Translations under genes and position numbers: made by a program | Source: Blastocatellia bacterium | GTDB taxonomy: Bacteria; Acidobacteriota; Blastocatellia; Pyrinomonadales; Pyrinomonadaceae | NCBI GenBank assembly: GCA_003168335.1 | Contig: PMSM01000005.1 | Location: 124,001-188,000 of the forward strand | DNA: 64,000 nucleotides | Direction of reading: 5' to 3' | Shown here: positions 1 through 64,000 of the stretch, piece after piece | Numbering within the stretch: the stretch's first letter is position 1 | How the letters are laid out: each line of letters opens with the position of its first letter | Notes under the pieces: generated by a model | What the model was told of the DNA's origin: nothing | Databases searched by the model: none | What the model saw: the letters and a program-made list of their open reading frames with translations, nothing else

Positions 1-61
1 TAGCGATCTGGAAAGCGCCTTTGTTTTGAGAATTCCTGCGCTCCTCAGTCAAGCTATTGCC

Positions 62-180
62 GGGAGCGCGGACGTCCCGTCCGCACAGCGTGCGCAGCAC
101 GCTAAATCCCTCTTTTGCGGTGAAATTCAGCAACGCTTTTCGCGCTTCGCGCTCAGTGCGGACGGGACGTCCGCGCTCCC
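62..180. repeat. Palindromic repeat, family A copy 1
   Basis: A perfect 25-nt inverted repeat (62-86 against 156-180) encloses a roughly 70-nt interior with smaller hairpins such as GCGTGCGCAGCACGC. The same arms and a similar interior recur at 50662-50778, an opposite-orientation copy is at 20303-20408, and a half arm is at 63478-63493. Positions 1-309 contain no convincing gene: the reading frame over this stretch runs through the repeat. Confidence 0.85.
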
Positions 181-309
181 AGGAATAAGGAGCCTCCTTT
201 TGGAAGTTGAGTCGGCGCCGAAGAAAGTTTTCACTCGAATTCAAGCCCGACCAATGGTATTGTATCCGGCCATTCGCATTACTCAGTTCACGGAGAGTCG
301 AGTTCATTC

Positions 310-870
310 ATGGCCGATGAAATGCCCGAATCCAAAGCGGGATTCAGGACCGTCCTGATCTTTTCGATGTTGTTCGCGGTGTTGGGCGCGGTCGTAGTCT
401 TCGCTTACTTCGTCACCTTCCGGCGTCCCGTGACCACGGTGATTCTGATCCGCCACGCCGAGAAGGTCATCGATCCAAACAACTCTGACCCCGATCTAAG
501 TCCGGCGGGACAGGCGCGGGCGCAGGAGTTGGTGCGCATGTTCGGCGCTGCGGGCATCAATGCGATCTATGCCACCCAGTACAAACGCACACAGGAAACG
601 GTGAAGCCTCTGGCCGACAAGTTAGGTCTGCCGGTAAATCAAGTCAACTCGAAGAACACAACGGACCTTTTGGCCCAGATTGGTTCGCAGCACTCGGGCC
701 AGGTCATATTTGTGGCGGGCCACAACAACAGCGTGCCGGAAATAATCGCCGCACTGGGAGGCCCAACCTTTCCGATTATTCCTGAAACTGAGTACGACAA
801 TCTTTACATCGTGACAGTGTATCGAACCGGGAAAGCCAAAGTAGTGAAATTGAAATACGGCGCTCCGTAG
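310..870 (+). CDS. Membrane-anchored histidine phosphatase (SixA/phosphoglycerate mutase-like)
   Basis: This is a histidine phosphatase superfamily protein of 186 residues. One transmembrane helix (about residues 13-35) precedes the catalytic domain. The phosphohistidine motif RHAEK is at 48-52, Arg93 lies in YKRTQET, and the second catalytic histidine is His138 in AGHNNS. The short domain resembles SixA-type phosphatases rather than glycolytic mutases, and the substrate cannot be read from sequence. With a single N-terminal helix the domain probably faces either the periplasm or the cytoplasm-membrane interface. The ATG at 310 is the only start that keeps the anchor intact. Its stop codon lies at the edge of a palindromic repeat. 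Confidence 0.85.
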   Translation: MADEMPESKAGFRTVLIFSMLFAVLGAVVVFAYFVTFRRPVTTVILIRHAEKVIDPNNSDPDLSPAGQARAQELVRMFGAAGINAIYATQYKRTQETVKPLADKLGLPVNQVNSKNTTDLLAQIGSQHSGQVIFVAGHNNSVPEIIAALGGPTFPIIPETEYDNLYIVTVYRTGKAKVVKLKYGAP

Positions 871-1016
871 CGCAATGTTTATAGTTAGCGTCAATTCTGA
901 TTCTTATCAGCTCTGTCGGAGCGAAATGTTCGCTGGGGTTCGTCTGAATTTCGCTCCGGAGCTTACGAAGCTCTAACGCGCAACGGTCTATAAACATTTC
1001 GTCCCTACGGGACTGT
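860..1016. repeat. Composite palindromic repeat (ATGTTTATAG family)
   Basis: The outer inverted repeat ATGTTTATAG (875-884) pairs with CTATAAACAT (988-997). Inside it, GGAGCGAAATGTTCG and GAATTTCGCTCC form a nested hairpin, and GTCCCTACGGGAC follows near 1002-1014. It fills the gap between the phosphatase and amidase genes, and its left edge overlaps the phosphatase stop codon. Confidence 0.65.
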
Positions 1017-1061
1017 ACGAGCAGGGCTCACGCTTACCGATGAAACCAACTTGAGGATTCT

Positions 1062-2885
1062 ATGAAGAAACCAGGACGCAAGACTCAAAAACACTCCGGC
1101 ATCGACCGCCGCGCCTTCGTCAAACTTCTACCCGCAGCCGGCGCCGCCGGTCTGGCCATCTCGGGCTTACCGTTGCAAGCGCTCGCCCAGACGCCAACCC
1201 CAACGCCTTCGCCGCGGCCGTCACCGACACCCGGGCGCATCACCAAAGACATGATGCACAACGCCGAAAAAGTTATCGGGATCGAGTTGACCGATAAACA
1301 GGAAGACATGGCTTTGCCCGGCGTCAATCGTTCCCTGGACAGCTATGAAGTGGTACGCAAGATGGATGTGCCGCTTGATACTGAGCCGGCAATCGTCTTT
1401 CATCCTGCGCTGCCTGGGTTCCACATCAAGCGGGCCGGCGCGAAAACCAAATTCAAGTTTGGCAAGCACGAACCGGCGCAGTTCAAGTCAGTCGATGACC
1501 TCGCCTTTGCGACCGTGCCGCAACTGGCTGAACTAATTCGCACCAGGAAAGTGTCGTCCGTTGAACTAACAAAGATGTACCTCGGCCGGCTGAAGCGTTA
1601 CGGGCCGAAACTTCTTTGCATAGTCACGCTCACCGAAGAGTTGGCGATGAAGCAGGCTCAGGACGCGGACAGCGATCTTAAGGGCGGCAGGTATCATGGC
1701 CCTCTGCACGGCATTCCCTGGGGTGCGAAAGATCTGTTTGCGACGAAGGGAATCAAGACTACCTGGGGCGCTGAGCCCTATCGCGATCAAGTAATCGATT
1801 ACGACGCGACCGTGGTCCAGCGTCTGCGCGCCGCCGGCGCCGTGCTGGTCGCAAAGCTTTCCATGGGCGCGCTGGCACAAGGACCAAAGTGGTTCGGCGG
1901 CGTGACGCGCAATCCGTGGGCACCCGATGAAGATCGGCAGGGCTCGAGCGGATCATCAGCCGGCCCGGCCTCGGCGACCTCTGCCGGCCTGGTTGGATTT
2001 GCTATCGGCACTGAGACACTTGGTTCGATCATGTCGCCATCATCGACGTGCGGCGTGACTGGTTTGCGGCCGACATATGGCCGCGTCAGTCGTTATGGCG
2101 CGATGGGATTGAGTTGGACGATGGACAAGATCGGGCCCATCGGTCGCGGCGTCGAAGATTGCGCCGCCGTGCTGGATGCGATCTATGGTCCCGATGATCG
2201 TGACATCACGGTCGGCACGGCGCCTTTCAACTGGTCGTCCGAGGTTCCGCTCAGCAGCTTGCGCGTTGGTTATTTGAAGACTGAATTCGACGGCGCAGGT
2301 TTCCAGCCGCCGCAGAACGATCAACAGCGGCAGCTGATGGAACAAAGGCGCACGATGTACCAGGAGGCTTTGACTGCGCTCGAAAAGGCAGGCGTGAAAA
2401 TGACTCCGGTCGAATTGCCCAAGTTTCCCACGCAAAACATCCGCTACATCCTGACTGCCGAAGCGGCCACTGCGTTTGACGACATCACCCGCGACGGACG
2501 AGTCAATCAGCTTTCCGGACAAGACCCGGGTGACTGGCCAAATACGTTTCGCACTTCGCGATTCATTCCGGCGGTTGAGTATCTGCGAGCGCAACGCGCG
2601 CGGGTGCTGTTGATGCGCGAGATGGACAAGTTCATGTCGCAGTGGGACGTGTTCGTCTCGCCCGCGCCCAACAGCGCGAGCCTAACCATCACGAATCTGA
2701 CCGGGCATCCGGCAGTCTGTGTTCCCTGTGGATTTCTTAACAGCCCGCCACAGACAAACATGCTGCCGCGGGCAATCATGTTCACGGGCGGCTTGTACGA
2801 CGAAGCCTCGCCGCTGCGCGTGGCTTTGGCTTTCGAACAAGCCACGAAGTGGCACACGATGCATCCGAGAGTTGATTGGGCTTGA
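1062..2885 (+). CDS. Tat-exported amidase signature family hydrolase
   Basis: An amidase-signature (AS) family enzyme of 607 residues that hydrolyses a carboxamide or related bond; the substrate is unknown. The N-terminus is a twin-arginine signal (DRRAFVKLL at about 15-23, hydrophobic stretch to ALAQ at about 43) followed by a Thr/Pro/Ser linker at 44-58. The AS domain runs from about 150 to the end. The Ser-cisSer-Lys triad is visible: Lys223 in WGAKDLFA, Ser295/296 in QGSSGSSAG and nucleophile Ser322 in TETLGSIMSP. The glycine pair of the usual DIGGS motif is changed to TLGS. Export through Tat implies a folded periplasmic or extracellular enzyme, so it is not the GatA subunit even though gatB is at 62 kb. 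Confidence 0.9.
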   Translation: MKKPGRKTQKHSGIDRRAFVKLLPAAGAAGLAISGLPLQALAQTPTPTPSPRPSPTPGRITKDMMHNAEKVIGIELTDKQEDMALPGVNRSLDSYEVVRKMDVPLDTEPAIVFHPALPGFHIKRAGAKTKFKFGKHEPAQFKSVDDLAFATVPQLAELIRTRKVSSVELTKMYLGRLKRYGPKLLCIVTLTEELAMKQAQDADSDLKGGRYHGPLHGIPWGAKDLFATKGIKTTWGAEPYRDQVIDYDATVVQRLRAAGAVLVAKLSMGALAQGPKWFGGVTRNPWAPDEDRQGSSGSSAGPASATSAGLVGFAIGTETLGSIMSPSSTCGVTGLRPTYGRVSRYGAMGLSWTMDKIGPIGRGVEDCAAVLDAIYGPDDRDITVGTAPFNWSSEVPLSSLRVGYLKTEFDGAGFQPPQNDQQRQLMEQRRTMYQEALTALEKAGVKMTPVELPKFPTQNIRYILTAEAATAFDDITRDGRVNQLSGQDPGDWPNTFRTSRFIPAVEYLRAQRARVLLMREMDKFMSQWDVFVSPAPNSASLTITNLTGHPAVCVPCGFLNSPPQTNMLPRAIMFTGGLYDEASPLRVALAFEQATKWHTMHPRVDWA

Positions 2886-2891
2886 GTCGAG

Positions 2892-2985
2892 CAGCCTGAA
2901 GGGCTGGCAGATAGTAGCCGGTGGTCGAAGCGAAGCGTAGACCACCGGAGACGGATGAAAAGTGATTTGCACCCTGAAGGGGTGC
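2892..2985. repeat. REP-like hairpins upstream of the RAYT transposase
   Basis: Three hairpins lie in a row: CAGCC/GGCTG (2892-2906), CCGGTGGTC/GACCACCGG (2918-2926 and 2940-2948) and GCACCC/GGGTGC around a TGAA loop (2969-2985). The second and third recur in similar form after the transposase gene, so these look like the target or substrate hairpins of the enzyme. Confidence 0.7.
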
Positions 2986-3003
2986 GAGAAATGGAAAACT
3001 CCC

Positions 3004-3447
3004 ATGGGTTCTACTTTCTTCAGTCTGCATTACCACATTGTTTTCTCGACCAAGGAGCGAAGACCTCTCATCCGTGCTGAATGGAGACCTCGATTGCATT
3101 CTTACCTGGGTGGAATCATCAGCGGAATGAACGGCGTCGCGGAGATTGTCGGGGGTGTTGAAGACCACGTGCACTTGCTGGCGAGTCTTCGTCCTGTGCA
3201 TCGCATCGCCGATGTATTACGTGACCTAAAGAAGGACTCAACCAACTGGGTGAAGGAGAATTGTGAGCAACGCTTTAGCTGGCAGGAAGGATACGCTGCC
3301 TTCACAGTGAGTCCTTCGGCCACCGATGCTGTGCGCGACTACATCGCGAGCCAGGAAACGCACCATCGTAAGAATTCCTTCGTTGATGAGTTGAAGGAAT
3401 TGCTTGCGAAGGCCGGCGTGGAGTATGAGGAAAAATATCTTTTGTGA
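3004..3447 (+). CDS. REP-associated tyrosine transposase (IS200-like Y1 family)
   Basis: A single-strand DNA transposase of the Y1/HUH family, 147 residues from the ATG at 3004. The HUH metal-binding pair is His55-Val-His57 in DHVHLLASL, and the nucleophile candidate is Tyr113 in VRDYIASQETHH. The YHIVFST motif at 10-16 is typical of the N-terminal strand. Upstream in-frame codons are encoded by the flanking hairpin, so the ATG at 3004 is preferred. The gene stands alone between REP-like hairpins, with no IS605 TnpB and no terminal inverted repeats. This is the arrangement of RAYTs, which are domesticated and thought to spread REP sequences. The enzyme appears intact. Confidence 0.9.
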   Translation: MGSTFFSLHYHIVFSTKERRPLIRAEWRPRLHSYLGGIISGMNGVAEIVGGVEDHVHLLASLRPVHRIADVLRDLKKDSTNWVKENCEQRFSWQEGYAAFTVSPSATDAVRDYIASQETHHRKNSFVDELKELLAKAGVEYEEKYLL

Positions 3448-3460
3448 GGCCGGTGTTCTG

Positions 3461-3555
3461 GCACCCCTCCGGGGTGCCGGCCACCTCCCGCTGGCTACCG
3501 GAGGTCTTCGCTGCGCTGCGACCTCCGGCTACTTTCTCGCAACCCTCCGGGTTGC
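3461..3555. repeat. REP-like hairpins downstream of the RAYT transposase
   Basis: The hairpins are GCACCCC/GGGGTGC (3461-3477), CCGGAGGTC/GACCTCCGG (3498-3506 and 3520-3528) and GCAACCC/GGGTTGC (3539-3555). They mirror the pattern upstream of the transposase in near-inverse order. Confidence 0.7.
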
Positions 3556-3600
3556 AAAATGCAATCGCAATGCCGAGAATCGGATTAGAATTTCACCATT

Positions 3601-4620
3601 ATGAGGTCAAAGAACAACGGCAGTCTTCATACTCCAATGCTCGCCTTAGGTTTGTTCCTGCTGGCCGTCCTCGGTTGCCGATCAATAACCCAAAAGGCCC
3701 CGTCCTGGACTAAAGCGAAGGTACTTTCCGACAACGAAGATCATCCCTCAAAAATAATCTGCGATGGCCAATCCGTTTTCTACGTAACCGGCGGCACGGT
3801 GGCCAGCCAGCACGAAGGCACGAACAACATCAAACGGATCTCGCTCAAAGACGGCAGCGTTTCGGTGATCGTCAAAGGCGGCGACCGCATTCCGGACGCA
3901 GCGCTGGCGGTCGATGCCAGGTTTCTCTACTGGTCCGACGGCGGAAACATCATGAGAGTGGCCAAAGACGCAGGGGACGGCGGAGAGAGCGAAAAGATTA
4001 TCGCCGGCGCGCCCAAGCCCGACGAGATGGTCCTGGATGACGAAAACATTTACTGGCTAATCTGGGGTGGCGAGGGCTCGCCCCCACAGCCCGTCATGTT
4101 CGCGCCAAAGAAGGGCGGGGAAGCGAGAAAACTTACTCCTGCATACGCCGGGACTAGCGGAATTTCCATTGACCATGACTTCGTTTACTGGATGACGGGC
4201 GACGGGATCAAAAGGATCGCCAAGGCCGGTGGTGACGTGACTGAGGTCTACCACAATTCATCTAAGTCGCCGAGTCTGGGACTGATGCAGGACGCGGATA
4301 ATTTCTACTTCATGCAAATGAACAGCAATGGACAATCCGCACTGATGAAGCTGGGGAAGAAAAGCGGCGAGGTGACTCAACTCGCCCCTTCGATCAATCA
4401 CACGCTGGACTTCATCATTGATGAAGCGAACGTCTACTATTTCGCCTTCGTGCCCAATACTGGCTCCTTCGGCCCGGATGCTTTGCGAAAAGTGGCGAAA
4501 GGTGGCGGAGAGTCGATAGAACTGGACCAGGGCAATAGCGCCTGGGCCAAGTACCTGTCTGTGGACTCAAAGCAGATTTACTTTACCGATATCTCGAAGG
4601 TTTATGCGCTGGCGAAGTGA
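3601..4620 (+). CDS. Putative lipoprotein with beta-propeller-like repeats
   Basis: A 339-residue predicted lipoprotein. A hydrophobic signal ends in the lipobox LAVLGC, so Cys26 would be lipidated. The mature part contains repeated units of the type xxFLYWSDGGNIMRVAKDAG, seen about every 45-50 residues (IYWLIWGG, FVYWMTGDGIKRIAKAGG, VYYFAFVPN, IYFTDISK). This suggests a YncE/DUF5050-like six- or seven-bladed propeller that reads as a surface binding protein. No catalytic motif is visible and the ligand is unknown. The gene begins about 45 bp after the REP-like element and has no clear operon partner. Confidence 0.7.
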   Translation: MRSKNNGSLHTPMLALGLFLLAVLGCRSITQKAPSWTKAKVLSDNEDHPSKIICDGQSVFYVTGGTVASQHEGTNNIKRISLKDGSVSVIVKGGDRIPDAALAVDARFLYWSDGGNIMRVAKDAGDGGESEKIIAGAPKPDEMVLDDENIYWLIWGGEGSPPQPVMFAPKKGGEARKLTPAYAGTSGISIDHDFVYWMTGDGIKRIAKAGGDVTEVYHNSSKSPSLGLMQDADNFYFMQMNSNGQSALMKLGKKSGEVTQLAPSINHTLDFIIDEANVYYFAFVPNTGSFGPDALRKVAKGGGESIELDQGNSAWAKYLSVDSKQIYFTDISKVYALAK

Positions 4621-4629
4621 ATAACGCTC

Positions 4630-4790
4630 AAATGTTGCGGGTGAGGGTGGGCCTTCCAGCGCCGCCTTCAGCGGCTTTCCCGAAAGGTTACTAGACCGGG
4701 CGTTTTACGCCCGGGTGAGGGTGGGCCATGAACCCTTCGGGAAAACCGTCTGCAGACGGTTTAGGGCGGGGAGGGATTCATGCATTCTCA
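4630..4790. repeat. Intergenic palindromes between two convergent genes
   Basis: The sequence GGGTGAGGGTGGGCC occurs twice (near 4640 and 4713) around GGGCGTTTTACGCCC. A perfect 20-bp palindrome centred on CTGCAG lies at 4743-4762. The stretch lies downstream of genes on both strands and could act as a bidirectional termination or mRNA-end hairpin, although no clear U-tract follows. Confidence 0.5.
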
Positions 4791-4828
4791 AACTGCGCCA
4801 CCGAATCCTGGCGTAGGCGTCGTTACCG

Positions 4829-5605
4829 TTATCGGCTCTTGAGCGGATTCCGCATCCTAAGGTTCAGTTCTACCGGCACGACGCGCTTGAAACTGAACGG
4901 GCCCTTCTTGAACTTTCCGAACACATAAACGCGGCCGGTCACCGGCCAGGTGTTCTTCGAATCGCTCCAATCGCCCAGCGCTGCCAGCACGGCGCTGGGC
5001 AAGTAAATGTAAAAGCGAAGCGGCTGGCGCAAAGTCAGCGTTTGTTTGTTTGGGAGATCGAAAGCGTGATGGTATTCGTCGATGTCGACTGACGTGCCAT
5101 TGACGACCATGTCTTCGAACACCAGAAAGTCGACGTGACCACTCTGTTTCACCGGAGAGACGACGATGGGAACTTCGAAGGTTATTCCCAGCGGCGTGAC
5201 GCGCGCGAGTTGCGGCTGTCCCAGCTGGATCAGCGCATCAACATCGGAATCAGGATCTGTTGAGCTTTCGGTTTGGTTGGCGTCGTCATTTCCGCGCTGG
5301 CTTTTGGCGTTACCGGACTTTTCATTTTTCGTTTCGGGTCTCTTTACCTCGACGACCGTGCGTTCGACTTTGTAACCGCGAATCTCTTTTGGGTAGGTGC
5401 GGGCTTGCGGCAGAGCGGTCGGTGCTAGTGCAATAATAAAAAAGCAAACGCCGAAGGCGTTGAATAATTTAGCCCAGGGTAGCACCCTGGGTACACGATT
5501 CTCAGCGGGAATCCTTTCGCTGAAGGCGATTAATAATTCGATCATCTTCGGTCGCGGAACATTCCGGTCGCCTCTGCGGGGCTCAAAGAGTTTCTTCTTA
5601 TCCAA
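4829..5605 (-). CDS. Hypothetical exported protein; 5' end merged with a repeat
   Basis: I do not recognise this protein. The conserved-looking part has a hydrophobic segment (FGVCFFIIALAPTAL, ending LPQA) that resembles a signal peptide, then an acidic low-complexity spacer, then a C-terminal beta-rich domain of about 150 residues. The first roughly 50 codons of the open frame are encoded by palindromic repeat DNA (GGGTAGCACCCTGGGTAC and neighbours at 5475-5660). The true start is therefore uncertain: the ATG at 5605, the ATG at 5545 or the GTG at 5485 are all possible. From the GTG the protein would have 218 residues and a more ordinary signal peptide. Confidence 0.55.
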   Translation of the reverse strand: MDKKKLFEPRRGDRNVPRPKMIELLIAFSERIPAENRVPRVLPWAKLFNAFGVCFFIIALAPTALPQARTYPKEIRGYKVERTVVEVKRPETKNEKSGNAKSQRGNDDANQTESSTDPDSDVDALIQLGQPQLARVTPLGITFEVPIVVSPVKQSGHVDFLVFEDMVVNGTSVDIDEYHHAFDLPNKQTLTLRQPLRFYIYLPSAVLAALGDWSDSKNTWPVTGRVYVFGKFKKGPFSFKRVVPVELNLRMRNPLKSR

Positions 5606-5662
5606 GTTTCCCAGGGTGTCGCGCTTCGTGCTCTACCCCGGGCTGCTCTATTTCACGGTCAC
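5440..5662. repeat. Palindromic repeat overlapping a gene 5' end
   Basis: The elements CCCAGGGTAGCACCCTGGGT (5473-5492) and CCCAGGGTGTCGCGC...CTACCCCGGGCTGC (5610-5646) flank AT-richer spacer DNA containing GCGAAAGGATTCCCGCT-like hairpins. The repeat extends into the start region of the minus-strand gene ending at 4829. Confidence 0.55.
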
Positions 5663-5675
5663 AGCGTGAAGAACA

Positions 5676-7676
5676 TTAACCTTCCGCTTCCGTCTTGATC
5701 AGTTCTTCCAAATCGAGCAGCAGGGCCACGTGGCCATCGAAGAGCTCAGCCGCGCCACAAATGCCGGCCCAGCGCGCGGCGTGCCGGCCCAGGCTCCGCA
5801 CCAAAGTTTCCTGATGACCATTGATGCTGTCGACGACCAGCGCGTATCGATTCCTGCCGTCATTGCCCGCCGGCGCGGCACCGCCGTTATTTGGCGATTG
5901 ACAGACAATCATGGTCGCCGCAAGATCGGGAAGAATATCCTGACCAAGCAGCTTGCTTAGGTGAAAGCGCGGCAAAGACTCGCCTCGCCATTCGACTCGG
6001 CTGTTATCTTCAACCGTCCCGGCGTGAATTACTTCCCGCACATCGCCCTCAACAACCCCGGCCGATTCTATCGCGTAAAGCTGATCACCGGATTGCACGA
6101 CCAGACACTGCACCAGGGCCAGCGTCGCCGGCATGATCATCGCGAAAGTAGTCCCCGCTCCGGGCTCGGTAGCCACCCGCACTTCGCCCCCGGCTTGTTC
6201 CATCGCGCGATCAACTACATCGAGACCGATGCCGCGGCCTGCTAGTTCTGAGAGATCCTGCGCGGTGGAAAAACCAGGGCGGAAGATCAGGCGCAGGCAC
6301 TGATCCGTCGAAAGGTCCGACGAATTGTTTGTGATACCGTGTGCTGATGCCGCGGCCGCGATTCGATCCCAATCGATGCCGCGACCGTCGTCGGTAACAG
6401 TAATGTGAATGCGGCTTCCTTCGTTGAAAGCTGCCAGCTTGACCCTGCCGGTCGGACTCTTACCGGCAGCCTCTCGTTCTGCCGGGCTTTCTATCCCATG
6501 GGTGATCGCGTTACGGATCAGATGCAGCAGTGGATCGGCGATCGTTTCAGCGAGCGACTTGTCGATGCCCACATCGCCGCCGGCGATTTCAAACTCAACT
6601 CCTTTTCCCAGCCGGCGCGCCGCCACGCGCCCGCCGCGCGCGGCTGCCCGTGCGAGTACTTCACCCGCCGGCACCAGGCGGAGCTTGATCAGCCGTTCTT
6701 CAAGTTCGATAAACCGCCGGCGCAGTTGCCTGATGGCACTGTCAAAAGTCGATTTGTTCCCAGGCGCGGCTAATGACCGAAGCGAGCTGGTGGTAAAGCG
6801 AAACAATTCGCTGGCCGCGGAGATCAATTCGTCGAGCTGTCTTAATTCAACGCGAACTGTCTCGCCGGTGTCGGTTGACGCCGCGCGTGAAGGCAAAGCT
6901 TCAGGCGAGACTTTCACGCCGGCAGCGGATGAGGCAATCTTTATCTCGCGGATGTCGATGCGGCCGAGCGCTTCCGCCTGTCGCAAGATGTCACTGGAAA
7001 CCAGTGCAGCGGCATAAAGCAACCTGAAGTTAATTTCGTCGGCTGTTGGGGGCTCACCGGGTCCGGTGGAAATCACTTCACCTCTTTGACCCAAAAGTTT
7101 GGTGAGTTCGCGGAAGTTTTGATCGAAGGTTTCGATCGCGAAACCAGCCGACACAGTGAAGAGCTTTGCTCCTTCGCGAACGGCTTCCCGCGTGTGCTGA
7201 AGATCGTATTCACTCAGCGAGCGGGCAATTTCCGGTGGCAATGCAGCGCGGAGAGTGCCGGCAATGGCTCCTTGCTTTTTGCTCTCTGCGGCCAGCGCGC
7301 TGAGCCGCTTGATAACCGCGGCTGCGCCGGGGTGAGGTTCCGGGACGGGTTCGGATTCCAGAGCGCGCGCGATTGCATCGGCCCCATCTTCGAATGCGTC
7401 GAGCAGTGCATCGGTGATCTCAACACGACCAAGTCGCACGCCGTCGAGTACGCCTTCGAACTCGTGCGCGATTTGGCTCACTAATTCGGGTCCCAGTGAA
7501 CCGGCTGAGCCTTTCAGCGTATGCACGCGGCGAAAAATGCGCGCGGCCAGTTCGCGGCGCTGTCGCCCCTGCGAACGCGCGCTGCGCAATTGCTCAAGAT
7601 CGCGATAAAGCCTTTCGACAATGTCGCGCGCGTCGGCTAGAAACTGGCTCTGCTCATCGGACGTTATGGGGTCCAT
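5676..7676 (-). CDS. CheA-like chemotaxis histidine kinase
   Basis: A 666-residue CheA-type kinase. The domains in order are: Hpt (residues 1-120, phosphoacceptor His52 in VHTLKGSAGS), a linker with a second helical segment (about 150-245), the P3 dimerisation helices (275-345), the HATPase domain (N box LLHLIRNAITHGIE at 383-396, G1 box DDGRGID at 429-435, G2 box GRGIGLDVV at 480-488) and a C-terminal CheW-like P5 domain from about 515. No P2 CheY-docking domain and no receiver domain are present. No cheW, cheY, mcp or methylation genes adjoin it, so a role outside classical flagellar chemotaxis, such as pili or gene control, is possible. All catalytic boxes look intact. Confidence 0.9.
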   Translation of the reverse strand: MDPITSDEQSQFLADARDIVERLYRDLEQLRSARSQGRQRRELAARIFRRVHTLKGSAGSLGPELVSQIAHEFEGVLDGVRLGRVEITDALLDAFEDGADAIARALESEPVPEPHPGAAAVIKRLSALAAESKKQGAIAGTLRAALPPEIARSLSEYDLQHTREAVREGAKLFTVSAGFAIETFDQNFRELTKLLGQRGEVISTGPGEPPTADEINFRLLYAAALVSSDILRQAEALGRIDIREIKIASSAAGVKVSPEALPSRAASTDTGETVRVELRQLDELISAASELFRFTTSSLRSLAAPGNKSTFDSAIRQLRRRFIELEERLIKLRLVPAGEVLARAAARGGRVAARRLGKGVEFEIAGGDVGIDKSLAETIADPLLHLIRNAITHGIESPAEREAAGKSPTGRVKLAAFNEGSRIHITVTDDGRGIDWDRIAAAASAHGITNNSSDLSTDQCLRLIFRPGFSTAQDLSELAGRGIGLDVVDRAMEQAGGEVRVATEPGAGTTFAMIMPATLALVQCLVVQSGDQLYAIESAGVVEGDVREVIHAGTVEDNSRVEWRGESLPRFHLSKLLGQDILPDLAATMIVCQSPNNGGAAPAGNDGRNRYALVVDSINGHQETLVRSLGRHAARWAGICGAAELFDGHVALLLDLEELIKTEAEG

Positions 7677-7781
7677 GTCGAAAGCAGTTTAGCTCAAATG
7701 AGCTGTTTTCGTCGTGAGGTTTTGGGATGATTAGTGTCCTAATGCGTGGCGGTGATTCTGCAAGGGTCGCTTTTGAGGTCA

Positions 7782-7868
7782 GTACCGGGAGCGGTAGCGA
7801 CCGGGTTATTTGTTCTGGCAACTCGACCGTTGCGGGGATTGAGACCCGGTCGCTACCGCTCCCGGTAC
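7782..7868. repeat. Perfect 24-nt inverted repeat (GGGAGCGGTAGCGACC family)
   Basis: The 24-nt arms at 7782-7805 and 7845-7868 are exact reverse complements, separated by a 39-nt loop holding CAACTCGACCGTTG. The repeat lies between nusB and the cheA-like gene, both on the minus strand, so any nusB transcript reading on would form this hairpin. Confidence 0.85.
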
Positions 7869-7889
7869 CGACCGCGTCGCCGGGAAGAC

Positions 7890-8381
7890 TCACTCAGGTT
7901 GGTCAGCTTCAGGCGAATCATCACTCTCGATCTCTTCGCCGTGGAACCCGGTGTCGGGCTCAGGCGATTCCTGATCCAGATCACGCTTGATGGCGTCGAG
8001 GATTCCGTTGATGAACTGGGTCGCTTCGTAAGTCGAGAAGCGGCGAGCGATTTCCAGGGCCTCGTTTATGGTAACGGTGCGCGGTGTGGCTTCCTTCAAA
8101 AACTCGTAAACCGCCAGCCGCAGCACGTTGCGATCGACCAGCGCCATGCGCGTGATCCGCCAGTGCTCAGCGCGCGAACGAATCCGCTCGTCGACTTCTT
8201 CCAGATTCGCCAGGGTGCCCAGCGCGAGACGCGTGGCGAACTCTCGGGCCCCGGGTTCAAGCTCGCCGTCGGCCAATTCAGACCAGAAGGTGCGCGCGAG
8301 TTCATCCCCGCGCGTTCCCGCAACATCAGCCGCAAAGAGCATTTGCAAGGCGCATTCACGCGCCTTACGACGAGAACCCAT
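7890..8381 (-). CDS. nusB: Transcription antitermination factor NusB
   Basis: NusB, 163 residues. It binds boxA RNA with NusE (S10) in the rRNA antitermination complex. The N-terminal MGSRRKARECALQMLFA and the C-terminal INEALEIARRFS and FINGILDAI segments are diagnostic of the all-helical NusB fold. The protein has an acidic C-terminal tail of about 25 residues beyond the usual domain. The start is the ATG at 8381. It follows ribH with a 58-bp gap, and ribH-nusB is a widely conserved order, so the two are probably co-transcribed. The gap carries a small palindromic repeat (GCCGGCATCCTGCCGGC). Confidence 0.95.
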   Translation of the reverse strand: MGSRRKARECALQMLFAADVAGTRGDELARTFWSELADGELEPGAREFATRLALGTLANLEEVDERIRSRAEHWRITRMALVDRNVLRLAVYEFLKEATPRTVTINEALEIARRFSTYEATQFINGILDAIKRDLDQESPEPDTGFHGEEIESDDSPEADQPE

Positions 8382-8439
8382 AAATAGTATTTGAGCGCAG
8401 ACATCCTTGCCTGCGGCGAGCCGGCATCCTGCCGGCGTT

Positions 8440-9021
8440 TTACCCGCGCGCTATCGCGGGCGGTTCTGTACCGAAAGCTTCCCGATAAAGATTGACCAAC
8501 TCAACTGCCGCCGTCGCGGCCTCAAAGCCCTTATTGCCCAGTTTGACTCCGGCGCGATCGATGGCCTGGTCCATATTCTCCGCTGTGATGACGCCAAACA
8601 GCAATGGCACGCCGGTCTTCAGGCTCGCTGCGCCGATGCCGCGGGCTACCTCACTCGCGATGTATTCAAAGTGCGGTGTCTCGCCGCGTATTATCACGCC
8701 GAGACAGATTACCGCATCGAACTTTCCTGACTCAGCCGCCTTCAGCGCGCAAAGCGGAATCTCGAATGAGCCGGGGACGCGAAAAACTTCGATCGCCTGC
8801 TTATCTACCGACATTTCTTCGAGCGCGTCGAATGCGCCGGCTATCAAACGTGACACGATCGATTCATTCCAGCCGCTCGCGACAATCGCGAAGTTGAAGC
8901 CTTTGGCGCTCGCACCACCCGGGTGGGGGGCCGATTTCAATAGCTGGTCATCGTTATCTGAAGCCGTCGGCAAAGCATTTGGAGTATAGGTGAAGCTTGC
9001 GAACAGTGACAAGGTGGGCAT
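8440..9021 (-). CDS. ribH: 6,7-dimethyl-8-ribityllumazine synthase
   Basis: RibH condenses 5-amino-6-ribitylaminouracil with 3,4-dihydroxy-2-butanone 4-phosphate, the penultimate step of riboflavin synthesis. The family signatures are VASGWNESIVSRLIAGA, VPGSFEIPL, GVIIRGETPHFEYIA (with the catalytic His) and GVITAENMDQAIDRAG. The protein is called from the ATG at 9021 (193 residues), which leaves an N-terminal extension of about 40 residues compared with the usual 155. The open frame continues upstream to 9324, but that part overlaps the divergent gene at 9141 and is low-complexity basic, so it is excluded. It is probably transcribed with nusB. Confidence 0.93.
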   Translation of the reverse strand: MPTLSLFASFTYTPNALPTASDNDDQLLKSAPHPGGASAKGFNFAIVASGWNESIVSRLIAGAFDALEEMSVDKQAIEVFRVPGSFEIPLCALKAAESGKFDAVICLGVIIRGETPHFEYIASEVARGIGAASLKTGVPLLFGVITAENMDQAIDRAGVKLGNKGFEAATAAVELVNLYREAFGTEPPAIARG

Positions 9022-9140
9022 CAGTTGTGGTTGGAAGCACCTGCAAACCAAGGCCTCCTCTCTTCGCAGCGATGACTCGCACTGCAGTGTATGATATGCG
9101 CCAGTTTGATTTGACCAGACCGATAAGGAGCGATTGAAGA

Positions 9141-10010
9141 GTGCATACGAATACCTGGAAAAGATTTTCACTAGCCTTGCTATTGCTTTCGTCTTTTGCC
9201 GTGGGGTCCGCGAGCCTGGCAGTGGCCCAGGCGCGAAAGACCGTCGTCTTTGCCGTTTCGGCTGAGTCGGGAGAAGGATCGATGGATGCGGTCGTCGCCG
9301 TTGATGGCAAGCTTTTGCGCGCACCGTACACCGACGAACAGAAGGACAAGCAAAAGAGTTTTGGGGAGCAGTACTTTGCCCCTGGAAAAGTCTATCGCCT
9401 GATTTTCGGCGGCGGCGAAGCCGGCACCGTCACTGTCAAGAAGTGGAGCGAAGGATGCAACAACATTCATGCGGAAGTAACTCCATCGACATCTGTGCGG
9501 CTGGGCGGCAAAGTGATGGCCCTGGCGACCAACTCCGAAACTTTGGGCAAGCGAGCTTCGGCGCGGCGCGCGCCGACGGATGCTGAGCGGGCGCAGGTTC
9601 TGGCTTTGATGAAGAGCATCTATTCACAACGTCGCACTCCGGCCGGTTTGATTGCTTCGATCAAGGTTACCAATATCACCGCGACAGATTTGAATGGCGA
9701 TGGCAAATACGAAATGATTGCCAGCTTCACCTCGGCAGCCAAAAACAAATTCGAGCGTGATCTATTCCTGATTGCTCATCAGCAGGGCACCGTGATGCGC
9801 GCCGACTTTGTAAAGTTTCAGGCTTACAAACCGCCACCGGAGGGTTTTCTTTCAAGCATTGACTTTGTTGACCATCTCGATCTCGATGGCGACGGTGTGG
9901 GAGAAGTCTTTGCCGAGCAGGGCGGCTTTGACGGCTATGCTTACTTGATCTTCAAGAAGGTCGCCGGCCGCTGGAAGCAGGTGTACGACATGATCGGCGA
10001 CGCGTGCTGA
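9141..10010 (+). CDS. Secreted protein with calcium-binding-like DxNGDG repeats
   Basis: A 289-residue predicted secreted protein of unknown function. The start is a GTG at 9141, chosen because AAGGAG lies 10 nt upstream at 9125-9130. A signal peptide spans about residues 1-30 (core LALLLLSSFAVGSASLAVAQA). The C-terminal half holds two FG-GAP/EF-hand-like loops, DLNGDGKYEM and DLDGDGVGEVFAE, typical of calcium-binding or integrin-like repeat units. No enzyme motif is seen. It is divergent from ribH with a 119-bp shared upstream region. Confidence 0.75.
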   Translation: MHTNTWKRFSLALLLLSSFAVGSASLAVAQARKTVVFAVSAESGEGSMDAVVAVDGKLLRAPYTDEQKDKQKSFGEQYFAPGKVYRLIFGGGEAGTVTVKKWSEGCNNIHAEVTPSTSVRLGGKVMALATNSETLGKRASARRAPTDAERAQVLALMKSIYSQRRTPAGLIASIKVTNITATDLNGDGKYEMIASFTSAAKNKFERDLFLIAHQQGTVMRADFVKFQAYKPPPEGFLSSIDFVDHLDLDGDGVGEVFAEQGGFDGYAYLIFKKVAGRWKQVYDMIGDAC

Positions 10011-10393
10011 GGCAAGTGCGGGGCAGTAGCCCGACCGTGAGGGAGGGCGTAGTCATAAGAACTGGAGCGGATATACGCGGGATAGGTCACGTCGCGTGCT
10101 CTGATATGTTGTTAGATACTAAAGAAGCCATCGAAGAGTTCGGCGCTAGGATTGCGGACGATTTTGTTAAAGCCGCAGCGCTCGGTGGTACCTCGATCGT
10201 GAGGCCCGACATTGGAGGGCGAGGTCCTGGTGCCGCATCGCCCTCCTTCCGCAGATTTACCTGTTGGCAATGATGCCGGCCTGCTTTTCTTTCGCCCTGT
10301 CAGGGCTGATGAAATTCTTAAATGAGGATCGGATCCAGGGGCGTCGGCTTCGCCTGTGCACCTGGATATAACATTTCGCGCTTTCAGCGCGAA
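10011..10393. other. Gene-free stretch with a repeat copy
   Basis: No convincing gene lies here. Positions 10021-10048 carry a copy of the GGGCAGTAGCCCGACCGT repeat. The reading frame from 10004 to 10273 runs through it, and its 89-residue product resembles nothing I know. A possible weak hairpin (GGAGGGCGAGG with GCATCGCCCTCC) lies near 10214-10245. The end of the stretch abuts the DUF4199 gene. Confidence 0.5.
10021..10048. repeat. Dispersed repeat, family J copy 1
   Basis: The unit GGGCAGTAGCCCGACCGT followed by (G/A)AGGGAGGGC recurs in inverse orientation at 24551-24581 and as a shorter version at 60142-60166. The GGGC...GCCC arms can pair. All three copies lie between genes. Confidence 0.7.
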
Positions 10394-10930
10394 TCACGCC
10401 TCAGCCGTCGCCGGACTCTCGCCGGATGCTTTGCTTTTCTTTCGCAGGATCAACGCCGAAACCAATGTGACGAGCAAGCCAACTGGAAACGGCTCAGTGA
10501 AAGTGAGGGCCGCATTGATGAAGGGGTTGTCCAGATACTTCAACTGATTGATCTGGGCTTGGATCGCTTCCGGGCTGGCGCCTGAGTTCTTTATGTGTGC
10601 GACGCACATGGTCATGAACCTCGCACCAAAGCTGGGCACGCCGAAATACATGATCTCCCACGCGACTACGTACAAAACGGACGAGATGAGGGTGATTAGA
10701 ATGCCGACGGCAAAGGCGCGCCCGAACGTGATTGTCCCGCCGCCAATGTTCTCGCGATAGGAGCGGATACCGAAGAACACCAGCATGAACGACAAGACTA
10801 TCGTCGTATAGCCGACGAGCATGCTATGCGATTGCAGCCAGGCCGAATCCGTGAAAGGGAGCGTGGCGAACATCATTACCGTCATCATGCCGCCCGAAAT
10901 GAGCCCGAAAGTGAGTATTGTCTTCTTCAT
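10394..10930 (-). CDS. DUF4199 family membrane protein
   Basis: A 178-residue integral membrane protein with four predicted helices (about 5-28, 36-56, 70-92 and 145-165), matching the DUF4199 pattern. The N-terminus MKKTILTFGLISGG is strikingly like that of the adjacent LuxR-type regulator (MKKHILTYGLCGG), suggesting shared ancestry of that segment or a common membrane-targeting role. DUF4199 has no known function. It lies 208 bp downstream of the regulator on the same strand, so a functional pair is likely. Confidence 0.8.
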   Translation of the reverse strand: MKKTILTFGLISGGMMTVMMFATLPFTDSAWLQSHSMLVGYTTIVLSFMLVFFGIRSYRENIGGGTITFGRAFAVGILITLISSVLYVVAWEIMYFGVPSFGARFMTMCVAHIKNSGASPEAIQAQINQLKYLDNPFINAALTFTEPFPVGLLVTLVSALILRKKSKASGESPATAEA

Positions 10931-11056
10931 CTTTGCTTCTCCTGTTTGGTTTGGGGATTTCGAACGTGAAGATAGCCGGGGCGACCGCGGTTTGTCGTCA
11001 TACTTTCGGGTGAATTAGTTGTTTCTGAGTAAGAATCACTCTTTTTGGTGATCCAT

Positions 11057-11116
11057 TTTGGAGTGCGGTGACAAGTCGCCAGCTTCCAAAGTGCAGACAA
11101 GTCGGCGCACTCCAAA
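11057..11116. repeat. Palindromic repeat TTTGGAGTGCG
   Basis: The 11-nt arms TTTGGAGTGCG (11057-11067) and CGCACTCCAAA (11106-11116) are exact complements, and ACAAGTCGCC and ACAAGTCGGCG lie inside. The repeat sits between the regulator gene and the DUF4199 gene. Confidence 0.75.
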
Positions 11117-11138
11117 TTGGCGCCTCTCTTCGCCGCCG

Positions 11139-11579
11139 CTACGGAATCAGCCCCAACTCTTTTCCCATCTGCACGGCCTGGGTTCTGCGTCTGGCGCTCA
11201 GCTTGTCGAACAGGCGGCTGGAGTGGGTCTTGATCGTATTTTCGCTGACGAAGAGCTTCTCGGCGATCTCGCGATTGCTCAGGCCGCCGGCAATCAGCCC
11301 GAGTATCTCGAGCTCACGTCGAGTGATGCCGAGCTCGCGCAATCTCGTCTCGTTCAAAGTAAACGACTGCGGCGCCGGGACTTCTCTGACGATGATCGTT
11401 TCCTTGTTTTTGGTGAGTTTAAGTCCGAGCCAAATGCCCAGGACGGCGAAGAGCAGGGCGATTAGTCCGCCGTAGATTTCGATTGAGTGCTCGACGACGA
11501 GGAAGCGATACTCGACGAGCTTCAGCAAGACGATCAGTACGCCGCCGCAGAGACCGTAGGTAAGGATGTGTTTCTTCAT
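11139..11579 (-). CDS. Membrane-anchored LuxR-type transcription regulator
   Basis: A 146-residue one-component regulator. Two transmembrane helices (about 5-22 and 35-55) are joined by a short linker to a C-terminal LuxR/GerE helix-turn-helix (about 82-140). The HTH has the characteristic TRRELEILGLIAGGLSNREI and VSENTIKTHSSRLFDKL segments. There is no receiver or ligand-binding domain, so the membrane part itself must be the sensor or must recruit one. The DUF4199 membrane protein downstream is the obvious partner. LuxR-HTH proteins with short TM N-termini next to DUF4199 genes are known in Bacteroidota; their signal is unknown. Confidence 0.85.
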   Translation of the reverse strand: MKKHILTYGLCGGVLIVLLKLVEYRFLVVEHSIEIYGGLIALLFAVLGIWLGLKLTKNKETIIVREVPAPQSFTLNETRLRELGITRRELEILGLIAGGLSNREIAEKLFVSENTIKTHSSRLFDKLSARRRTQAVQMGKELGLIP

Positions 11580-11614
11580 CCTGATGATCCCATGGCGCCG
11601 ACGAGGTGAACTCC

Positions 11615-12121
11615 CTACCAGTCTGCTTTGGCGATGTATTTAAGGACGTGCTTGATGGAAATTACGCTGTACGAGCCGTCGGCTTTCCGGATCGGGATGT
11701 GGCGATAACGGCCCATCGACATCTTGTTCACGGCCGTGGCCACAGAATCGGTCTCGCTCAGGATTTCCGGCTCCGGGCTCATCAATTCTTTGACGGTGGT
11801 GTTGTCGGGTCGGGCGTCCTTGCCCGTCAACTTGTTGAGGAGATCGCGTTCGGTGAAGATGCCGACAAGCTTTCCATCTTCTAGAACCAGGGCGCAACCC
11901 AGACCGGCTGCTTTCATTTTTCCTATAGCTTCGAGTGCAGAATTGTCCGGTGAAACGCTGAGAAACTCCTGATCGAGCTGGCTGATATCGTCTTCCATGA
12001 CCGAGCTCGCCAGGCCTTCGCTACCGGCCTGGGGCACGTGGAGGTTGAGCAACGAGGTCACGCACTCTTCGCAGCGGTCCGCGCCTTCAATGTTGTCATG
12101 ACCACAAGAGGGACAGATCAT
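11615..12121 (-). CDS. Zinc-ribbon and tandem CBS-domain protein
   Basis: A 168-residue protein with an N-terminal zinc ribbon (Cys3, Cys6, Cys17, Cys20 in CPSC...CEEC) and two CBS motifs covering about 50-165. CBS pairs bind adenine nucleotides and usually regulate a partner. The VFTERDLL-type motif appears as GIFTERDLLNKLTG. It lies 90 bp downstream of korB on the same strand, and a second CBS protein lies just upstream of korA, so control of the ferredoxin oxidoreductase by energy charge is a reasonable guess. No membrane segments or enzyme domain are visible. Confidence 0.88.
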   Translation of the reverse strand: MICPSCGHDNIEGADRCEECVTSLLNLHVPQAGSEGLASSVMEDDISQLDQEFLSVSPDNSALEAIGKMKAAGLGCALVLEDGKLVGIFTERDLLNKLTGKDARPDNTTVKELMSPEPEILSETDSVATAVNKMSMGRYRHIPIRKADGSYSVISIKHVLKYIAKADW

Positions 12122-12124
12122 TCG

Positions 12125-12213
12125 CTTCGCTCCGATTGCGAATTTCGGATTTCGAAATGCGAATGTTCAAAAACAACAAATCCGCAATTCGAATTTCCCA
12201 ATTCGAAATTCTA
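12125..12213. repeat. AT-rich palindromic repeat, korB end
   Basis: GAATTTCGGATTT (12140-12152) pairs imperfectly with AAATCCGCAATTC (12178-12190), and a further GAATTTCCCAATTCGAAATTC follows. The repeat touches the korB stop codon. A related AT-rich palindrome lies between korA and the upstream CBS gene (16405-16460). Confidence 0.6.
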
Positions 12214-13329
12214 CTCCACCGTCCACATATCGCCGCTGTAAAGCAATTTTTCCAAAGTGCCGGGTCCGGACTTGGCAATGGCTATTTCGATCTGCTCGGC
12301 CAGCATCTGATCATAGCTGGGGCGCTCAACTGCCCGGAAAACACCGACCGGTTGTGGAAAATCAGGTTGTTCCATGCGCGCGAGCATAAACGCGACCGAC
12401 GGATCAGAAAGATTAATGTTGTGCACCAGGATGTCGGCTTCAGTGATGCCGTTCTCGCCGATGGTTACGACTTCCGGGTGCGCGCCATTCATGCGAATGC
12501 CAAGATTTCGATCCTTGCCGAAGATCATCGGTTTGCCGTGTTCGAGATACAGGACCCGGTCCTGGCGCACGCTGCGCTCGGTAAAGTACTCAAACGCGTG
12601 GTCGTTGAAGATGTTGCAGTTTTGATAGACCTCGAGGAACGACACGCCTTTGTGCCGCGCCGCCGCTTCGACCATTACCCCGAGGTGCTTTACGTCGATG
12701 TCTATCGAACGTGCCACGAACGTGGCCTCGCTCGCGATCGCCAGCGACAGCGGATTGACCGGGTAATCGATCACGCCCATCGGCGTTGATTTGGTCCGCT
12801 GGCCAAACACGCTGGTCGGGCTGTACTGGCCTTTGGTCAAACCGTAGATGCGGTTATTGAAAAGAATGTAGTTAATGTCCAGATTGCGCCGCAGCACATG
12901 CATGAAATGGTTGCCGCCAATGGACAGCGCGTCGCCATCGCCGGTGATCACCCAAACGCTCAGTTCGGGGTTCGCGGATTTGATTCCGGTCGCAATTGCG
13001 GGCGCGCGCCCGTGAATGCTGTGAAAACCGTAGGTGTTCATGTAATAGGGAAAGCGCGAAGAGCAACCGATGCCGGACACGAAAACCATCTTCTCGCGTG
13101 GAACGCCCAGTTCCGGCATGACCTTCTGCACGTTGTTCAGGATGGCATAGTCGCCACAGCCCGGACACCAGCGCACTTCCTGATTCGAAACGAAATCTTT
13201 CTTGGTCAATTGTTCGGGCGGGGGCGCCGCGCCAAAAACCACCGGGCCGCCTTCGCTTTCAGCCGAGACCGATGCATCGACCATTGTTTGGTGTCCGTTG
13301 CCGCCTGAACCGTTACCTTGGGTGCTCAT
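12211..13329 (-). CDS. korB: 2-oxoacid:ferredoxin oxidoreductase, beta subunit
   Basis: KorB, 372 residues, carries the thiamine diphosphate site and a [4Fe-4S] cluster. It works with KorA to decarboxylate 2-oxoglutarate or another 2-oxoacid oxidatively to the acyl-CoA, reducing ferredoxin. The cluster cysteines include Cys55 and Cys58 (WCPGCGD) and the one in SGIGCSSRFP. The ThDP-binding segment is GDGDALSIGGNHF ending near NNRIYGLTKGQ. The N-terminal 40 residues are Gly/Ser/Pro-rich and non-conserved. The start ATG overlaps the upstream stop (ATGA at 13326-13329), indicating translational coupling to the nucleotidyltransferase-like gene. Confidence 0.93.
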   Translation of the reverse strand: MSTQGNGSGGNGHQTMVDASVSAESEGGPVVFGAAPPPEQLTKKDFVSNQEVRWCPGCGDYAILNNVQKVMPELGVPREKMVFVSGIGCSSRFPYYMNTYGFHSIHGRAPAIATGIKSANPELSVWVITGDGDALSIGGNHFMHVLRRNLDINYILFNNRIYGLTKGQYSPTSVFGQRTKSTPMGVIDYPVNPLSLAIASEATFVARSIDIDVKHLGVMVEAAARHKGVSFLEVYQNCNIFNDHAFEYFTERSVRQDRVLYLEHGKPMIFGKDRNLGIRMNGAHPEVVTIGENGITEADILVHNINLSDPSVAFMLARMEQPDFPQPVGVFRAVERPSYDQMLAEQIEIAIAKSGPGTLEKLLYSGDMWTVE

Positions 13330-13958
13330 TGTTGCTCCTCGAGATCATTGCCGCTGCCGCGTTGGACAGCTTCCAGTAACTCCAAAAACGTTTTGCGAAC
13401 ATAAGGATTAAGCTCCTCTGCGAACTCACTGGAGAGACCGTGTATTTTGATCAACTCCTGCACGTCGGCGAGATCTTTTAATCGATCCGGGGCCGTCATC
13501 CCCGAAGCCAGTTTCAATTCGATCAGCTTCTCCAAGGTCGGGAATTTCACCCCATCAATTTCAACAAAAGCCTCGGACGGCTTCGGAAAACTAACGGGCT
13601 TTGGCTTGCCGTCGCCGGGATATTCGCCCGCCGCAATTACTTCGATAGGAGTGCCATCTCCCGTTGAGCGAAAACGTTTCCTCGCTCCCTGGAAAGCCGG
13701 AGAATAGCCGAGCCCGATCAGCTCCTGATGAAACTTATCCAGCCCGTCCGCTGCCAAAATCAAAACAATGTCTGCGGTGAATCGGGGATAGCCGTACGCC
13801 ATCAGGGCTATTGCGCCGATGATTACATAATCGATCTCGTGTTCCTTTAGATCCGCGATCAAACGCGCCAGCGCGTTGTTGAGCTTTCCTTCGCCCATGA
13901 AATAACGCTGCCCTTCAGCGTATGAATCCAGAACTGAGTGCGGCTCGGTATTAGTCAT
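13326..13958 (-). CDS. Nucleotidyltransferase-fold protein (AbiEii/DUF6036-like), degenerate
   Basis: A 210-residue protein with a minimal nucleotidyltransferase-fold signature: YVIIGAIALMAYGYPRFTADI, here cut to the segments GAIALMAYG and RFTADIVL. Active members carry a DID metal pair, but here the second Asp is Val (TADIVL), so transferase activity is doubtful. The C-terminal region (LEKLIELKLASGM ... LKDLADVQELIK) is typical of AbiEii-like and DUF6036 proteins. It lies between korA and korB. It overlaps korB by 4 bp and starts 4 bp after the Uma2-like gene. A toxin-like or regulatory role is possible; nothing shows which. Confidence 0.75.
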   Translation of the reverse strand: MTNTEPHSVLDSYAEGQRYFMGEGKLNNALARLIADLKEHEIDYVIIGAIALMAYGYPRFTADIVLILAADGLDKFHQELIGLGYSPAFQGARKRFRSTGDGTPIEVIAAGEYPGDGKPKPVSFPKPSEAFVEIDGVKFPTLEKLIELKLASGMTAPDRLKDLADVQELIKIHGLSSEFAEELNPYVRKTFLELLEAVQRGSGNDLEEQQ

Positions 13959-13962
13959 TCAA

Positions 13963-14517
13963 TCACCCGAAAATCTCGGCTACATTCATCTGAAAACCGG
14001 GTACGACGTCAGCGCCGTCAAGCTTATCTTTCTCAGTAAGTGTCACGATGTCTGTTAATGATCGGTAGACTGTGACGGTATGTAGTTTCGGGCTTACAAC
14101 CCAGGCCATTCGCGCGCCACCTTCCAGCCATTCAGCAACTTTCTCTTCAACTTCACTCACCGTGTCACCGGGACTAACAACCTCGACGGCGAGATCAGGT
14201 GCGCCGACTCGGTAGCCTTTGACTCCGGGACCTTGCGCGATTCTTTCTATTCGGACGAAAGCAATATCCGGAGCACGGACCGTATCTGGATTAGTCTTAA
14301 TCAGGAATCCGGTTTCTGCTAAATAAAGCTTGCCAAGTTTATTTTGCTTAACGTGGGAGCCGAGGGGAATAGCCAATTCCATCCCCACGCGTCCGTGCTC
14401 ATCTCCGGCAGGTGACATACGTCTTAACTCTCCTTCGATGAGTTCATAACGATAGCCATCATCGGGCATCGCCAGAAGCTCGTCGGCGGTCATGGGTTTT
14501 GTAAGAGTGGCGCTCAC
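13963..14517 (-). CDS. Uma2 family (DUF820) putative restriction-endonuclease-fold protein
   Basis: A 184-residue Uma2/DUF820 protein with a PD-(D/E)XK nuclease-like fold. The recognisable pieces are [19 protein letters not shown] and [12 protein letters not shown] with the E...D...E-x-K-like acidic positions, and [10 protein letters not shown]. The family is abundant in Cyanobacteria and Acidobacteriota, mostly of unproven function. The start is a GTG whose GTGA overlaps the korA stop (14514-14517), so it is translationally coupled to korA. Presence inside the korA-korB unit is unusual. Confidence 0.85.
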
Positions 14518-16376
14518 AAATACTCCTCAACCTTTCCGACAATCTCGCGAATCTGGAATGGCCGGCCCTTAACCTTCGAAAAGGCCACGGCGTCGACCAG
14601 AAACTTCGCGCGAATCATCGTGCAAAGTTGGCCGAGATTCATCTCGGGGATGATCACGGTTTCAAAGCCGGCCAGAACTTCGCCCAGGTTCTTCGGGAAC
14701 GGATTCAGGTGACGCAGATGCGCGCTGGAGACAGACTTGCCCTCACCTTGCATCTTCTCGACCGCCGAAGTGATCGAACCGTAAGTCGATCCCCAACCGA
14801 GCACCAAAACCTTGCCGGTCTTTTCGCCAAAGACTTCCAGTGGCGGAATATCGGCAGTGGCCCGGTCAACCTTTTCCTGACGCAGATGGACCATCAAATG
14901 ATGGTTCTCGGGATCGTAATTGACGTTGCCGCTGATGTTTTGCTTCTCAATTCCACCGATGCGATGCTCCAGCCCCGGAGTCCCGGGTAGCGCCCAGGGC
15001 CGTGCGAGGGTTACTTCATCGCGTGCATATGGCATGAAGTTAGTCGGATCGGTTTCGAACCGCACGTCGATTTTCGGGAGCTTATCGACCTCAGGGAGGC
15101 GCCACGGCTCGGCGCCGTTGGCAAGATAGCCGTCCGAAAGATAAAAGACGGGCACCATGTACTTGAATGCCAGGCGCACCGCCTCGATCGCCATGTCGAA
15201 ACAGTCAGCGGGCGTCGCCGGGGCAATCACAATCGCCGGGCATTCGCCATTGCGTCCCCACACCGCCTGGAACAGATCGGCCTGCTCCGTCTTCGTCGGT
15301 AATCCAGTAGACGGCCCGCCGCGCTGTACATTGATAATCACCAGCGGTAATTCAGTCATCACGGCCAGGCCGATCGCTTCCTGTTTAAGGGCCAAACCCG
15401 GGCCGGATGTTCCGGTCAGTCCAACGTGGCCGGCAAAGCTGGCCCCAATGGCGGCGCACACGGCGGCGATCTCGTCTTCAGCCTGGAATGTTTTCACTCC
15501 ATAATTCTTGTGACGGGCCAGTTCGTGCAGAATTTCGGACGCCGGTGTGATCGGATACGAGCCATAAAACAAAGGTCGGCCGGCCAATTGTGCCGCCGCC
15601 ACAAATCCGATCGCCGTGGCTTCGTTCCCGGTGATCTTGCGATAGCGGCCCGGAGCAATGACTGCCTTCTTGACGGTGTAATGCGTGGTGAAGACTTCGG
15701 TGGTCTCGGCAAAGTTATAACCGGTCTTCAAAGCTGTTTCATTCGCTTTAACCAACTCCGCGTTCTTGCGGAACTTCGCGTTGATCCAGTTCAGGGTCGT
15801 ATCGAGCGGGCGATCATAGAGCCAGTACAAAACGCCCAGGGCAAAGAAGTTCTTGCTGCGATCGATTTCTTTGCGCGAAAGCTGCACGTTGCCCTTCAAG
15901 GCGTTGCGGTTGAGTGTCGAGATCGGCAATTGATGCACGCGATAGCCGGCGAGCGATCCGTCCTCGAGCGGGTTCGACTTGTAAGCGGCGTGCTCCAGAT
16001 TGTCTTTGGTAAACTCGTCCGTGTTTATGATCAGCGTGCCGCCTTCTTCCAGATCCGGAAGATTTACTTTGAGCGCCGCGGGATTCATCGCCACCAGCAC
16101 GTTGGGCTGATCGCCGGGGGTGCGAATGTCGTGATTGGAAAAGTTCAATTGGAAGCCACTGACACCCGGCAGGCTGCCGGCCGGAGCTCGAATCTCAGCC
16201 GGAAAATCCGGCAACGTCGAGATATCGTTGCCCATAATCGCCGACGTGTTCGTGAACTGCGTGCCCGTCAACTGCATGCCGTCGCCGGAATCGCCGGCGA
16301 AGCGGATGGTTACGGTGTCCAGCTCTTCCAGATGTTTGTCGAAGGATGGGACAGGTGGTTCAATGACTGCGCTCAT
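14514..16376 (-). CDS. korA: 2-oxoacid:ferredoxin oxidoreductase, alpha (gamma-alpha fusion) subunit
   Basis: KorA, 620 residues. The N-terminal third is the gamma-type domain ([17 protein letters not shown] at about 21-37) and the rest is the pyrimidine-binding and transketolase-C-like alpha domain ([48 protein letters not shown]). Fused gamma-alpha subunits pair with a separate KorB and need no delta ferredoxin subunit. The substrate is probably 2-oxoglutarate or pyruvate and cannot be fixed from sequence. The gene heads the unit korA, uma2-like, NTase-like, korB. A CBS-domain gene precedes it by 110 bp, with a palindrome between them. Confidence 0.93.
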
Positions 16377-16404
16377 GGTGTCTTAGGTATCCTCTTTATC
16401 AATA

Positions 16405-16460
16405 ATTGCCGATTGCCCATTGCCATTTCCGATTAGAACCTCCGACTTTCAATCGGCAAT
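16405..16460. repeat. AT-rich palindrome upstream of korA
   Basis: ATTGCCGATTG (16405-16415) and CAATCGGCAAT (16450-16460) are exact complements, and more AT-rich hairpin DNA follows to 16481. The palindrome occupies the gap between the CBS gene and korA on the minus strand. Confidence 0.7.
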
Positions 16461-16485
16461 TGGAAATCGAAAATCGAAAATGCTC

Positions 16486-16950
16486 TCAGCCCCCGTCGAC
16501 GGTGTCCATCACCTGCGCGGACAGCGGCGGCAGATTCATCGTCGCTTTCGGGTAGCACTCTGCCAGGTAAGTGATGATGTCAAAAACCGAAATAGATCCA
16601 ACCAGGTCACCCTTCTTCACCAGCGGAATATTACGAAAGCTCTTCTCATTCATCAGACGGACCGCATCGCCGATGGTTGCCTCAGATGAAAGCGTCTCGA
16701 CCACCGGTTGCATCCAGTGACTGATGGGCGACTCTAAATCAACTTTCTCGCCCAGAACCTTCGTCAGCAGGTCTCGTTCCGTAAAAATGCCGGTCACGCG
16801 ACCGTCATCGGAAATGATCACACAGCCACCCTCATCATTCTTCATCGCTTCGATGGCCTGGGACAGCGGAGTGTAAGGCGAAACCGCAACGTAATCGTCG
16901 GTTGGCAAAACTCTCACGCGCTGGTCACAGGCATTTGGCAGTCGGTTCAT
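16486..16950 (-). CDS. Tandem CBS-domain protein
   Basis: A 154-residue stand-alone pair of CBS motifs (about 20-75 and 85-140) with the typical GIFTERDLLTKVLGE and SFRNIPLVKKGDLVGS segments. Such proteins bind AMP, ADP or ATP and modulate partner enzymes or channels. It is a paralogue of the zinc-ribbon CBS protein at the other end of the kor unit but lacks the ribbon. It lies upstream of korA on the same strand, so it is probably co-transcribed. Confidence 0.87.
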   Translation of the reverse strand: MNRLPNACDQRVRVLPTDDYVAVSPYTPLSQAIEAMKNDEGGCVIISDDGRVTGIFTERDLLTKVLGEKVDLESPISHWMQPVVETLSSEATIGDAVRLMNEKSFRNIPLVKKGDLVGSISVFDIITYLAECYPKATMNLPPLSAQVMDTVDGG

Positions 16951-17385
16951 TTGATGGTCTTCAGGGGCTCAGCAGTTTCGGCGAAAGATTCCTATCTTAA
17001 CTCAATCGACCCACAGGCAAGAATGGATGTTGATTTTATCACACTGTCGCCGGTTTGGATGTGACCCACGACACGTGGTGCTGCCCTAATTTCAGTTTTC
17101 TCTGCGGCCCTCTGCGCCAACCTCTGGGCTCTCTGCGGTTAATGTCTTTGGCTTGGGCAATTAACCGCAGAGAAGAATCACAGGTCTTCGCAGAGGACGC
17201 AGAGAACAACTTGAATTAGGGCACTACCCGACACGTAGACCATGGTTCTGGGATTAGGGCCGAAGTTTCTTTCGGGAAGCGGCTGGATCCGAAGTCTCCG
17301 CGATCAATGTCCGACCATCTCAATTGCCATTACGGTGAGGCCGTCGGTTCGCGGCCGCGCTGACGAAAACTCGTTCACATCAGCG
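16951..17385. other. Gene-free stretch holding the MITE-like element
   Basis: Besides the element at 17077-17228 and its 8-bp flanks, this stretch shows no gene. The part from 16951 to 17068 is upstream of the CBS gene on the minus strand and probably carries its promoter. The part from 17237 to 17385 lies downstream of the cysteine desulfurase gene. Confidence 0.5.
17077..17228. mobile_element. MITE-like element with 8-bp target duplication
   Basis: The 152-bp element begins GGTGCTGCCCTAATTT and ends GAATTAGGGCACTACC. The termini match as inverted repeats at 13 of 16 positions. It is bracketed exactly by the direct repeat CGACACGT (17069-17076 and 17229-17236), as expected of a target-site duplication. 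The interior is itself nearly palindromic (TCTGCGGTTAAT against ATTAACCGCAGAG) and encodes nothing. No cognate transposase is in the window. Confidence 0.75.
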
Positions 17386-18552
17386 TCACGAAGTCTTCAT
17401 TACGCTCCCCTGGGCTGAGATCGTCACTTGCTCAATGACTTTGGTGAGCATCGCCAGCGTTTGATCGATTTCCGCCCGCGTGTTGTAGCGCGAGAGCGAA
17501 AATCGAATCGAGCCGCGGGCCACCTGATAGGGCACTCTCATCGCTCGCAGCACGGCTGAAACTTCCTGAGACTCCGCGTTGCATGCCGATCCGGTTGAAA
17601 CGCAAATGGCCTTGTCGTCCAGCATGGCCAAAATGTCCCCGCCGTCCAACCCTTCGAAAGATATGTTCGACGTATTCGGCAAACGTCTTGCCCGATCCGC
17701 GACCCCGTTCAAGCGCGCATTTGGAAACTGGGCCAGGATTTCATCCTCCAACCGATCTCTTAACGTGCGAATCTGTTGGTGTTCGGTAAACTGGTGAGCC
17801 AGTTGGCAAGCACGTCCCAAGCCGACGATATTGGGGACGGCTTCGGTGCCTGAGCGCCGGCCGCGCTCTTGCCCACCGCCGATGATGAATGGCGGAAGGT
17901 TCACGCCGCGCCGGATGTAGAGTGCACCGACACCCTTCGGCGCATGGAACTTGTGTCCCGACACCGCAAGCAGATCGACCGCTGACTCGCGCAAACTGAT
18001 CGGAATCTTTCCTACCGCCTGGACCCCATCGACGTGAAAGACCGCGTCTGAGTTTTCTCGCACGAGGCGGCCGATCTCTTCGATGGGAAACAAGACTCCG
18101 GTTTCGTTGTTGGCCATCATCACTGAGACTAGTCCGGTATCGCGGCGCAGGGCCCGGCGCAGATCGTCGAGATCAAGCTCGCCATTTTGATCGACTTCCA
18201 GCCACGTTACTTCACAACCAATTTCCGCCAGATGGTCGCACAGGCCTCGCACCGCTTCGTGTTCGACGCGCGTGGTGATCAGATGACGCTTGTTTGGGTT
18301 TTGTTCCAGGAAGCCGCCGATTGCCCAATTGTCGGATTCTGAGCCGCAGGAGGTAAAAACGATCTCGCTCGCGTCGCTTGCTCCCAATAATTCAGCGACT
18401 TGTTCGCGCGCTCCTTCCACGGCGCTCCGCATCCTGCGGCCCAACGCGTGGGCTGAAGATGGATTGCCGTAGAAATCTTTCAGATAGGGTTCCATCGCCG
18501 CGAAGACTTCCGGCGCGACCTGGGTCGTAGCGTTGTTGTCGAGATAGATCAT
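17386..18552 (-). CDS. Cysteine desulfurase (NifS/IscS type)
   Basis: A 388-residue PLP enzyme that converts cysteine to alanine and passes sulfur as a persulfide for Fe-S clusters or thiolation. The PLP lysine is Lys201 in AVSGHKFHAPKG and the active cysteine is Cys324 in STGSACNAES. The His in TRVEHEAV and the Gln in HVDGVQAVGK are the usual cofactor contacts. The NNATTQVAPEV start at residue 7 is the standard NifS opening. No iscU or suf genes adjoin it; the Mrp carrier and the A-type carrier are 2-3 kb away on the other strand. The next gene upstream encodes a membrane glycosyltransferase. Confidence 0.92.
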   Translation of the reverse strand: MIYLDNNATTQVAPEVFAAMEPYLKDFYGNPSSAHALGRRMRSAVEGAREQVAELLGASDASEIVFTSCGSESDNWAIGGFLEQNPNKRHLITTRVEHEAVRGLCDHLAEIGCEVTWLEVDQNGELDLDDLRRALRRDTGLVSVMMANNETGVLFPIEEIGRLVRENSDAVFHVDGVQAVGKIPISLRESAVDLLAVSGHKFHAPKGVGALYIRRGVNLPPFIIGGGQERGRRSGTEAVPNIVGLGRACQLAHQFTEHQQIRTLRDRLEDEILAQFPNARLNGVADRARRLPNTSNISFEGLDGGDILAMLDDKAICVSTGSACNAESQEVSAVLRAMRVPYQVARGSIRFSLSRYNTRAEIDQTLAMLTKVIEQVTISAQGSVMKTS

Positions 18553-18606
18553 TTTCTTTTCGGGCCCCGAGCCGTTGGAACGTCACAAGGAAAGCGTGGA
18601 AAGCAG

Positions 18607-20235
18607 CTAAAACGATAGGTACAAAAGATAATCCCCGCTTTTTTTGATGATCTGGCAGGGTCTGCATGAGGGTTGCGAGCCAATCACAAGTGCGCCTGCG
18701 GGAGCGCGCATCCCCTCATCCAGATGAATGAACTCTGAACGTGGCCGGCCTTCGACCGCTGCGTACCAGTTAGCGTGTTCATAAGCCGGTTCGTTTCCGT
18801 CGATTAGATAAATCGGTCTGTTGGGCATGGCAGTGGCCGCGTCATAGACGTCTTTGTAAGCTGCGTCAAAAACCCAGCCCCGCTCCGGTCCGTCGCGGCG
18901 ATACACGGATTGAAAATAGACAACCTGGGCGCCCATCACGGCCAATAGCACGGCGAGCAGGGTTTGACGCGCCAGTCGCGACAACGTTGGCGACCGAGTC
19001 GAGGTTGGGGTTTGCCTGTCTGCGTTCGCCGGCAAAGCGTCGTCTTCGCTGGCGGGGCACTCAAGCAGGAACGACAGCCCCGGTATCATCAGCAGCAGGA
19101 GAAAAACCGGATAAGCCACAATGCGCAGCGAATGAAACTGATCGGAAGTAAGCGCGCCCGGCACGATCGAAGCTGCCGCGCCGAAGATCACAAAGCGCCA
19201 CCAGGGCGAGCGCCAATGACGTACGATTACAACCACTAGTCCGATCAGCACGAGAATGAAAGCCCCGATGAGAAAACTCCCCAGCGAACCCGGCACGTGA
19301 TGACGAGGGTTGCCGTCACCATCGATCAGGAGGTTTACGAGACTAAGGTCTTCCAGGTATCGCCGGATAAACCTGGGTACGATCTCTTTCCAGGGCGAAT
19401 CAGGTTTGATGTACGAGATCAGATAAAACCTTTGTGTCAGCGCTTCGGGATGTTTGGACCTGAATATCAATAAGGGAACGAGCGTGAAACCATACAGGAC
19501 CCACGTCTTGATAATGCCGGCCAGCCGGTCCTGCGATGTCACAAAGAGCACCAGACCAAAGGCCATCAAAGGCCCCAGCAATCTCCCGATGGTGTAGGTA
19601 TAGGTCAGGAGCATCAGGGTAGCGGCAAGCATTGCGATCGTGGGCCAGGACCAACTTTCCTTTTTCTGCGCGTGAAACAACGCCAGCAGGAACAACGCCA
19701 GGGCCATCGGGTAAAAGAAGGTCTCCATTACCAGCCGGCTTACCTCAAACAGCCACGGAGTGAGAATCGCGGTCACGCCCACGATGACGCCGATCCTCCG
19801 CTGGCCCGAGACTCGTCTCGCCAGTAAGCCAAGCAGCACGCACGCGGCAAAGACCCAGGTCGCGCTGAATACACGGGCCAACAGAATGCTTGGCTTGAAG
19901 AGAGTGAAGGGGATGGCCAGCAGGTATATCTGTGTCGGGTTGGCGTACTGGATCCAGCCGTTGGTGTAGACCGGAAAAAACAACGGAAATCGATTTCCAA
20001 ACTCGCCGGCGCCGGTGTGGGCGATGCAGTAAGCGTTGTAAGCAATTGCGGACTCGTCGATGTAGAAGCCCGGCGGGTTTGTCGACACGCTGTGGATATA
20101 AAAAGAGTAAAAGCCCGTAATGCCCAGCAGCGTAACCAGGAGCCTGTGTCTGCGAAGAAACTGCATTACGCGCACCGCACGAGAAGGGCCGGCCACGTTT
20201 TGATTTTCATCCGGAAGATTCATTTCGTTGGCCAC
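18607..20235 (-). CDS. Multi-pass glycosyltransferase, GT39/ArnT-like
   Basis: A 542-residue polytopic membrane protein with about 11 predicted helices. The N-terminal loop FYIDESAIAYNAYCIA carries the acidic pair typical of GT-C fold enzymes (GT39, GT83, ArnT), which transfer sugars from polyprenyl-phosphate donors on the outer face of the membrane. A soluble C-terminal domain of about 90 residues follows the last helix. Donor and acceptor are unknown. It may start a unit with the cysteine desulfurase, but the 54-bp gap between them and the unrelated functions make this uncertain. Confidence 0.8.
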   Translation of the reverse strand: MANEMNLPDENQNVAGPSRAVRVMQFLRRHRLLVTLLGITGFYSFYIHSVSTNPPGFYIDESAIAYNAYCIAHTGAGEFGNRFPLFFPVYTNGWIQYANPTQIYLLAIPFTLFKPSILLARVFSATWVFAACVLLGLLARRVSGQRRIGVIVGVTAILTPWLFEVSRLVMETFFYPMALALFLLALFHAQKKESWSWPTIAMLAATLMLLTYTYTIGRLLGPLMAFGLVLFVTSQDRLAGIIKTWVLYGFTLVPLLIFRSKHPEALTQRFYLISYIKPDSPWKEIVPRFIRRYLEDLSLVNLLIDGDGNPRHHVPGSLGSFLIGAFILVLIGLVVVIVRHWRSPWWRFVIFGAAASIVPGALTSDQFHSLRIVAYPVFLLLLMIPGLSFLLECPASEDDALPANADRQTPTSTRSPTLSRLARQTLLAVLLAVMGAQVVYFQSVYRRDGPERGWVFDAAYKDVYDAATAMPNRPIYLIDGNEPAYEHANWYAAVEGRPRSEFIHLDEGMRAPAGALVIGSQPSCRPCQIIKKSGDYLLYLSF

Positions 20236-20302
20236 TAATTAGTTTTCGCTCCGAGCGCGAATATATTGGACGTTTATGATTCAGTCAACGCAACTGTGTG
20301 CC

Positions 20303-20408
20303 GGGAGCGCGGACGTCTCGTCCGCACTGAGCGCGAAGCGCGAATATTGGTGAACCCAAAGGATGACCAGCGCTTGAAGCGCTATGCGGACGAGACGTCC
20401 GCGCTCCC
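20303..20408. repeat. Palindromic repeat, family A copy 2
   Basis: The 24-nt arms at 20303-20326 and 20385-20408 are exact complements (GGGAGCGCGGACGTC...). The interior contains GAGCGCGAAGCGCG, oriented opposite to copies 1 and 3. The repeat lies in the divergent gap between the glycosyltransferase and apbC. Confidence 0.85.
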
Positions 20409-20494
20409 AGCAATAGGTTGACCGGGTTCGACTACAGTAACCTGCATCAGCGCAGTGCACACCGCCTGGTTCGACAAATGTCGCGGCCTTTCGG

Positions 20495-20506
20495 CATAAT
20501 TCAATC
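20495..20506 (+). promoter_or_regulatory. Possible -10 element, leaderless apbC start
   Basis: CATAAT at 20495-20500 lies 6 nt before the apbC ATG, and no Shine-Dalgarno sequence precedes that ATG. If CATAAT is a -10 box, transcription would start at or next to the start codon. This is an inference from spacing alone. Confidence 0.3.
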
Positions 20507-21589
20507 ATGTCTCAGTTGAATGAAGGCGTGGTGCTCGACGCGCTCCGCCAGATAAAAGATCCCGATCTGCACAAAGATATCGTCACGCTCGGCTTTATCA
20601 AAGATCTAAAGATTGACGGCGGGACTGTTTCGTTTCGCATCGTCCTGACTACCCCGGCCTGCCCGGTGCGAGAAGAAATGGAAACTTCCGCGCGCGAATT
20701 GGTGACCGCAATTCCAGGGGTTCAATCGGTGAACGTGACTATGGATGCCGAAGTACCCAAGGGCCGCGGCCTCGCCGATAAAGTTTCGGTGCCCGGCGTC
20801 AAAAACATCGTTGCGGTTTCATCAGGCAAGGGAGGCGTCGGCAAGTCAACGGTCGCCGTGAATCTCGCCGTGTCCCTGGCGCGCGATGGCGCGCGGGTCG
20901 GTTTGATGGACGCCGATGTGTATGGACCGAACGTGCCGATCATGTTGGGCGCCAGCCAGGCCCGGCCGGAGATCGAAGGCAATAAGTTGATTCCGGTCGA
21001 AGCTTTCGGCGTAAAACTTATTTCGATGGCCGTCCTGCAACCGGGCGACAAACCTCTGATCGTTCGGGGTCCAATTCTGCACGGACTGGTCAAACAATTT
21101 CTTACGGACGTGAAGTGGGGCGAACTCGATTACTTGATCGTGGACATGCCGCCGGGAACAGGTGACGTGCAATTGAGTCTGGCCCAACTCGTGCCGGTGC
21201 AAGGGGCCGTGCTGGTAACAACGCCACAGGAGGTCGCGCTGATCGATGTGCGCCGCGCGCTGCGGATGTTCGAAACCGTCGCCGTGCCGGTGCTCGGCGT
21301 GGTTGAGAACATGAGTTATTTCATCGCGCCAGACACGGGGAATCGCTACCACATATTTGGCGAAGGTGGCGGAGAACGGCTGGCGCAGGAATACGGCGTC
21401 GCTTTTCTTGGATCAATCCCCATGGGAATTGAGGTGAGGGAAGGGGGCGACAAAGGGATCCCCGTAGTGGTAGGCCATCCTGAGTCGCCGCAAGCTCAGG
21501 CCTTCCGAAAAGTTGCGGAAGAAGTGGCCCGCCAGGTCTCGATCGAGGCCATGAAACCAGAGCTTGTTGTTTTGCGCAAATCTCAGTAA
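20507..21589 (+). CDS. apbC: Mrp/ApbC family iron-sulfur carrier ATPase
   Basis: A 360-residue P-loop ATPase. An N-terminal MIP18/DUF59 domain (about 1-85) is followed by the Mrp/NBP35 ATPase with deviant Walker A SSGKGGVGKST (about 104-114), DADVYGPN and DMPPGTGDVQLS. Family members bind and transfer [4Fe-4S] clusters. The usual CPxC pair that bridges the cluster between monomers, expected after the ENMS motif, is absent: the segment reads VVENMSYFIAPDTGNRY. Cluster binding would thus need other residues, or the protein does something else. It lies 58 bp before an A-type Fe-S carrier, supporting an Fe-S role. Confidence 0.9.
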   Translation: MSQLNEGVVLDALRQIKDPDLHKDIVTLGFIKDLKIDGGTVSFRIVLTTPACPVREEMETSARELVTAIPGVQSVNVTMDAEVPKGRGLADKVSVPGVKNIVAVSSGKGGVGKSTVAVNLAVSLARDGARVGLMDADVYGPNVPIMLGASQARPEIEGNKLIPVEAFGVKLISMAVLQPGDKPLIVRGPILHGLVKQFLTDVKWGELDYLIVDMPPGTGDVQLSLAQLVPVQGAVLVTTPQEVALIDVRRALRMFETVAVPVLGVVENMSYFIAPDTGNRYHIFGEGGGERLAQEYGVAFLGSIPMGIEVREGGDKGIPVVVGHPESPQAQAFRKVAEEVARQVSIEAMKPELVVLRKSQ

Positions 21590-21647
21590 GATGACTTCGG
21601 AAACTGAAATTCAGTAATCGGCCAATTGAAACAGGAGTCTAACTAAT

Positions 21648-22040
21648 ATGTCAGCGAACCCAGCAACTACCACACCCACAGCGTCCGCCGCACCCGCCGC
21701 GCCGACCATGGCTTTGAATGTCACTGAACCGGCAGCAGGCGAAATCAAGAAATTTATGACCAGCGAAGAAGGTCTGCCGGAAACCGCCGGCCTGCGCGTG
21801 CGCGTCGTCCCCGGCGGCTGCTCAGGATTTCAGTACAGTTTGAACATCGAAGAAGAATCGCGCCAGGGGGACTTTGTCCTCGAGGAAAAAGGCGTGCGCC
21901 TGTTCGTTGATATGTTCAGCGCTCAGTACCTGAACGGCGTGCAGATCGACTATGTGCAGAACGTGATGGGCTCGGGCTTTACGTTCACGAATCCGAACTC
22001 GACCGGAAGCTGCGGTTGCGGCTCTTCGTTCACGGCGTAA
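21648..22040 (+). CDS. erpA: A-type iron-sulfur carrier (IscA/ErpA)
   Basis: A 130-residue A-type carrier that receives and delivers Fe-S clusters to apoproteins. The three conserved cysteines are Cys58 (GGCSGFQY), Cys122 and Cys124 (SCGCGSS). The N-terminal 20 residues are Ala/Thr/Pro-rich and not conserved. A conserved second start at Met21 is possible, but the ATG at 21648 is preceded by AACAGGAGTCTAACTAAT with a good AGGAG. It follows apbC and is followed by a strong hairpin terminator. Confidence 0.9.
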   Translation: MSANPATTTPTASAAPAAPTMALNVTEPAAGEIKKFMTSEEGLPETAGLRVRVVPGGCSGFQYSLNIEEESRQGDFVLEEKGVRLFVDMFSAQYLNGVQIDYVQNVMGSGFTFTNPNSTGSCGCGSSFTA

Positions 22041-22065
22041 ATAGTTTCATAAAGAAACGCGCATG

Positions 22066-22137
22066 GCGCGGTTAAGCAAAGAGGCTCGGCCTGATTCAGT
22101 TGGACTGAAGGCCGAGCCAGCTTTTTGCTTACCGCGC
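22066..22137 (+). terminator. Strong two-tier hairpin terminator after erpA
   Basis: The inner stem GGCTCGGCCT (22083-22092) pairs with AGGCCGAGCC (22109-22118). An outer stem joins GCGCGGTTAAGCAAA (22066-22080) to TTTGCTTACCGCGC (22124-22137). A T-rich run TTTTTGCTTTT follows. It is placed directly after erpA and well before the next gene. Confidence 0.75.
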
Positions 22138-22182
22138 TTTTTGCTTTTCTGGGCACGGCGCTTCTGATTGGGCGTCTCAGCA

Positions 22183-23094
22183 ATGACCACATCTCCGCAG
22201 GTAACTGTCATCATTCCCACCTATAACTGGAGCACGGTGTTGCCGTACTCCGTAGGGAGCGTCTTGAAACAGACGTTCCGCGACTTTGAAGTGCTGGTGG
22301 TTGGCGACGGCTGCACAGATGACTCAGAATCCGTGATCAAGGCAATCGGCGACGACAGAGTGCGCTGGATTAACTTGCCGAGGAACACGGGCCATCAATC
22401 AGAACCAAACAATGAAGGCTTACGGCAAGCTCGCGGCGAGTTTATCGCTTATCTTGGACACGACGATCTTTGGCTACCGCATCATCTCTCATGCATGGTG
22501 ATCGCCCTCGAAAACGGCGCCGATTTAGCCTTCAGCATCACCGAAAACATAAGTCCAGGAGGTAGATTCAAGCAGGTGCTGCCTTTCAGGCTGACATACA
22601 CGCCGGGAGCGTGGATTCCCCCAACCGGCCTGGCGCATCGCCGCAGTGTCACCGATCACGTGGGCAACTGGCGTCACTACCGCGAGTTGGACGTCGATCC
22701 CGAAGTCGATCTCTGGCAGCGAGCGTATGACGGCGGACATAGATTCGTCTTTGTACCCCGCTTGACCGCGCTTAAGTTTTCAGCGAGCGAGCGTCCCGGC
22801 GTTTACAAAAAGCGGCCCCATCGTGAGCAGGAAAAATGGTTCGATCGGATTCAGGCCAAGCAAGATTTCGAAGCTAGCGAGTTGGCCGAGCTTCTGGCCT
22901 CGGCTGAGAATGTCAGCCCGGGGTCTGGAATACCGTACTCGCAACTGCTTCGCGATTTGGTAAGCGAAACAGGTCTTCGAATTCGGCGCAGGCTAAGGAG
23001 CATTATGCATCCGAGCCCCAAACGCGCGAAGCAGTCTAAAGGCGACGCCCTGGCTGCCCGCCGCGTGATCAAAGGCCTGGGACGCAAGCCTTAA
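22183..23094 (+). CDS. Glycosyltransferase family 2
   Basis: An inverting GT-A glycosyltransferase of 303 residues. The signatures are VTVIIPTYNWS, VLVVGDGCTDDSE and AYLGHDDLWLP, where HDD serves as the metal-binding DxD. The C-terminal 70 residues are basic, with no membrane helix, so the enzyme is probably cytosolic or membrane-associated by charge. The ATG at 22183 is taken; a TTG five codons upstream is possible but has no better ribosome site. Substrate unknown. It is followed by a nucleotide-sugar-epimerase-like cupin 230 bp later, which would fit surface polysaccharide work. Confidence 0.85.
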   Translation: MTTSPQVTVIIPTYNWSTVLPYSVGSVLKQTFRDFEVLVVGDGCTDDSESVIKAIGDDRVRWINLPRNTGHQSEPNNEGLRQARGEFIAYLGHDDLWLPHHLSCMVIALENGADLAFSITENISPGGRFKQVLPFRLTYTPGAWIPPTGLAHRRSVTDHVGNWRHYRELDVDPEVDLWQRAYDGGHRFVFVPRLTALKFSASERPGVYKKRPHREQEKWFDRIQAKQDFEASELAELLASAENVSPGSGIPYSQLLRDLVSETGLRIRRRLRSIMHPSPKRAKQSKGDALAARRVIKGLGRKP

Positions 23095-23322
23095 AGGCCT
23101 GTGAGAATTTCATTGGAGTTAAGAACATCTCGGCGGCAGGTGAACGCCAATAATTGGAAGGGCAAATCTGATTCAGGAAAGCAATCAGACCAAGAACGCG
23201 AAGCCGATAATCATATTGACTTGAATTACCCATTATCCATGCTGCTGGTTCTAGTAAAAAGACATGGGGCTGTGGTATAAACGGCGCCCTAACAACGACA
23301 ATTCTTTTCCAGGAGTACAGGC

Positions 23323-23886
23323 ATGCTGCCGGGCGCTAAGAAAGACTCCCAACTAATCACCCGCGATTGGCATAAGATCCAGCAACTAATCGAGGGAGTC
23401 TCAATTCACGAAGTCCTCCACGTGCCGCGCGATCACGGCGTGATTACTGAGGTGTTCCGGCCAGAATGGGATCCTACAGGTTTGCCCGTGGTGCACGTTT
23501 ATCAGTCTCGTTTATTTCCCGGCGCTCTCGGCGCCTGGAGTTGTCACGCTCAGAGCACCGACCGTTTATTCGTCAATTCTGGAAACGTCAAGATTGTCCT
23601 CTACGATGCTCGTAGCGAAAGCAAGAGCCAGGAACTGGTGAATGAGTTTCACACCGGTGAAGCCCGGCCATTACTGCTCGTCATACCCCCCGGTGTTTGG
23701 CATGGGTTGCAGAATCTTGGATCATCGGAAGCTCTGGTCCTGAACTTTCCTACCAGGGCTTATGACTACGAAGATCCAGATCACTACCGCCTTCCTTACG
23801 ACTCGCGTGAAATTCCTTATTCGTGGTCGCACGAGGAAGAAACCATTCGTTATCGCGCGGACGCAAAGCCCGGGGCGGGTTCTTAA
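23323..23886 (+). CDS. RmlC-like cupin (dTDP-4-dehydrorhamnose 3,5-epimerase family)
   Basis: A 187-residue cupin resembling dTDP-4-dehydrorhamnose 3,5-epimerase. The double-strand beta-helix segments VYQSRLFPGALGAWSCH, DRLFVNSGNVKIVLYD and VIPPGVWHGLQNL are visible, as is the terminal YDYEDPDHYRLPYD typical of RmlC relatives. True RmlC has a His-Asp pair and is usually next to rmlABD; none are seen here, so this may be a divergent sugar epimerase or isomerase. The start ATG at 23323 has CCAGGAG about 9 nt upstream. Confidence 0.8.
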   Translation: MLPGAKKDSQLITRDWHKIQQLIEGVSIHEVLHVPRDHGVITEVFRPEWDPTGLPVVHVYQSRLFPGALGAWSCHAQSTDRLFVNSGNVKIVLYDARSESKSQELVNEFHTGEARPLLLVIPPGVWHGLQNLGSSEALVLNFPTRAYDYEDPDHYRLPYDSREIPYSWSHEEETIRYRADAKPGAGS

Positions 23887-24069
23887 TTTCATAAAGGCTC
23901 TGGCCGACGCAGCGTCACAAGAGGTTGATGACTCGAATGGCTTGACCGCGCGCGGCACTCTTGATGGCTCCCGGCATAGAATTCAAGTGTTAGCTTCCAA
24001 GCGGCCCGCCAAATTGCGTCTGCTGGCAGGAAAGTATTTAGAGAGTGGGCTTTTGCCAGGAAGAACAGA

Positions 24070-24537
24070 ATGACACTTGACCAAGTTGACTCCGCCGAAG
24101 AGATAGCGCATACAACCGTCTTGTTCCGGGAATACGCCGCGTGGCTCGAGATCGATCTCTGCTTTCAAGACTTCGAGAAAGAGCTGGGTGAATTGCCAGG
24201 TGAATACGCGCCTCCCAACGGCCGCTTATTTCTGGCGAGCAAAGATGCTGGAATTGCCGGCTGCGTGGCAATGCGAAAAATAGGCGAGGGCACCTGCGAG
24301 ATCAAGCGGCTGTTTGTGCGGCCGGAGTTCCGCGGACAAGGCCTGGGACGACAACTGGCGGAAGCGATCATTCGTGAAGCAAAGCAAATTGGTTACCAGC
24401 GAATGCGTCTGGACACGTTGCCGCCGAAGATGAACGATGCGATCGCGCTTTACCGGTCACTTGGATTCAAAGAGATCGGACCGTACTGCAACAATCCGGT
24501 GCCGGGCGCGAAGTTTATGGAGTTGGATTTGAGATAG
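24070..24537 (+). CDS. GNAT family N-acetyltransferase
   Basis: A 155-residue GNAT acetyltransferase using acetyl-CoA. The CoA-binding motif A reads RLFVRPEFRGQGLGRQL, and motif B is YQRMRLDTL ... ALYRSLGFKEIGPY. The acceptor is unknown. The gene is monocistronic, 183 bp after the cupin gene. Confidence 0.85.
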   Translation: MTLDQVDSAEEIAHTTVLFREYAAWLEIDLCFQDFEKELGELPGEYAPPNGRLFLASKDAGIAGCVAMRKIGEGTCEIKRLFVRPEFRGQGLGRQLAEAIIREAKQIGYQRMRLDTLPPKMNDAIALYRSLGFKEIGPYCNNPVPGAKFMELDLR

Positions 24538-24550
24538 AGACGCTGTGGAT

Positions 24551-24581
24551 GAGCCCTCCCTTACGGTCGGGCTACTGCCCC
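24551..24581. repeat. Dispersed repeat, family J copy 2
   Basis: An inverse copy of the unit at 10021-10048, beginning GAGCCCTCCCTTACGGTCGG and ending GGCTACTGCCCC. It lies between the convergent GNAT and bioY genes and ends against the bioY stop. Confidence 0.7.
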
Positions 24582-24582
24582 G

Positions 24583-25173
24583 TCAAGCCTCCGGGTGTTT
24601 TCGCACCAGCTTCCAACCCGAAGGCAGTACTGCCGCAGCCAGTGTGATCTTGATGATGTCGCCCGGGATAAACTGAATCACGGTAGCGTAAACCGTCAGC
24701 ATTGGAGACGTGTGCATCACGACTGAGAACCAGGCCCAGCCGCTTAGCATGATTACGACTGAGCCGATGGCCATCGCGGCGGCGGCAGTAAAGAAGCGGC
24801 GATCCCAACCGTGTTCAGCGAACGCGCCGGTAATAAATGCCGCCGCGGGAAACGCGACCAGGTAGCCTCCCGTTGGTCCCAACAGGTGAAGCAGGCCGCC
24901 GTGTGCTCCCGCGAAAAATGGCAGGCCGCTGGCTCCCTCAATTAAGTAAGCGATCATAGTCATCGCGCCCAGGCGCGATCCGAGTAGCATGCCCGTGAGC
25001 AGCACGGCAAATGTTTGTCCGGTAATGGGAATCGGGCCGATGGGAATCACTATCTGGGCGGCCAGAGCGGTGAGTAAGCTAAACCCGATCACCAGGCCGA
25101 CCTGACGCACGAAATCAAGCGGCGCCAGCGCCACGCCCAGAAGTGTCTCGCTCTTTGCAAATGATGTATTCAT
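24583..25173 (-). CDS. bioY: Biotin transporter substrate-binding subunit BioY
   Basis: The S-component of an ECF-type biotin transporter, 196 residues with six predicted helices. Typical BioY features are the early PIPITGQTFAVLL, GAHGGLLHLLGPTGGYLVAFP and the terminal FIPGDIIKITLAA. The ECF energising genes (bioM, bioN) are not nearby, so it would depend on a shared ECF module or act alone, as some BioY proteins do. The first 20 residues precede the first helix. An operon with the stress protein upstream is unlikely to be functional but is possible (27-bp gap). Confidence 0.9.
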   Translation of the reverse strand: MNTSFAKSETLLGVALAPLDFVRQVGLVIGFSLLTALAAQIVIPIGPIPITGQTFAVLLTGMLLGSRLGAMTMIAYLIEGASGLPFFAGAHGGLLHLLGPTGGYLVAFPAAAFITGAFAEHGWDRRFFTAAAAMAIGSVVIMLSGWAWFSVVMHTSPMLTVYATVIQFIPGDIIKITLAAAVLPSGWKLVRKHPEA

Positions 25174-25200
25174 TTTCTGTCTCCAACCCCGCCCCCGCTA

Positions 25201-26007
25201 TTACGGGCGCACACACAAAACCGGACAGGGCGCGTTGCGCAGGATGAACTCAGCCGTATCGGTTCGGTTCGGATCGCCTCCCGAGCCAAGCGCCGTCGTG
25301 ATCGCCAGGAGATCAGCTTTGTGGCGCCCGGCATATTCGACGACTTCCTCACCCACGCCGCCGTGCAGCCGGCGAAATTTTCCAAACTTATCGGCCGCGT
25401 CGACTTCGGCAAAAAACCTCTCGAGGGTAGCGATCCCGCCGTCCGCCGGCTCTACATCGCCTTCGTTGAAAATACAAAGTGTTTCCAGGTCTGCCCGGGT
25501 CCTGTTCGTGATCGCCGTGGCGACCGGCAGAATGTGCTTTGACTCTTCTCTCAAGTCAGTCACGTAAAGAATGCGCTTGAAGCGATCAATCGGGCGGGTA
25601 GTGCGGCGCGGCCCGTACATCCGGCAGATGATCGTGGGGATTTTTGAGTCGCGCGCAACCTGTTCGGCTACACTGCGGCCCAGGAAGAACTGCGCTACGT
25701 CCGAGCGCCCGTGCGAGGCCATGACAATTAGATCACAGCCGCTTTCCCCGGCGTGGCGCATGATTACCTGCGCGGGATCGTCATCACCTTTGGGAACAAT
25801 CGCTTCGACTACGCGCACCGACGACGCCCCCGTGGGGAGACCGGGAAACTCATAGCGCGACGTTTCGGTGATGTGCGGATCGCCGCCGTGCGAGATGTGA
25901 ACTGAATGGACGATGGCGTCGAACTGCGCGGCGATCGCCACGGCCAGCGGAAACGCGCTGTTGGCGACGGCGGAAAAATCTGTCGGGAACAGAATCGAAC
26001 GGATCAT
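25201..26007 (-). CDS. Universal stress protein, tandem UspA domains
   Basis: A 268-residue protein of two UspA domains. The first starts MIRSILFPTDFS and contains GESGCDLIVMASHGRS with the ATP-binding GRS-V motif. The second starts RFKRILYVTDLREESKH and ends with GGDPNRTDTAEFILRNAPCPVLCV. The first domain keeps the G-2x-G-9x-G-like loop (GRSDVAQFFLGRSVAEQV), while the second deviates. The start is set at 26007, where the conserved MIRSILFPTD begins, rather than at 26049. Adaptive stress role, partner unknown. Confidence 0.87.
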   Translation of the reverse strand: MIRSILFPTDFSAVANSAFPLAVAIAAQFDAIVHSVHISHGGDPHITETSRYEFPGLPTGASSVRVVEAIVPKGDDDPAQVIMRHAGESGCDLIVMASHGRSDVAQFFLGRSVAEQVARDSKIPTIICRMYGPRRTTRPIDRFKRILYVTDLREESKHILPVATAITNRTRADLETLCIFNEGDVEPADGGIATLERFFAEVDAADKFGKFRRLHGGVGEEVVEYAGRHKADLLAITTALGSGGDPNRTDTAEFILRNAPCPVLCVRP

Positions 26008-26159
26008 GATATTAAGCAGCGAGTGGTAGAGCAGCGAGCAGTTGCCCACTCAATCAAAAGCCCGCACTGCTTATACCACGTCAATGCATCTTACTTAAGT
26101 AACGCCGCCTGGTCTAGCTTTCAAGTAGCGCTTACGTTTCCCGACACCACAATTGCCGC

Positions 26160-28637
<2,478 letters not shown>

Positions 28638-28768
28638 TAGTTAGAAAATCCTTTCCGTTTCGTTTAAGCGATTGGCGAGATAAAGCCGCCCTGAAAAGTC
28701 GATTATTATTGCTGATTTAGGAGGGAACTGTCCAACTCAGCAGGGCGCAGAGATTTCAGTCGATGATT

Positions 28769-28914
28769 TAGCAGGCTGCTGAAAAACTGTTGAGCATCGG
28801 TAAAGAACAGTGGAACGATCTAGGAAATCACACGAAATAAGCCGAACTGAACGTCTCTTCGTGCCTGTTTCGTGTGGGTTCGTGGATCGTATTAGTTCTT
28901 CAGCACGCTGTTAG
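28769..28914. repeat. Palindromic repeat overlapping the cstA stop codon
   Basis: The left end TAGCAGGCTGCTGAAAAACT (28769-28788) matches, with a few mismatches, the reverse complement of the right end AGTTCTTCAGCACGCTGTTA (28894-28913). The interior carries CACACGAAATAAG and GTTTCGTGTG as a second palindrome. The right end contains the cstA stop codon. Confidence 0.65.
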
Positions 28915-30773
28915 GCCTCGACCACCGCAACGTCCAAAGGCGATTCCGGCTGGTGGCGCCTGCCAATCCAACATCGCACCGAATCAATTAGAACGATCAC
29001 GGCCGCGGTCATGATCAGCACAGTCAGCGAAGTGTTGATGTAACCCTGCGTCGCCGTCGCGGGATTCTGTGCCTGGGGCCAGAAGATATCGCGAATTGAT
29101 TCCCAACCGGCGACGAGTGTGGTCGTGGCGACAAATGAGAGCGGCGCGATCGTCACCCAACTGTATCGTGCTTTGCCCATGTTGATGATGACTGTGGTCG
29201 CGACACACAAAGCTACGGCGGCGAGCAGTTGATTCGCGATGCCGAACATAGGCCAGATCGTTGAGATCGATCCATTCCAAATGAACGCAGCCCAGGCAGC
29301 CACCACCAGCGCACTGGTCACAATCGATCCGGGCAGCCAGTTAGGTTGTTCCAGTTTTCGGAACACACGTCCCCCAAATTCGCCCAGCAGGAACCGGGCC
29401 ACGCGTGTGCCCGTGTCGATAGTCGTCAGGATGAAGAGCGCTTCGAACATGATCGCGAAGTGATACCAATACTTCATCAGCCCGCGCAGACCGGGAATGC
29501 CGTCAAAGATTTTCGCGATGCCCAGAGCGAGTGTCACCGCACCGCCGGTGCGGCCGCGCAGATTCTTCTCGCCGGATTCTTCCTGCAGGTGGTCGATTTC
29601 CCGTGGTTGCAGATTGAAGCCTTGCTCGGTTTCTTGATCGACCATGCGGACGTAGCTTGCTTTCTGAGCATCAGTCTTTTGTTGGGTATTGATCGCGAAG
29701 TAGTCGCCCGGAAACAAAGAAGTCGCGGCGATCAAGGCCACCACGCCGACCACGCCTTCCATCAACATGCTGCCATAGCCGATCATCCGCGCGTCAGTTT
29801 CTTTGGCGAGCATCTTGGGCGTGGTGCCTGATGAGATCAACGAATGAAATCCACTGATAGCTCCGCAGGCAATCGTAATAAAGACGAACGGATAAACCTT
29901 GCCTGGCACGACCGGTCCGCCGCCGGAGACGAATGGCGTAATCGCCGGCATCTGCAAATTCGGGTGAACGAGGATCACTCCGATAATCAGGACCGCGACC
30001 GTTCCAATCTTGAGATATGACGAAAGATAATCGCGCGGGCACAGCAGCAACCACACCGGCAGGACCGAAGCGATGAAGCCATAGCCGGCCATCAGCAGCG
30101 TCACTTTGTGCGGTGACAGCGTGAACGCCGCGGCCCATGATGAATCAGCAACACGGCCGCCGAGGTAAACCGCGAAAAGCAAACCAATAACGCCGATGAT
30201 GCTGGCTTCCACGATCTTTCCTTTGCGAAAGCGATACATGTAGAGGCCCATGAAAAGGGCCAGCGGAATTGTGAAGCCGACCGTGAAAGTTCCCCACGGC
30301 GATTCAGCCAGAGCATTCACTACCACCAGGCCGAGTCCGGCCAGGGCAATCACTACAATGAAAAGAATGGCTATGCCGGCGACCAATCCCGACAGCGGAC
30401 TGATTTCCGTCCGCGCAATCTCAGCCAGCGATTTCCCCTTTCTCCTGACACTCGCAGCCAGGATCATGAAGTCATGCACCGCGCCACCGACGCAGACGCC
30501 GATCACCAGCCAGAGAAGTCCCGGCAGGAACCCGAATTGCGCCGCCAGCACTGGCCCGATCAACGGTCCGGCGCCGGAGATCGCCGCGAAGTGGTGCCCG
30601 AACAGGACCCACTTGTTGGTTGGATAATAATTGTGCCCGTCGTACATCGTCTGGGATGGGACGGGTCGCGAATCATCGAGCGTCAGCACCTTCGCGGCGA
30701 TGAAAGCTGAATAGTAGCGATACGCGATCGCCAGGATGCACAGCGCGCCGACAATGATGGGCAGGGCGTTCAT
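28911..30773 (-). CDS. cstA: Carbon starvation protein A (peptide/pyruvate transporter)
   Basis: CstA family, 620 residues and about 16 helices. Family members import peptides or pyruvate under carbon limitation. The signature [20 protein letters not shown] and [25 protein letters not shown] are typical. A cytosolic loop with [15 protein letters not shown] is characteristic of one CstA subgroup. The start is taken as the ATG at 30773, since the hydrophobic N-terminus begins there; the longer frame to 30866 would add a basic non-conserved leader. The stop codon lies in a palindromic repeat. No regulator or two-component pair adjoins it. Confidence 0.88.
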
Positions 30774-30860
30774 CTCTTCATTCTTGACCTCTGCGGAAAT
30801 CCGTAGCGCGCTATCATAACTGCGGTGTGCGTTTTTGCGAAGCAAAAGTTCAGAGTTCAA

Positions 30861-30916
30861 CAGCAACGAGTTGCTGAAAATAAGAGAGCGAGGCTATAAC
30901 GAAAGTCGTAGCCTCG
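30861..30916 (+). terminator. Paired hairpins upstream of the DUF3828-like gene
   Basis: CAGCAAC/GTTGCTG (30861-30876) and CGAGGCTA/TAGCCTCG (30889-30916) are exact stems. The second is followed by TTTACTTTT in the plus direction, so it looks like an intrinsic terminator or attenuator in the leader of the gene at 30983. The stretch also lies upstream of cstA on the other strand. Confidence 0.5.
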
Positions 30917-30982
30917 TTTACTTTTGGCAGGAGCTCGGTTTAGCATCCTTACTGCGGGCAGAATTTCTGAGAAGGAACCGAA

Positions 30983-31489
30983 ATGAAAATCCTAAAGCCA
31001 ACCCTGGTTATTGCGCTCCTTTTTCTGGCGGCGGGCCTTTCTTTGGCAGTCTGTGGGCCGGTCTACGGACAAACGGCCAGGAGCAACCGCCTGTCTCCGA
31101 ATGCGCTGGTCGCGGATCTCTACCGGGTGCACAACCAGAAGCACAGCCCCTTTTTCCAAACCAGGAGCCGAGCTTTGCTCTACAAGTATTTCGAAAAAGG
31201 CCTGGCCGACATGATTTGGAAAGATGCCGTCAATTCGAAAGGCGAAGTCGGCGCCATAGACGGCGATCCGCTTTATAACGCGCAGGACATGGACATCAAG
31301 AAATTCGCTATCGGCGAACCCGGTTACGGAGATGGCAAGGCCAGGGTCAACGTTACGTTTGAAAACTTCGGACAGAAAAAGACGATTGTCTTTATCCTGA
31401 TCAACGGACGGACAGGTTGGCGGATAAATGATCTTGACTACCGCGATGGAGATACGCTGCGGGGATATTTGAAGGGCGAAAAACGTTGA
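30983..31489 (+). CDS. Secreted DUF3828-like protein
   Basis: A 168-residue protein with a signal peptide (residues 1-30, core LLFLAAGLSLAVCG). The mature domain LVADLYRVHNQKHSP ... RALLYKYFEKGLADMIW ... WRINDLDYRDGDTLRGYL follows the pattern of DUF3828, a small NTF2-like fold in periplasmic proteins. No catalytic residues are known. The ribosome site GAAGGAAC precedes the ATG by 5 nt. No operon partner; its neighbours are cstA (divergent) and the M48 protease. Confidence 0.75.
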   Translation: MKILKPTLVIALLFLAAGLSLAVCGPVYGQTARSNRLSPNALVADLYRVHNQKHSPFFQTRSRALLYKYFEKGLADMIWKDAVNSKGEVGAIDGDPLYNAQDMDIKKFAIGEPGYGDGKARVNVTFENFGQKKTIVFILINGRTGWRINDLDYRDGDTLRGYLKGEKR

Positions 31490-31745
31490 GCCCAAAAGTG
31501 GATCAGAACTCTTCGTAAGGTCGTGGCCCGCGCTTGCTGCACATGATTCCAGCGCGCGAGCCGGCCGCGCTACTTTTCAAAGCGAACCCGCTACGAACCC
31601 GGCTGGCTCCCTCCCGCCGTTTATCTACGGACTACTCGGTCTCGGACTAAACACTTTACTTTGTTGAATCTCGGGGCCTATAGTACGGCGAATTCAGAGA
31701 AGCCAGGCCAACTCGCGCAAGTAATCTTCTACGAGGTCTAATCGA
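31490..31745. other. Gap before the M48 protease gene
   Basis: No gene and no clear repeat is visible. The stretch includes a GC-rich region followed by AT-richer DNA (ACACTTTACTTTGTTGAATC) that is a plausible place for the protease promoter. Confidence 0.3.
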
Positions 31746-33101
31746 ATGAATGGGTTTAGCAGACGGCAAGTTATCGTCGCGACGTTATGCTTTTGCCTCG
31801 CCGTGCCTGCCTCAGCTGCGCGCCTAATGGCGCAGGCGCCGCCTCCCAAAGAAGAGTTCAAATTCGGCAAAGCCGATCTGGACCTCCTCGAACAGGTGAA
31901 CCTGCTGGACAAACGGTTCGAACGAGAGGGTCTGGTTTACGCTGATGACGCTACCAGCGCTTACCTGCAGCGAGTCGGCGAATCCCTGTTGCCGCGCGAT
32001 CTGAATTTAGAACATGTGCTGTGGAAGTTTCGGGCGCTGAGAGACCCGGTGCCAAACGCTTTTGCGCTGCCCAACGGATCGGTTTACGTAAACACAGGGC
32101 TAATCGCTTTGCTCGATAACGAGTCGCAGTTGGCGAGCATTCTCGCGCACGAGATCACCCACGTACTCAATCGCCACACATATCTGCAAAACCGCAGCAA
32201 CAGAAAAAAGATCCTGGCGATCAACATCATCAATGCGGTGGGCGCCTGGAACCCGGTTGGGGGCGTTGCGGGCCTGGCAATCGGCGTCATCGCCGCGGTG
32301 TCCCCCTTCATCCTGGTGTCAACGATATTCGGTTACAGCCGCGACCTGGAAAAAGAGGCGGACCTGAAAGGCGAGGACCTGATGGCCGCCGCGGAATATC
32401 CTCCCGAAGAAATGGTAAAGGCACTCACCTTGTTGAGCAATGATGTCGAGGGGGAACAGTTGAAATGGTTCTATAACGATCATCCTCAACTTAAGGATCG
32501 CATCGCGTATGTCACGACTTATCTGGGCAGCAAGGCGAACAAGACCACGGCAGCCGCGGAACTGAAGCGGGAAAAAAGCGCTTACCTGGCGAAAATAGAA
32601 ACTGTCTCGCACCACGACATCCAGTTGGCGATCAATGCGGCGCGGTTTCGCACCGCCGTTTATTTGAGTCAAAAATTTGTCGACTTCAAGCCCGACTCAG
32701 CTGAAAATATTTTCTGGTTGGCCGAATCGTACCGCACTCTGGGTGCACGCTCGCCAGAGCTGAAAGAAAAAGAGCTTACGAACAGTTCCAAGAAGGACGC
32801 GGCCAGGAAGCGGGCCAAGCTCACGCCGGAAGAGGAAGAGCGGGAACTGATGGCCACCGACGTGGGCCAGCAGAACTGGAAGGCCAACCGGCAAAAAGCT
32901 GAAGAGCTCTACCTGAAGTCCTTAAAGCTGGATAACCCGGTTCCCATGGCGCATCGGGGACTGGGAATGCTTTACGAAAAAAGCGGCCGGACCAAAGAGG
33001 GAATTGACGAATATCAAAAATATCTCGACCTGGCCCCGGATGCTCTGGACCGCGAAAGAATTCAACGCCGCCTGCAGACGTTAAAGAGCTCCGGATCTTG
33101 A
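31746..33101 (+). CDS. M48-family metalloprotease with C-terminal repeat region
   Basis: A 451-residue exported peptidase. A signal peptide of about 30 residues precedes an M48 domain: the zinc motif HEITH is at 135-139 and the downstream Glu of the third ligand lies in RDLEKEADLKGEDLM (about 200). The protease domain is followed by a helical region with at least one TPR-like repeat (AHRGLGMLYEKSGRTKEGIDEYQKYLDLAPD), which resembles BepA/YfgC-type periplasmic chaperone-proteases. A role in outer-membrane protein quality control is likely. The following gene (33163) begins 61 bp later on the same strand and may be its partner. Confidence 0.87.
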   Translation: MNGFSRRQVIVATLCFCLAVPASAARLMAQAPPPKEEFKFGKADLDLLEQVNLLDKRFEREGLVYADDATSAYLQRVGESLLPRDLNLEHVLWKFRALRDPVPNAFALPNGSVYVNTGLIALLDNESQLASILAHEITHVLNRHTYLQNRSNRKKILAINIINAVGAWNPVGGVAGLAIGVIAAVSPFILVSTIFGYSRDLEKEADLKGEDLMAAAEYPPEEMVKALTLLSNDVEGEQLKWFYNDHPQLKDRIAYVTTYLGSKANKTTAAAELKREKSAYLAKIETVSHHDIQLAINAARFRTAVYLSQKFVDFKPDSAENIFWLAESYRTLGARSPELKEKELTNSSKKDAARKRAKLTPEEEERELMATDVGQQNWKANRQKAEELYLKSLKLDNPVPMAHRGLGMLYEKSGRTKEGIDEYQKYLDLAPDALDRERIQRRLQTLKSSGS

Positions 33102-33162
33102 CTCAAACGGCGATAGTTGTCATATGTCCTTTGATTCGATCAACGCCAGACGGGATCCCAGC

Positions 33163-33852
33163 ATGAAACTCAAACTTTCTTGTCTCGCATTCTTTGTCCT
33201 CTTCGCCGCGATAGCTCCGGGCACTCTTTCTGCGCAGTACCTGCACCCGAAAATTACCAGTAAGGAAACCACGATCCGCAACGTTGTGGTACTGCCCGCC
33301 AAGGTTGAAATTGTTAAGCAGAGCATGAAAGGGCCGGAAGGAATGGCTGCGGAATCCGACCTGTTGAGTACCCGCATCACTCAGTTAACCACTGAAATCC
33401 TGGCGGCAAAACATATCAGCGCCCTAACTGGTGCGGCTGCCACTCTGAGCGATCCTGACAGCCAAAAGAAATACACGCTGTCTGATCTCCAATCGCGCTA
33501 CGACGCGTTGTTGCCTAAGATTGCCAGGAAACCAAAGGATGTGAAGAAGGGCCGCTTCTCAATGGGCGATGAGGTGCTCAACCTGAACCTGGATAAAACA
33601 GCCGATGCGATAATCTTCATTCGCGGTCAGGGACAAAACCTGACCAAGGGAAAGACCGCGTACGCCATTCTGAATCCGTTTTCGTTTACCTTCCCTTACT
33701 TACTCCTGACTATCGGCATTGTCGATGCGCATACGGGCGAGGTTCTGGTCTTTACCCAGCCGGTTTGGCCCATCGAAGCCACCAACAAGAATGAAAAGGC
33801 CCTGCGTATGCTGATAGAGAAATCTCTGAAGAAGCTACCAGCGGCACCTTGA
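33163..33852 (+). CDS. Secreted protein of unknown function
   Basis: A 229-residue predicted secreted protein with signal peptide MKLKLSCLAFFVLFAAIAPG and a mature part I do not recognise. The ATG at 33163 is preferred over the one at 33124, because the signal peptide then starts normally. The mature region has a stretch of beta strands ending NPFSFTFPYLLLTIGIVDAHTGEVLVF. Co-directional with the M48 gene, spaced 61 bp, so an envelope-related role is inferred. Confidence 0.55.
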   Translation: MKLKLSCLAFFVLFAAIAPGTLSAQYLHPKITSKETTIRNVVVLPAKVEIVKQSMKGPEGMAAESDLLSTRITQLTTEILAAKHISALTGAAATLSDPDSQKKYTLSDLQSRYDALLPKIARKPKDVKKGRFSMGDEVLNLNLDKTADAIIFIRGQGQNLTKGKTAYAILNPFSFTFPYLLLTIGIVDAHTGEVLVFTQPVWPIEATNKNEKALRMLIEKSLKKLPAAP

Positions 33853-33878
33853 GTTATGGCCCGAACGTGTCGATCGGA

Positions 33879-35012
33879 TCAGACTCCGGTCTTCAGATCT
33901 GCATACAACAAGCGGTGAAAAAGATGCTCGCCTGCTTCACGCCGAACCGACAGACGCCCTGCTTCATAGGCGCGCGAGCTCAGCCCGCGCTGAACTGATT
34001 CACAAATGTCCAAATCTTCCTGCTGAATCCGGTCGCCAACGCCGATGCTGACCTGGTTCTTCTTGTGCGCTGACTCGGAAACGTCCGCAAAATAGAAATC
34101 GAAGACTACCTCGGTGCGATCGAGAGCCAGCGGACGCACCAGATTAGTATCGAGCACGCCTTCGTAATAATTCATCATAAAGTTGGGATAGAGCCAGTAA
34201 TACAAAGCTCGCCGGCCAGTTCGGACAGCGCCAACTTCATCATCCTGGTTCGGGCTGACCATGGGACTGGACTGCAAGCAGAAGCGCGCACCGTTTTCAA
34301 TTGTGTAGCTGCCGTAGTCGAGCACGCTGTCGAGGCCCTTGTGCAGGTGCGGCACGTGATAGCCGCCATCAAGATAATTGTCGACAAAGACTTTCCAATT
34401 GCAGTTCAGGCTATAGCGACGGCGCTCGATCCAGTGAAGATTTTCGAAGCCCAGCCCTGTGATTTGTGAGCTCAGATCATCTCCGAGAAAATCTGTCAGC
34501 GAAGGGTTTGAATTGTTTAGAGGCGAACGTTGCTTCGGGTCGAGTTTCGCCAACACCCACTTCTCCCAGGTGGCGATTTCGACCGGCGCCAAGCCGTTGT
34601 TCGCGCGATCGAAGTTGCAGACTCCGCTGAAATCCGGCGTGCCTTTCAGTTCACCTTCAAGCGAGTACGTCCAGCCGTGATAAGGACAGCGCATCTGGGT
34701 TGCGTGTCCGGCTGGCTCGGTCATTACCGCCGCGGCATGGTGACGACAGACGTTGAAGAAACCCCGCAACTTACCGTCGCTGCCAGAAACGATCACGATC
34801 GGTTCGCCGGATATTTCGGTCGTAACGTAATGGCCCGGTTTGCGCAGTTGATCCAGGCGCGCGGCAACCTGCCATGACCGGCCAAAAACGGTTTGCTTCT
34901 CAAGTTCGAAAATCCGTTCGTTCGTGTACCAGGATGCGGGAATGGTGGAGGCTTCCGCGAGTGGCGCGTTTGGGTTGTAAGCGTCGATGATGTTGCGAAG
35001 GGAATTTCTCAC
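33879..35012 (-). CDS. Rieske oxygenase alpha subunit, choline-monooxygenase-like
   Basis: A 377-residue ring-hydroxylating-type oxygenase. The Rieske [2Fe-2S] ligands are Cys89, His91, Cys109 and His112 (NVCRHH ... CPYHGW). The mononuclear iron motif DNYLDGGYHVPHLH at 211-224 (His219 and His224) is the type seen in choline monooxygenase rather than aromatic dioxygenases. No beta subunit gene is nearby, as expected of this group. The GcvT-family protein upstream, possibly demethylating a glycine-betaine-derived amine, supports an osmolyte or choline pathway. Substrate assignment is inferred. Confidence 0.82.
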   Translation of the reverse strand: MRNSLRNIIDAYNPNAPLAEASTIPASWYTNERIFELEKQTVFGRSWQVAARLDQLRKPGHYVTTEISGEPIVIVSGSDGKLRGFFNVCRHHAAAVMTEPAGHATQMRCPYHGWTYSLEGELKGTPDFSGVCNFDRANNGLAPVEIATWEKWVLAKLDPKQRSPLNNSNPSLTDFLGDDLSSQITGLGFENLHWIERRRYSLNCNWKVFVDNYLDGGYHVPHLHKGLDSVLDYGSYTIENGARFCLQSSPMVSPNQDDEVGAVRTGRRALYYWLYPNFMMNYYEGVLDTNLVRPLALDRTEVVFDFYFADVSESAHKKNQVSIGVGDRIQQEDLDICESVQRGLSSRAYEAGRLSVRREAGEHLFHRLLYADLKTGV

Positions 35013-35023
35013 GATTCTGATTT

Positions 35024-35191
35024 GCGGCTTCGCCGCTCGATGTGCGGAAAGGCTTTGCCTTTCCGTAAGAGCGGGGCCCTGTTAGTTAGGAGGCTACGCC
35101 TCCGGTGGACTTTGGAGGCATAGCCTCGTCGGAGTGATAAAGAGCGTGCCGGAAAGGCGGAGCCTTTCCGCACATCAGGCGGCAGAGCCGC
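35024..35191. repeat. Composite palindromic repeat, family B copy 1
   Basis: Nested hairpins GCGGCTTCGCCGC, GGAAAGGCTTTGCCTTTCC, GGAGGCTACGCCTCC and an inverted mirror (GGAAAGGCGGAGCCTTTCC, GCGGCAGAGCCGC) occupy the gap between the Rieske oxygenase and GcvT-family genes. Copies are at 52387-52548 and 63577-63742. Confidence 0.8.
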
Positions 35192-35202
35192 AGTGGGCTT
35201 TC

Positions 35203-36402
35203 TTACACCGGTGTCGCAGTCTTATGCTTCGGATTGTAGAACGGAGTCTTCGCCACCTTCGCGCCGACCAGATGTCTGACGGCTTCAACGGTGATTTCAA
35301 TTTCGATCTGCGTTCCCGGTTTTGCGTAGTCGCGTTTCACTGTCGCCAGCGCGATCATCTTTTTCAAAAGTGGCGACCAGGTAGTGGAGGTGGCTTTACC
35401 GATTTGTGATCCGTTCGCGTAAACGGGAACCGATACCCGCGAGGCGATCGGTGAGACTGAGGGCGGCAGCCCCACAGCTTCATATCGTCGTTCGACTTCG
35501 GTCCAGTCGATCTCCAACCCCACGATTTGCTTTGCCGGGCCGTGCTTAGCTTCTTTGATTAACGCTTGCCGCCCGATGAAACGACCCTTGTCGAGGTTAA
35601 CCAGACGGTCCAATCCCATTTCGAAGGGCGAGTACTTTTGCTCGTCGACCAAAGCTTTCTTGCTGCTGTTGAAATCAACTTCAATCAGAAGCAAACCTGC
35701 CTCGATGCGCGCCACGTCCAAGGCCAGCATGCCCGCGGGCTTGATCTCAAAAGGTCGCCCGCGATCGATCAGGACGTCCCAGACCTTCAATGCCTGATCG
35801 GTGTCAACCCAAACTTCATAACCGAGGTCGCCCGTGTAACCCGTACGTGATATCTCGACCGGCACTCCGGCGATCGCGCCTTTGGTGACGCGAAAATATT
35901 TCAAGTTAGCGATGTCGGCATCTTCGACCACGGTTTTCAAGAGCCGACCCGAAGTTGGTCCCTGCAGGGCCAGCGCGGCGACGCTCTCTGAAATGTCCTC
36001 AATCTGCACGTCGAGTCCGGCCGCGTTTTGAGTGAACCACCGCAGACTCGGGTCCGCCGCGGTCCAGCGGTAAACGTTCTCTTCAAGCCGCGACACCGTG
36101 CCGTCGTCGATCACTTTGCCTTGCTCGTCGCACCAGGGCGTGTACACAACCTGGCCGACCGAAACCTTGCGCATATCGCGCGTGATGATGCGATCGATCA
36201 GACGGGTCGCATCTCTTCCGGTGACTCGGTACTTGAAGAGGGGCGAGATATCGATCAGCGCAGCGGCATTGCGAATCGCGTTGTACTCGTGCTCGTGATG
36301 TGTCTCGTACGCGCTGACCGTGTAGTATCCTGACCACTCGCGGTAGTTCAGACTCTCGCACAGCGGAAACGTTCGTTGATGAAATGGAGTGCCAATGGGC
36401 AT
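35203..36402 (-). CDS. GcvT-family aminomethyltransferase/tetrahydrofolate methylase
   Basis: A 399-residue GcvT-family protein. The glycine cleavage T-protein fold is seen in AALIDISPLFKYRVTGRDATRLIDRI, IALALQGP..., RTGYTGDLGYEVWV and GMLALDVARIEAGL, with folate-binding acidic and Tyr positions. The H, L and P proteins of glycine cleavage are absent nearby, so a role in dimethylglycine, sarcosine or methylamine demethylation is as likely as true GcvT. It is upstream of the Rieske oxygenase on the same strand, separated by a family B repeat. Start at 36402 (MPIGTPFHQRTFP). Confidence 0.85.
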   Translation of the reverse strand: MPIGTPFHQRTFPLCESLNYREWSGYYTVSAYETHHEHEYNAIRNAAALIDISPLFKYRVTGRDATRLIDRIITRDMRKVSVGQVVYTPWCDEQGKVIDDGTVSRLEENVYRWTAADPSLRWFTQNAAGLDVQIEDISESVAALALQGPTSGRLLKTVVEDADIANLKYFRVTKGAIAGVPVEISRTGYTGDLGYEVWVDTDQALKVWDVLIDRGRPFEIKPAGMLALDVARIEAGLLLIEVDFNSSKKALVDEQKYSPFEMGLDRLVNLDKGRFIGRQALIKEAKHGPAKQIVGLEIDWTEVERRYEAVGLPPSVSPIASRVSVPVYANGSQIGKATSTTWSPLLKKMIALATVKRDYAKPGTQIEIEITVEAVRHLVGAKVAKTPFYNPKHKTATPV

Positions 36403-36412
36403 GATTGTTGTC

Positions 36413-36476
36413 GTGGCACAGACTTCAGTCTGTGATTCTGTTGGTTGAAAAGACCACAGACTGAAGTCTGTGCCAC
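36413..36476. repeat. Perfect 22-nt inverted repeat (CACAGACT family)
   Basis: The exact arms at 36413-36434 and 36455-36476 have a 20-nt loop. A related half-copy, CGCAGACCGCAAGTCTGTGCC, is at 54525-54545. The repeat sits between the GcvT gene start and the first SYLF gene, so it lies in a divergent gap. Confidence 0.85.
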
Positions 36477-36574
36477 TGTTTGTCAGAGCGTGCGATTATA
36501 AGTATGCTGACAGGTGGCAGCAAGAAATCATTTGGCCACCCCGGCATAAGCAGCACGAGAAAGAGGGGACAATT

Positions 36575-37306
36575 ATGACAAGAAGACTCAAATTCATTCG
36601 CGCAAGTGCGTTCATTCCCGTTTCGTTGCTCCTGATCGTAAGCGTTGCGACGCTCGCGCAAAGTCAATCCAAAACCGCGAAGCGGGTCGCCGATGCAACC
36701 AGTCAGGCGCAAAAAGCCGCACAGGTTTTCACTGAAATCATGAACGTTCCCGATCAGGCCATACCTCAGAAACTGGTGGACAAGGCCGAAGCGATCGCTG
36801 TTTTCCCGAGTGTGATTAAGGCCGGGTTTATTGTCGGTGGCCGCGGTGGCCGCGGCGTCATCAGCCGCCGCGTGAAAGGTGGTTGGAGCGCGCCCGCGTT
36901 TTTCAATCTGGGCGGCGGGAGTTTTGGCTTGCAAATCGGCGCGTCGTCGACCGACTTTGTCCTGCTATTTATGAACGAGGACGCGTTGAGCGGATTGCTG
37001 CAAGACAAATTCGAGCTGGGCGGTGAGGGAAGTGTTGCCGCCGGGCCCGTGGGTCGCTCGGCCAGCGCCACGACTGACGCCCAGTTAAAAGCTGGAATTC
37101 TATCTTACTCACGAAGCAAGGGTTTGTTCGCCGGACTGGAGATCAAAGGGGTAGTGATTAGCCCGGACAATGACGACAACCTGGCTGTTTATCGGATAAA
37201 GGCGGGCGAGGTGCTTTCGCCGACCCAGCGTTGGACCATGACGAAGATGCCTGCGGGCGTGCGCATCTTTCCCCGAACACTGGGGCGATATTCTCTGCGG
37301 CGATAG
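36575..37306 (+). CDS. SYLF domain lipid-binding protein, copy 1
   Basis: A 243-residue SYLF-domain protein with signal peptide to about residue 30 (ending TLAQSQ). The SYLF fold is seen in ALDKAEAIAVFPSVIKAGFIVGGRG-like sequence (about 65-90) and ISRRVKGGWSAPAFF, with the conserved TDFVLLFMNEDAL and GEGSVAAGPVGRSASATTD. SYLF domains bind phosphoinositides or other lipids, and bacterial examples are exported. The start is the ATG at 36575 (AGAGGGG upstream), which gives the normal signal peptide. The next gene is a close paralogue. Confidence 0.88.
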   Translation: MTRRLKFIRASAFIPVSLLLIVSVATLAQSQSKTAKRVADATSQAQKAAQVFTEIMNVPDQAIPQKLVDKAEAIAVFPSVIKAGFIVGGRGGRGVISRRVKGGWSAPAFFNLGGGSFGLQIGASSTDFVLLFMNEDALSGLLQDKFELGGEGSVAAGPVGRSASATTDAQLKAGILSYSRSKGLFAGLEIKGVVISPDNDDNLAVYRIKAGEVLSPTQRWTMTKMPAGVRIFPRTLGRYSLRR

Positions 37307-37315
37307 TAGTGGAGT

Positions 37316-37396
37316 GTCCGACAAACTCTAGTTTGTCGCTGAGCCCTCGCAAGTATTTTCTTTCGCGCGCAAACGACAAACTGAAGTTTGTTGGAC
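37316..37396. repeat. Palindromic repeat, family C copy 1
   Basis: The arms GTCCGACAAACTCTAGTTTG... (37316-37338) and ...CAAACTGAAGTTTGTTGGAC (37374-37396) are near-complements. The repeat lies between the two SYLF genes. A second copy is at 61901-61991. Confidence 0.8.
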
Positions 37397-37418
37397 TTAT
37401 TAACTGATTGGGAGACAT

Positions 37419-38159
37419 ATGAAGAGCCTGATAAGACGAACCTTTTTCTTTTCGATTTGCATTTCTGTGCTGCTAGCCGCTGCGGCCAGCGGCGCGAAGA
37501 CCGTTGCGCAGCAGGGCCGGGAACGCAGCGCCAAAAAAGCGCGCGCCGCGGCCGAGCAATCGTCGAAGGCCGCCCGCGTGTTCGATCAGATCATGGGCAC
37601 GCGCGAGAAATCCATTCCGCGCGACCTGCTTGATCGGGCCGAGGCGGTGGCGGTTTTCCCCGGAGTATTAAAGGGAGGGTTTATCGTGGGCGGTCGCGGT
37701 GGCAGTGGAGTCATCAGCCGGCGCGTGGCCGGCGGTTGGAGCGCGCCTGCATTTTTTGATCTCGGTGGCGGCAGTATCGGTCTACAGATCGGCGTGGCTT
37801 CGACTGATTACATTCTGCTCTTCATGAACGAACGCGCGGTCGATAGCCTGCTTTCCGATAAGTTTGAAATCGGCGGCGAGGGCAGTGCGGCGGCTGGGCC
37901 GGTGGGCCGATCAGCAAGCGCCTCTACGGACGCGAGAATGAACGCTCAAATCCTCTCTTATTCACGGAGCAGGGGCGCATTCGCGGGACTCGAGTTGAAA
38001 GGCGTCGTGATCAAGCCTGACAACGAAGATAATCTGCAGGTTTACGGCATGAACGCCCGCGACATTCTTACCGGCGCAGACAAGATTTCGCTGGAAAACA
38101 TGCCCGAAGGCGTGCGGGTCTTTCCGCAGACGCTGGCGCGGTATTCAAAGCGAAGATGA
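37419..38159 (+). CDS. SYLF domain lipid-binding protein, copy 2
   Basis: A 246-residue paralogue of the previous gene: the blocks FIVGGRGGSGVISRRV, GGWSAPAFFDLGGG, STDYILLFMNERAVDSLL and GEGSAAAGPVGRSASAST line up with it throughout. The signal peptide ends near AASGAKT. Tandem duplication with a palindromic repeat between the copies. No other related genes are near. Start ATG at 37419, preceded by GGGAGACAT. Confidence 0.88.
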   Translation: MKSLIRRTFFFSICISVLLAAAASGAKTVAQQGRERSAKKARAAAEQSSKAARVFDQIMGTREKSIPRDLLDRAEAVAVFPGVLKGGFIVGGRGGSGVISRRVAGGWSAPAFFDLGGGSIGLQIGVASTDYILLFMNERAVDSLLSDKFEIGGEGSAAAGPVGRSASASTDARMNAQILSYSRSRGAFAGLELKGVVIKPDNEDNLQVYGMNARDILTGADKISLENMPEGVRVFPQTLARYSKRR

Positions 38160-38188
38160 GAAGTCGCCTCCGCTTTAGTTTCCCTGGA

Positions 38189-38554
38189 CTACGCGCCGAA
38201 AAGTATCAGAACTCTCCCAATCAGGTTCACAGTTTTAGTTATCGAACTGAGAATGCTGGTGACGTTGTTCAGCGAATCTACAGATGCGTTGATCTGTTTC
38301 GTTGCGTCAACCGCCTGCTTCATTAGATCCGGGAATTTTGCACTGTTCGCAGCGAGTTGCCGGTTAAGCAATTCAAAATAGGCGTCTTGAAGGGCTTGGT
38401 ATTCGTCTTCAAGTTCCTTAACCTTGTCCCCGCCACCCTCCTGGAATGCTTTTTCCAAAATAGCAGCCCGTCTTGTTTCGTATTTCACCAGGGATGCGTC
38501 GATGCTCTCTAGTGTATTCTCTTTTATCGTCTTACTTTGGGGTGCCGCACTCAT
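38189..38554 (-). CDS. Small helical protein, last gene of the envelope cassette
   Basis: A 121-residue protein with no signal peptide and almost wholly helical, with coiled-coil-like heptads (AILEKAFQEGG, VKELEDEYQALQDAY, MKQAVDATKQINASVDSL). A final hydrophobic stretch INLIGRVLILFG-like (ITKTVNLIGRVLILFGA) could anchor it to a membrane. I do not recognise it. Its start is 1 bp after the stop of the lipoprotein at 38556, so the two are translationally coupled. Confidence 0.6.
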   Translation of the reverse strand: MSAAPQSKTIKENTLESIDASLVKYETRRAAILEKAFQEGGGDKVKELEDEYQALQDAYFELLNRQLAANSAKFPDLMKQAVDATKQINASVDSLNNVTSILSSITKTVNLIGRVLILFGA

Positions 38555-38555
38555 G

Positions 38556-39479
38556 TCATTGTCCTCCGCTTGATTGGTGTTTGAAGAACGGTTGCAGAAT
38601 GTCCACTATTCGATCGAATTCGGCTATAGCGTCCGCGTAGGAAGGATGTTGCCGGGACAACTCGTTATGGCCCTTGATGAGTTGCGTAAACGCTTCATCT
38701 ACCGCGTCCATCTTTTCCTGGATCGCGCCGATCTCGTTGTCGACGCGAGTTGCCTCTTGATTTTTGTATAAGTTGACCAGGTACGGCGCGGTGGCTGGAA
38801 CTTTCACGAGCTCTGCCAATTTCTTTTGATCGAAAGTCTGTGGGTTAACGCTATTGAGAGAGTTAATGTAAGAGCTCCTGCAGCGAGCGAGATAAGGTTC
38901 CCACACTTTCTCACGGTCCGCTTGCCACAAAGCCTGGTGAGCAACGATCAGAGTTGAAAGTATCGTGTTGTACTTTCGAATGTCTTTCGCTTGCTTTTTC
39001 TCAACCACAAGCTCCACCAATCCGCCAACAGCATGGCCGACCGCGTCAGGAATATTAGGTAGACCTTGCAGATCGTTAATACTCTTGTTCAATTCAGAGA
39101 CGGCGGTGCCGGCCTGGTCCGGATAATTGGTGTCGGACAATTTTTGTAGTGCCGCATAGACTTTTGTCAGCTGGGAATAAAGAGCGATGCGGCTCGCGAT
39201 TTCGTCGGCGTTGAGTCTGTTGTGCCTGATCGTCGGCAGGTTTGCAGCGTTCCCCTGCGGCTGCGTCAACACCGCGACGTTCAGTCTCTGATGGTAGTCG
39301 ACCGACTCGTATGCTTTTAGTTCGTTAAGGGCTATGGTCGCGGCTTTACCAACGTCCTGTCCACGCAACCCGACCTTAGAGCCAAGCGATCGTACCGCAC
39401 CCTCGTCGCAACCGGCGACGAGGATTAAGCATATGATGAGACACGGGCCAAAGATATGTTTTAGTCTAAAATGCACCAT
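38556..39479 (-). CDS. Lipoprotein of unknown function
   Basis: A 307-residue predicted lipoprotein: the signal ends in the lipobox LILVAGC, so Cys24 (counted from the ATG at 39479) is lipidated. The upstream in-frame ATG at 39509 would add 10 non-signal residues; at 39479 GGGAGGAA lies immediately before the start. The mature protein is helical with no family I recognise. It contains SKVGLRGQDVGKAATIALNE and LTQLIKGHNELSRQHPSY-like segments. Fourth or fifth gene in the minus-strand cassette; coupled to the gene at 38189. Confidence 0.62.
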   Translation of the reverse strand: MVHFRLKHIFGPCLIICLILVAGCDEGAVRSLGSKVGLRGQDVGKAATIALNELKAYESVDYHQRLNVAVLTQPQGNAANLPTIRHNRLNADEIASRIALYSQLTKVYAALQKLSDTNYPDQAGTAVSELNKSINDLQGLPNIPDAVGHAVGGLVELVVEKKQAKDIRKYNTILSTLIVAHQALWQADREKVWEPYLARCRSSYINSLNSVNPQTFDQKKLAELVKVPATAPYLVNLYKNQEATRVDNEIGAIQEKMDAVDEAFTQLIKGHNELSRQHPSYADAIAEFDRIVDILQPFFKHQSSGGQ

Positions 39480-39572
39480 TTCCTCCCAGCGTGAAAGCAA
39501 ATCTCTCATCCCTGCCGCACCCTTCTAACTTGGGTTCGTGCTTCGTTGAATCGAGTCGAACCCTTTTCAAGA

Positions 39573-40517
39573 CTAGCTGAGTGCCCGGATGAATGTTTTA
39601 AAGTTCTGAAGCCTCTCGGGAACAGCATGAGGGGGGCTGCCATTCACTCGTGTAGAGACAGCGGTTACAGTGGCATCATCTGCGCCTCTATCACAGACAG
39701 TCCAGATGTTGTTTGAGTTAAAGTAGAATGCAGCTGAAGCCAGAGGATACTTCGTAGCTACCAAATCGGGGTTAGCTACGCAGTCTTCACCAACAAACGT
39801 AGAAAAGCTTGTGTAGTTGTTCTTACCCGTCAGTTGGATATAACCTCTTCCGCGGAATTTGAATCCGTCACCTGACGCTTCATCACCATTACCCATCCTG
39901 TTTGCATATACTCTGTTGGCAATTTTGGCAGGGTTGTTGGCATATGCGGCCGTGTCTACACCGCGGAAGTACTTTGGGAACACTTGCATGAGACGCGCAG
40001 CTCTGTAGTTTAGATTTTCTACAGTAGCTGTAAATCCGGTTGACTCAAGAGCGCACTGTGCCAGGAAGTGGGCCAATCTCAAATTCGTAGTAATGCCGAA
40101 CTCAGCAGCAGTTTCGGGAATCTGCGCGATGACCGCGGCCGGGAGCTTCCCTGTAAGACCGGCCAGGTTCAATGCGCTGCCTGCGTCGCTGGCCACAGGG
40201 CTCGGAGGCGCGGCGTTAGCTGGATCATCATCGCCCGCCGGCCCAGCGGAGCCTCCGACTGCCGCATCGCTAGTCGCCCCGCCGCCGCCGCTGTTTGCGT
40301 CAGCGCCGGACCCGTCAACTTGCAACGCAGCCAACGTCGCTGGTCCCGCGATGCCGTCAGCCTGCAACCCTTTGCTTTGCTGAAAGGCAATCACTGCATC
40401 CCTGGTGCCCGGGCCGAAGTTCCCGTCAATTCCGTTCGGATCGAAACCGAGGTCTTTCAGTTTCTGTTGAAGATTAGTTACGTCCGGGCCTGATGAAGCT
40501 TGTCTTAGAACTGGCAT
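39573..40517 (-). CDS. Peptidoglycan-binding and GH19 (chitinase/muramidase) protein
   Basis: A 314-residue hydrolase. An N-terminal PG-binding domain (residues 1-68; GPDVTNLQQKLKDLGFDPNGI, GTRDAVIAFQQSKGLQADGIAGP) is joined by a Gly/Ser/Ala/Pro linker (69-115) to a GH19 domain (about 120-314). Likely catalytic acids are Glu158 (QCALESTGF) and Glu167 (TVENLNYR). RGRGYIQLTGKNNY is the GH19 hallmark. There is no signal peptide, so it would need a holin-like route or a secretion system, as endolysins and some effectors do. It lies within the 38-43 kb cassette, just after the multi-TM protein (38-bp gap). Confidence 0.85.
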   Translation of the reverse strand: MPVLRQASSGPDVTNLQQKLKDLGFDPNGIDGNFGPGTRDAVIAFQQSKGLQADGIAGPATLAALQVDGSGADANSGGGGATSDAAVGGSAGPAGDDDPANAAPPSPVASDAGSALNLAGLTGKLPAAVIAQIPETAAEFGITTNLRLAHFLAQCALESTGFTATVENLNYRAARLMQVFPKYFRGVDTAAYANNPAKIANRVYANRMGNGDEASGDGFKFRGRGYIQLTGKNNYTSFSTFVGEDCVANPDLVATKYPLASAAFYFNSNNIWTVCDRGADDATVTAVSTRVNGSPPHAVPERLQNFKTFIRALS

Positions 40518-40555
40518 GGTTCTAGCTCCTCGTTTAGATTGTCTGCCTCTTCACC

Positions 40556-41464
40556 TTATTGCTGCACAGGTGGTTTTCCACCAGTGGGTGGCGTAGGTGG
40601 CGTCGGCGGAGCACGCACCACGGCGGGATTCACTGATTCCTGTGGCTTAGCATTCGCGCCCCCTTGTGGCTTGGATAACAAGACCTCGGCCACCTCCTTC
40701 AGCTTTAGAACAGCCTGTGAACTGAACATGCCGATCAAAGCGGAGAAGGCGGCAAAGCCGAAGGGGCTGGTTTGCTGGAACGAAGATTGAGGAGAGAAGA
40801 ATCCTCCGCGGACTACCAGATAAAAGACCAGCGCCAGCGCCGAGCCAGCAAACGGCAGCATGAAATACATCGCCAGCCAACTATTCACCAGACTCCTCTC
40901 ACCTGCGTACCAGTAGACCGAGCGAAGACTGTGGACCAGAGTTCCGAGCGCTCCACCTAATATAACCAATAGCAGAAGACGCTGCTCGTCCCAAAGATCA
41001 AACTGCCACCAAAGTATCGTCACGCGGGACGGCTGGAGTGGCGTAACTGAAGGCGAAGGGGACGGAGATGGAGACGGAGAAACCTGGCTCGCCGCAGGAC
41101 TAGTCCTCGGAGCAGGCGGAGAAGCGGTTTGCGTTGCAGGCGAGGTCGTTGCCGTAGGCGACGGCGTGACAGTTGCGCTCGCGCTTGGCGAGGGACTGGC
41201 GCTTGGCGGCTCGTTCCTCGATGGCGTGGGAACAGGCCATATCTTCACCAGGCAGTAAATGACAAAAAGCGTGAAGAGGACCAGATATAACGCGAGCGCA
41301 ATGATTCCGACCGCGCCGGTTTCTTTGCCGCCCGGTCCCTTTCCGCCGCGGGCGCCGCCAGTAGGATCCATCCCGGGTTCGCCCCCTTCTCCTCCTTGAC
41401 CCCGTGCGCCGGTGGCATCATCAGCGCGCGAGTCCTGTGGTTTAGGTTGTTGTTCGTCAAGCAT
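40556..41464 (-). CDS. Multi-pass membrane protein with Ser/Thr/Pro linker
   Basis: A 302-residue membrane protein I do not recognise by family. One helix (about 51-74) is followed by a low-complexity Ser/Pro/Thr-rich linker at about 80-146 and then three helices (161-180, 195-218, 233-252). The conserved-looking segment is LVHSLRSVYWYAGERSLV. The termini are Gly/Pro-rich and predicted cytosolic. The linker, if outside the membrane, would span the periplasm or peptidoglycan. Position just upstream of the GH19 gene suggests it may help export or anchor the hydrolase. Confidence 0.6.
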   Translation of the reverse strand: MLDEQQPKPQDSRADDATGARGQGGEGGEPGMDPTGGARGGKGPGGKETGAVGIIALALYLVLFTLFVIYCLVKIWPVPTPSRNEPPSASPSPSASATVTPSPTATTSPATQTASPPAPRTSPAASQVSPSPSPSPSPSVTPLQPSRVTILWWQFDLWDEQRLLLLVILGGALGTLVHSLRSVYWYAGERSLVNSWLAMYFMLPFAGSALALVFYLVVRGGFFSPQSSFQQTSPFGFAAFSALIGMFSSQAVLKLKEVAEVLLSKPQGGANAKPQESVNPAVVRAPPTPPTPPTGGKPPVQQ

Positions 41465-41669
41465 GGTTGACCTCCCGGTCGGTAGAGAATCTAACTAAGG
41501 AATCGAAACCGCGTCATTGATCGAGGCAGAACCTCAACCGGTTGTTTGGCGGAAAGCAACTACGGCCAACTCAGTGCGCGAACCAAAATTTCCTTCAAAC
41601 ACCGTTCGGATCGAAGCGGGGCTGTTTTCTGCTTTCCCAATGAACCTCGTTTCAGTACCGGCTTTGAAT

Positions 41670-41990
41670 CTACTGCTCCCTGTAGACAGCGACCTGCGCC
41701 TCTTCGCCGTTCAGATAAACGTCGGCGTCCTCGAAAACTACGTCAGTTCCCGGCGGCTGAGGTGTCGGGCTTGAATTGTCGACGAAAAATAGTTGCTTAG
41801 TGACGTAGACCTCACTGAACGGAACGCGCGTATAGGTCGTCTGGGTCCCTTTCGTCTCATCCTCCGCCTCGACTCGTTCAAGACCTGTTAGGCGCGCCTG
41901 AAAGGCATCTTCGTCGGCCTGACAACTATCACGCAGTTGACCCAAACTGCCATCAGCCGGATAAACTTTAACTTTGGTTTTGTCTGCCAT
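41670..41990 (-). CDS. Small acidic soluble protein of unknown function
   Basis: A 106-residue protein without signal or membrane segments. It is rich in Glu/Asp/Thr, with beta strands suggested (TKVKVYPADGSLGQL, FSEVYVTKQLFFVDN, EAQVAVYREQ). I do not recognise a family. It lies between the first lipoprotein and the multi-TM protein in the minus-strand cassette, with a 144-bp gap upstream holding a hairpin and a 205-bp gap downstream. Co-transcription is assumed. Confidence 0.5.
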   Translation of the reverse strand: MADKTKVKVYPADGSLGQLRDSCQADEDAFQARLTGLERVEAEDETKGTQTTYTRVPFSEVYVTKQLFFVDNSSPTPQPPGTDVVFEDADVYLNGEEAQVAVYREQ

Positions 41991-42039
41991 TGGAACTCCT
42001 CTTAATGTACGGTGTCAGAACTTATTCAGTCTCATATGA

Positions 42040-42067
42040 CCTCCGGATGCTCAAGGGCATCCGGAGG
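42040..42067. terminator. Hairpin between cassette genes
   Basis: A perfect 11-bp stem, CCTCCGGATGC (42040-42050) with GCATCCGGAGG (42057-42067), has a 6-nt loop. It lies downstream of the first lipoprotein gene on the minus strand. No U-tract follows, so it could be an mRNA-processing or attenuation hairpin rather than an intrinsic terminator. Confidence 0.5.
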
Positions 42068-42134
42068 AACCCATGTTGGAGCCCACGCTAATCACCCATT
42101 CAACCAATCGGGCACTGTCCCGCTATTGAATGAC

Positions 42135-43082
42135 CTACTGCGCGAGGTTGAGCGCTTTCATGAGCTGTTTTCTCACCGCCTCGTCATCTCTGGCCTGCTC
42201 CATCTTATCGAGCAGCAAGTCGTATAGATCTTCGGAACTCTTTTTTGAAAGATCCCCCAACTCCGCATCCGTGTAAAGCTGCTTTAGGACTTCCCCGAGT
42301 TCAGTCCGACCTTGGGCCTCGGTCGTCTTATCCAGAAGCTTTATCTTAATCGCGGACGCGCCTTTGGTGATTTTGTTAAGGTCAACTTTTTGTACTTCAG
42401 TGACAAACGGAGAGAGCTTAAGGGTCGCGGCTTTTGCCTTGGACTTTTTCGCACTTTCTCCTGCGTCCTGCGAGAGTTCCAGCAAGGCACTGTTTATCGA
42501 TCCGGCATAAAGGTAGTTGACTAAGTCATCCAGGGCCGCCCCTAGCGGATATCTGTCCACCGGCAATGCCAGCCCCTTGTAAATCCCCTGAAGAACCTGA
42601 GAACGCGAATCGCGCATTTTCTGCGCGATCAGTTCGCTGGATCTCTCCCTGAAAAAATTCATGTCGATTGACTTGCGGCCACCTTTAAGCGCCGTCAGTG
42701 CGATGGCCAGGATAGTCTTAACTCTCTCACCATTAGTAATGCCCGTAGCCGCGGACAGTCCCAACTCAGTAAGGTCAGCGGCCACGTTCGAAGTCGCACG
42801 TCCGACGAATAGATCGTTCTCAAATTGGTTATAGTTATCGTCTATTAGCACCAGGCCAATGTGAATTAGCTCATTGCGGTAGATTTGCGCTTTTCGAAGG
42901 CTGGCCGCATCCCCTGCCAGAATTGCGTTGTCGTACGCGTCAGCGAGGGCCGTCAACTTGTTAGTTTCCCTTTTGATCAGCTGGTCCCTAATGGGAGCGG
43001 GCATCGGCGTCTTTGTCTTTGGGCAGCCGGTTAGGAAGAAGGCTGCGACAAGAACAGAAAGGAAGGATATGACGCGTTTCAT
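42135..43082 (-). CDS. Lipoprotein of unknown function, first gene of the envelope cassette
   Basis: A 315-residue predicted lipoprotein from the ATG at 43082: signal peptide with lipobox FFLTGC, Cys20 lipidated. AAGGAG lies 10 nt before this start. The longer frame to 43157 would add 25 residues before the signal and is rejected. The mature part is mostly helical (FENDLFVGRATSN, LAIALTALKGGRKSID, ELIAQKMRDSRSQVLQ) with no recognised family. It is not obviously paralogous to the second lipoprotein of the cassette, but both are helical and of similar size. Confidence 0.65.
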   Translation of the reverse strand: MKRVISFLSVLVAAFFLTGCPKTKTPMPAPIRDQLIKRETNKLTALADAYDNAILAGDAASLRKAQIYRNELIHIGLVLIDDNYNQFENDLFVGRATSNVAADLTELGLSAATGITNGERVKTILAIALTALKGGRKSIDMNFFRERSSELIAQKMRDSRSQVLQGIYKGLALPVDRYPLGAALDDLVNYLYAGSINSALLELSQDAGESAKKSKAKAATLKLSPFVTEVQKVDLNKITKGASAIKIKLLDKTTEAQGRTELGEVLKQLYTDAELGDLSKKSSEDLYDLLLDKMEQARDDEAVRKQLMKALNLAQ

Positions 43083-43416
43083 TGGCTTACTGCTCCTTGT
43101 GATCAGGTAGTCTCGAGTTTCCCGAACTAATGACTTGTTAATGTCGGGCGCCCCCATTTAGGGCAACCTCCGGGAGCAAAGGCGGCGTCGCAACTAGAAA
43201 GTTAAGGGTGGCGATGTCGCGTTGGTTTCGTGAGAGCGCGCCGCGCAGCGCGCCGCGTAAGAACTTGGGACAGGCGCCTTATACTCTGCGAAGCTCTGGC
43301 TGTCAAGGACTATTTTGTCCCCAACGTACTTAGTGCGTTGAAGAACAGCGTGCTTGCGCGAACATACGCAAAGTGCAAAAGTTGTATCAGAGTACCTCGG
43401 CCGGAAAAAGCTTCTA
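43083..43416. other. Divergent gap between the cassette and the DUF488 gene
   Basis: No gene is seen. A GC-rich self-complementary stretch, GCGCGCCGCGCAGCGCGC, lies at about 43236-43253. The gap must hold the promoters of both flanking units, but no canonical boxes are clear. Confidence 0.4.
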
Positions 43417-43956
43417 ATGCGCGAAAACAAACTCGAAATCTGGACCGTTGGGCACTCTACGCGACCCATCGAAGAGTTGGTAGAGGCGCTGAGATTCTTT
43501 GAGATCAAAGTTCTCGCCGATGTGCGCAGCTTTCCCGGCTCGCGACGTTATCCACAATTCAACAAAGAGCAGTTGCAGACATCGCTGGCGACAGACGGGA
43601 TCGGGTACCAGCACTTCCCTGAACTCGGCGGGCGTCGCCGCGTGCGCACGGATTCACCCAATGTGGCTTGGCGCAACGATTCATTTCGCGGGTATGCCGA
43701 TTACATGGAGACCGTTGACTTTCGGGAGGGCATGACACGTTTGTTGGGTGTCGCACGTGAGCACCGCACCGCGATCATGTGTGCGGAAGCAGTCTGGTGG
43801 CGCTGTCACCGCAGTTTGATTTCGGATTACCTGAAAGCGAAAGGTGTGGAGGTCACGCACATCATGGCGCCGGGAAAATCCGAGGCTCACCCTTTTACGG
43901 CAGCGGCGCGAATCGTGAATGGCGAGCTTTCATATCGTGGCATTCTGGAAGACTAG
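43417..43956 (+). CDS. DUF488 family protein
   Basis: A 179-residue DUF488 protein. The signatures are TVGHSTRPIEELVEAL, FPGSRRYPQFNKEQL and IMCAEAVWWRCHRSLISDYL with conserved Cys. The fold is known but the function is not; members are often encoded near DNA repair or redox genes. The start is set at 43417 (MRENKLEIWTVGHST), where similarity begins, rather than at 43354. Monocistronic or followed by the small gene at 44019. Confidence 0.85.
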   Translation: MRENKLEIWTVGHSTRPIEELVEALRFFEIKVLADVRSFPGSRRYPQFNKEQLQTSLATDGIGYQHFPELGGRRRVRTDSPNVAWRNDSFRGYADYMETVDFREGMTRLLGVAREHRTAIMCAEAVWWRCHRSLISDYLKAKGVEVTHIMAPGKSEAHPFTAAARIVNGELSYRGILED

Positions 43957-44018
43957 CGGATTTCCCGGATTGTCGTTCATCCAACAAGAGAAGATAATGG
44001 CGGACACTGGATTAATCC

Positions 44019-44222
44019 ATGAGCGTCGAACATTACATAACCCATCGCTGCGAGCGTTGTGATCGCGAAACCACGCACGTCGTCGAGTCCCTGGGCCCGG
44101 ACAATCGGCCGCATTACTCATGCTGGGACTGCGTTGCGCGTGACGACAAAGGATTTAATCAAAAGCCAGGCTGGCGCAGAGCCCATCGCACCCAGCGCTA
44201 TCAACCGGTAGGCGAGTCTTAA
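44019..44222 (+). CDS. Small zinc-ribbon-like protein
   Basis: A 67-residue protein with two Cys-x2-Cys pairs (CERC at residues 11-14 and CWDC at 35-38) spaced like a zinc ribbon. No other domain is seen, and the C-terminus is Arg/Gln-rich. I do not know a named family. It lies 62 bp after the DUF488 gene. Confidence 0.6.
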   Translation: MSVEHYITHRCERCDRETTHVVESLGPDNRPHYSCWDCVARDDKGFNQKPGWRRAHRTQRYQPVGES

Positions 44223-44286
44223 GAGTGGCACGGGCGTCCCGCCCGTGAACCACGCGCAAGATGCGCGAGCCACGCCTGAGCCCGAA

Positions 44287-45813
44287 CTATTTTCCTTTGT
44301 GAATGTCGTGGGTCTGTTCCCACTCTTCCCCGTCACGAGCCAGCAAGTCGTCAGCTTCTTTCGGACCCCAGGTCCCAGCCTTGTAGTTCGGGAACGCCGG
44401 CGCCGGTTCAGAATTCCACGCAGCCTGGATCGGAGCGACCACACTCCACGCGGCCTCGACCTGATCGGCGCGCTGAAACAACGTCGCGTCTCCCATCATG
44501 CAATCATGCAAAAGGCGTTCGTAGCCGGTGCTGGGCGTGTTCCCAAAATAATCTTCATAATCAAAGTTCATGTCGACCGCGCCGATTTTCAGAATTGGTC
44601 CGGGAACTTTGGCGCCAAAGCGCACGGTGATTCCTTCGTCCGGTTGAATGTGCAGCACCAGTTGATTGCTCGAGAGTCGATCCACGGGCGTGTCGCGGAA
44701 CAGCACGAAAGGCGCGCGCCTGAAGTTGATCGCGATTTCGGTGTCGCGTGCGGCCAGGTGTTTGCCGGTGCGCAGATAGAAAGGAACGTCGGCCCAACGC
44801 CAGTTGTCGATCAGAAGCTTGAGCGCGACGAATGTTTCCACGGCTGAATTGGGAGCGACGTTGGGCTCGCTGTGGTAAGCGGGAACCGGCTGGCCATCAA
44901 TTTCGCCGGCGTCATACTGGCCGCGCACTGCGCGTCGGCCCGCTTCCTCAGTCGATGGGCATTGAATAGCGTGCAGAATTTTTGTTTGCTCATCCCGAAC
45001 GGCGTCAGCCTTAAAAGAAACCGGCGGCTCCATCGCGGTCAGCGTCACCAACTGAAGCAAGTGGTTCGGCACCATGTCGCGCAGCGCTCCAGCCTCTTCA
45101 TAGTATCCGCCACGGTGTTCGACGCCGACCTTCTCAGCCGCGGTGATTTGCACGCTGTCGATGTACGTGCGGTTCCAGATCGGCTCGAAGATGCCGTTGC
45201 CGAAACGAAATACCAGAATATTCTGCACGGTCTCTTTGCCGAGGTAGTGATCGATGCGATAGATCTGGTGCTCGTCCAACACCTGTTTGAGCGCCTGGTT
45301 CAGCTTGCGGGCCGACTCGAGATCGCGGCCGAAGGGCTTTTCGATCACTACCCGCCGCCAGTGATTGTCTCCCTCGTGAGTCAACTCGACAGACCCAAGT
45401 CGTTGCACGACCGGAGCAAAGTAATCCGGCGCGGTGGCCAAATAGAAAAAGTAGTTGCCCTGCGTGTTCCGCTCGCTGTCGATCCTGGTCGTCATTTCTT
45501 TCAGACTGGCGAAGGTCTGGTCGTCATTAAAATCGCCAGAGAGGTAGTAGAGCCTTTCTTCCAGCCACTGCCAGACTTCGGGCTCTATGTCGTTGGTAGC
45601 GAATTCACGCATTTCATCGTTAAGTCGTTTTCTGAACTCGGCGTCATTCATTACCGCGCGCGCGACACCGATGACCGCGAAATCGTCGGGCAACAAATTG
45701 CTTTTCTTGAGATTGTAGAGTGCGGGGATCAGCTTCCGCATGGTGAGGTCACCGGCCGCGCCGAAGATCACCATGATGCACGGTGGATCGATGTGTGGTG
45801 TGTCGTCTGTCAT
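44287..45813 (-). CDS. zwf: Glucose-6-phosphate 1-dehydrogenase
   Basis: G6PD, 508 residues, oxidises glucose 6-phosphate to 6-phosphogluconolactone with NAD(P)+ in the oxidative pentose phosphate pathway. The signatures are [17 protein letters not shown] (18-34) and the active-site [13 protein letters not shown]. The start is chosen at 45813 (MTDDTPH), because the ATG at 45876 would overlap the gnd gene by 41 bp and adds a non-conserved leader. Directly downstream of gnd (22-bp gap) and so in one operon with it. The 6-phosphogluconolactonase gene is not in the window. Confidence 0.95.
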
Positions 45814-45835
45814 TTTGCTTGCTTCGGAAGTCCTG

Positions 45836-46825
45836 CTAGGGCTTACCACCAGAGTGCGGCTCAATATGTCCGCCAAACTTCTGCCGCATCGCCGACAGGA
45901 TCTTTTCGGCGAATGTATGTTCCTGTCGAGAACGAAAGCGCGTGTACAGCGCGGCGCTCAGCACCTCAGCGGGAACCGCTTCCTCGAGCGCGGCCATGAT
46001 CGTCCAACGTCCTTCACCCGAATCCTGAACGTACCCGCTGTAATTCGCAAGCTCAGGATCTTCGACCAGGGCCATCGCCGTCAGATCAAGCAGCCACGAT
46101 GAAACGACACTGCCGCGGCGCCAGACTTCCGCGATATCCGCGACGTTCAAGTCATAGCGATGCTCTTCCGGCAGGTCTTTCGAGTTAGCGTTGTGAAAAA
46201 TGTCGAAGCCTTCCGCATAAGCCTGCATCAAGCCGTATTCGATCCCGTTGTGGACCATCTTGACGAAGTGACCGGCGCCCGACGGACCGCAGTAAAGATA
46301 GCCATCCTCTACGGTGCCGGTTGTGGCTTCGCGTCCCGGCGTGCGGGGAATGTTTCCGCGACCGGGCGCGAGCGTTTCGAAGATTGGATCGAGATGGCGA
46401 ACGGTGTCTGCCGGGCCGCCAATCATCATGCAGTAGCCACGCTCTAGTCCCCACACGCCGCCGCTGGTGCCCACGTCGACGTAATTGATGGCCTGGTCGC
46501 GCAATGCTTGTGCGCGGCGCGCATCATCTTTGAAATAAGAGTTGCCGCCATCGATGATGATGTCGCCTCTTTCCATGCGCGCCGCCAAATCGGTCACTGT
46601 TTTCTCAGTCGCGTTGCCGGCGGGAACCATGATCCAAACGGCGCGCGGCTGCGTGAGTTTGCCGATGAAGTCGTCAAGCGACTGAGCGCCGATTGCGCCC
46701 TCGCCCGCAAGTTGCTTCACGTTGTCGGGGTTCATGTCCCAGACGACGCAGTCATGTCCACCACGCATCAGACGTCGCACCATGTTCGCGCCCATGCGGC
46801 CCAGACCAATCATTCCCAGTTGCAT
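45836..46825 (-). CDS. gnd: 6-phosphogluconate dehydrogenase, short form
   Basis: Decarboxylating 6PGDH of 329 residues (the short type, often NAD-dependent, rather than the 470-residue form). The Rossmann motif [13 protein letters not shown] begins at residue 7. The active-site region is [20 protein letters not shown], with the catalytic Lys in FVKMVHN and Glu in GIEYG. It produces ribulose 5-phosphate from 6-phosphogluconate. It is transcribed with zwf and probably follows pgi. Confidence 0.93.
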
Positions 46826-46884
46826 AGTCAGTACGTCTCCTCAGTTGCACCTGAAAGTCTTGCGGCAGAGCCGCGTCCCCGAAT

Positions 46885-48609
46885 TCACAATAACGCCCTC
46901 TTGATTTCTTGTTTCAGTCTTTCCAAACCGGCATTCACATCCGCGCCCAGATGCACGCGCAACGCCCGCCGGCCGCGCTCCGCTAAGACTTCAAAGTCAC
47001 CGCGAGCTTGCGCAGCTTTCACGATTCCAAAGGTGTACTTCTGTCCCGGGACGGACAAGTCCGCCGCGTCATCGCAGGTGATCTGAAGAAACACGCCCGT
47101 GTTGGGTCCGCCTTTGTAAGCCTGTCCGGTTGAATGCAGAAAGCGCGGACCAAAGCCCAGGCAAGTGGCGACATGTTTCGTGTCGCGCACGGCATGACGG
47201 GCTGTTTGCAAAGCTCGTTCGTGCGCTTCGTTCCTCTCTACGTAAGCCAGCAACGCAAAGTAATCGCCTGGTTGCAAACGATCCAGATGCGCTTTGAAGT
47301 ATCCGCTCAACGAATGATCCCGGGCGTTCAAAGTCTGGCTGTTGGTTTCATCAGCGAATAACTTAATCCCTTCAGCTTCAAAGATCGGAGTTTCAGCGGG
47401 CAATGAACCGCTGCGCTCGTATTCTTCGGTGAGCTTCTTAGTCGCAATTTTGCTTGCCTCCACGTCGGGTTGATCGAATGGATTGATGCCGATGATCGAG
47501 CCCGCGACCGCCGTCGCGATCTCCCAGCGAAAGAACTCCTGGCCGAGATTGTAGACGTCAGGCAGGGAGATCCGCACGACTGGTTGACCCGCGCGTTCGA
47601 GTGCGTCAATGGCCGCATCTGTTGCCGACTCTGCGTCGGATTCTAACTTCAGATAGACGAATACGCGGTCGTCGCCGTAAGCGTCCGGCGAAGCCAGTGA
47701 TTCCCGATTAACTGGAATCAAACCTTTGCCATCCTTGCCGGTTGACTCAGCCAGCAATTGTTCCAACCACGCGCCGAGATCGTAAATTCCTGGCGAAGCC
47801 GTGATGGTGATTTTATCTCGATGTTGATTGTGCGCGACGCCGAGAACCGCGCCGAGAACAACGCCAGGATTCTCGCGCGCCACGATTTCTGGTCCGCAAA
47901 CTCTGACCATCGCGCCGGTGCGATCCAGAAACTTCGCCACCTCGACGCCGGTGGCCGCTGCCGGGGCCATGCCGAAATCAGAAAGCGCGGAGTAGCGACC
48001 ACCGATGGTTGGCACGCCCAGGAAGATCTTACGGAACCGATCGCTTTCGGCTGCCTGTCGAAGTCTTGAACCCGGATCAGTGATCGCCACGAACTGTTTG
48101 CCGACTTCATCGTTGCCGACAGCCTGCCGCGCACGCTCGAAAAAATATTGTTTGAAGATGTTCGGTTCGAGCGTCGTGCCTGACTTGCTCGAAACTATGA
48201 ACAGCGTGTTGGCCAGATCGATTTTGTCTTCGAGCGACTTGATTTGCGCCGGGTCGGTTGAGTCGAGGACGTGTAGTTCCGGAAATCCGTCAATCTTACC
48301 GAAAGACTTGCGCATCACTTCGGGGCAGAGACTGGAACCACCCATGCCCAGGAGCAGAACGTGCGAGAACTTCGCGTCTCTTACTTCTTCGGCAAAGTTA
48401 GCGAAGCGCCGACTTACCCTTTTCTGCTCATCGACGATACTCAACCAGCCGAGCCACTTGTCTTCATCTTTGCCCGTCCACAGAGAAGCGTTGCCCGCCC
48501 AAAGTCTCTTAATTTTGTGATTAGAATCCCAATCTGTGAGGGATGCTTCGACTTCTTCGGATAGCTCTTGCGGCAGAGAGAACGTCTGAAGATTGATGTC
48601 AGGTGCCAT
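46885..48609 (-). CDS. pgi: Glucose-6-phosphate isomerase, TalPgi-type isomerase domain
   Basis: A 574-residue phosphoglucose isomerase (SIS fold) interconverting glucose 6-phosphate and fructose 6-phosphate. GMGGSSLCPEVMRKSF, SSKSGTTLEPNIF and GRYSALSDFGMAPAAA are diagnostic of the isomerase half of bifunctional transaldolase/Pgi proteins, but no transaldolase domain precedes it here. The open frame to 48720 would add 37 residues encoded by a palindromic repeat (SPRPSPKGRG-type), so the ATG at 48609 is chosen. It heads the pgi-gnd-zwf unit. Confidence 0.88.
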   Translation of the reverse strand: MAPDINLQTFSLPQELSEEVEASLTDWDSNHKIKRLWAGNASLWTGKDEDKWLGWLSIVDEQKRVSRRFANFAEEVRDAKFSHVLLLGMGGSSLCPEVMRKSFGKIDGFPELHVLDSTDPAQIKSLEDKIDLANTLFIVSSKSGTTLEPNIFKQYFFERARQAVGNDEVGKQFVAITDPGSRLRQAAESDRFRKIFLGVPTIGGRYSALSDFGMAPAAATGVEVAKFLDRTGAMVRVCGPEIVARENPGVVLGAVLGVAHNQHRDKITITASPGIYDLGAWLEQLLAESTGKDGKGLIPVNRESLASPDAYGDDRVFVYLKLESDAESATDAAIDALERAGQPVVRISLPDVYNLGQEFFRWEIATAVAGSIIGINPFDQPDVEASKIATKKLTEEYERSGSLPAETPIFEAEGIKLFADETNSQTLNARDHSLSGYFKAHLDRLQPGDYFALLAYVERNEAHERALQTARHAVRDTKHVATCLGFGPRFLHSTGQAYKGGPNTGVFLQITCDDAADLSVPGQKYTFGIVKAAQARGDFEVLAERGRRALRVHLGADVNAGLERLKQEIKRALL

Positions 48610-48640
48610 AGCGCGCTTCCCCGGCTCTAGTGACGTCTTT

Positions 48641-48733
48641 CTCCCTCTCCCTTTGGGAGAGGGTCGGGGAGAGGGCGTGATGTTGAGCCGGCTTACTCCC
48701 TCTCCCCAGCCCTCTCCCAAGGGGAGAGGGAGT
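48641..48733. repeat. Palindromic repeat between pgi and mtnA
   Basis: CTCCCTCTCCCTTTGGGAGA (48641-48660) and TCTCCCAAGGGGAGAGGGAG (48714-48733) are near-complements, with a further GGAGAGGG and CCCTCTCC pair inside. The repeat type is widespread in bacteria and reads as a Pro/Ser/Gly-rich peptide in one frame. Confidence 0.75.
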
Positions 48734-48749
48734 CTTACAGCAGACTGCT

Positions 48750-49814
48750 CTAGGGCGCGTGTGCGGAACGCGTCGTGGCCAAACTGCGGAGGCTTTCAGT
48801 ATAAGGAGGCCGGGCAACACCACGATCAGTGATGATCGCGGCGATCAATTCATTGGGGGTGACATCGAAAGCAAAGTTGCGCACGGCAACTCCGTCGGGG
48901 GTGAGCTGCTGATCTCGAATGTGCGTAACTTCCTTTGCGTTGCGCTCTTCAATTGGAATCTGTTCTCCGGATGCGGTCGCAAGATCGACGGTTGATATCG
49001 GCGCCGCAACATAGAAGGGAATATTATGTTGCCTGGCCAGCACTGCCACCATGTAGGTTCCGATCTTGTTGGCCGTATCACCGTTGGCGGCGATGCGATC
49101 CGCGCCCACGACGACGCAATCGACTTTGCCCTGCTTCATCACATGACCGGCCATGTTGTCGGTGATCACCGTCACCGGGATGTTATCTTTGGCCAGTTCC
49201 CAGGCAGTCAGGCGCGAGCCCTGTAGAAATGGTCGCGTCTCATCCGCAATCACGGCGACGCGTTTGCCGGCATCGATTGCGCCGCGAACCACGCCCAGTG
49301 CCGTGCCGTAGTCTCCGGCCGTGGCCAGAGCCCCGGCGTTGCAGTGCGTCAGCACCGTGGCGCCGTCGGCGATTAACTCGCCGCCAAATTTTCCCAGCGC
49401 GCGATTTGAAGCGATGTCTTCGTTGAAGATTGCCTGCGCTTCGCTGATAAGTCGCTGCTTGATCTCCTCAACGTCATGGGTCTCTGTTTTAGCTTTCTGA
49501 AGCGCTCCCCGCATGCGCTCGATGGCCCAGAACAGATTAACCGCAGTCGGCCGGGTCGCCTCCATGACTTTGCAGATGAACTTGAAATCGTATTCAAGGT
49601 CCGCGACGGAAGTTCCCACCGACTGGCTGGCTCCCAGCGCCAGACCCATCGCCGCGGAAATTCCGATCGCCGGCGCGCCGCGCACGACCATCTTCTTGAT
49701 GGCGTCCGCGATTTCTTCGTACGAACGCAGCATCAGATATTTCTCTTCAGTGGGCAGCAGACGCTGATCCAGCATGCGCACGCCTTCATTAGTCCATTCG
49801 ACGGTCTTGATCAT
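48750..49814 (-). CDS. mtnA: S-methyl-5-thioribose-1-phosphate isomerase
   Basis: MtnA, 354 residues, isomerises methylthioribose 1-phosphate to methylthioribulose 1-phosphate in the methionine salvage pathway. It shows the eIF2B-like fold. The conserved catalytic segments are [24 protein letters not shown] (with the active Cys in THCNAGAL) and [20 protein letters not shown] with the active Asp. No other salvage genes lie nearby. The short gap to pgi is filled by a palindromic repeat, so co-transcription is uncertain. Confidence 0.93.
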
Positions 49815-50020
49815 CGGGTCCCGTAATCGAGTTTGATTTGAAGTTCAGCGGGAATCTTACTTGAGCAAGTGGCGCATGGCAAAGCAATGCAATGCGGAAG
49901 CCGTAGGGTTAGTTCATATTCTGAAGGAACAGACCGACTTGGTACCGGAACCTGTCGATGATGTCCTTGCGAGAATCTTCCAGGAGCTTCGTGCCTGCGG
50001 CACAGCCGCGATTGGTCCTC

Positions 50021-50587
50021 TTACACCTCAGCAGTTGCGGTGTTCGCACTCGTCTTCAGTTCCGCTGCAATCTCGCGCACCTGGGCCGTATGCCTGACCT
50101 CGTGACCGCCAACAAACAGAAGCCATTGATAAAGATTGATCGGTCCCAGCACCAGATGCGGTTGGATGACTTCGCCCAACGCCAGGCCATCGCCGGCCAG
50201 CGCCGCGGCGCGGAGAGCTGCTCGGGTTTGCTCCAACGCCGTCCAAGCCGCTGTAGCGTTGAGATCGCCTCTTGGGCTGACCTGCTCCGGCGCGCTTTTC
50301 CGTTCGGTACGGTCGGCAATCAATTCGAGCGGCAGGCTATTCATGACTGAAGACGTCTCGGTTTCTGGTCCCAGCCCTCCGGCGCGCGCATCAACGACCC
50401 ATTTAGTCATCCCGCGGCCAATTCGTTTCTCGATCATGACAAGGTGTTGCAGCACCTGGCCGACCGACCAGCGATCAGTCCCCGGCGATTCGTCGCGCCG
50501 GGCGGCCGGAACAAGTTCGACGGCCTCGCGCAGCGAACTTCGTTCGGTGTCGAGATAATTAAGCACTTCTTCAAGTCGTGGATGCAT
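50021..50587 (-). CDS. DinB-superfamily protein
   Basis: A 188-residue four-helix-bundle protein of the DinB/YfiT superfamily (RWSVGQVLQHLVMIEKRIG; VGGHEVRHTAQVREIA). The metal-binding histidines are seen as His48-like (QHL), His161-like (GGHEVRH) positions. Members are typically metal-dependent thiol S-transferases using bacillithiol, mycothiol or glutathione; the exact activity here is unknown. Monocistronic, between mtnA and the repeat upstream of the B12 riboswitch. Confidence 0.83.
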   Translation of the reverse strand: MHPRLEEVLNYLDTERSSLREAVELVPAARRDESPGTDRWSVGQVLQHLVMIEKRIGRGMTKWVVDARAGGLGPETETSSVMNSLPLELIADRTERKSAPEQVSPRGDLNATAAWTALEQTRAALRAAALAGDGLALGEVIQPHLVLGPINLYQWLLFVGGHEVRHTAQVREIAAELKTSANTATAEV

Positions 50588-50661
50588 CGATAGGTTCTCC
50601 TGTACCTTTTCAATATCACTACGGAAACTCTCAGGTCAACCGGAGGACAGGTCAACTCATT

Positions 50662-50778
50662 GGGAGCGCGAACGTCCCGTCCGCCGGGGCGTGCGCAGCA
50701 CGCTTAATTCGTCTTTGAAGCCATTTCCCGAACATTTTCGCGCTGCGCGCTCAGTGCGGACGCGACGTCCGCGTTCCC
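50662..50778. repeat. Palindromic repeat, family A copy 3
   Basis: The arms GGGAGCGCGAACGTCCCGTC (50662-50681) and GTGCGGACGCGACGTCCGCG...(50754-50778) are near-complements. The interior, with GCGTGCGCAGCACGC, follows copy 1 closely. It lies upstream of the first cobalamin riboswitch. Confidence 0.82.
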
Positions 50779-50910
50779 AGTTTCCACATCCGCACTCCGA
50801 CGAAAAGGCGACTTCCGGTTCGCAAACTTTAACTAGCAATCAAACATTTTTGACTTCAGCAGGCACGCGTGGTAACGTGCGTTTTCAATCGAACGCCAGT
50901 TCTTTTAAAT

Positions 50911-51036
50911 GCGTCTTGGGTGTCCCGCGTTGAGCGGGAAGAAAAGGGAAGCGGGTGAGAATCCCGCGCGGTCGCGCCACTGTGAAGATCGTCGCTACCT
51001 AGTGACGATGCAAAAGCCAGAGACCTGCCCGGACGC
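50911..51036 (+). ncRNA. Cobalamin riboswitch 1
   Basis: The P1 arms GCGTC (50911-50915) and GACGC (51032-51036) close the aptamer. The core shows the GGGAAGCGGGTGAGAATCCC stretch (50945-50964), GCGCCACTGTGA (50974-50985) and the B12 box AGCCAGAGACCTGCC (51015-51029). The B12 box has one base fewer than the common AGCCAGGAGACCTGCC. It would repress the downstream ABC importer when adenosylcobalamin binds. Confidence 0.9.
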
Positions 51037-51108
51037 TGTTTGCAGCTTTCGAACGCCTCGCGCAAGGGTGTTCAGGCCGCTCCGGGGAATTCCCTTTTTC
51101 GGAAAAAG

Positions 51109-51166
51109 ATCCCGTCGCCAGCCTGTCGCTTTCGCGTGGCAGAAGAGGTGACGGGATTTTGTATTT
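51109..51166 (+). terminator. Intrinsic-terminator-like hairpin after riboswitch 1
   Basis: ATCCCGTC (51109-51116) pairs with GACGGGAT (51150-51157), extended by GCC/GGT pairs with one G-U. A minor hairpin GCCTGTCGC/GCGTGGC lies inside, and TTTTGTATTT follows. It sits 72 nt after the aptamer, where a transcription-terminating expression platform is expected. The in-frame region beyond it (to 51461) is not the start of btuF. Confidence 0.7.
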
Positions 51167-51207
51167 CCAGTCTAGAGACAAGCGCGGTGAGGTTCAGGTA
51201 GCCGCGA

Positions 51208-51427
51208 GGAGTCCGCGTAGCGGACGGCCGAGAATAGCCCAGCGATTTATCGCTGGGTACGAATCGTCATTAAGAATGTTAGTCCGCGCAGCGGACGACC
51301 GAGGGCCCGTCAATTACCCGTGCCGCCGTATTCAGTCGCCCGCTTCACGGGCTCAGAGGCAAGTATCTTCCCCTGATCCCAGCGCTGGAAGTGCTGGGCT
51401 ATTTTCATTCGTCCGCTTCGCGGACTT
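51208..51427. repeat. Composite hairpin repeats in the btuF leader
   Basis: The hairpins GTCCGCGTAGCGGAC, AGCCCAGCG...CGCTGGGT, GTCCGCGCAGCGGAC, CCCAGCGCTGG and GTCCGCTTCGCGGAC lie in a row between the terminator-like hairpin and the btuF start. The GTCCGC units repeat three times. The long untranslated leader of more than 350 nt is unusual. Confidence 0.65.
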
Positions 51428-51461
51428 TACTTCATACTTCCCTCAGGGAAACTTCACGCTC

Positions 51462-52361
51462 ATGGTTTTGGTCATGCTCGGCGTAATGATCACCACCGCT
51501 TGCTACAAATCACAAAATCAAAATCCATCAACGACCAGTGACCAAACCCGCGAAGTCACAGACGAAGCGGGCCGCCGCGTGCAATTACCGTTGCGCATCG
51601 ATCGCATAGTTTCGCTCGCGCCTAATCTCACGGAGATAGTATTTGCGGTCGGCGCAGGTGATCGTCTGGTTGGCCGCACCAGGTACTGCGATTACCCGGC
51701 AGACGCGAAGCAGGTTCCGGAAGTTGGCGACACGATGACGCCCAGCATTGAGCGGATCATCGCCTTGAAGCCGCAAATTGTTTTGATTTCCACCGCCTCG
51801 CAGCTTGAAGCCTTTACCCGGCAACTCAACGAACAGAGGATTGCCGTTTACGTGACCAATCCACAAAGCCTCGAAGGCGTTTTTCGTTCTATTCAAACCC
51901 TGGGCGACTTATTTGGCGAACACGGACAGGCTGCTAAGCTGGTCGCGGACTCACGCCGGCGCTCGGAAACGGTCCAGGCGGCAGTAAAGCAAGTCAACCC
52001 AGTCAAAGTTTTCTACCAGGTCTCCGGTGAACCTCTCTACACAATTGGCCGCGACGCTTACCTGACCGATCTAGTGCGCCGCGCGGGTGGAGTTTCGGTA
52101 ACGGCTGACGTGCCGGGCGCCTTCCCACGGTTCAGCGATGAATCCGCGTTGGCGGCGCGACCGGAAGCGATCATTCTGCCCAGTGGCGGTTCAATGGGCA
52201 CGGCAAATTCAACCGTGGCCGCGTCGCTCAAGAATTCGCCGGCAGCATTGAATAGTAGAGTCTACAGAATCAACGACGATCATCTTTCGCGTCCGGGCCC
52301 GCGACTTGTTGACGGATTGGAAGAGATGGCGCGAGTGCTGCATCCGGAGGCATTCAAGTGA
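51462..52361 (+). CDS. btuF: Cobalamin ABC transporter substrate-binding lipoprotein (BtuF-like)
   Basis: A 299-residue periplasmic-type binding lipoprotein of the BtuF/FecB class. The signal has the lipobox MITTAC, so Cys14 is lipidated; the ATG at 51462 is the start that gives it. The fold is seen in RIVSLAPNLTEIVFAVGAGDRLVGRT and the C-terminal GPRLVDGLEEMARVLHPEAF. It delivers cobalamin to the BtuCD-like importer encoded next. The in-frame extension back to 51159 is encoded by repeat DNA and is rejected. Controlled by riboswitch 1. Confidence 0.88.
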   Translation: MVLVMLGVMITTACYKSQNQNPSTTSDQTREVTDEAGRRVQLPLRIDRIVSLAPNLTEIVFAVGAGDRLVGRTRYCDYPADAKQVPEVGDTMTPSIERIIALKPQIVLISTASQLEAFTRQLNEQRIAVYVTNPQSLEGVFRSIQTLGDLFGEHGQAAKLVADSRRRSETVQAAVKQVNPVKVFYQVSGEPLYTIGRDAYLTDLVRRAGGVSVTADVPGAFPRFSDESALAARPEAIILPSGGSMGTANSTVAASLKNSPAALNSRVYRINDDHLSRPGPRLVDGLEEMARVLHPEAFK

Positions 52362-52386
52362 TGGGCGCTGGGCAACGTGTTGCTCT

Positions 52387-52548
52387 GCGGCTCTGCCGCC
52401 CCACATTGCGGAAAGGCTTCGCCTTTCCGGCTGAATCTCTTTTGATTGAGGAGGCTACGCCTCCGGCGCGAGGCGTAGCCTCGCAAATAGTGAGGAAGGG
52501 CTAGCCGGTAAGGCAGAGCCTTACCGCAGTGTGCGGCGGCAAAGCCGC
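52387..52548. repeat. Composite palindromic repeat, family B copy 2
   Basis: The same nested order as at 35024: GCGGCTCTGCCGC, GGAAAGGCTTCGCCTTTCC, GAGGCTACGCCTC and the mirror GGTAAGGCAGAGCCTTACC, GCGGCAAAGCCGC. It fills the btuF-btuC gap and ends 14 bp before the btuC start. Confidence 0.8.
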
Positions 52549-52562
52549 ATAACTTTTTACTA

Positions 52563-53591
52563 ATGAGTAGAACGTCAAAATCAAACGAGTCAGGACGCGC
52601 GACCTTTGGTCGAACGCTTTTGATCTGCGGCGTCCTGCTTCTCCTCCTCGCCATCGTATTCGTATTAGCCTCGCTGCTGGGAAGCCAGCGGCTTCCGCTT
52701 ACCAGTTCGCTTTGTGCGTTGGCCGGCGGATCAAATTGCGGGCTTTCTTCCGAACAGCAGGCAATCCTGTTTGATCTGCGCTTGCCGCGCATCCTGCTCG
52801 CCGGAGCGGTTGGGATGTGTCTGGCGTCGGCGGGCGCCGGGTACCAGGCGCTGTTGCGCAATCCGCTGGCGGAGCCTTACTTGCTCGGCATCTCGAATGG
52901 CGCGGCGGTGGGAACGATGATCGCGCTGGTGTTTTTCGGTGCGCACGAGTGGAGCCGCCCCGTGATGGCGTTTGCCGGAGCGCTGCTCGCCACGCTGGTG
53001 GTCTATCAACTCGCCCGCGGACGCACCGGCGCGACGCCGGAACGGCTGATACTCGCCGGAGTAATCGTGACGACGTTTCTTTCGTCGGCGATCGTTTTCA
53101 TTACCACGCTGATGGATGCGACCCGCATTCGCTCGTTCACGTTCTGGTTGCTGGGCGACCTGTCGGGCACCACGACGAGCCTGCTGGCGATCGCACTGAT
53201 CGCGGCGGGTGTTGGCGTCGGCATACTCGCCATGAATGCGCGGTCCCTGAACCTGATGATGTTGGGAGAGCGCGACGCTTTCGATCTGGGAGTCGAAGTT
53301 GGACGGGTCCGGTTAACTGTCTTTATCGCCGCCAGCCTCCTGGTCGGCGCCTCGGTCGCGTCGAGTGGATCGGTGGGCTACGTCGGCCTGGTGGTGCCGC
53401 ACCTGGTGCGCCTTTCTCTGGGTAGCGACAACCGCGTGGTGATCGTAGCTTCAGCCCTGGCCGGGGCGGCGTTTGTGATTGTCGCCGACACGATTGCGCG
53501 GACGATCATCGCGCCGCGCGAATTGCCGGTGGGAGCAATCACCGCATTGATCGGCGCGCCGCTGTTTATTTATTTGCTGAAGCGCGGGTGA
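52563..53591 (+). CDS. btuC: Cobalamin ABC transporter permease (BtuC/FecCD family)
   Basis: A 342-residue permease with about ten helices. The FecCD/BtuC signatures are LRLPRILLAGAVGMCLASAGAGYQALLRNPLAEPYLLG and GSVGYVGLVVPHLVRL. It forms the channel for corrinoid import. The ATG at 52563 follows the family B repeat closely, with no clear Shine-Dalgarno. The substrate family could also be siderophore, but the riboswitch and B12 genes on both sides make cobalamin the best reading. Confidence 0.9.
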   Translation: MSRTSKSNESGRATFGRTLLICGVLLLLLAIVFVLASLLGSQRLPLTSSLCALAGGSNCGLSSEQQAILFDLRLPRILLAGAVGMCLASAGAGYQALLRNPLAEPYLLGISNGAAVGTMIALVFFGAHEWSRPVMAFAGALLATLVVYQLARGRTGATPERLILAGVIVTTFLSSAIVFITTLMDATRIRSFTFWLLGDLSGTTTSLLAIALIAAGVGVGILAMNARSLNLMMLGERDAFDLGVEVGRVRLTVFIAASLLVGASVASSGSVGYVGLVVPHLVRLSLGSDNRVVIVASALAGAAFVIVADTIARTIIAPRELPVGAITALIGAPLFIYLLKRG

Positions 53592-53614
53592 ACTGTCGTG
53601 AAGACGAACTGTCG

Positions 53615-53686
53615 TTTAGAGGCGGGCTACTGCCCGCCTGACTTGGGCGACCCGGATCAAAGGCGGGCGGTAGCCCGCCACTAAAC
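53615..53686. repeat. Palindromic repeat between btuC and btuD
   Basis: TTTAGAGGCGGGCTAC (53615-53630) pairs with GTAGCCCGCCACTAAA (53670-53685) and each arm is itself partly palindromic (GGCGGGCTACTGCCCGCC, GGCGGGCGGTAGCCCGCC). This is a different family from the one in the btuF-btuC gap. Confidence 0.78.
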
Positions 53687-53705
53687 TCAGGATCAATGAT
53701 CTGAA

Positions 53706-54494
53706 ATGCTCGAAGCGAAAAACATCACGGTGAATTACGGGGCCCGCGCCGCCGTCGTCGACGTCTCTCTGCGCGCCGAGCCGGGTGAGTTGATCGCAAT
53801 CATCGGGCCGAATGGCGCCGGCAAATCCACTTTGTTGCGCGCGCTCAACAGCAGCGTTAGGACAACGCGCGGAGAAGTTCTGCTCGATGGCAGACCGCTG
53901 GAATCCTATGCCCGCCGGGCGGTCGCGCGCCGCATCGCGGTGGTGGCCCAGGAAGCAGAACTGCGATTTCCGGTGACGGTGATGGAGTTCGTGCTCGGCG
54001 GTCGTTACGCGTGGTCGAGCGCGTGGGGTTGGGAAACCGAGCGAGATGTTGAGCTGGCCCGCGGCGTTCTGCGTGAGACTGAATTGGAAGATTTTGAGAC
54101 GCGCTTGATGAATGAACTGTCCGGCGGCGAACGCCAGCGCGCAGTTGTCGCGCGGGCGCTGGCGACCGACGCCAAAGTATTTCTGCTGGACGAGCCGACC
54201 GCGAATCTCGATCTGGCTCACCAGGCCACCATGCTGAGATTGGTGCGTGGCCGTTGTGACGATCGTGAAAGCGCGGCCGTAGTTGTCACTCATGATGTAA
54301 ACCTGGCGGCGGAGTTTGCCGATCAAGTGATGCTCTTGAAAGATGGCCGTGAGATTGCCTTCGGGCCGCCGCCGCAAGTCTTCACGCCAGAGTTGCTGAG
54401 GAAGGTTTTTGATTTAGAGGTGTTGGTTGACGCGCATCCGGTAACGGGCGCGCCCAGAATTACACCGGTGCACGTAATTTCCGGCAAGCTTTAG
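53706..54494 (+). CDS. btuD: Cobalamin ABC transporter ATPase (BtuD-like)
   Basis: A 262-residue ABC ATPase. Walker A GPNGAGKST is at 34-42, Q-loop at about Gln82, the signature LSGGE at 138-142 and Walker B FLLDEP at 159-164, followed by the H-loop VVTHDV. It powers the BtuC-like permease. The order F-C-D in one direction is the common btu or fhu arrangement. The stop is followed by hairpin-forming sequence GGCAAGC...TTTGCC and then riboswitch 2. Confidence 0.92.
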   Translation: MLEAKNITVNYGARAAVVDVSLRAEPGELIAIIGPNGAGKSTLLRALNSSVRTTRGEVLLDGRPLESYARRAVARRIAVVAQEAELRFPVTVMEFVLGGRYAWSSAWGWETERDVELARGVLRETELEDFETRLMNELSGGERQRAVVARALATDAKVFLLDEPTANLDLAHQATMLRLVRGRCDDRESAAVVVTHDVNLAAEFADQVMLLKDGREIAFGPPPQVFTPELLRKVFDLEVLVDAHPVTGAPRITPVHVISGKL

Positions 54495-54563
54495 TTTGCC
54501 GAAGATGCTTGCAACTTTGAAACGCGCAGACCGCAAGTCTGTGCCAACATCAACCGTTGAGAG

Positions 54564-54720
54564 GCGAGACAGGGAAGGCGGTGCAAAGCCGCCACTGCCC
54601 GCGCAACTGTAAGCGGTGACAACACTCCGCAGGCTTTAGCCACTGCGCGACCAGCGTGGGAAGGCGCGGAGAGTTGGCGAATCGAGAGGATTCACACCGC
54701 GAGCCAGGAAACCTGCTCGC
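54564..54720 (+). ncRNA. Cobalamin riboswitch 2
   Basis: The P1 arms GCGAG (54564-54568) and CTCGC (54716-54720) close the aptamer. The core is GGGAAGGCGG (54572-54581), the GCCGCCACTGCCCGCG region, CAACTGTAAGCGGTG and the B12 box GAGCCAGGAAACCTGCTCGC (54701-54720). It precedes the TonB receptor. A small hairpin GCTCG/CGGGC (54733-54750) touches the AGGAG at 54751-54755, suggesting translational control. Confidence 0.92.
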
Positions 54721-54764
54721 CGCTCACTTCAAGCTCGCACTGCGACGGGCAGGAGAAGCTAAGA

Positions 54765-57203
54765 ATGAAAAGAACAGAGTATTGGAAGAAGCAAGTTGCC
54801 TCACCCTTAGTTCACATTTCCAAGATCGACTTTCAAACAACCGCGAAGCGGTTGCGTAACAAAGCCCAGGGTTGGAGCGTGTTAATTCTAATCCTCGCTT
54901 TGGCTGTGCTCACCTTTGCGCAAGGCAATCCTGCCGCAATCACCGGCCGGGTAACGGACCAGCATGGCGCCGGCGTTGCCGGCGCCGAGGTGCAACTACG
55001 TTCACGCAGCGGCGCGCAATCACTCGCGGTTACCGACGACAATGGCGCGTACTCGTTTCGGAATGCGGCCCCGGGCAATTACATAATTGAAGTAAGCGCG
55101 AAAGGCTTCGCGAGCTTTACGTCAAGCGAACTCAACCTCGCCCGCGGTCAATCGCTCACGAATGATGTGAAGCTCTCGGTCGAAGCGGTAAGTGAAAATG
55201 TAGTCGTAACCGCGACCGGGACTGCCCAGCGCATTGATGAGGTTTCAAAGGCAGTCACCGTACTTGACGATCAATCGATCGAAGCAAGGCGCGAGCTGAC
55301 TCTGCCTGAAAGCCTGCGGGGTACACCCGGAGTCCGGGTGCAGCAGCAGGGATCGATTGGCGCGTTGACCTCTGTCAGGCTGCGCGGACTGCGGACCTTT
55401 GATACCGCGATTCTGCTCGATGGCCTGCGGGTGCGCGATGCGTCGGACATCAACGGATCGGCTGCGGTAGTGATTCCTGATCTGCTTCCTGCCGATCTCG
55501 ATCGGGTCGAAGTGTTGCGCGGATCGGGCTCGTCGATTTACGGCACGAACGCGATCGGCGGCGTGATTAATCTGGTCCCAAAGACCGGCACCGGCCGATC
55601 ACATTTCGAATTTGGCTTTGACGGCGGCAGCCTGGCGCTCTTCCGCGAGCGATTTCGGGGCGCAGGTGGAATTGGAAAACGCGCCGGATATAGCTTTGGC
55701 CTCACGCGCCTCGACGTGCGACGCGGCGTCGATGGCAACGATGAGTACGGTAACACTGTCGGCGTCGGTCGCTTTCAATTCAACGTCACGCCGACGGTAA
55801 CGATCAGCGCCAACTTCTACGGTACGATCGCGAATGGCCGAATCAACGACAGTCCCTTCGCGCTTCCGGCGGCGTTCACCGGCGGCACATATCCGGCTGC
55901 CGTCGAAGGCACAACTTTCCATAGCGACATCAACAACCCCGACGAGGGCCGGCGCAATCGCGTACTGGTCGGCTCAGTCAGACTGTCGCAGCAGGTAAGC
56001 GACAAGTTGTCGTACTCGATCGCCTATCAGCATGTCGGAAACCAGCGACGCAACTACAATGGCCCGGCTATCGATCCTAAGTTTGCCCAGTTCTATCCCT
56101 TCGGCGATTTTGCTTTTGCCAGCTACAACAATGGAACGACGGACACGCTCGACGCCCGGTCGAACCTTAGATTAGGACGCCACAACCTCGCGACCGCCGG
56201 GTTCGAGTACGAGGGCGAGTCGATATTCCAGTCCGCCGTGCCATCCTTCAGTCCGGTTAACAACACGACTGACCGCCAGCGCACGTTTGCCCTGTTCGGA
56301 CAGGACCAGATCTTTTTGCTGTCAGATCGTCTGCAGATTTCCATCGGCGTGCGCGGACAGTGGTTCAGAGTGCGCGCGGCGGACCGGCCCGGCTTTCTGG
56401 GGACCATCAAGCCCGAGCGATCACTGACTGGCGATGGCTCGGTGGCTTACTTTGTGCGCTCTTCGGGGACGAAAATTCGCGCTCATGTGGGCAACGGTTT
56501 TCGCGCGGCTTCGCTATTCGAGAGATTCGGGCAGGGAACCTTTTCGACTTTGGGGTTTCGGCGCTTTGGCGATCCGACCCTGCGCGCTGAACAATCGATC
56601 AGCTTTGACGCCGGCTTTGATCAGCGGATCGCGCGGGACCGAGCCCGCTTTGGCGCGACGTACTTTTACACTCACTTGAATCGGGTGATTGCCTTCAACA
56701 ACAACTTCGGCGTTGATCCGCTTGGATTAGGCAGGTTCAGTGGATTCGAGAACCGGCCCGGAGGTGTTTCGCGCGGCCTCGAGACTTATCTGGAAGCCGC
56801 CCCGTGGCGTAATGCTAACTTGCACGCATCGTATACCTACACGAACAGCGATCGCTTCGTGTCTGGCCGCGGCCTGCAACCAGAGTACGTGATTCCCCGA
56901 CATCTTCTCGGCTTGAATCTGACGCAACGGTACCGCTCGTTCCTCTTCAGCTTTGATCTGAACCGCACCGGGGCTTACCTCGCGCCAGTATTCGAGAATG
57001 ACTTCCCGTTTCGCACTGCCGAGCTGACTTTTCCCGGATACACGAAAGCGGATCTGTTCGGTAGTTACGAGCGCCGGCTATCCGAGCAGGTGGTGATGAC
57101 TTTCTTTGGCGGCGCGGACAATCTTTTCAAAGCCAGGTATTTCGAGAACGGCTTTCGGGCGCCGGGGATTGTCGGCAGAGGGGGGATCAACCTTCGGTTT
57201 TAA
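54765..57203 (+). CDS. btuB: TonB-dependent receptor, probable cobalamin/corrinoid transporter
   Basis: An 812-residue outer membrane receptor. After a signal sequence (about 1-52) comes a carboxypeptidase-regulatory-like domain (about 58-140; ITGRVTDQHGAGVAGAEVQL), then the plug (about 155-265; TLPESLRGTPGVRVQQQGSIGALTS, RVEVLRGSGSSIYGTNAIGGVINL) and the barrel. AGGAG lies 9 nt before the ATG. The riboswitch and neighbours make cobalamin or a corrinoid the likely ligand; the receptor itself is not a close BtuB but of the CarboxypepD_reg-like group common in Acidobacteriota. TonB/ExbBD genes are elsewhere. Confidence 0.85.
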   Translation: MKRTEYWKKQVASPLVHISKIDFQTTAKRLRNKAQGWSVLILILALAVLTFAQGNPAAITGRVTDQHGAGVAGAEVQLRSRSGAQSLAVTDDNGAYSFRNAAPGNYIIEVSAKGFASFTSSELNLARGQSLTNDVKLSVEAVSENVVVTATGTAQRIDEVSKAVTVLDDQSIEARRELTLPESLRGTPGVRVQQQGSIGALTSVRLRGLRTFDTAILLDGLRVRDASDINGSAAVVIPDLLPADLDRVEVLRGSGSSIYGTNAIGGVINLVPKTGTGRSHFEFGFDGGSLALFRERFRGAGGIGKRAGYSFGLTRLDVRRGVDGNDEYGNTVGVGRFQFNVTPTVTISANFYGTIANGRINDSPFALPAAFTGGTYPAAVEGTTFHSDINNPDEGRRNRVLVGSVRLSQQVSDKLSYSIAYQHVGNQRRNYNGPAIDPKFAQFYPFGDFAFASYNNGTTDTLDARSNLRLGRHNLATAGFEYEGESIFQSAVPSFSPVNNTTDRQRTFALFGQDQIFLLSDRLQISIGVRGQWFRVRAADRPGFLGTIKPERSLTGDGSVAYFVRSSGTKIRAHVGNGFRAASLFERFGQGTFSTLGFRRFGDPTLRAEQSISFDAGFDQRIARDRARFGATYFYTHLNRVIAFNNNFGVDPLGLGRFSGFENRPGGVSRGLETYLEAAPWRNANLHASYTYTNSDRFVSGRGLQPEYVIPRHLLGLNLTQRYRSFLFSFDLNRTGAYLAPVFENDFPFRTAELTFPGYTKADLFGSYERRLSEQVVMTFFGGADNLFKARYFENGFRAPGIVGRGGINLRF

Positions 57204-57266
57204 CTAATTAGGGGCGCTAGATGGTAAAAGCCGCCGAACGGAAGAAACTATGGAGGACAATGCACG

Positions 57267-58031
57267 GTGACTGACAGCACCAGAGAGACGGGCATCAAAG
57301 GACCACCCGAGACTAAAGCAACAGGTTGGGTTCCCGACGCTCGACCCGGTAATGCTGGCGGCATCGGCAACACTACAGTGTTGATGTCGTGGAGCGGTGG
57401 CAAAGACAGTTGCCTCGCACTTTATGAGATTCAGCGGTCGGCGAGCTATCGCGTGGCGGCGTTGTTGACGACAATGACGCGCGATTACGATCGGATTAGC
57501 ATGCATGGAGTGCGTCGCCTGCTGCTCGAAAAACAGGCCGGCAGTTTGGGCCTGCCGCTTCATCAAGTGCTCATTTCAAAAGGAGCAACCAACGAAGAAT
57601 ACGAAACGAAGCTGATAGAGGCGGTCTCGGCGTACAGTGATCAAGGCATAGACTCGGTCGTGTTTGGCGACCTCTTTCTCGAAGACATCAAAACGTATCG
57701 GGATCAGTTCCTGGCGCGGCATGGCTTGCGCGGGATCTATCCCGTGTGGATGCGAAACACCACGGAGCTCATTAAGGAGTTTATTGAATTAGGATTCAAA
57801 GCGATTGTCATCTGCGTCGACCCTAAGGCTCTGGACGAGTCATTTGCCGGAAGCATAATCGATGATGAATTTCTCGCTTCGCTTCCGGCGAACGTCGATC
57901 CTTGTGGAGAGAATGGAGAGTTTCATACTTTTGTTCTTGATGGGCCAAACTTTGCTCAACCGGTAGAATTCTCAGTTGGCGAAACGGTCTCAAGAGATGG
58001 CTTCTGGTTTTGTGATTTACTGCTGCAGTGA
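57267..58031 (+). CDS. ATP-pyrophosphatase of the DUF71/COG2102 family, B12-linked
   Basis: A 254-residue PP-loop ATP-pyrophosphatase with SGGKDS at 43-48 and the DUF71 motif DPCGENGEFHTF near residue 211. DUF71 proteins include diphthine-ammonia ligase in archaea and eukaryotes. In bacteria, comparative genomics has predicted a subgroup that takes part in B12 salvage by amidating corrinoid precursors, and this gene lies just where that prediction expects it. Start: GTG at 57267, with GGAGG 10 nt upstream; the first 36 residues are not conserved. A small out-of-frame ATG (57261) precedes it. The partner substrate is not proven. Confidence 0.8.
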   Translation: MTDSTRETGIKGPPETKATGWVPDARPGNAGGIGNTTVLMSWSGGKDSCLALYEIQRSASYRVAALLTTMTRDYDRISMHGVRRLLLEKQAGSLGLPLHQVLISKGATNEEYETKLIEAVSAYSDQGIDSVVFGDLFLEDIKTYRDQFLARHGLRGIYPVWMRNTTELIKEFIELGFKAIVICVDPKALDESFAGSIIDDEFLASLPANVDPCGENGEFHTFVLDGPNFAQPVEFSVGETVSRDGFWFCDLLLQ

Positions 58032-58093
58032 TACGGTCCTGATTCCTAAGCAGCAGGTAAAAGAGAATCCCGGGCTTAGAGGAGAAACCAACA

Positions 58094-58630
58094 ATGTCGA
58101 GACCTCGATTTGTCGTACTCGCTTTGATCATTCTGGCGGCGGCGGCTTCGCGCTTGATTCCGCACCCGCCTAATTTCGCATCGATCACCGCGGTGGCCCT
58201 TTTCGGTGGAGCATATCTCACCAACAAACGGCTAGCGTTGATCGTGCCACTAGCCGCGCTGCTTCTGAGCGATCTTGTTCTGGGCTTTTATAGCCACATG
58301 GAGATCGTTTACGGAGCGTTCCTCCTGGTGGTTTGCCTTGGCTTCTTGCTGCAAAGGAAGCGTTCGGCGCTGCGAATTGCCGGAGCAACTCTGGCAGGTT
58401 CGGTCGTGTTCTTTGTGGTGACCAACTTCGGTGTCTGGGCCTTTGAATCGCTGTATCCCAAAACAGCGGCGGGCCTGCTGGCTTGCTACGTGGCAGCGAT
58501 TCCGTTTTTCCAAAACACTCTCGCCGGCGACGTTCTCTACACGGCGGTGCTGTTTGGTGGCTTTGCGCTGGCCGAGAAGCTGTTTCCGATCCTGCGCGAG
58601 CGTGATCTGAGACACGCACAATCAGCGTAA
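58094..58630 (+). CDS. DUF6580-like membrane protein, candidate B12 pathway component
   Basis: A 178-residue protein with about five helices (8-26, 36-60, 64-84, 93-118, 140-160), resembling DUF6580 proteins and distantly the S-components of ECF transporters. The conserved PPNFASITAVALFGGAYL is typical of that group. It lies between the DUF71 protein and the second BtuF-like protein, each gap being short (62 and 6 bp), so co-transcription is very likely. A corrinoid or precursor transport role is inferred; the family is otherwise uncharacterised. Confidence 0.72.
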   Translation: MSRPRFVVLALIILAAAASRLIPHPPNFASITAVALFGGAYLTNKRLALIVPLAALLLSDLVLGFYSHMEIVYGAFLLVVCLGFLLQRKRSALRIAGATLAGSVVFFVVTNFGVWAFESLYPKTAAGLLACYVAAIPFFQNTLAGDVLYTAVLFGGFALAEKLFPILRERDLRHAQSA

Positions 58631-58636
58631 ACAAGA

Positions 58637-59605
58637 ATGACGAACGCACGGATTGTTTCCTTTCTACCTTCCGCGACCGAGATGGCGTGTGCTCTGGGTC
58701 TCGGCGATCAACTCGTGGGCATCACACACGAGTGTGACTATCCGCCTGAAGTCGAAGGCAAGCCGGTCGTCGTTCGCAATGTTCTTCCGATCGAGAAGAT
58801 GAGCCAGCCGGAGATTGATGCGGCCGTTACGCAGCGAATGCGAGACGGCCTGAGTCTTTACCAGGTGGATGAGAAGCTGTTACAAGAACTCGCTCCCGAT
58901 ATCATCATGACGCAGGACTTGTGTCAGGTCTGCGCGCCTTCAGGGAATGAAGTAACTCAAGCCCTGGAACTGCTGCCGAAGAAACCGCAAATCCTTTGGC
59001 TGACGCCGAAATCGCTGGAAGAAATATTCGATAATCTCCGCGAGTTAGGACAAGCAACTGACCGCGTGAAAGAGGCTGAAGAATTAATCGCAGTGGGCCG
59101 CGCTAGATTGGAGAGAATTGCGAGCATCACACGCAATCTGTCGGATCGCCCGCGGGTCTTCTGCTTGGAATGGCTCGACCCGGTCTATTGCAGCGGCCAC
59201 TGGATGCCGGAGATGGTTGAGATAGCAGGCGGCGTGGATGCGCTTGGTCGCAAGGGAACGGATTCAGTTCGTATTCCCTGGGAAGATGTTTTGAAGTGGG
59301 CGCCGGAAGTGCTAATCATCACACCTTGCGGCTTCAATCTGGATAAGGTGATCGAGCAAACGGCACAACTCTTCAACAATCCGGGATGGTCGGAGCTTCC
59401 AGCCGTGCGCGACGACCGCGTATACGCGGTGGACGCAAATTCTTATTTTGCGCGCCCGGGACCGAGAGTCGTAGACGGCACAGAGCTTTTGGCGCATCTG
59501 ATTCACCCCGAATTTTTCCAATGGGAAGGTTCGCCAGAAGCATTTCGCCGTGTCGAATTCTCAAACGCTGTTCCCACGAGTTTCTCAGTCGCCGGTCCTT
59601 CTTGA
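58637..59605 (+). CDS. BtuF-like cobalamin-binding protein without signal peptide
   Basis: A 322-residue protein of the periplasmic-binding COG0614 fold (IVSFLPSATEMACALGLGDQLVGIT; PGPRVVDGTELLAHLIHPEFF) but it starts directly in the domain, with no signal or lipobox. Such versions occur in bacteria and are often annotated cobalamin-binding protein; they would have to work in the cytosol or be exported another way. It has Cys/His-containing loop TQDLCQVCAPSGNE not seen in the first BtuF. The ATG is 6 bp after the upstream stop, so it is translationally linked. Not a pseudogene by any visible defect. Confidence 0.82.
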   Translation: MTNARIVSFLPSATEMACALGLGDQLVGITHECDYPPEVEGKPVVVRNVLPIEKMSQPEIDAAVTQRMRDGLSLYQVDEKLLQELAPDIIMTQDLCQVCAPSGNEVTQALELLPKKPQILWLTPKSLEEIFDNLRELGQATDRVKEAEELIAVGRARLERIASITRNLSDRPRVFCLEWLDPVYCSGHWMPEMVEIAGGVDALGRKGTDSVRIPWEDVLKWAPEVLIITPCGFNLDKVIEQTAQLFNNPGWSELPAVRDDRVYAVDANSYFARPGPRVVDGTELLAHLIHPEFFQWEGSPEAFRRVEFSNAVPTSFSVAGPS

Positions 59606-60031
<426 letters not shown>

Positions 60032-60141
60032 GGTAAGTGTCGGAAGCCCGCGCGTAAGCAAGGGCGACGCTATTGCCAGTCGGCTATAGCTTTCCGAACT
60101 GCCGCTCGCGGCCATTTTCTCCATGATGAGTGCTCGCGGGT

Positions 60142-60166
60142 CAGGCCCTCCCTGACGGTCGGGCTT
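60142..60166. repeat. Dispersed repeat, family J copy 3
   Basis: The unit CAGGCCCTCCCTGACGGTCG followed by GGCTTC is a shorter copy of the repeat at 24551-24581. It lies in the gap between the CWC/DUF5522 gene and the DUF4383 gene. Confidence 0.65.
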
Positions 60167-60277
60167 CAGACATTGAGACAAAAGCACAACGAAGTGCGTG
60201 TGTCACGCGGACGCCGAAGCTCCGGTAACACACGCGCTCCATTCTTTTTGAAAGTGGCCCCCGAAAAAAATACTAGG

Positions 60278-60655
60278 TCAGCTGTCGCTTCCTCCCAGTG
60301 CCCCACCCGCGAGGAAAACTACGCCGAGAAGGATATGAATAATGTGATCCATCTTGCCGAGCATCAGCAGCGGAGAGGTTGCATTCGGAATATTGAACAT
60401 ATGTTCAGCGCCCGTGCCCAGGAACCACCCGCATACGCCCAAAAGTAGATAGACGAGGCCAAAGAGCAGACAGAAACCCCGCGCGGCGCCTGCCGATCCA
60501 GCAAAACCGAAATACAAAGCGATCGCCCCGGACACTATGTGAACCATGTTGTGCGCCATGTTCAGGTGCGCGCCCAACAGCGTGGGCGCAAAGAATCCGC
60601 AGATTCCCGCGATCAACAAAACCAGGCCCAGAAGCTTACAAACAGTCTTTGCCAT
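60278..60655 (-). CDS. DUF4383-type membrane protein
   Basis: A 125-residue protein with four predicted helices (about 5-25, 38-58, 65-85, 108-125), matching the DUF4383 pattern NMAHNMVHIVSGAIALYFGF and NATSPLLMLGKMDHIIHILLG. The start at 60655 has GGAGG 10 nt upstream, and the longer frame to 60832 (including a Cys/Arg-rich leader) is rejected. Function unknown. Confidence 0.8.
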   Translation of the reverse strand: MAKTVCKLLGLVLLIAGICGFFAPTLLGAHLNMAHNMVHIVSGAIALYFGFAGSAGAARGFCLLFGLVYLLLGVCGWFLGTGAEHMFNIPNATSPLLMLGKMDHIIHILLGVVFLAGGALGGSDS

Positions 60656-60896
60656 CTTCTTGATTCCTCCTGTGAAACAGTTAAGAACCGCAAGGAATGC
60701 GTCCTCTCGATCGAAAGGATGCCGCAATCCAGTTTGCGAGGTGTGCTTGGGAGCGCGCGGATTGTATATCAAACGGCTTTCGCAAGCGCAAGGTTTTTCG
60801 ACGAGGTTGGTGTTCCCCGCCCATTGAGCCATATTCGCACGGTGTTATAATCCAGGTTCTCCTCTGACAATAGACGGCAAGCCAGTGAGGTGAGTT

Positions 60897-61895
60897 ATGC
60901 GAACGAAAAGAATCCTGCGAAGTCGATTTCCCATGCTGAGCATGCTCATCAGGTTTGCATGCGTCTCAGTCTTGTTAGCCGCGTTGGCGAACGCAGCGAT
61001 TGCTTATACGCTGGTGTTCCGCGACGGGCACCGGATCGAAGTTCCGTCAGGGTTCACGTTGACCCCGACGACATTCACCTATGAAGCCGCACCCGGAATA
61101 AACAAGACCGGCCAGTTAATTCTGATTGATGTGGCGGAGACGGAGCGGGCCAACCACGAAGCGCCGGGCAGCTTCTTCAAACATTCACCGGCCGGCGCTG
61201 CTGCTGCGGCGCCATCAAATCGGCGGGCCGAACGCACTTTAACGAACCGCGATCTCGAGGCCAGTCGGCAGCGACGAATTAAAAGCGAGAAGAACTATGA
61301 ACAGCGCCGGATCGAATTGGGCCTGCCTTCGATCGAAGAGACGCGCCGGCGACAAGCGCTGGAAGAGGAATCGACCCTGGCCCTGGCGCGTGAGCGGGCT
61401 GCGGCGGAAGCAAACGATGAAGCTTACTGGCGCAGCCGCGCGAGTACGCTGCGAAATGAAATCCTGACGGTCGACGCCGAGATTAACTATGCGCGCGCGC
61501 GGCTGGGCCCGGTTCGTCAGTTTCCGTTGGCCACGCAAAGTTTTGTCACGGGAACTTTTGGTTGGCCGTTCGCTGGTAGATTTCCTATGACGCAGCCGGG
61601 CGCAGGTCGCATGGGCACCATGGCCGCGGCACCGGTGGGGTCGCGGGGTCTGACTAACATGGGGTCGGTGGCGCTTAGACCGTCGCGGCCGGGCTTCGGC
61701 TTTTCCCGCGCCGCGATTGGATCGAGTTTTCCGGTTCTGCCGTTTGGCTATGATGACAATTCGTACGAGCGTGGGGATCTGAGCGTAACACTCAACAGTC
61801 TGTTGGGAAGGCGAGCGGGGCTCGAAGCGCTTTGGCGCGAGCTGGAAAGTCAGGCACGCGTTGCGAAGGTGCCGCAGGTTTGGCTGGCACCCTAA
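60897..61895 (+). CDS. Secreted coiled-coil protein of unknown function
   Basis: A 332-residue protein with a signal peptide (about 1-38, core FACVSVLLAALANAAIA). The mature N-terminus YTLVFRDGHRIEVPSGF is a short beta element seen in many Acidobacteriota secreted proteins. A charged helical region (about 105-200) contains NRDLEASRQRRIKSEKNYEQ and EEESTLALARERAAAE, suggesting a coiled coil, and the C-terminus is Gly/Phe-rich. GAGGTGAG precedes the ATG. No known family. It precedes gatB. Confidence 0.62.
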   Translation: MRTKRILRSRFPMLSMLIRFACVSVLLAALANAAIAYTLVFRDGHRIEVPSGFTLTPTTFTYEAAPGINKTGQLILIDVAETERANHEAPGSFFKHSPAGAAAAAPSNRRAERTLTNRDLEASRQRRIKSEKNYEQRRIELGLPSIEETRRRQALEEESTLALARERAAAEANDEAYWRSRASTLRNEILTVDAEINYARARLGPVRQFPLATQSFVTGTFGWPFAGRFPMTQPGAGRMGTMAAAPVGSRGLTNMGSVALRPSRPGFGFSRAAIGSSFPVLPFGYDDNSYERGDLSVTLNSLLGRRAGLEALWRELESQARVAKVPQVWLAP

Positions 61896-61900
61896 AACTT

Positions 61901-61991
61901 GTCCGACCAACTTCAGCTTGTCGATGTGAGTTGCGCTGGATTCGATTTGATTAGAAAGCGAGTAAAACGACAAACCGGAACTTTGTCGGAC
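61901..61991. repeat. Palindromic repeat, family C copy 2
   Basis: GTCCGACCAACTTCAGCTTG... (61901-61923) and ...CAAACCGGAACTTTGTCGGAC (61968-61991) are near-complements, the same type as at 37316-37396. The repeat ends 5 bp before the gatB start. Confidence 0.78.
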
Positions 61992-61996
61992 ACTAG

Positions 61997-63472
61997 ATGA
62001 CTAATTCCTGGGAGACAATCATCGGCCTCGAAGTCCACGCGCAACTTAACACTGGGTCAAAAATCTTTTGCGGTTGCGCGACGCGTTTTGGCGACGAACC
62101 GAACTCGAATACCTGCCCGGTGTGCCTCGGCTTGCCGGGCGCGCTGCCGGTGCTCAACTGGCGCGCGGTTGAGTTGGGAGCACGGGCCGCGCTCGCCCTG
62201 GGACTTAACATCAACCATCGTTCGATCTTTTCGCGTAAGAATTATTTCTATCCCGACTTGCCGAAGGGTTATCAAATCTCGCAATACGATCAGCCGTTTT
62301 CAGCCAATGGTGTGCTGGAAATCATGACCGCCGATCGCGATGAAGCGGGCCACGCGCATGACTGGCATCCGATGACTGTGAATGTTACGCGCCTGCATCT
62401 GGAAGAGGACGCCGGCAAGAATGTCCATGAAGGCTTGCCCGAAGTCGATCGCTATTCTTACATCGATCTGAATCGCGCCGGCACGCCGCTGGCAGAGATA
62501 GTTACTGAACCTGACTTCCGTTCTTCCTGGCAAGCTTACGATTACGTCAATCACGTGCGCCGCGCTTTGCTGTGGGTGGGCGCTTCGGAAGCCGACATGG
62601 AAAAAGGGAACCTGCGTTGCGAGGCTAATGTTTCCGTGCGCCGTGTCGGCGATCCAACATTGGGCACCAAGGTCGAGTTAAAGAACTTGAACTCAGTTCG
62701 TTTCATGCAGCGCGCGATCGAATTTGAAGTCGAGCGGCACATCAGGACACTTGAATCCGGAGGGCGTCTGGTCCAGGAAACGCTTCTGTGGGATGAAAAG
62801 CTGGCTGAGACGCGGCCGATGCGTTCCAAGGAAGAAGCGCATGACTATCGTTACTTTCCGGAACCGGATCTGCCGCCGCTGATCGTACCGGATGAATTCA
62901 TCGAGCAAACGCGCGCGGCTATGCCGGAACTACCGGGGCCGCGAGCCAGGCGTTTCAGCGAGTCCTATGGTTTGTCATTCGCCGACGCCTCGCAACTGAC
63001 TGCTGAACGCTCGTTGGCTGACTATTACGAAAGCGCGGTCGAGGCCAGCGGCAACGCGCGGGCCACGGCTAACTGGATTCGCTCGGAGTTGTCGCGCGAG
63101 TTGGAGAACGCAGGTCTTACGGCGGCAAAATCTCCGGTTCCGGCGACGGAACTCGGAGCGCTGGTGCGCATGATCGACGAAGGGAAGATCAGCGGCAAGC
63201 AGGGCAAGGACGTTCTGGTCGAGATGTTCCGGAGCGGCAAGTCCGCCGGGGCCGTGGTCGAGGAACGCGGTCTGGTTCAAGTCAGCGACACCGGCGAAAT
63301 CGATCGGGTGATAGACCTTGTGATCGCCGCCAGCCCAAACCAACTGGAGCAATATCGGGCAGGTAAAGAAACGCTGTTCGGATTCTTCGTGGGCCAGGTC
63401 ATGAAGGCTTCGAAAGGGAAGGCAAATCCGAAAGTTGTGAACGAGCGGCTGCGGGAGAAGCTGAAGTCGTGA
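61997..63472 (+). CDS. gatB: Asp/Glu-tRNA amidotransferase subunit B
   Basis: GatB, 491 residues, part of the GatCAB complex that amidates Glu-tRNAGln (and Asp-tRNAAsn) to Gln-tRNA. The opening ETIIGLEVHAQLNTGSKIFC, the zinc-binding CxC...CPVC pair (FCGCATRFG, NTCPVCLGLPG) and the terminal YqeY-like helical domain with the GKISGKQGKDVLVEMF motif are diagnostic. The gene stands without gatC or gatA nearby. A family C repeat abuts the start. Confidence 0.96.
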   Translation: MTNSWETIIGLEVHAQLNTGSKIFCGCATRFGDEPNSNTCPVCLGLPGALPVLNWRAVELGARAALALGLNINHRSIFSRKNYFYPDLPKGYQISQYDQPFSANGVLEIMTADRDEAGHAHDWHPMTVNVTRLHLEEDAGKNVHEGLPEVDRYSYIDLNRAGTPLAEIVTEPDFRSSWQAYDYVNHVRRALLWVGASEADMEKGNLRCEANVSVRRVGDPTLGTKVELKNLNSVRFMQRAIEFEVERHIRTLESGGRLVQETLLWDEKLAETRPMRSKEEAHDYRYFPEPDLPPLIVPDEFIEQTRAAMPELPGPRARRFSESYGLSFADASQLTAERSLADYYESAVEASGNARATANWIRSELSRELENAGLTAAKSPVPATELGALVRMIDEGKISGKQGKDVLVEMFRSGKSAGAVVEERGLVQVSDTGEIDRVIDLVIAASPNQLEQYRAGKETLFGFFVGQVMKASKGKANPKVVNERLREKLKS

Positions 63473-63477
63473 CGCTG

Positions 63478-63493
63478 GGGAGCGCGGACGTCC
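63478..63493. repeat. Family A repeat fragment
   Basis: GGGAGCGCGGACGTCC is one arm of the family A repeat, directly after the gatB stop. No full second arm is visible, so it is a truncated copy. Confidence 0.7.
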
Positions 63494-63576
63494 GGGGTTC
63501 CTGCGGAGGCGGCCCGCGTGGGTGCTCGACTCATCCGCATTGAGCGAGCAGCACGAATGTCTCGCTCGAATTTAAC

Positions 63577-63742
63577 GCGGCTCTGCCGCCTGATGTGCGG
63601 TAAGGCTTCGCCTTACCCGATACTGCCTCCCTTTTGATTTCCGCTCGTTCCTTCGAGGCGCAGCCTCGAAGGAACGAGCCGTAAAGAATTAAGACGTAGC
63701 CGGAAAGGCAGAGCCTTTCCGCACATCAAGCGGCGAAGCCGC
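63577..63742. repeat. Composite palindromic repeat, family B copy 3
   Basis: The nested order GCGGCTCTGCCGC, GGTAAGGCTTCGCCTTACC, GAGGCGCAGCCTC (here flanked by CGTTCCTTC/GAAGGAACG), then GGAAAGGCAGAGCCTTTCC and GCGGCGAAGCCGC. It is 8 bp upstream of the SDR gene start. Confidence 0.8.
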
Positions 63743-63750
63743 ATACCCAA

Positions 63751-64000
63751 ATGAATCTCAACGCCAAAAACGCAATCGTTACCGGCGGCACCAAAGGGAT
63801 TGGACGCGCCATCGCCGAGGCCCTCTTGAGCGAGGGGATTTCTGTATGCATCGCCGCGCGAAAGCAAGTCGAGGTAGACAAAGCGATCAATGAACTGAGC
63901 AAGAGTGGCCGAGGGCGCGCAATTGGGTTTGTCTGCGACGTGCGCAACTACGAACAGGTGAAGGCCCTGATCGATTACACGGTTAAGGAACTCGGCGGTC
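63751..64000 (+). CDS. Short-chain dehydrogenase/reductase, partial
   Basis: The first 83 codons of an SDR oxidoreductase; the gene runs off the window. The Rossmann motif VTGGTKGIGRAIAEAL (residues 9-24) and the following ISVCIAARK are typical of classical SDRs such as 3-oxoacyl-ACP reductase, but the catalytic YxxxK region is outside. The ATG at 63751 is 8 bp after the family B repeat. No ribosome site other than repeat sequence precedes it. Confidence 0.85.
   Translation, partial: MNLNAKNAIVTGGTKGIGRAIAEALLSEGISVCIAARKQVEVDKAINELSKSGRGRAIGFVCDVRNYEQVKALIDYTVKELGG

Follow-up and report, generated by a model that had tools for sequence, protein, structure and literature searches.

A palindromic MITE that probably joins IS1-type ends to arms of GxxExxY cassettes in a Pyrinomonadaceae genome

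Introduction

In a 64-kb stretch of DNA from a Blastocatellia bacterium of the Pyrinomonadaceae (hereafter the window, to which all short coordinates refer), an imperfect palindrome of 152 bp (17077-17228) is bracketed by exact copies of CGACACGT. The locus raises the question of what kind of unit this is, which enzyme would move it, and where its interior comes from. The original prediction took it for a mobile, MITE-like repeat whose interior resembles a widespread palindrome. The IS1 family (E. coli IS1 and its relatives) consists of insertion sequences of 0.8 kb with GGT-starting inverted ends and duplications of 8-9 bp, and ISMhu11 is one of its subgroups; an 8-bp duplication is not diagnostic of IS1, and 3.5-3.9 kb is an unusual size for IS1 relatives. 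MITEAba12 of Acinetobacter, a short and non-autonomous element, was assigned to a co-resident IS by its terminal repeats and its duplication length, according to the available part of that report (PMC6382973). Chunjie, QMITE and other prokaryotic MITEs, as portrayed in the accessible sections of a review (PMC10969869), are small, carry inverted ends and direct repeats, and contain no transposase gene, all of which the unit described here has in common with them.

The Element, Its Copies and Its Insertion Site

The two 8-bp target-site duplications CGACACGT occupy 17069-17076 and 17229-17236 (both unstranded; sequence, repeat analysis and flank comparison). Inside them lie a left terminal inverted repeat (TIR) of IS1 type, GGTGCTGCCCTAATTTCAGTT (17077-17097, plus strand), with two mismatches to the shared TIR pattern, and a right one, GGTAGTGCCCTAATTCAAGTT in its minus-strand reading (17208-17228, minus strand), with none. 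The left arm, TTCTCTGCG...CTCTGCGGTTAAT (17098-17143, plus strand), aligns as a homologue of a GxxExxY cassette arm and points its GGTTAA tip inward; the right arm, ATTAACCGCAGAG...CGCAGAGAAC (17160-17207, minus strand), is inverted with respect to the left one in the alignment, and an unstranded spacer of 16 bp (17144-17159), defined by sequence and repeat analysis, separates these two inward-facing arms. The first 16 bases of the ends, GGTGCTGCCCTAATTT and GGTAGTGCCCTAATTC, are identical at 13 positions, the inverted ends reach 21 nt with 81% complementarity, and the inner palindrome is perfect over 14 nt (17130-17143/17160-17173). Sequence and repeat analysis thus bear out the exact duplication, the near-palindrome of 152 bp and the 13/16 agreement of its ends as they had been predicted. 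The two halves align with each other at 52 of 65 columns, and a single strand folds over its whole length at -88.1 kcal/mol (z -11.3), a value equalled by none of 200 shuffles. The window's ORF list holds no frame of at least 80 aa over the unit, which contains neither a transposase nor a GxxExxY gene. A search of eight loci against Rfam returned two microRNA-model matches, both far under the gathering scores; the related copy L054 accounts for one of these (E 0.85), and the window MITE has none.

In its own genome (G000) the element gives 14 matches, which correspond to seven places, each matched on both strands. Five are at full length (97-100% identity), one has 137 bases and one 98 bases, and the flanks differ at every place; copy 6 (L006) has lost its left end. 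All 12 exact genomic matches to CTCTGCGGTTAAT fall within these copies. Palindrome GGTCAGTACCGGGAGCGGTAGCGACCGGGT, at 7777-7873 of the window, recurs near the broken left end of copy 6. A comparison of 51 genus loci, made up of the genome's own copies and BLAST or TIR matches in six congeners, yielded 16 qualifying copies, defined by two of the shared TIRs at a distance of 100-200 bp that enclose CTCTGCG; the other 35 (decayed copies, other elements, outward-facing arms) have no qualifying TIR pair. At least six of eight flank bases are duplicated at 14 of the 16 qualifying copies, versus 3 of 240 left-right cross-pairings. Five of these 14 duplications are exact, five match at 7/8 and four at 6/8, three of the 14 being weak (6/8 outside the own-genome pair L004/L005, or with T-rich flanks, as at L050 and L183); the other two qualifying copies share 6/7 flank bases at length 7. 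Length 8 alone is conspicuous, with a mean flank identity of 0.80; the means for lengths 6, 7 and 9 are 0.31, 0.32 and 0.22, respectively. The seven places in the genome, their differing flanks and the ratio of 14/16 to 3/240 together show that the arrangement is not due to chance. A plasmid search produced seven records with weak partial matches, none spanning 80% of the query.

The element lies between two minus-strand genes. One codes for a CBS-domain protein (16486-16950) and starts about 127 bp from the MITE, which is upstream of it; the other codes for a cysteine desulfurase of NifS/IscS type (17386-18552; best NCBIfam model NifS, just below its cut-off), with the MITE about 157 bp past its stop codon. 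Orthologues of the CBS gene occur in all six congeners (80-88% identity), and the 420 bp upstream of it contain no CTCTGCG unit in any of the six, the G001 stretch being partly N. The sister species G004 retains the two genes next to the element, and when its sequence is aligned to the window flanks joined together, the alignment spans the junction with a single CGACAC, so that a readable empty site is clear in this genome. The desulfurase gene adjoins the CBS gene in part in G005, where the junction lies outside the alignment. Weaker alignments span the junction in G002 and G003, and those of G001 and G006 stop 2-3 bases beyond it; since no adjoining desulfurase gene was found in the DNA examined from these four genomes, what they show is that the element is missing, and not a clean empty site. 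Upstream of the CBS orthologue, G002 has another palindromic sequence, GGGCGGTAGCCCGACCGTAAGGGAGGGCG... (L350), close to where the MITE lies in the window. With TIRs, target duplications, near-identical copies at unrelated sites and an empty site holding one copy of the duplicated bases, the 152-bp unit is a genuine MITE; the further copies and the single-copy empty site that were looked for are both found, in support of the mobility proposed at the outset.

The Ends and an IS1-Type Transposase

With up to two mismatches allowed, six of the seven genus genomes contain the end pattern GGTAGTGYCCTAATTYNANTT, and the reversed pattern used as control matched once in total. Between such ends lie two large transposons, G000:C2:68836-72306 (3471 bp, L110) and G005:C23:846305-850212 (3908 bp, L111), whose ends equal the 18-base TIR consensus with no mismatch. 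Both code for a transposase above the Pfam cut-off for DDE_Tnp_IS1; the matches to the NCBIfam IS1 model reach 48.6 and 48.9 bits, below its cut-off of 100 bits, which makes the enzyme an outlying IS1 relative, and DDE_Tnp_IS240 and an IS6 model are also matched weakly. Residues D67, D138 and E206, invariant in nine aligned sequences, would form the DDE triad. Relatives of the transposase were found in 19 of 40 related genomes, and a GGTAGTGTCCTA-like start (at most three mismatches in 16) near 8 of 30 such loci, a bare count without a chance rate that includes L110 and L111 by construction. A brute-force search for inverted ends round the transposases did not recover them, the transposons exceeding the loci searched, and the targeted TIR search replaced it.

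The ends of the MITE, GGTAGTGYCCTAATT, are by sequence comparison of the type found on genus transposons that code for this IS1-type transposase. The transposase with matching terminal repeats sought for the element thus has a counterpart, in that ends of the same type accompany a transposase gene in the genome itself and in the congener G005. The better MITE end equals the end of the G000 transposon at 16 of 21 bases, so that a closer partner transposon may have been lost or missed, and duplications measure 9 bp at both large transposons and 8 bp at the MITEs. As this end type is shared with IS1-type transposons, in the genus and at the loci of relatives, mobilization in trans by an IS1-type enzyme would best explain the element.

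The large transposons also carry extra ORFs, of 108 and 292 aa in L110 and of 116, 236 and 98 aa in L111; none of the five has a Pfam match, and the four searched have no NCBIfam match. Another element that has these ends and measures 383 bp (L113, G000:C9:717550-717932) was seen by eye to lie within the loop of a CTTTGTG-type palindrome and to be bordered on either side by CCCTTATTA. It seems to contain a glycine-rich ORF of 22-23 aa, presumably a DUF3309-like microprotein; the 23-residue piece had no match in Pfam.

The Interior Arms and GxxExxY Cassettes

The prediction of a widespread interior palindrome stands for other genomes and fails within the window: the inner TCTGCGGTTAAT has two exact matches in the 64 kb, both inside the MITE, and five at up to two mismatches, close to the chance mean of 3.8. 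What that prediction missed is the homology of the interior to reversed arms of GxxExxY cassettes, together with the likely IS1-type mobilizer. Aligned with the right arm of the cassette of the sister species G004, the left arm of the MITE is identical at 36 of 44 columns and the right arm at 38 of 45 (82-84%), with scores of 46 and 54 when the best of 300 shuffles gave 20 and 22. Among 12 CTCTGCG-arm loci read in G004, none has an IS1-type end pair, ten show two reversed arms, TTAACCGCAGAGG...CCTCTGCGGTTAA, with their tips outward, and at the remaining two (L210, L211) a single outward arm is visible within the stretch examined, L210 adjoining a GxxExxY gene; four more G004 loci have two outward arms. 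In two other genera, outward arms surround a single gene (G012:C47:42477-42947, 471 bp; G022:C56:7630-8178, 549 bp), which codes for a GxxExxY protein (TIGR04256; PF13366, PDDEXK_3) at E values of at most 1e-39. The MITE resembles such loci in its arms of about 45 bp, its CRCRRAG units and its TTAACC/GGTTAA ends. It differs from the sister-species cassettes, which have outward tips and no IS1-type ends, in that its arms are inverted and enclose no gene; the TTAA tips, outward in G004, G012 and G022, face each other across the 16-bp spacer. Measured against a GxxExxY cassette, the MITE thus shares the arm sequence and lacks both the gene and the outward tips. The alignments indicate that its interior is a pair of arms homologous to the borders of GxxExxY genes, and not a shortened IS1-type element.

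An IS1380/piggyBac-like origin of the TTAA-tipped arms was also considered, on account of the TTAA ends in G004; it was rejected because no PF13701 (IS1380) match at E 0.001 occurs in any of the seven genus genomes and CTCTGCG-type arms are absent from all four PF13701 regions read.

Inverted repeats accompany GxxExxY genes well beyond the genus. PF13366 is present in 65 of 97 related genomes, in 17 of 18 searched genomes that bear the palindrome, and in UBA11740 (G001) and MAG19_C2-C3 (G012); about 20 genomes contributed the 35 stretches in which the inward-facing palindrome was met, with inward CTCTGCG arms in cyanobacteria, Bacteroidota, Methylobacter and other Acidobacteriota. Out of 60 PF13366 loci gathered, eight truncated ones were left out and 52 were tested by an alignment of the left flank to the right flank in reverse complement, with 104 positions in the same loci, shifted by 900 bp, as controls. 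The flanks of 46 of the 52 loci score above the 99th percentile of the controls (21 of 24 in relatives; 25 of 28 in palindrome-bearing genomes of Nostocales, Bacteroidota, Kapabacteria, Methylobacter, Acidobacteriota and one unclassified bacterium), the tested loci being mostly best-scoring matches and not a random draw. A score of at least 30 is reached at 45 of 52 loci versus 1 of 104 controls, and elsewhere at none of 20 IS1-type transposase loci and at one of nine IS1380 loci. Flanks paired between different GxxExxY loci reach it in 10.6% of cases because unit types recur.

The arms themselves vary. Their unit is often CRCRRAG, and CAGATT, ACAGGATT and CACGAA types were also seen by eye, 20 further loci included; CRCRRAG units were counted at control loci too, 17 correct plus 8 reversed at IS1 loci and 7 plus 5 at IS1380 loci. 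The inverted repeats of L325, L330 and L332 look unlike arrays, and at L324 and L327 the arms round the GxxExxY gene face inward. Exact TTAACC-type tips stand at both sides of one locus in 30 (L283), with TTCACC, TTAGCC and others elsewhere, and on account of these variable tips the alignment test was used instead of a count of exact tip motifs. As for the protein, D66, E76, K78, Q90 and Y94 are invariant in 12 aligned sequences, which we take to be the RecB/Cas4 nuclease pattern; PADLOC reported weak Cas4 similarity only (E 0.0009-0.006), a PDB search by sequence gave no match, and none of three pattern matches in viral contigs was confirmed.

One genus site displays cassettes in several states. 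In G001, G002 and G006 a GxxExxY gene is enclosed by ATCCGCAGATT-type arms; the arms persist in G000 and G003, where nothing matches the gene, and G005 retains eroded arms only. G004 matches the gene and both ATCCGCAGATT-type arms, and with its left flank unaligned it is not proven to represent the same site. Short matches to these arms occur elsewhere in each of the seven genomes, a single one in G002. Gene-less palindromes can accordingly be read, on sequence grounds, as possible remnants of GxxExxY cassettes.

Several other palindromes were noticed. In Nostocales, inward CTCTGCG palindromes (L118, L127, L129, L137, L150) stand near TAGCCCTTTCAAGGTGACT or decayed ends (by eye), which suggests a different MITE family also carrying CTCTGCG arms, and in Methylobacter L138 and L142 contain adjacent CTCTGCG/CTTTGTG palindromes in short arrays (by eye). 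Within the window, 55-187 and 20299-20412 are two copies of another palindrome, TGCCGGGAGCGCGGACGTCYCGTCCGCAC-like, and strong inverted repeats without CTCTGCG arms occupy 35023-35192, 36413-36476, 48641-48732 and 51210-51426.

Discussion

The MITE is very probably a non-autonomous chimera, with IS1-type ends placed on GxxExxY-type arms and moved in trans by an IS1-type transposase. Such an enzyme would recognise the GGTAGTGYCCTAATT ends, and the insertions of the MITE bear 8-bp target duplications. IS1-type ends would have captured arms that belonged to a different element, of the GxxExxY type, and one end-plus-arm piece would have snapped back into a palindrome that later diverged, as the alignment of the two halves over most of their length suggests. 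Among the inward palindromes of the 35 stretches, only those of UBA11740 (L133, L143) were seen by eye to have IS1-type ends, so the inversion may also stem from neighbouring cassettes. Both the mobility of GxxExxY cassettes and the origin of the inverted arms are matters that we infer.

It may be asked whether the palindrome stands on its own, as a REP- or GxxExxY-type unit that happens to be flanked by IS1-like ends. CTCTGCG arms do lack the IS1-type end pair at all 12 loci of G004, and inward arms are spread over cyanobacteria, Bacteroidota, Methylobacter and other Acidobacteriota; against this, the entire unit was copied with its ends included (97-100% over 152 bp, five copies) and the duplication sits exactly outside these ends, so that an accidental association is largely refuted and barely credible. 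Retention as a functional part, for example as a transcription terminator that follows the cysteine desulfurase gene or as a regulatory hairpin that precedes the CBS gene, would suit a very stable hairpin in an intergenic position between two same-strand genes; its absence upstream of the CBS gene in all six congeners and its presence at unrelated genome sites make this highly improbable. A local effect on the neighbouring genes after insertion is possible.

The identity of the mobilizing enzyme leaves slightly more room. Another transposase family that also makes 8-bp duplications could have moved the MITE: a duplication of this length does not single out IS1, the duplications at the large transposons that share these ends measure 9 bp, and the transposase of these transposons weakly resembles the DDE_Tnp_IS240 and IS6 models. 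This alternative is nonetheless improbable, as the IS1-type enzyme is the one coded by both transposons in which these ends were found together with a transposase gene, and GGTAGTGTCCTA-like starts lie near 8 of 30 loci of its relatives, two by construction. We therefore infer an IS1-type transposase, rather than another one, as the probable mover of the MITE.

The presumed system resembles the IS1 family in a transposase that fits the IS1 Pfam model, in its GGT-starting inverted ends and in its duplications of 8-9 bp. It departs from that family in a distantly related transposase of about 280-320 aa, in transposons of 3.5-3.9 kb with extra ORFs and in a MITE without an IS1 interior. It is like MITEAba12 in having no identity to the IS beyond the ends, and unlike it in that the IS of MITEAba12 is ISAba12, with 9-bp duplications and GGCTTTGTTGCACAAA ends; GxxExxY arms are not mentioned for MITEAba12 in the available part of that source (PMC6382973). 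The prokaryotic MITE review does not contain the term "IS1 family", and its accessible sections describe no MITE of this structure (PMC10969869). In the open-licence literature, preprints being outside this scope, we found no MITE with IS1-type ends on the arms of another element, although an earlier description is possible; this literature also yielded no related report on the repeat strings and, in the portions available, no function for GxxExxY, whose name appears in two papers, a single time in each and in passing only, PF13366 being named in one.

A broader reading, which we find plausible while leaning slightly against it, would gather the orphan palindromes (CTCTGCG/CTTTGTG...GGTTAA, AATCTGTGTAATCTGCGGAT, AATCCTGTAAATCCTGTC, TTCGTGTTTGTTCGTGGCTAA) as ends and gene-less remnants of cassettes in which the GxxExxY protein, a small RecB/Cas4-like nuclease, moves or maintains its own hairpin-armed DNA, and whose arms other transposons captured. 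The remnants would then belong to one superfamily in environmental bacteria, each intact cassette coding for a GxxExxY protein, and IS1-type transposons would have captured some arms and spread them as chimeric MITEs.

As a MITE, the element is ordinary in kind, and its interior matters more. Through it, intergenic palindromes of a recurrent class are tied to one protein family, GxxExxY, and the question of what these repeats are thereby becomes testable, in terms of one nuclease-like protein and its flanking hairpins.
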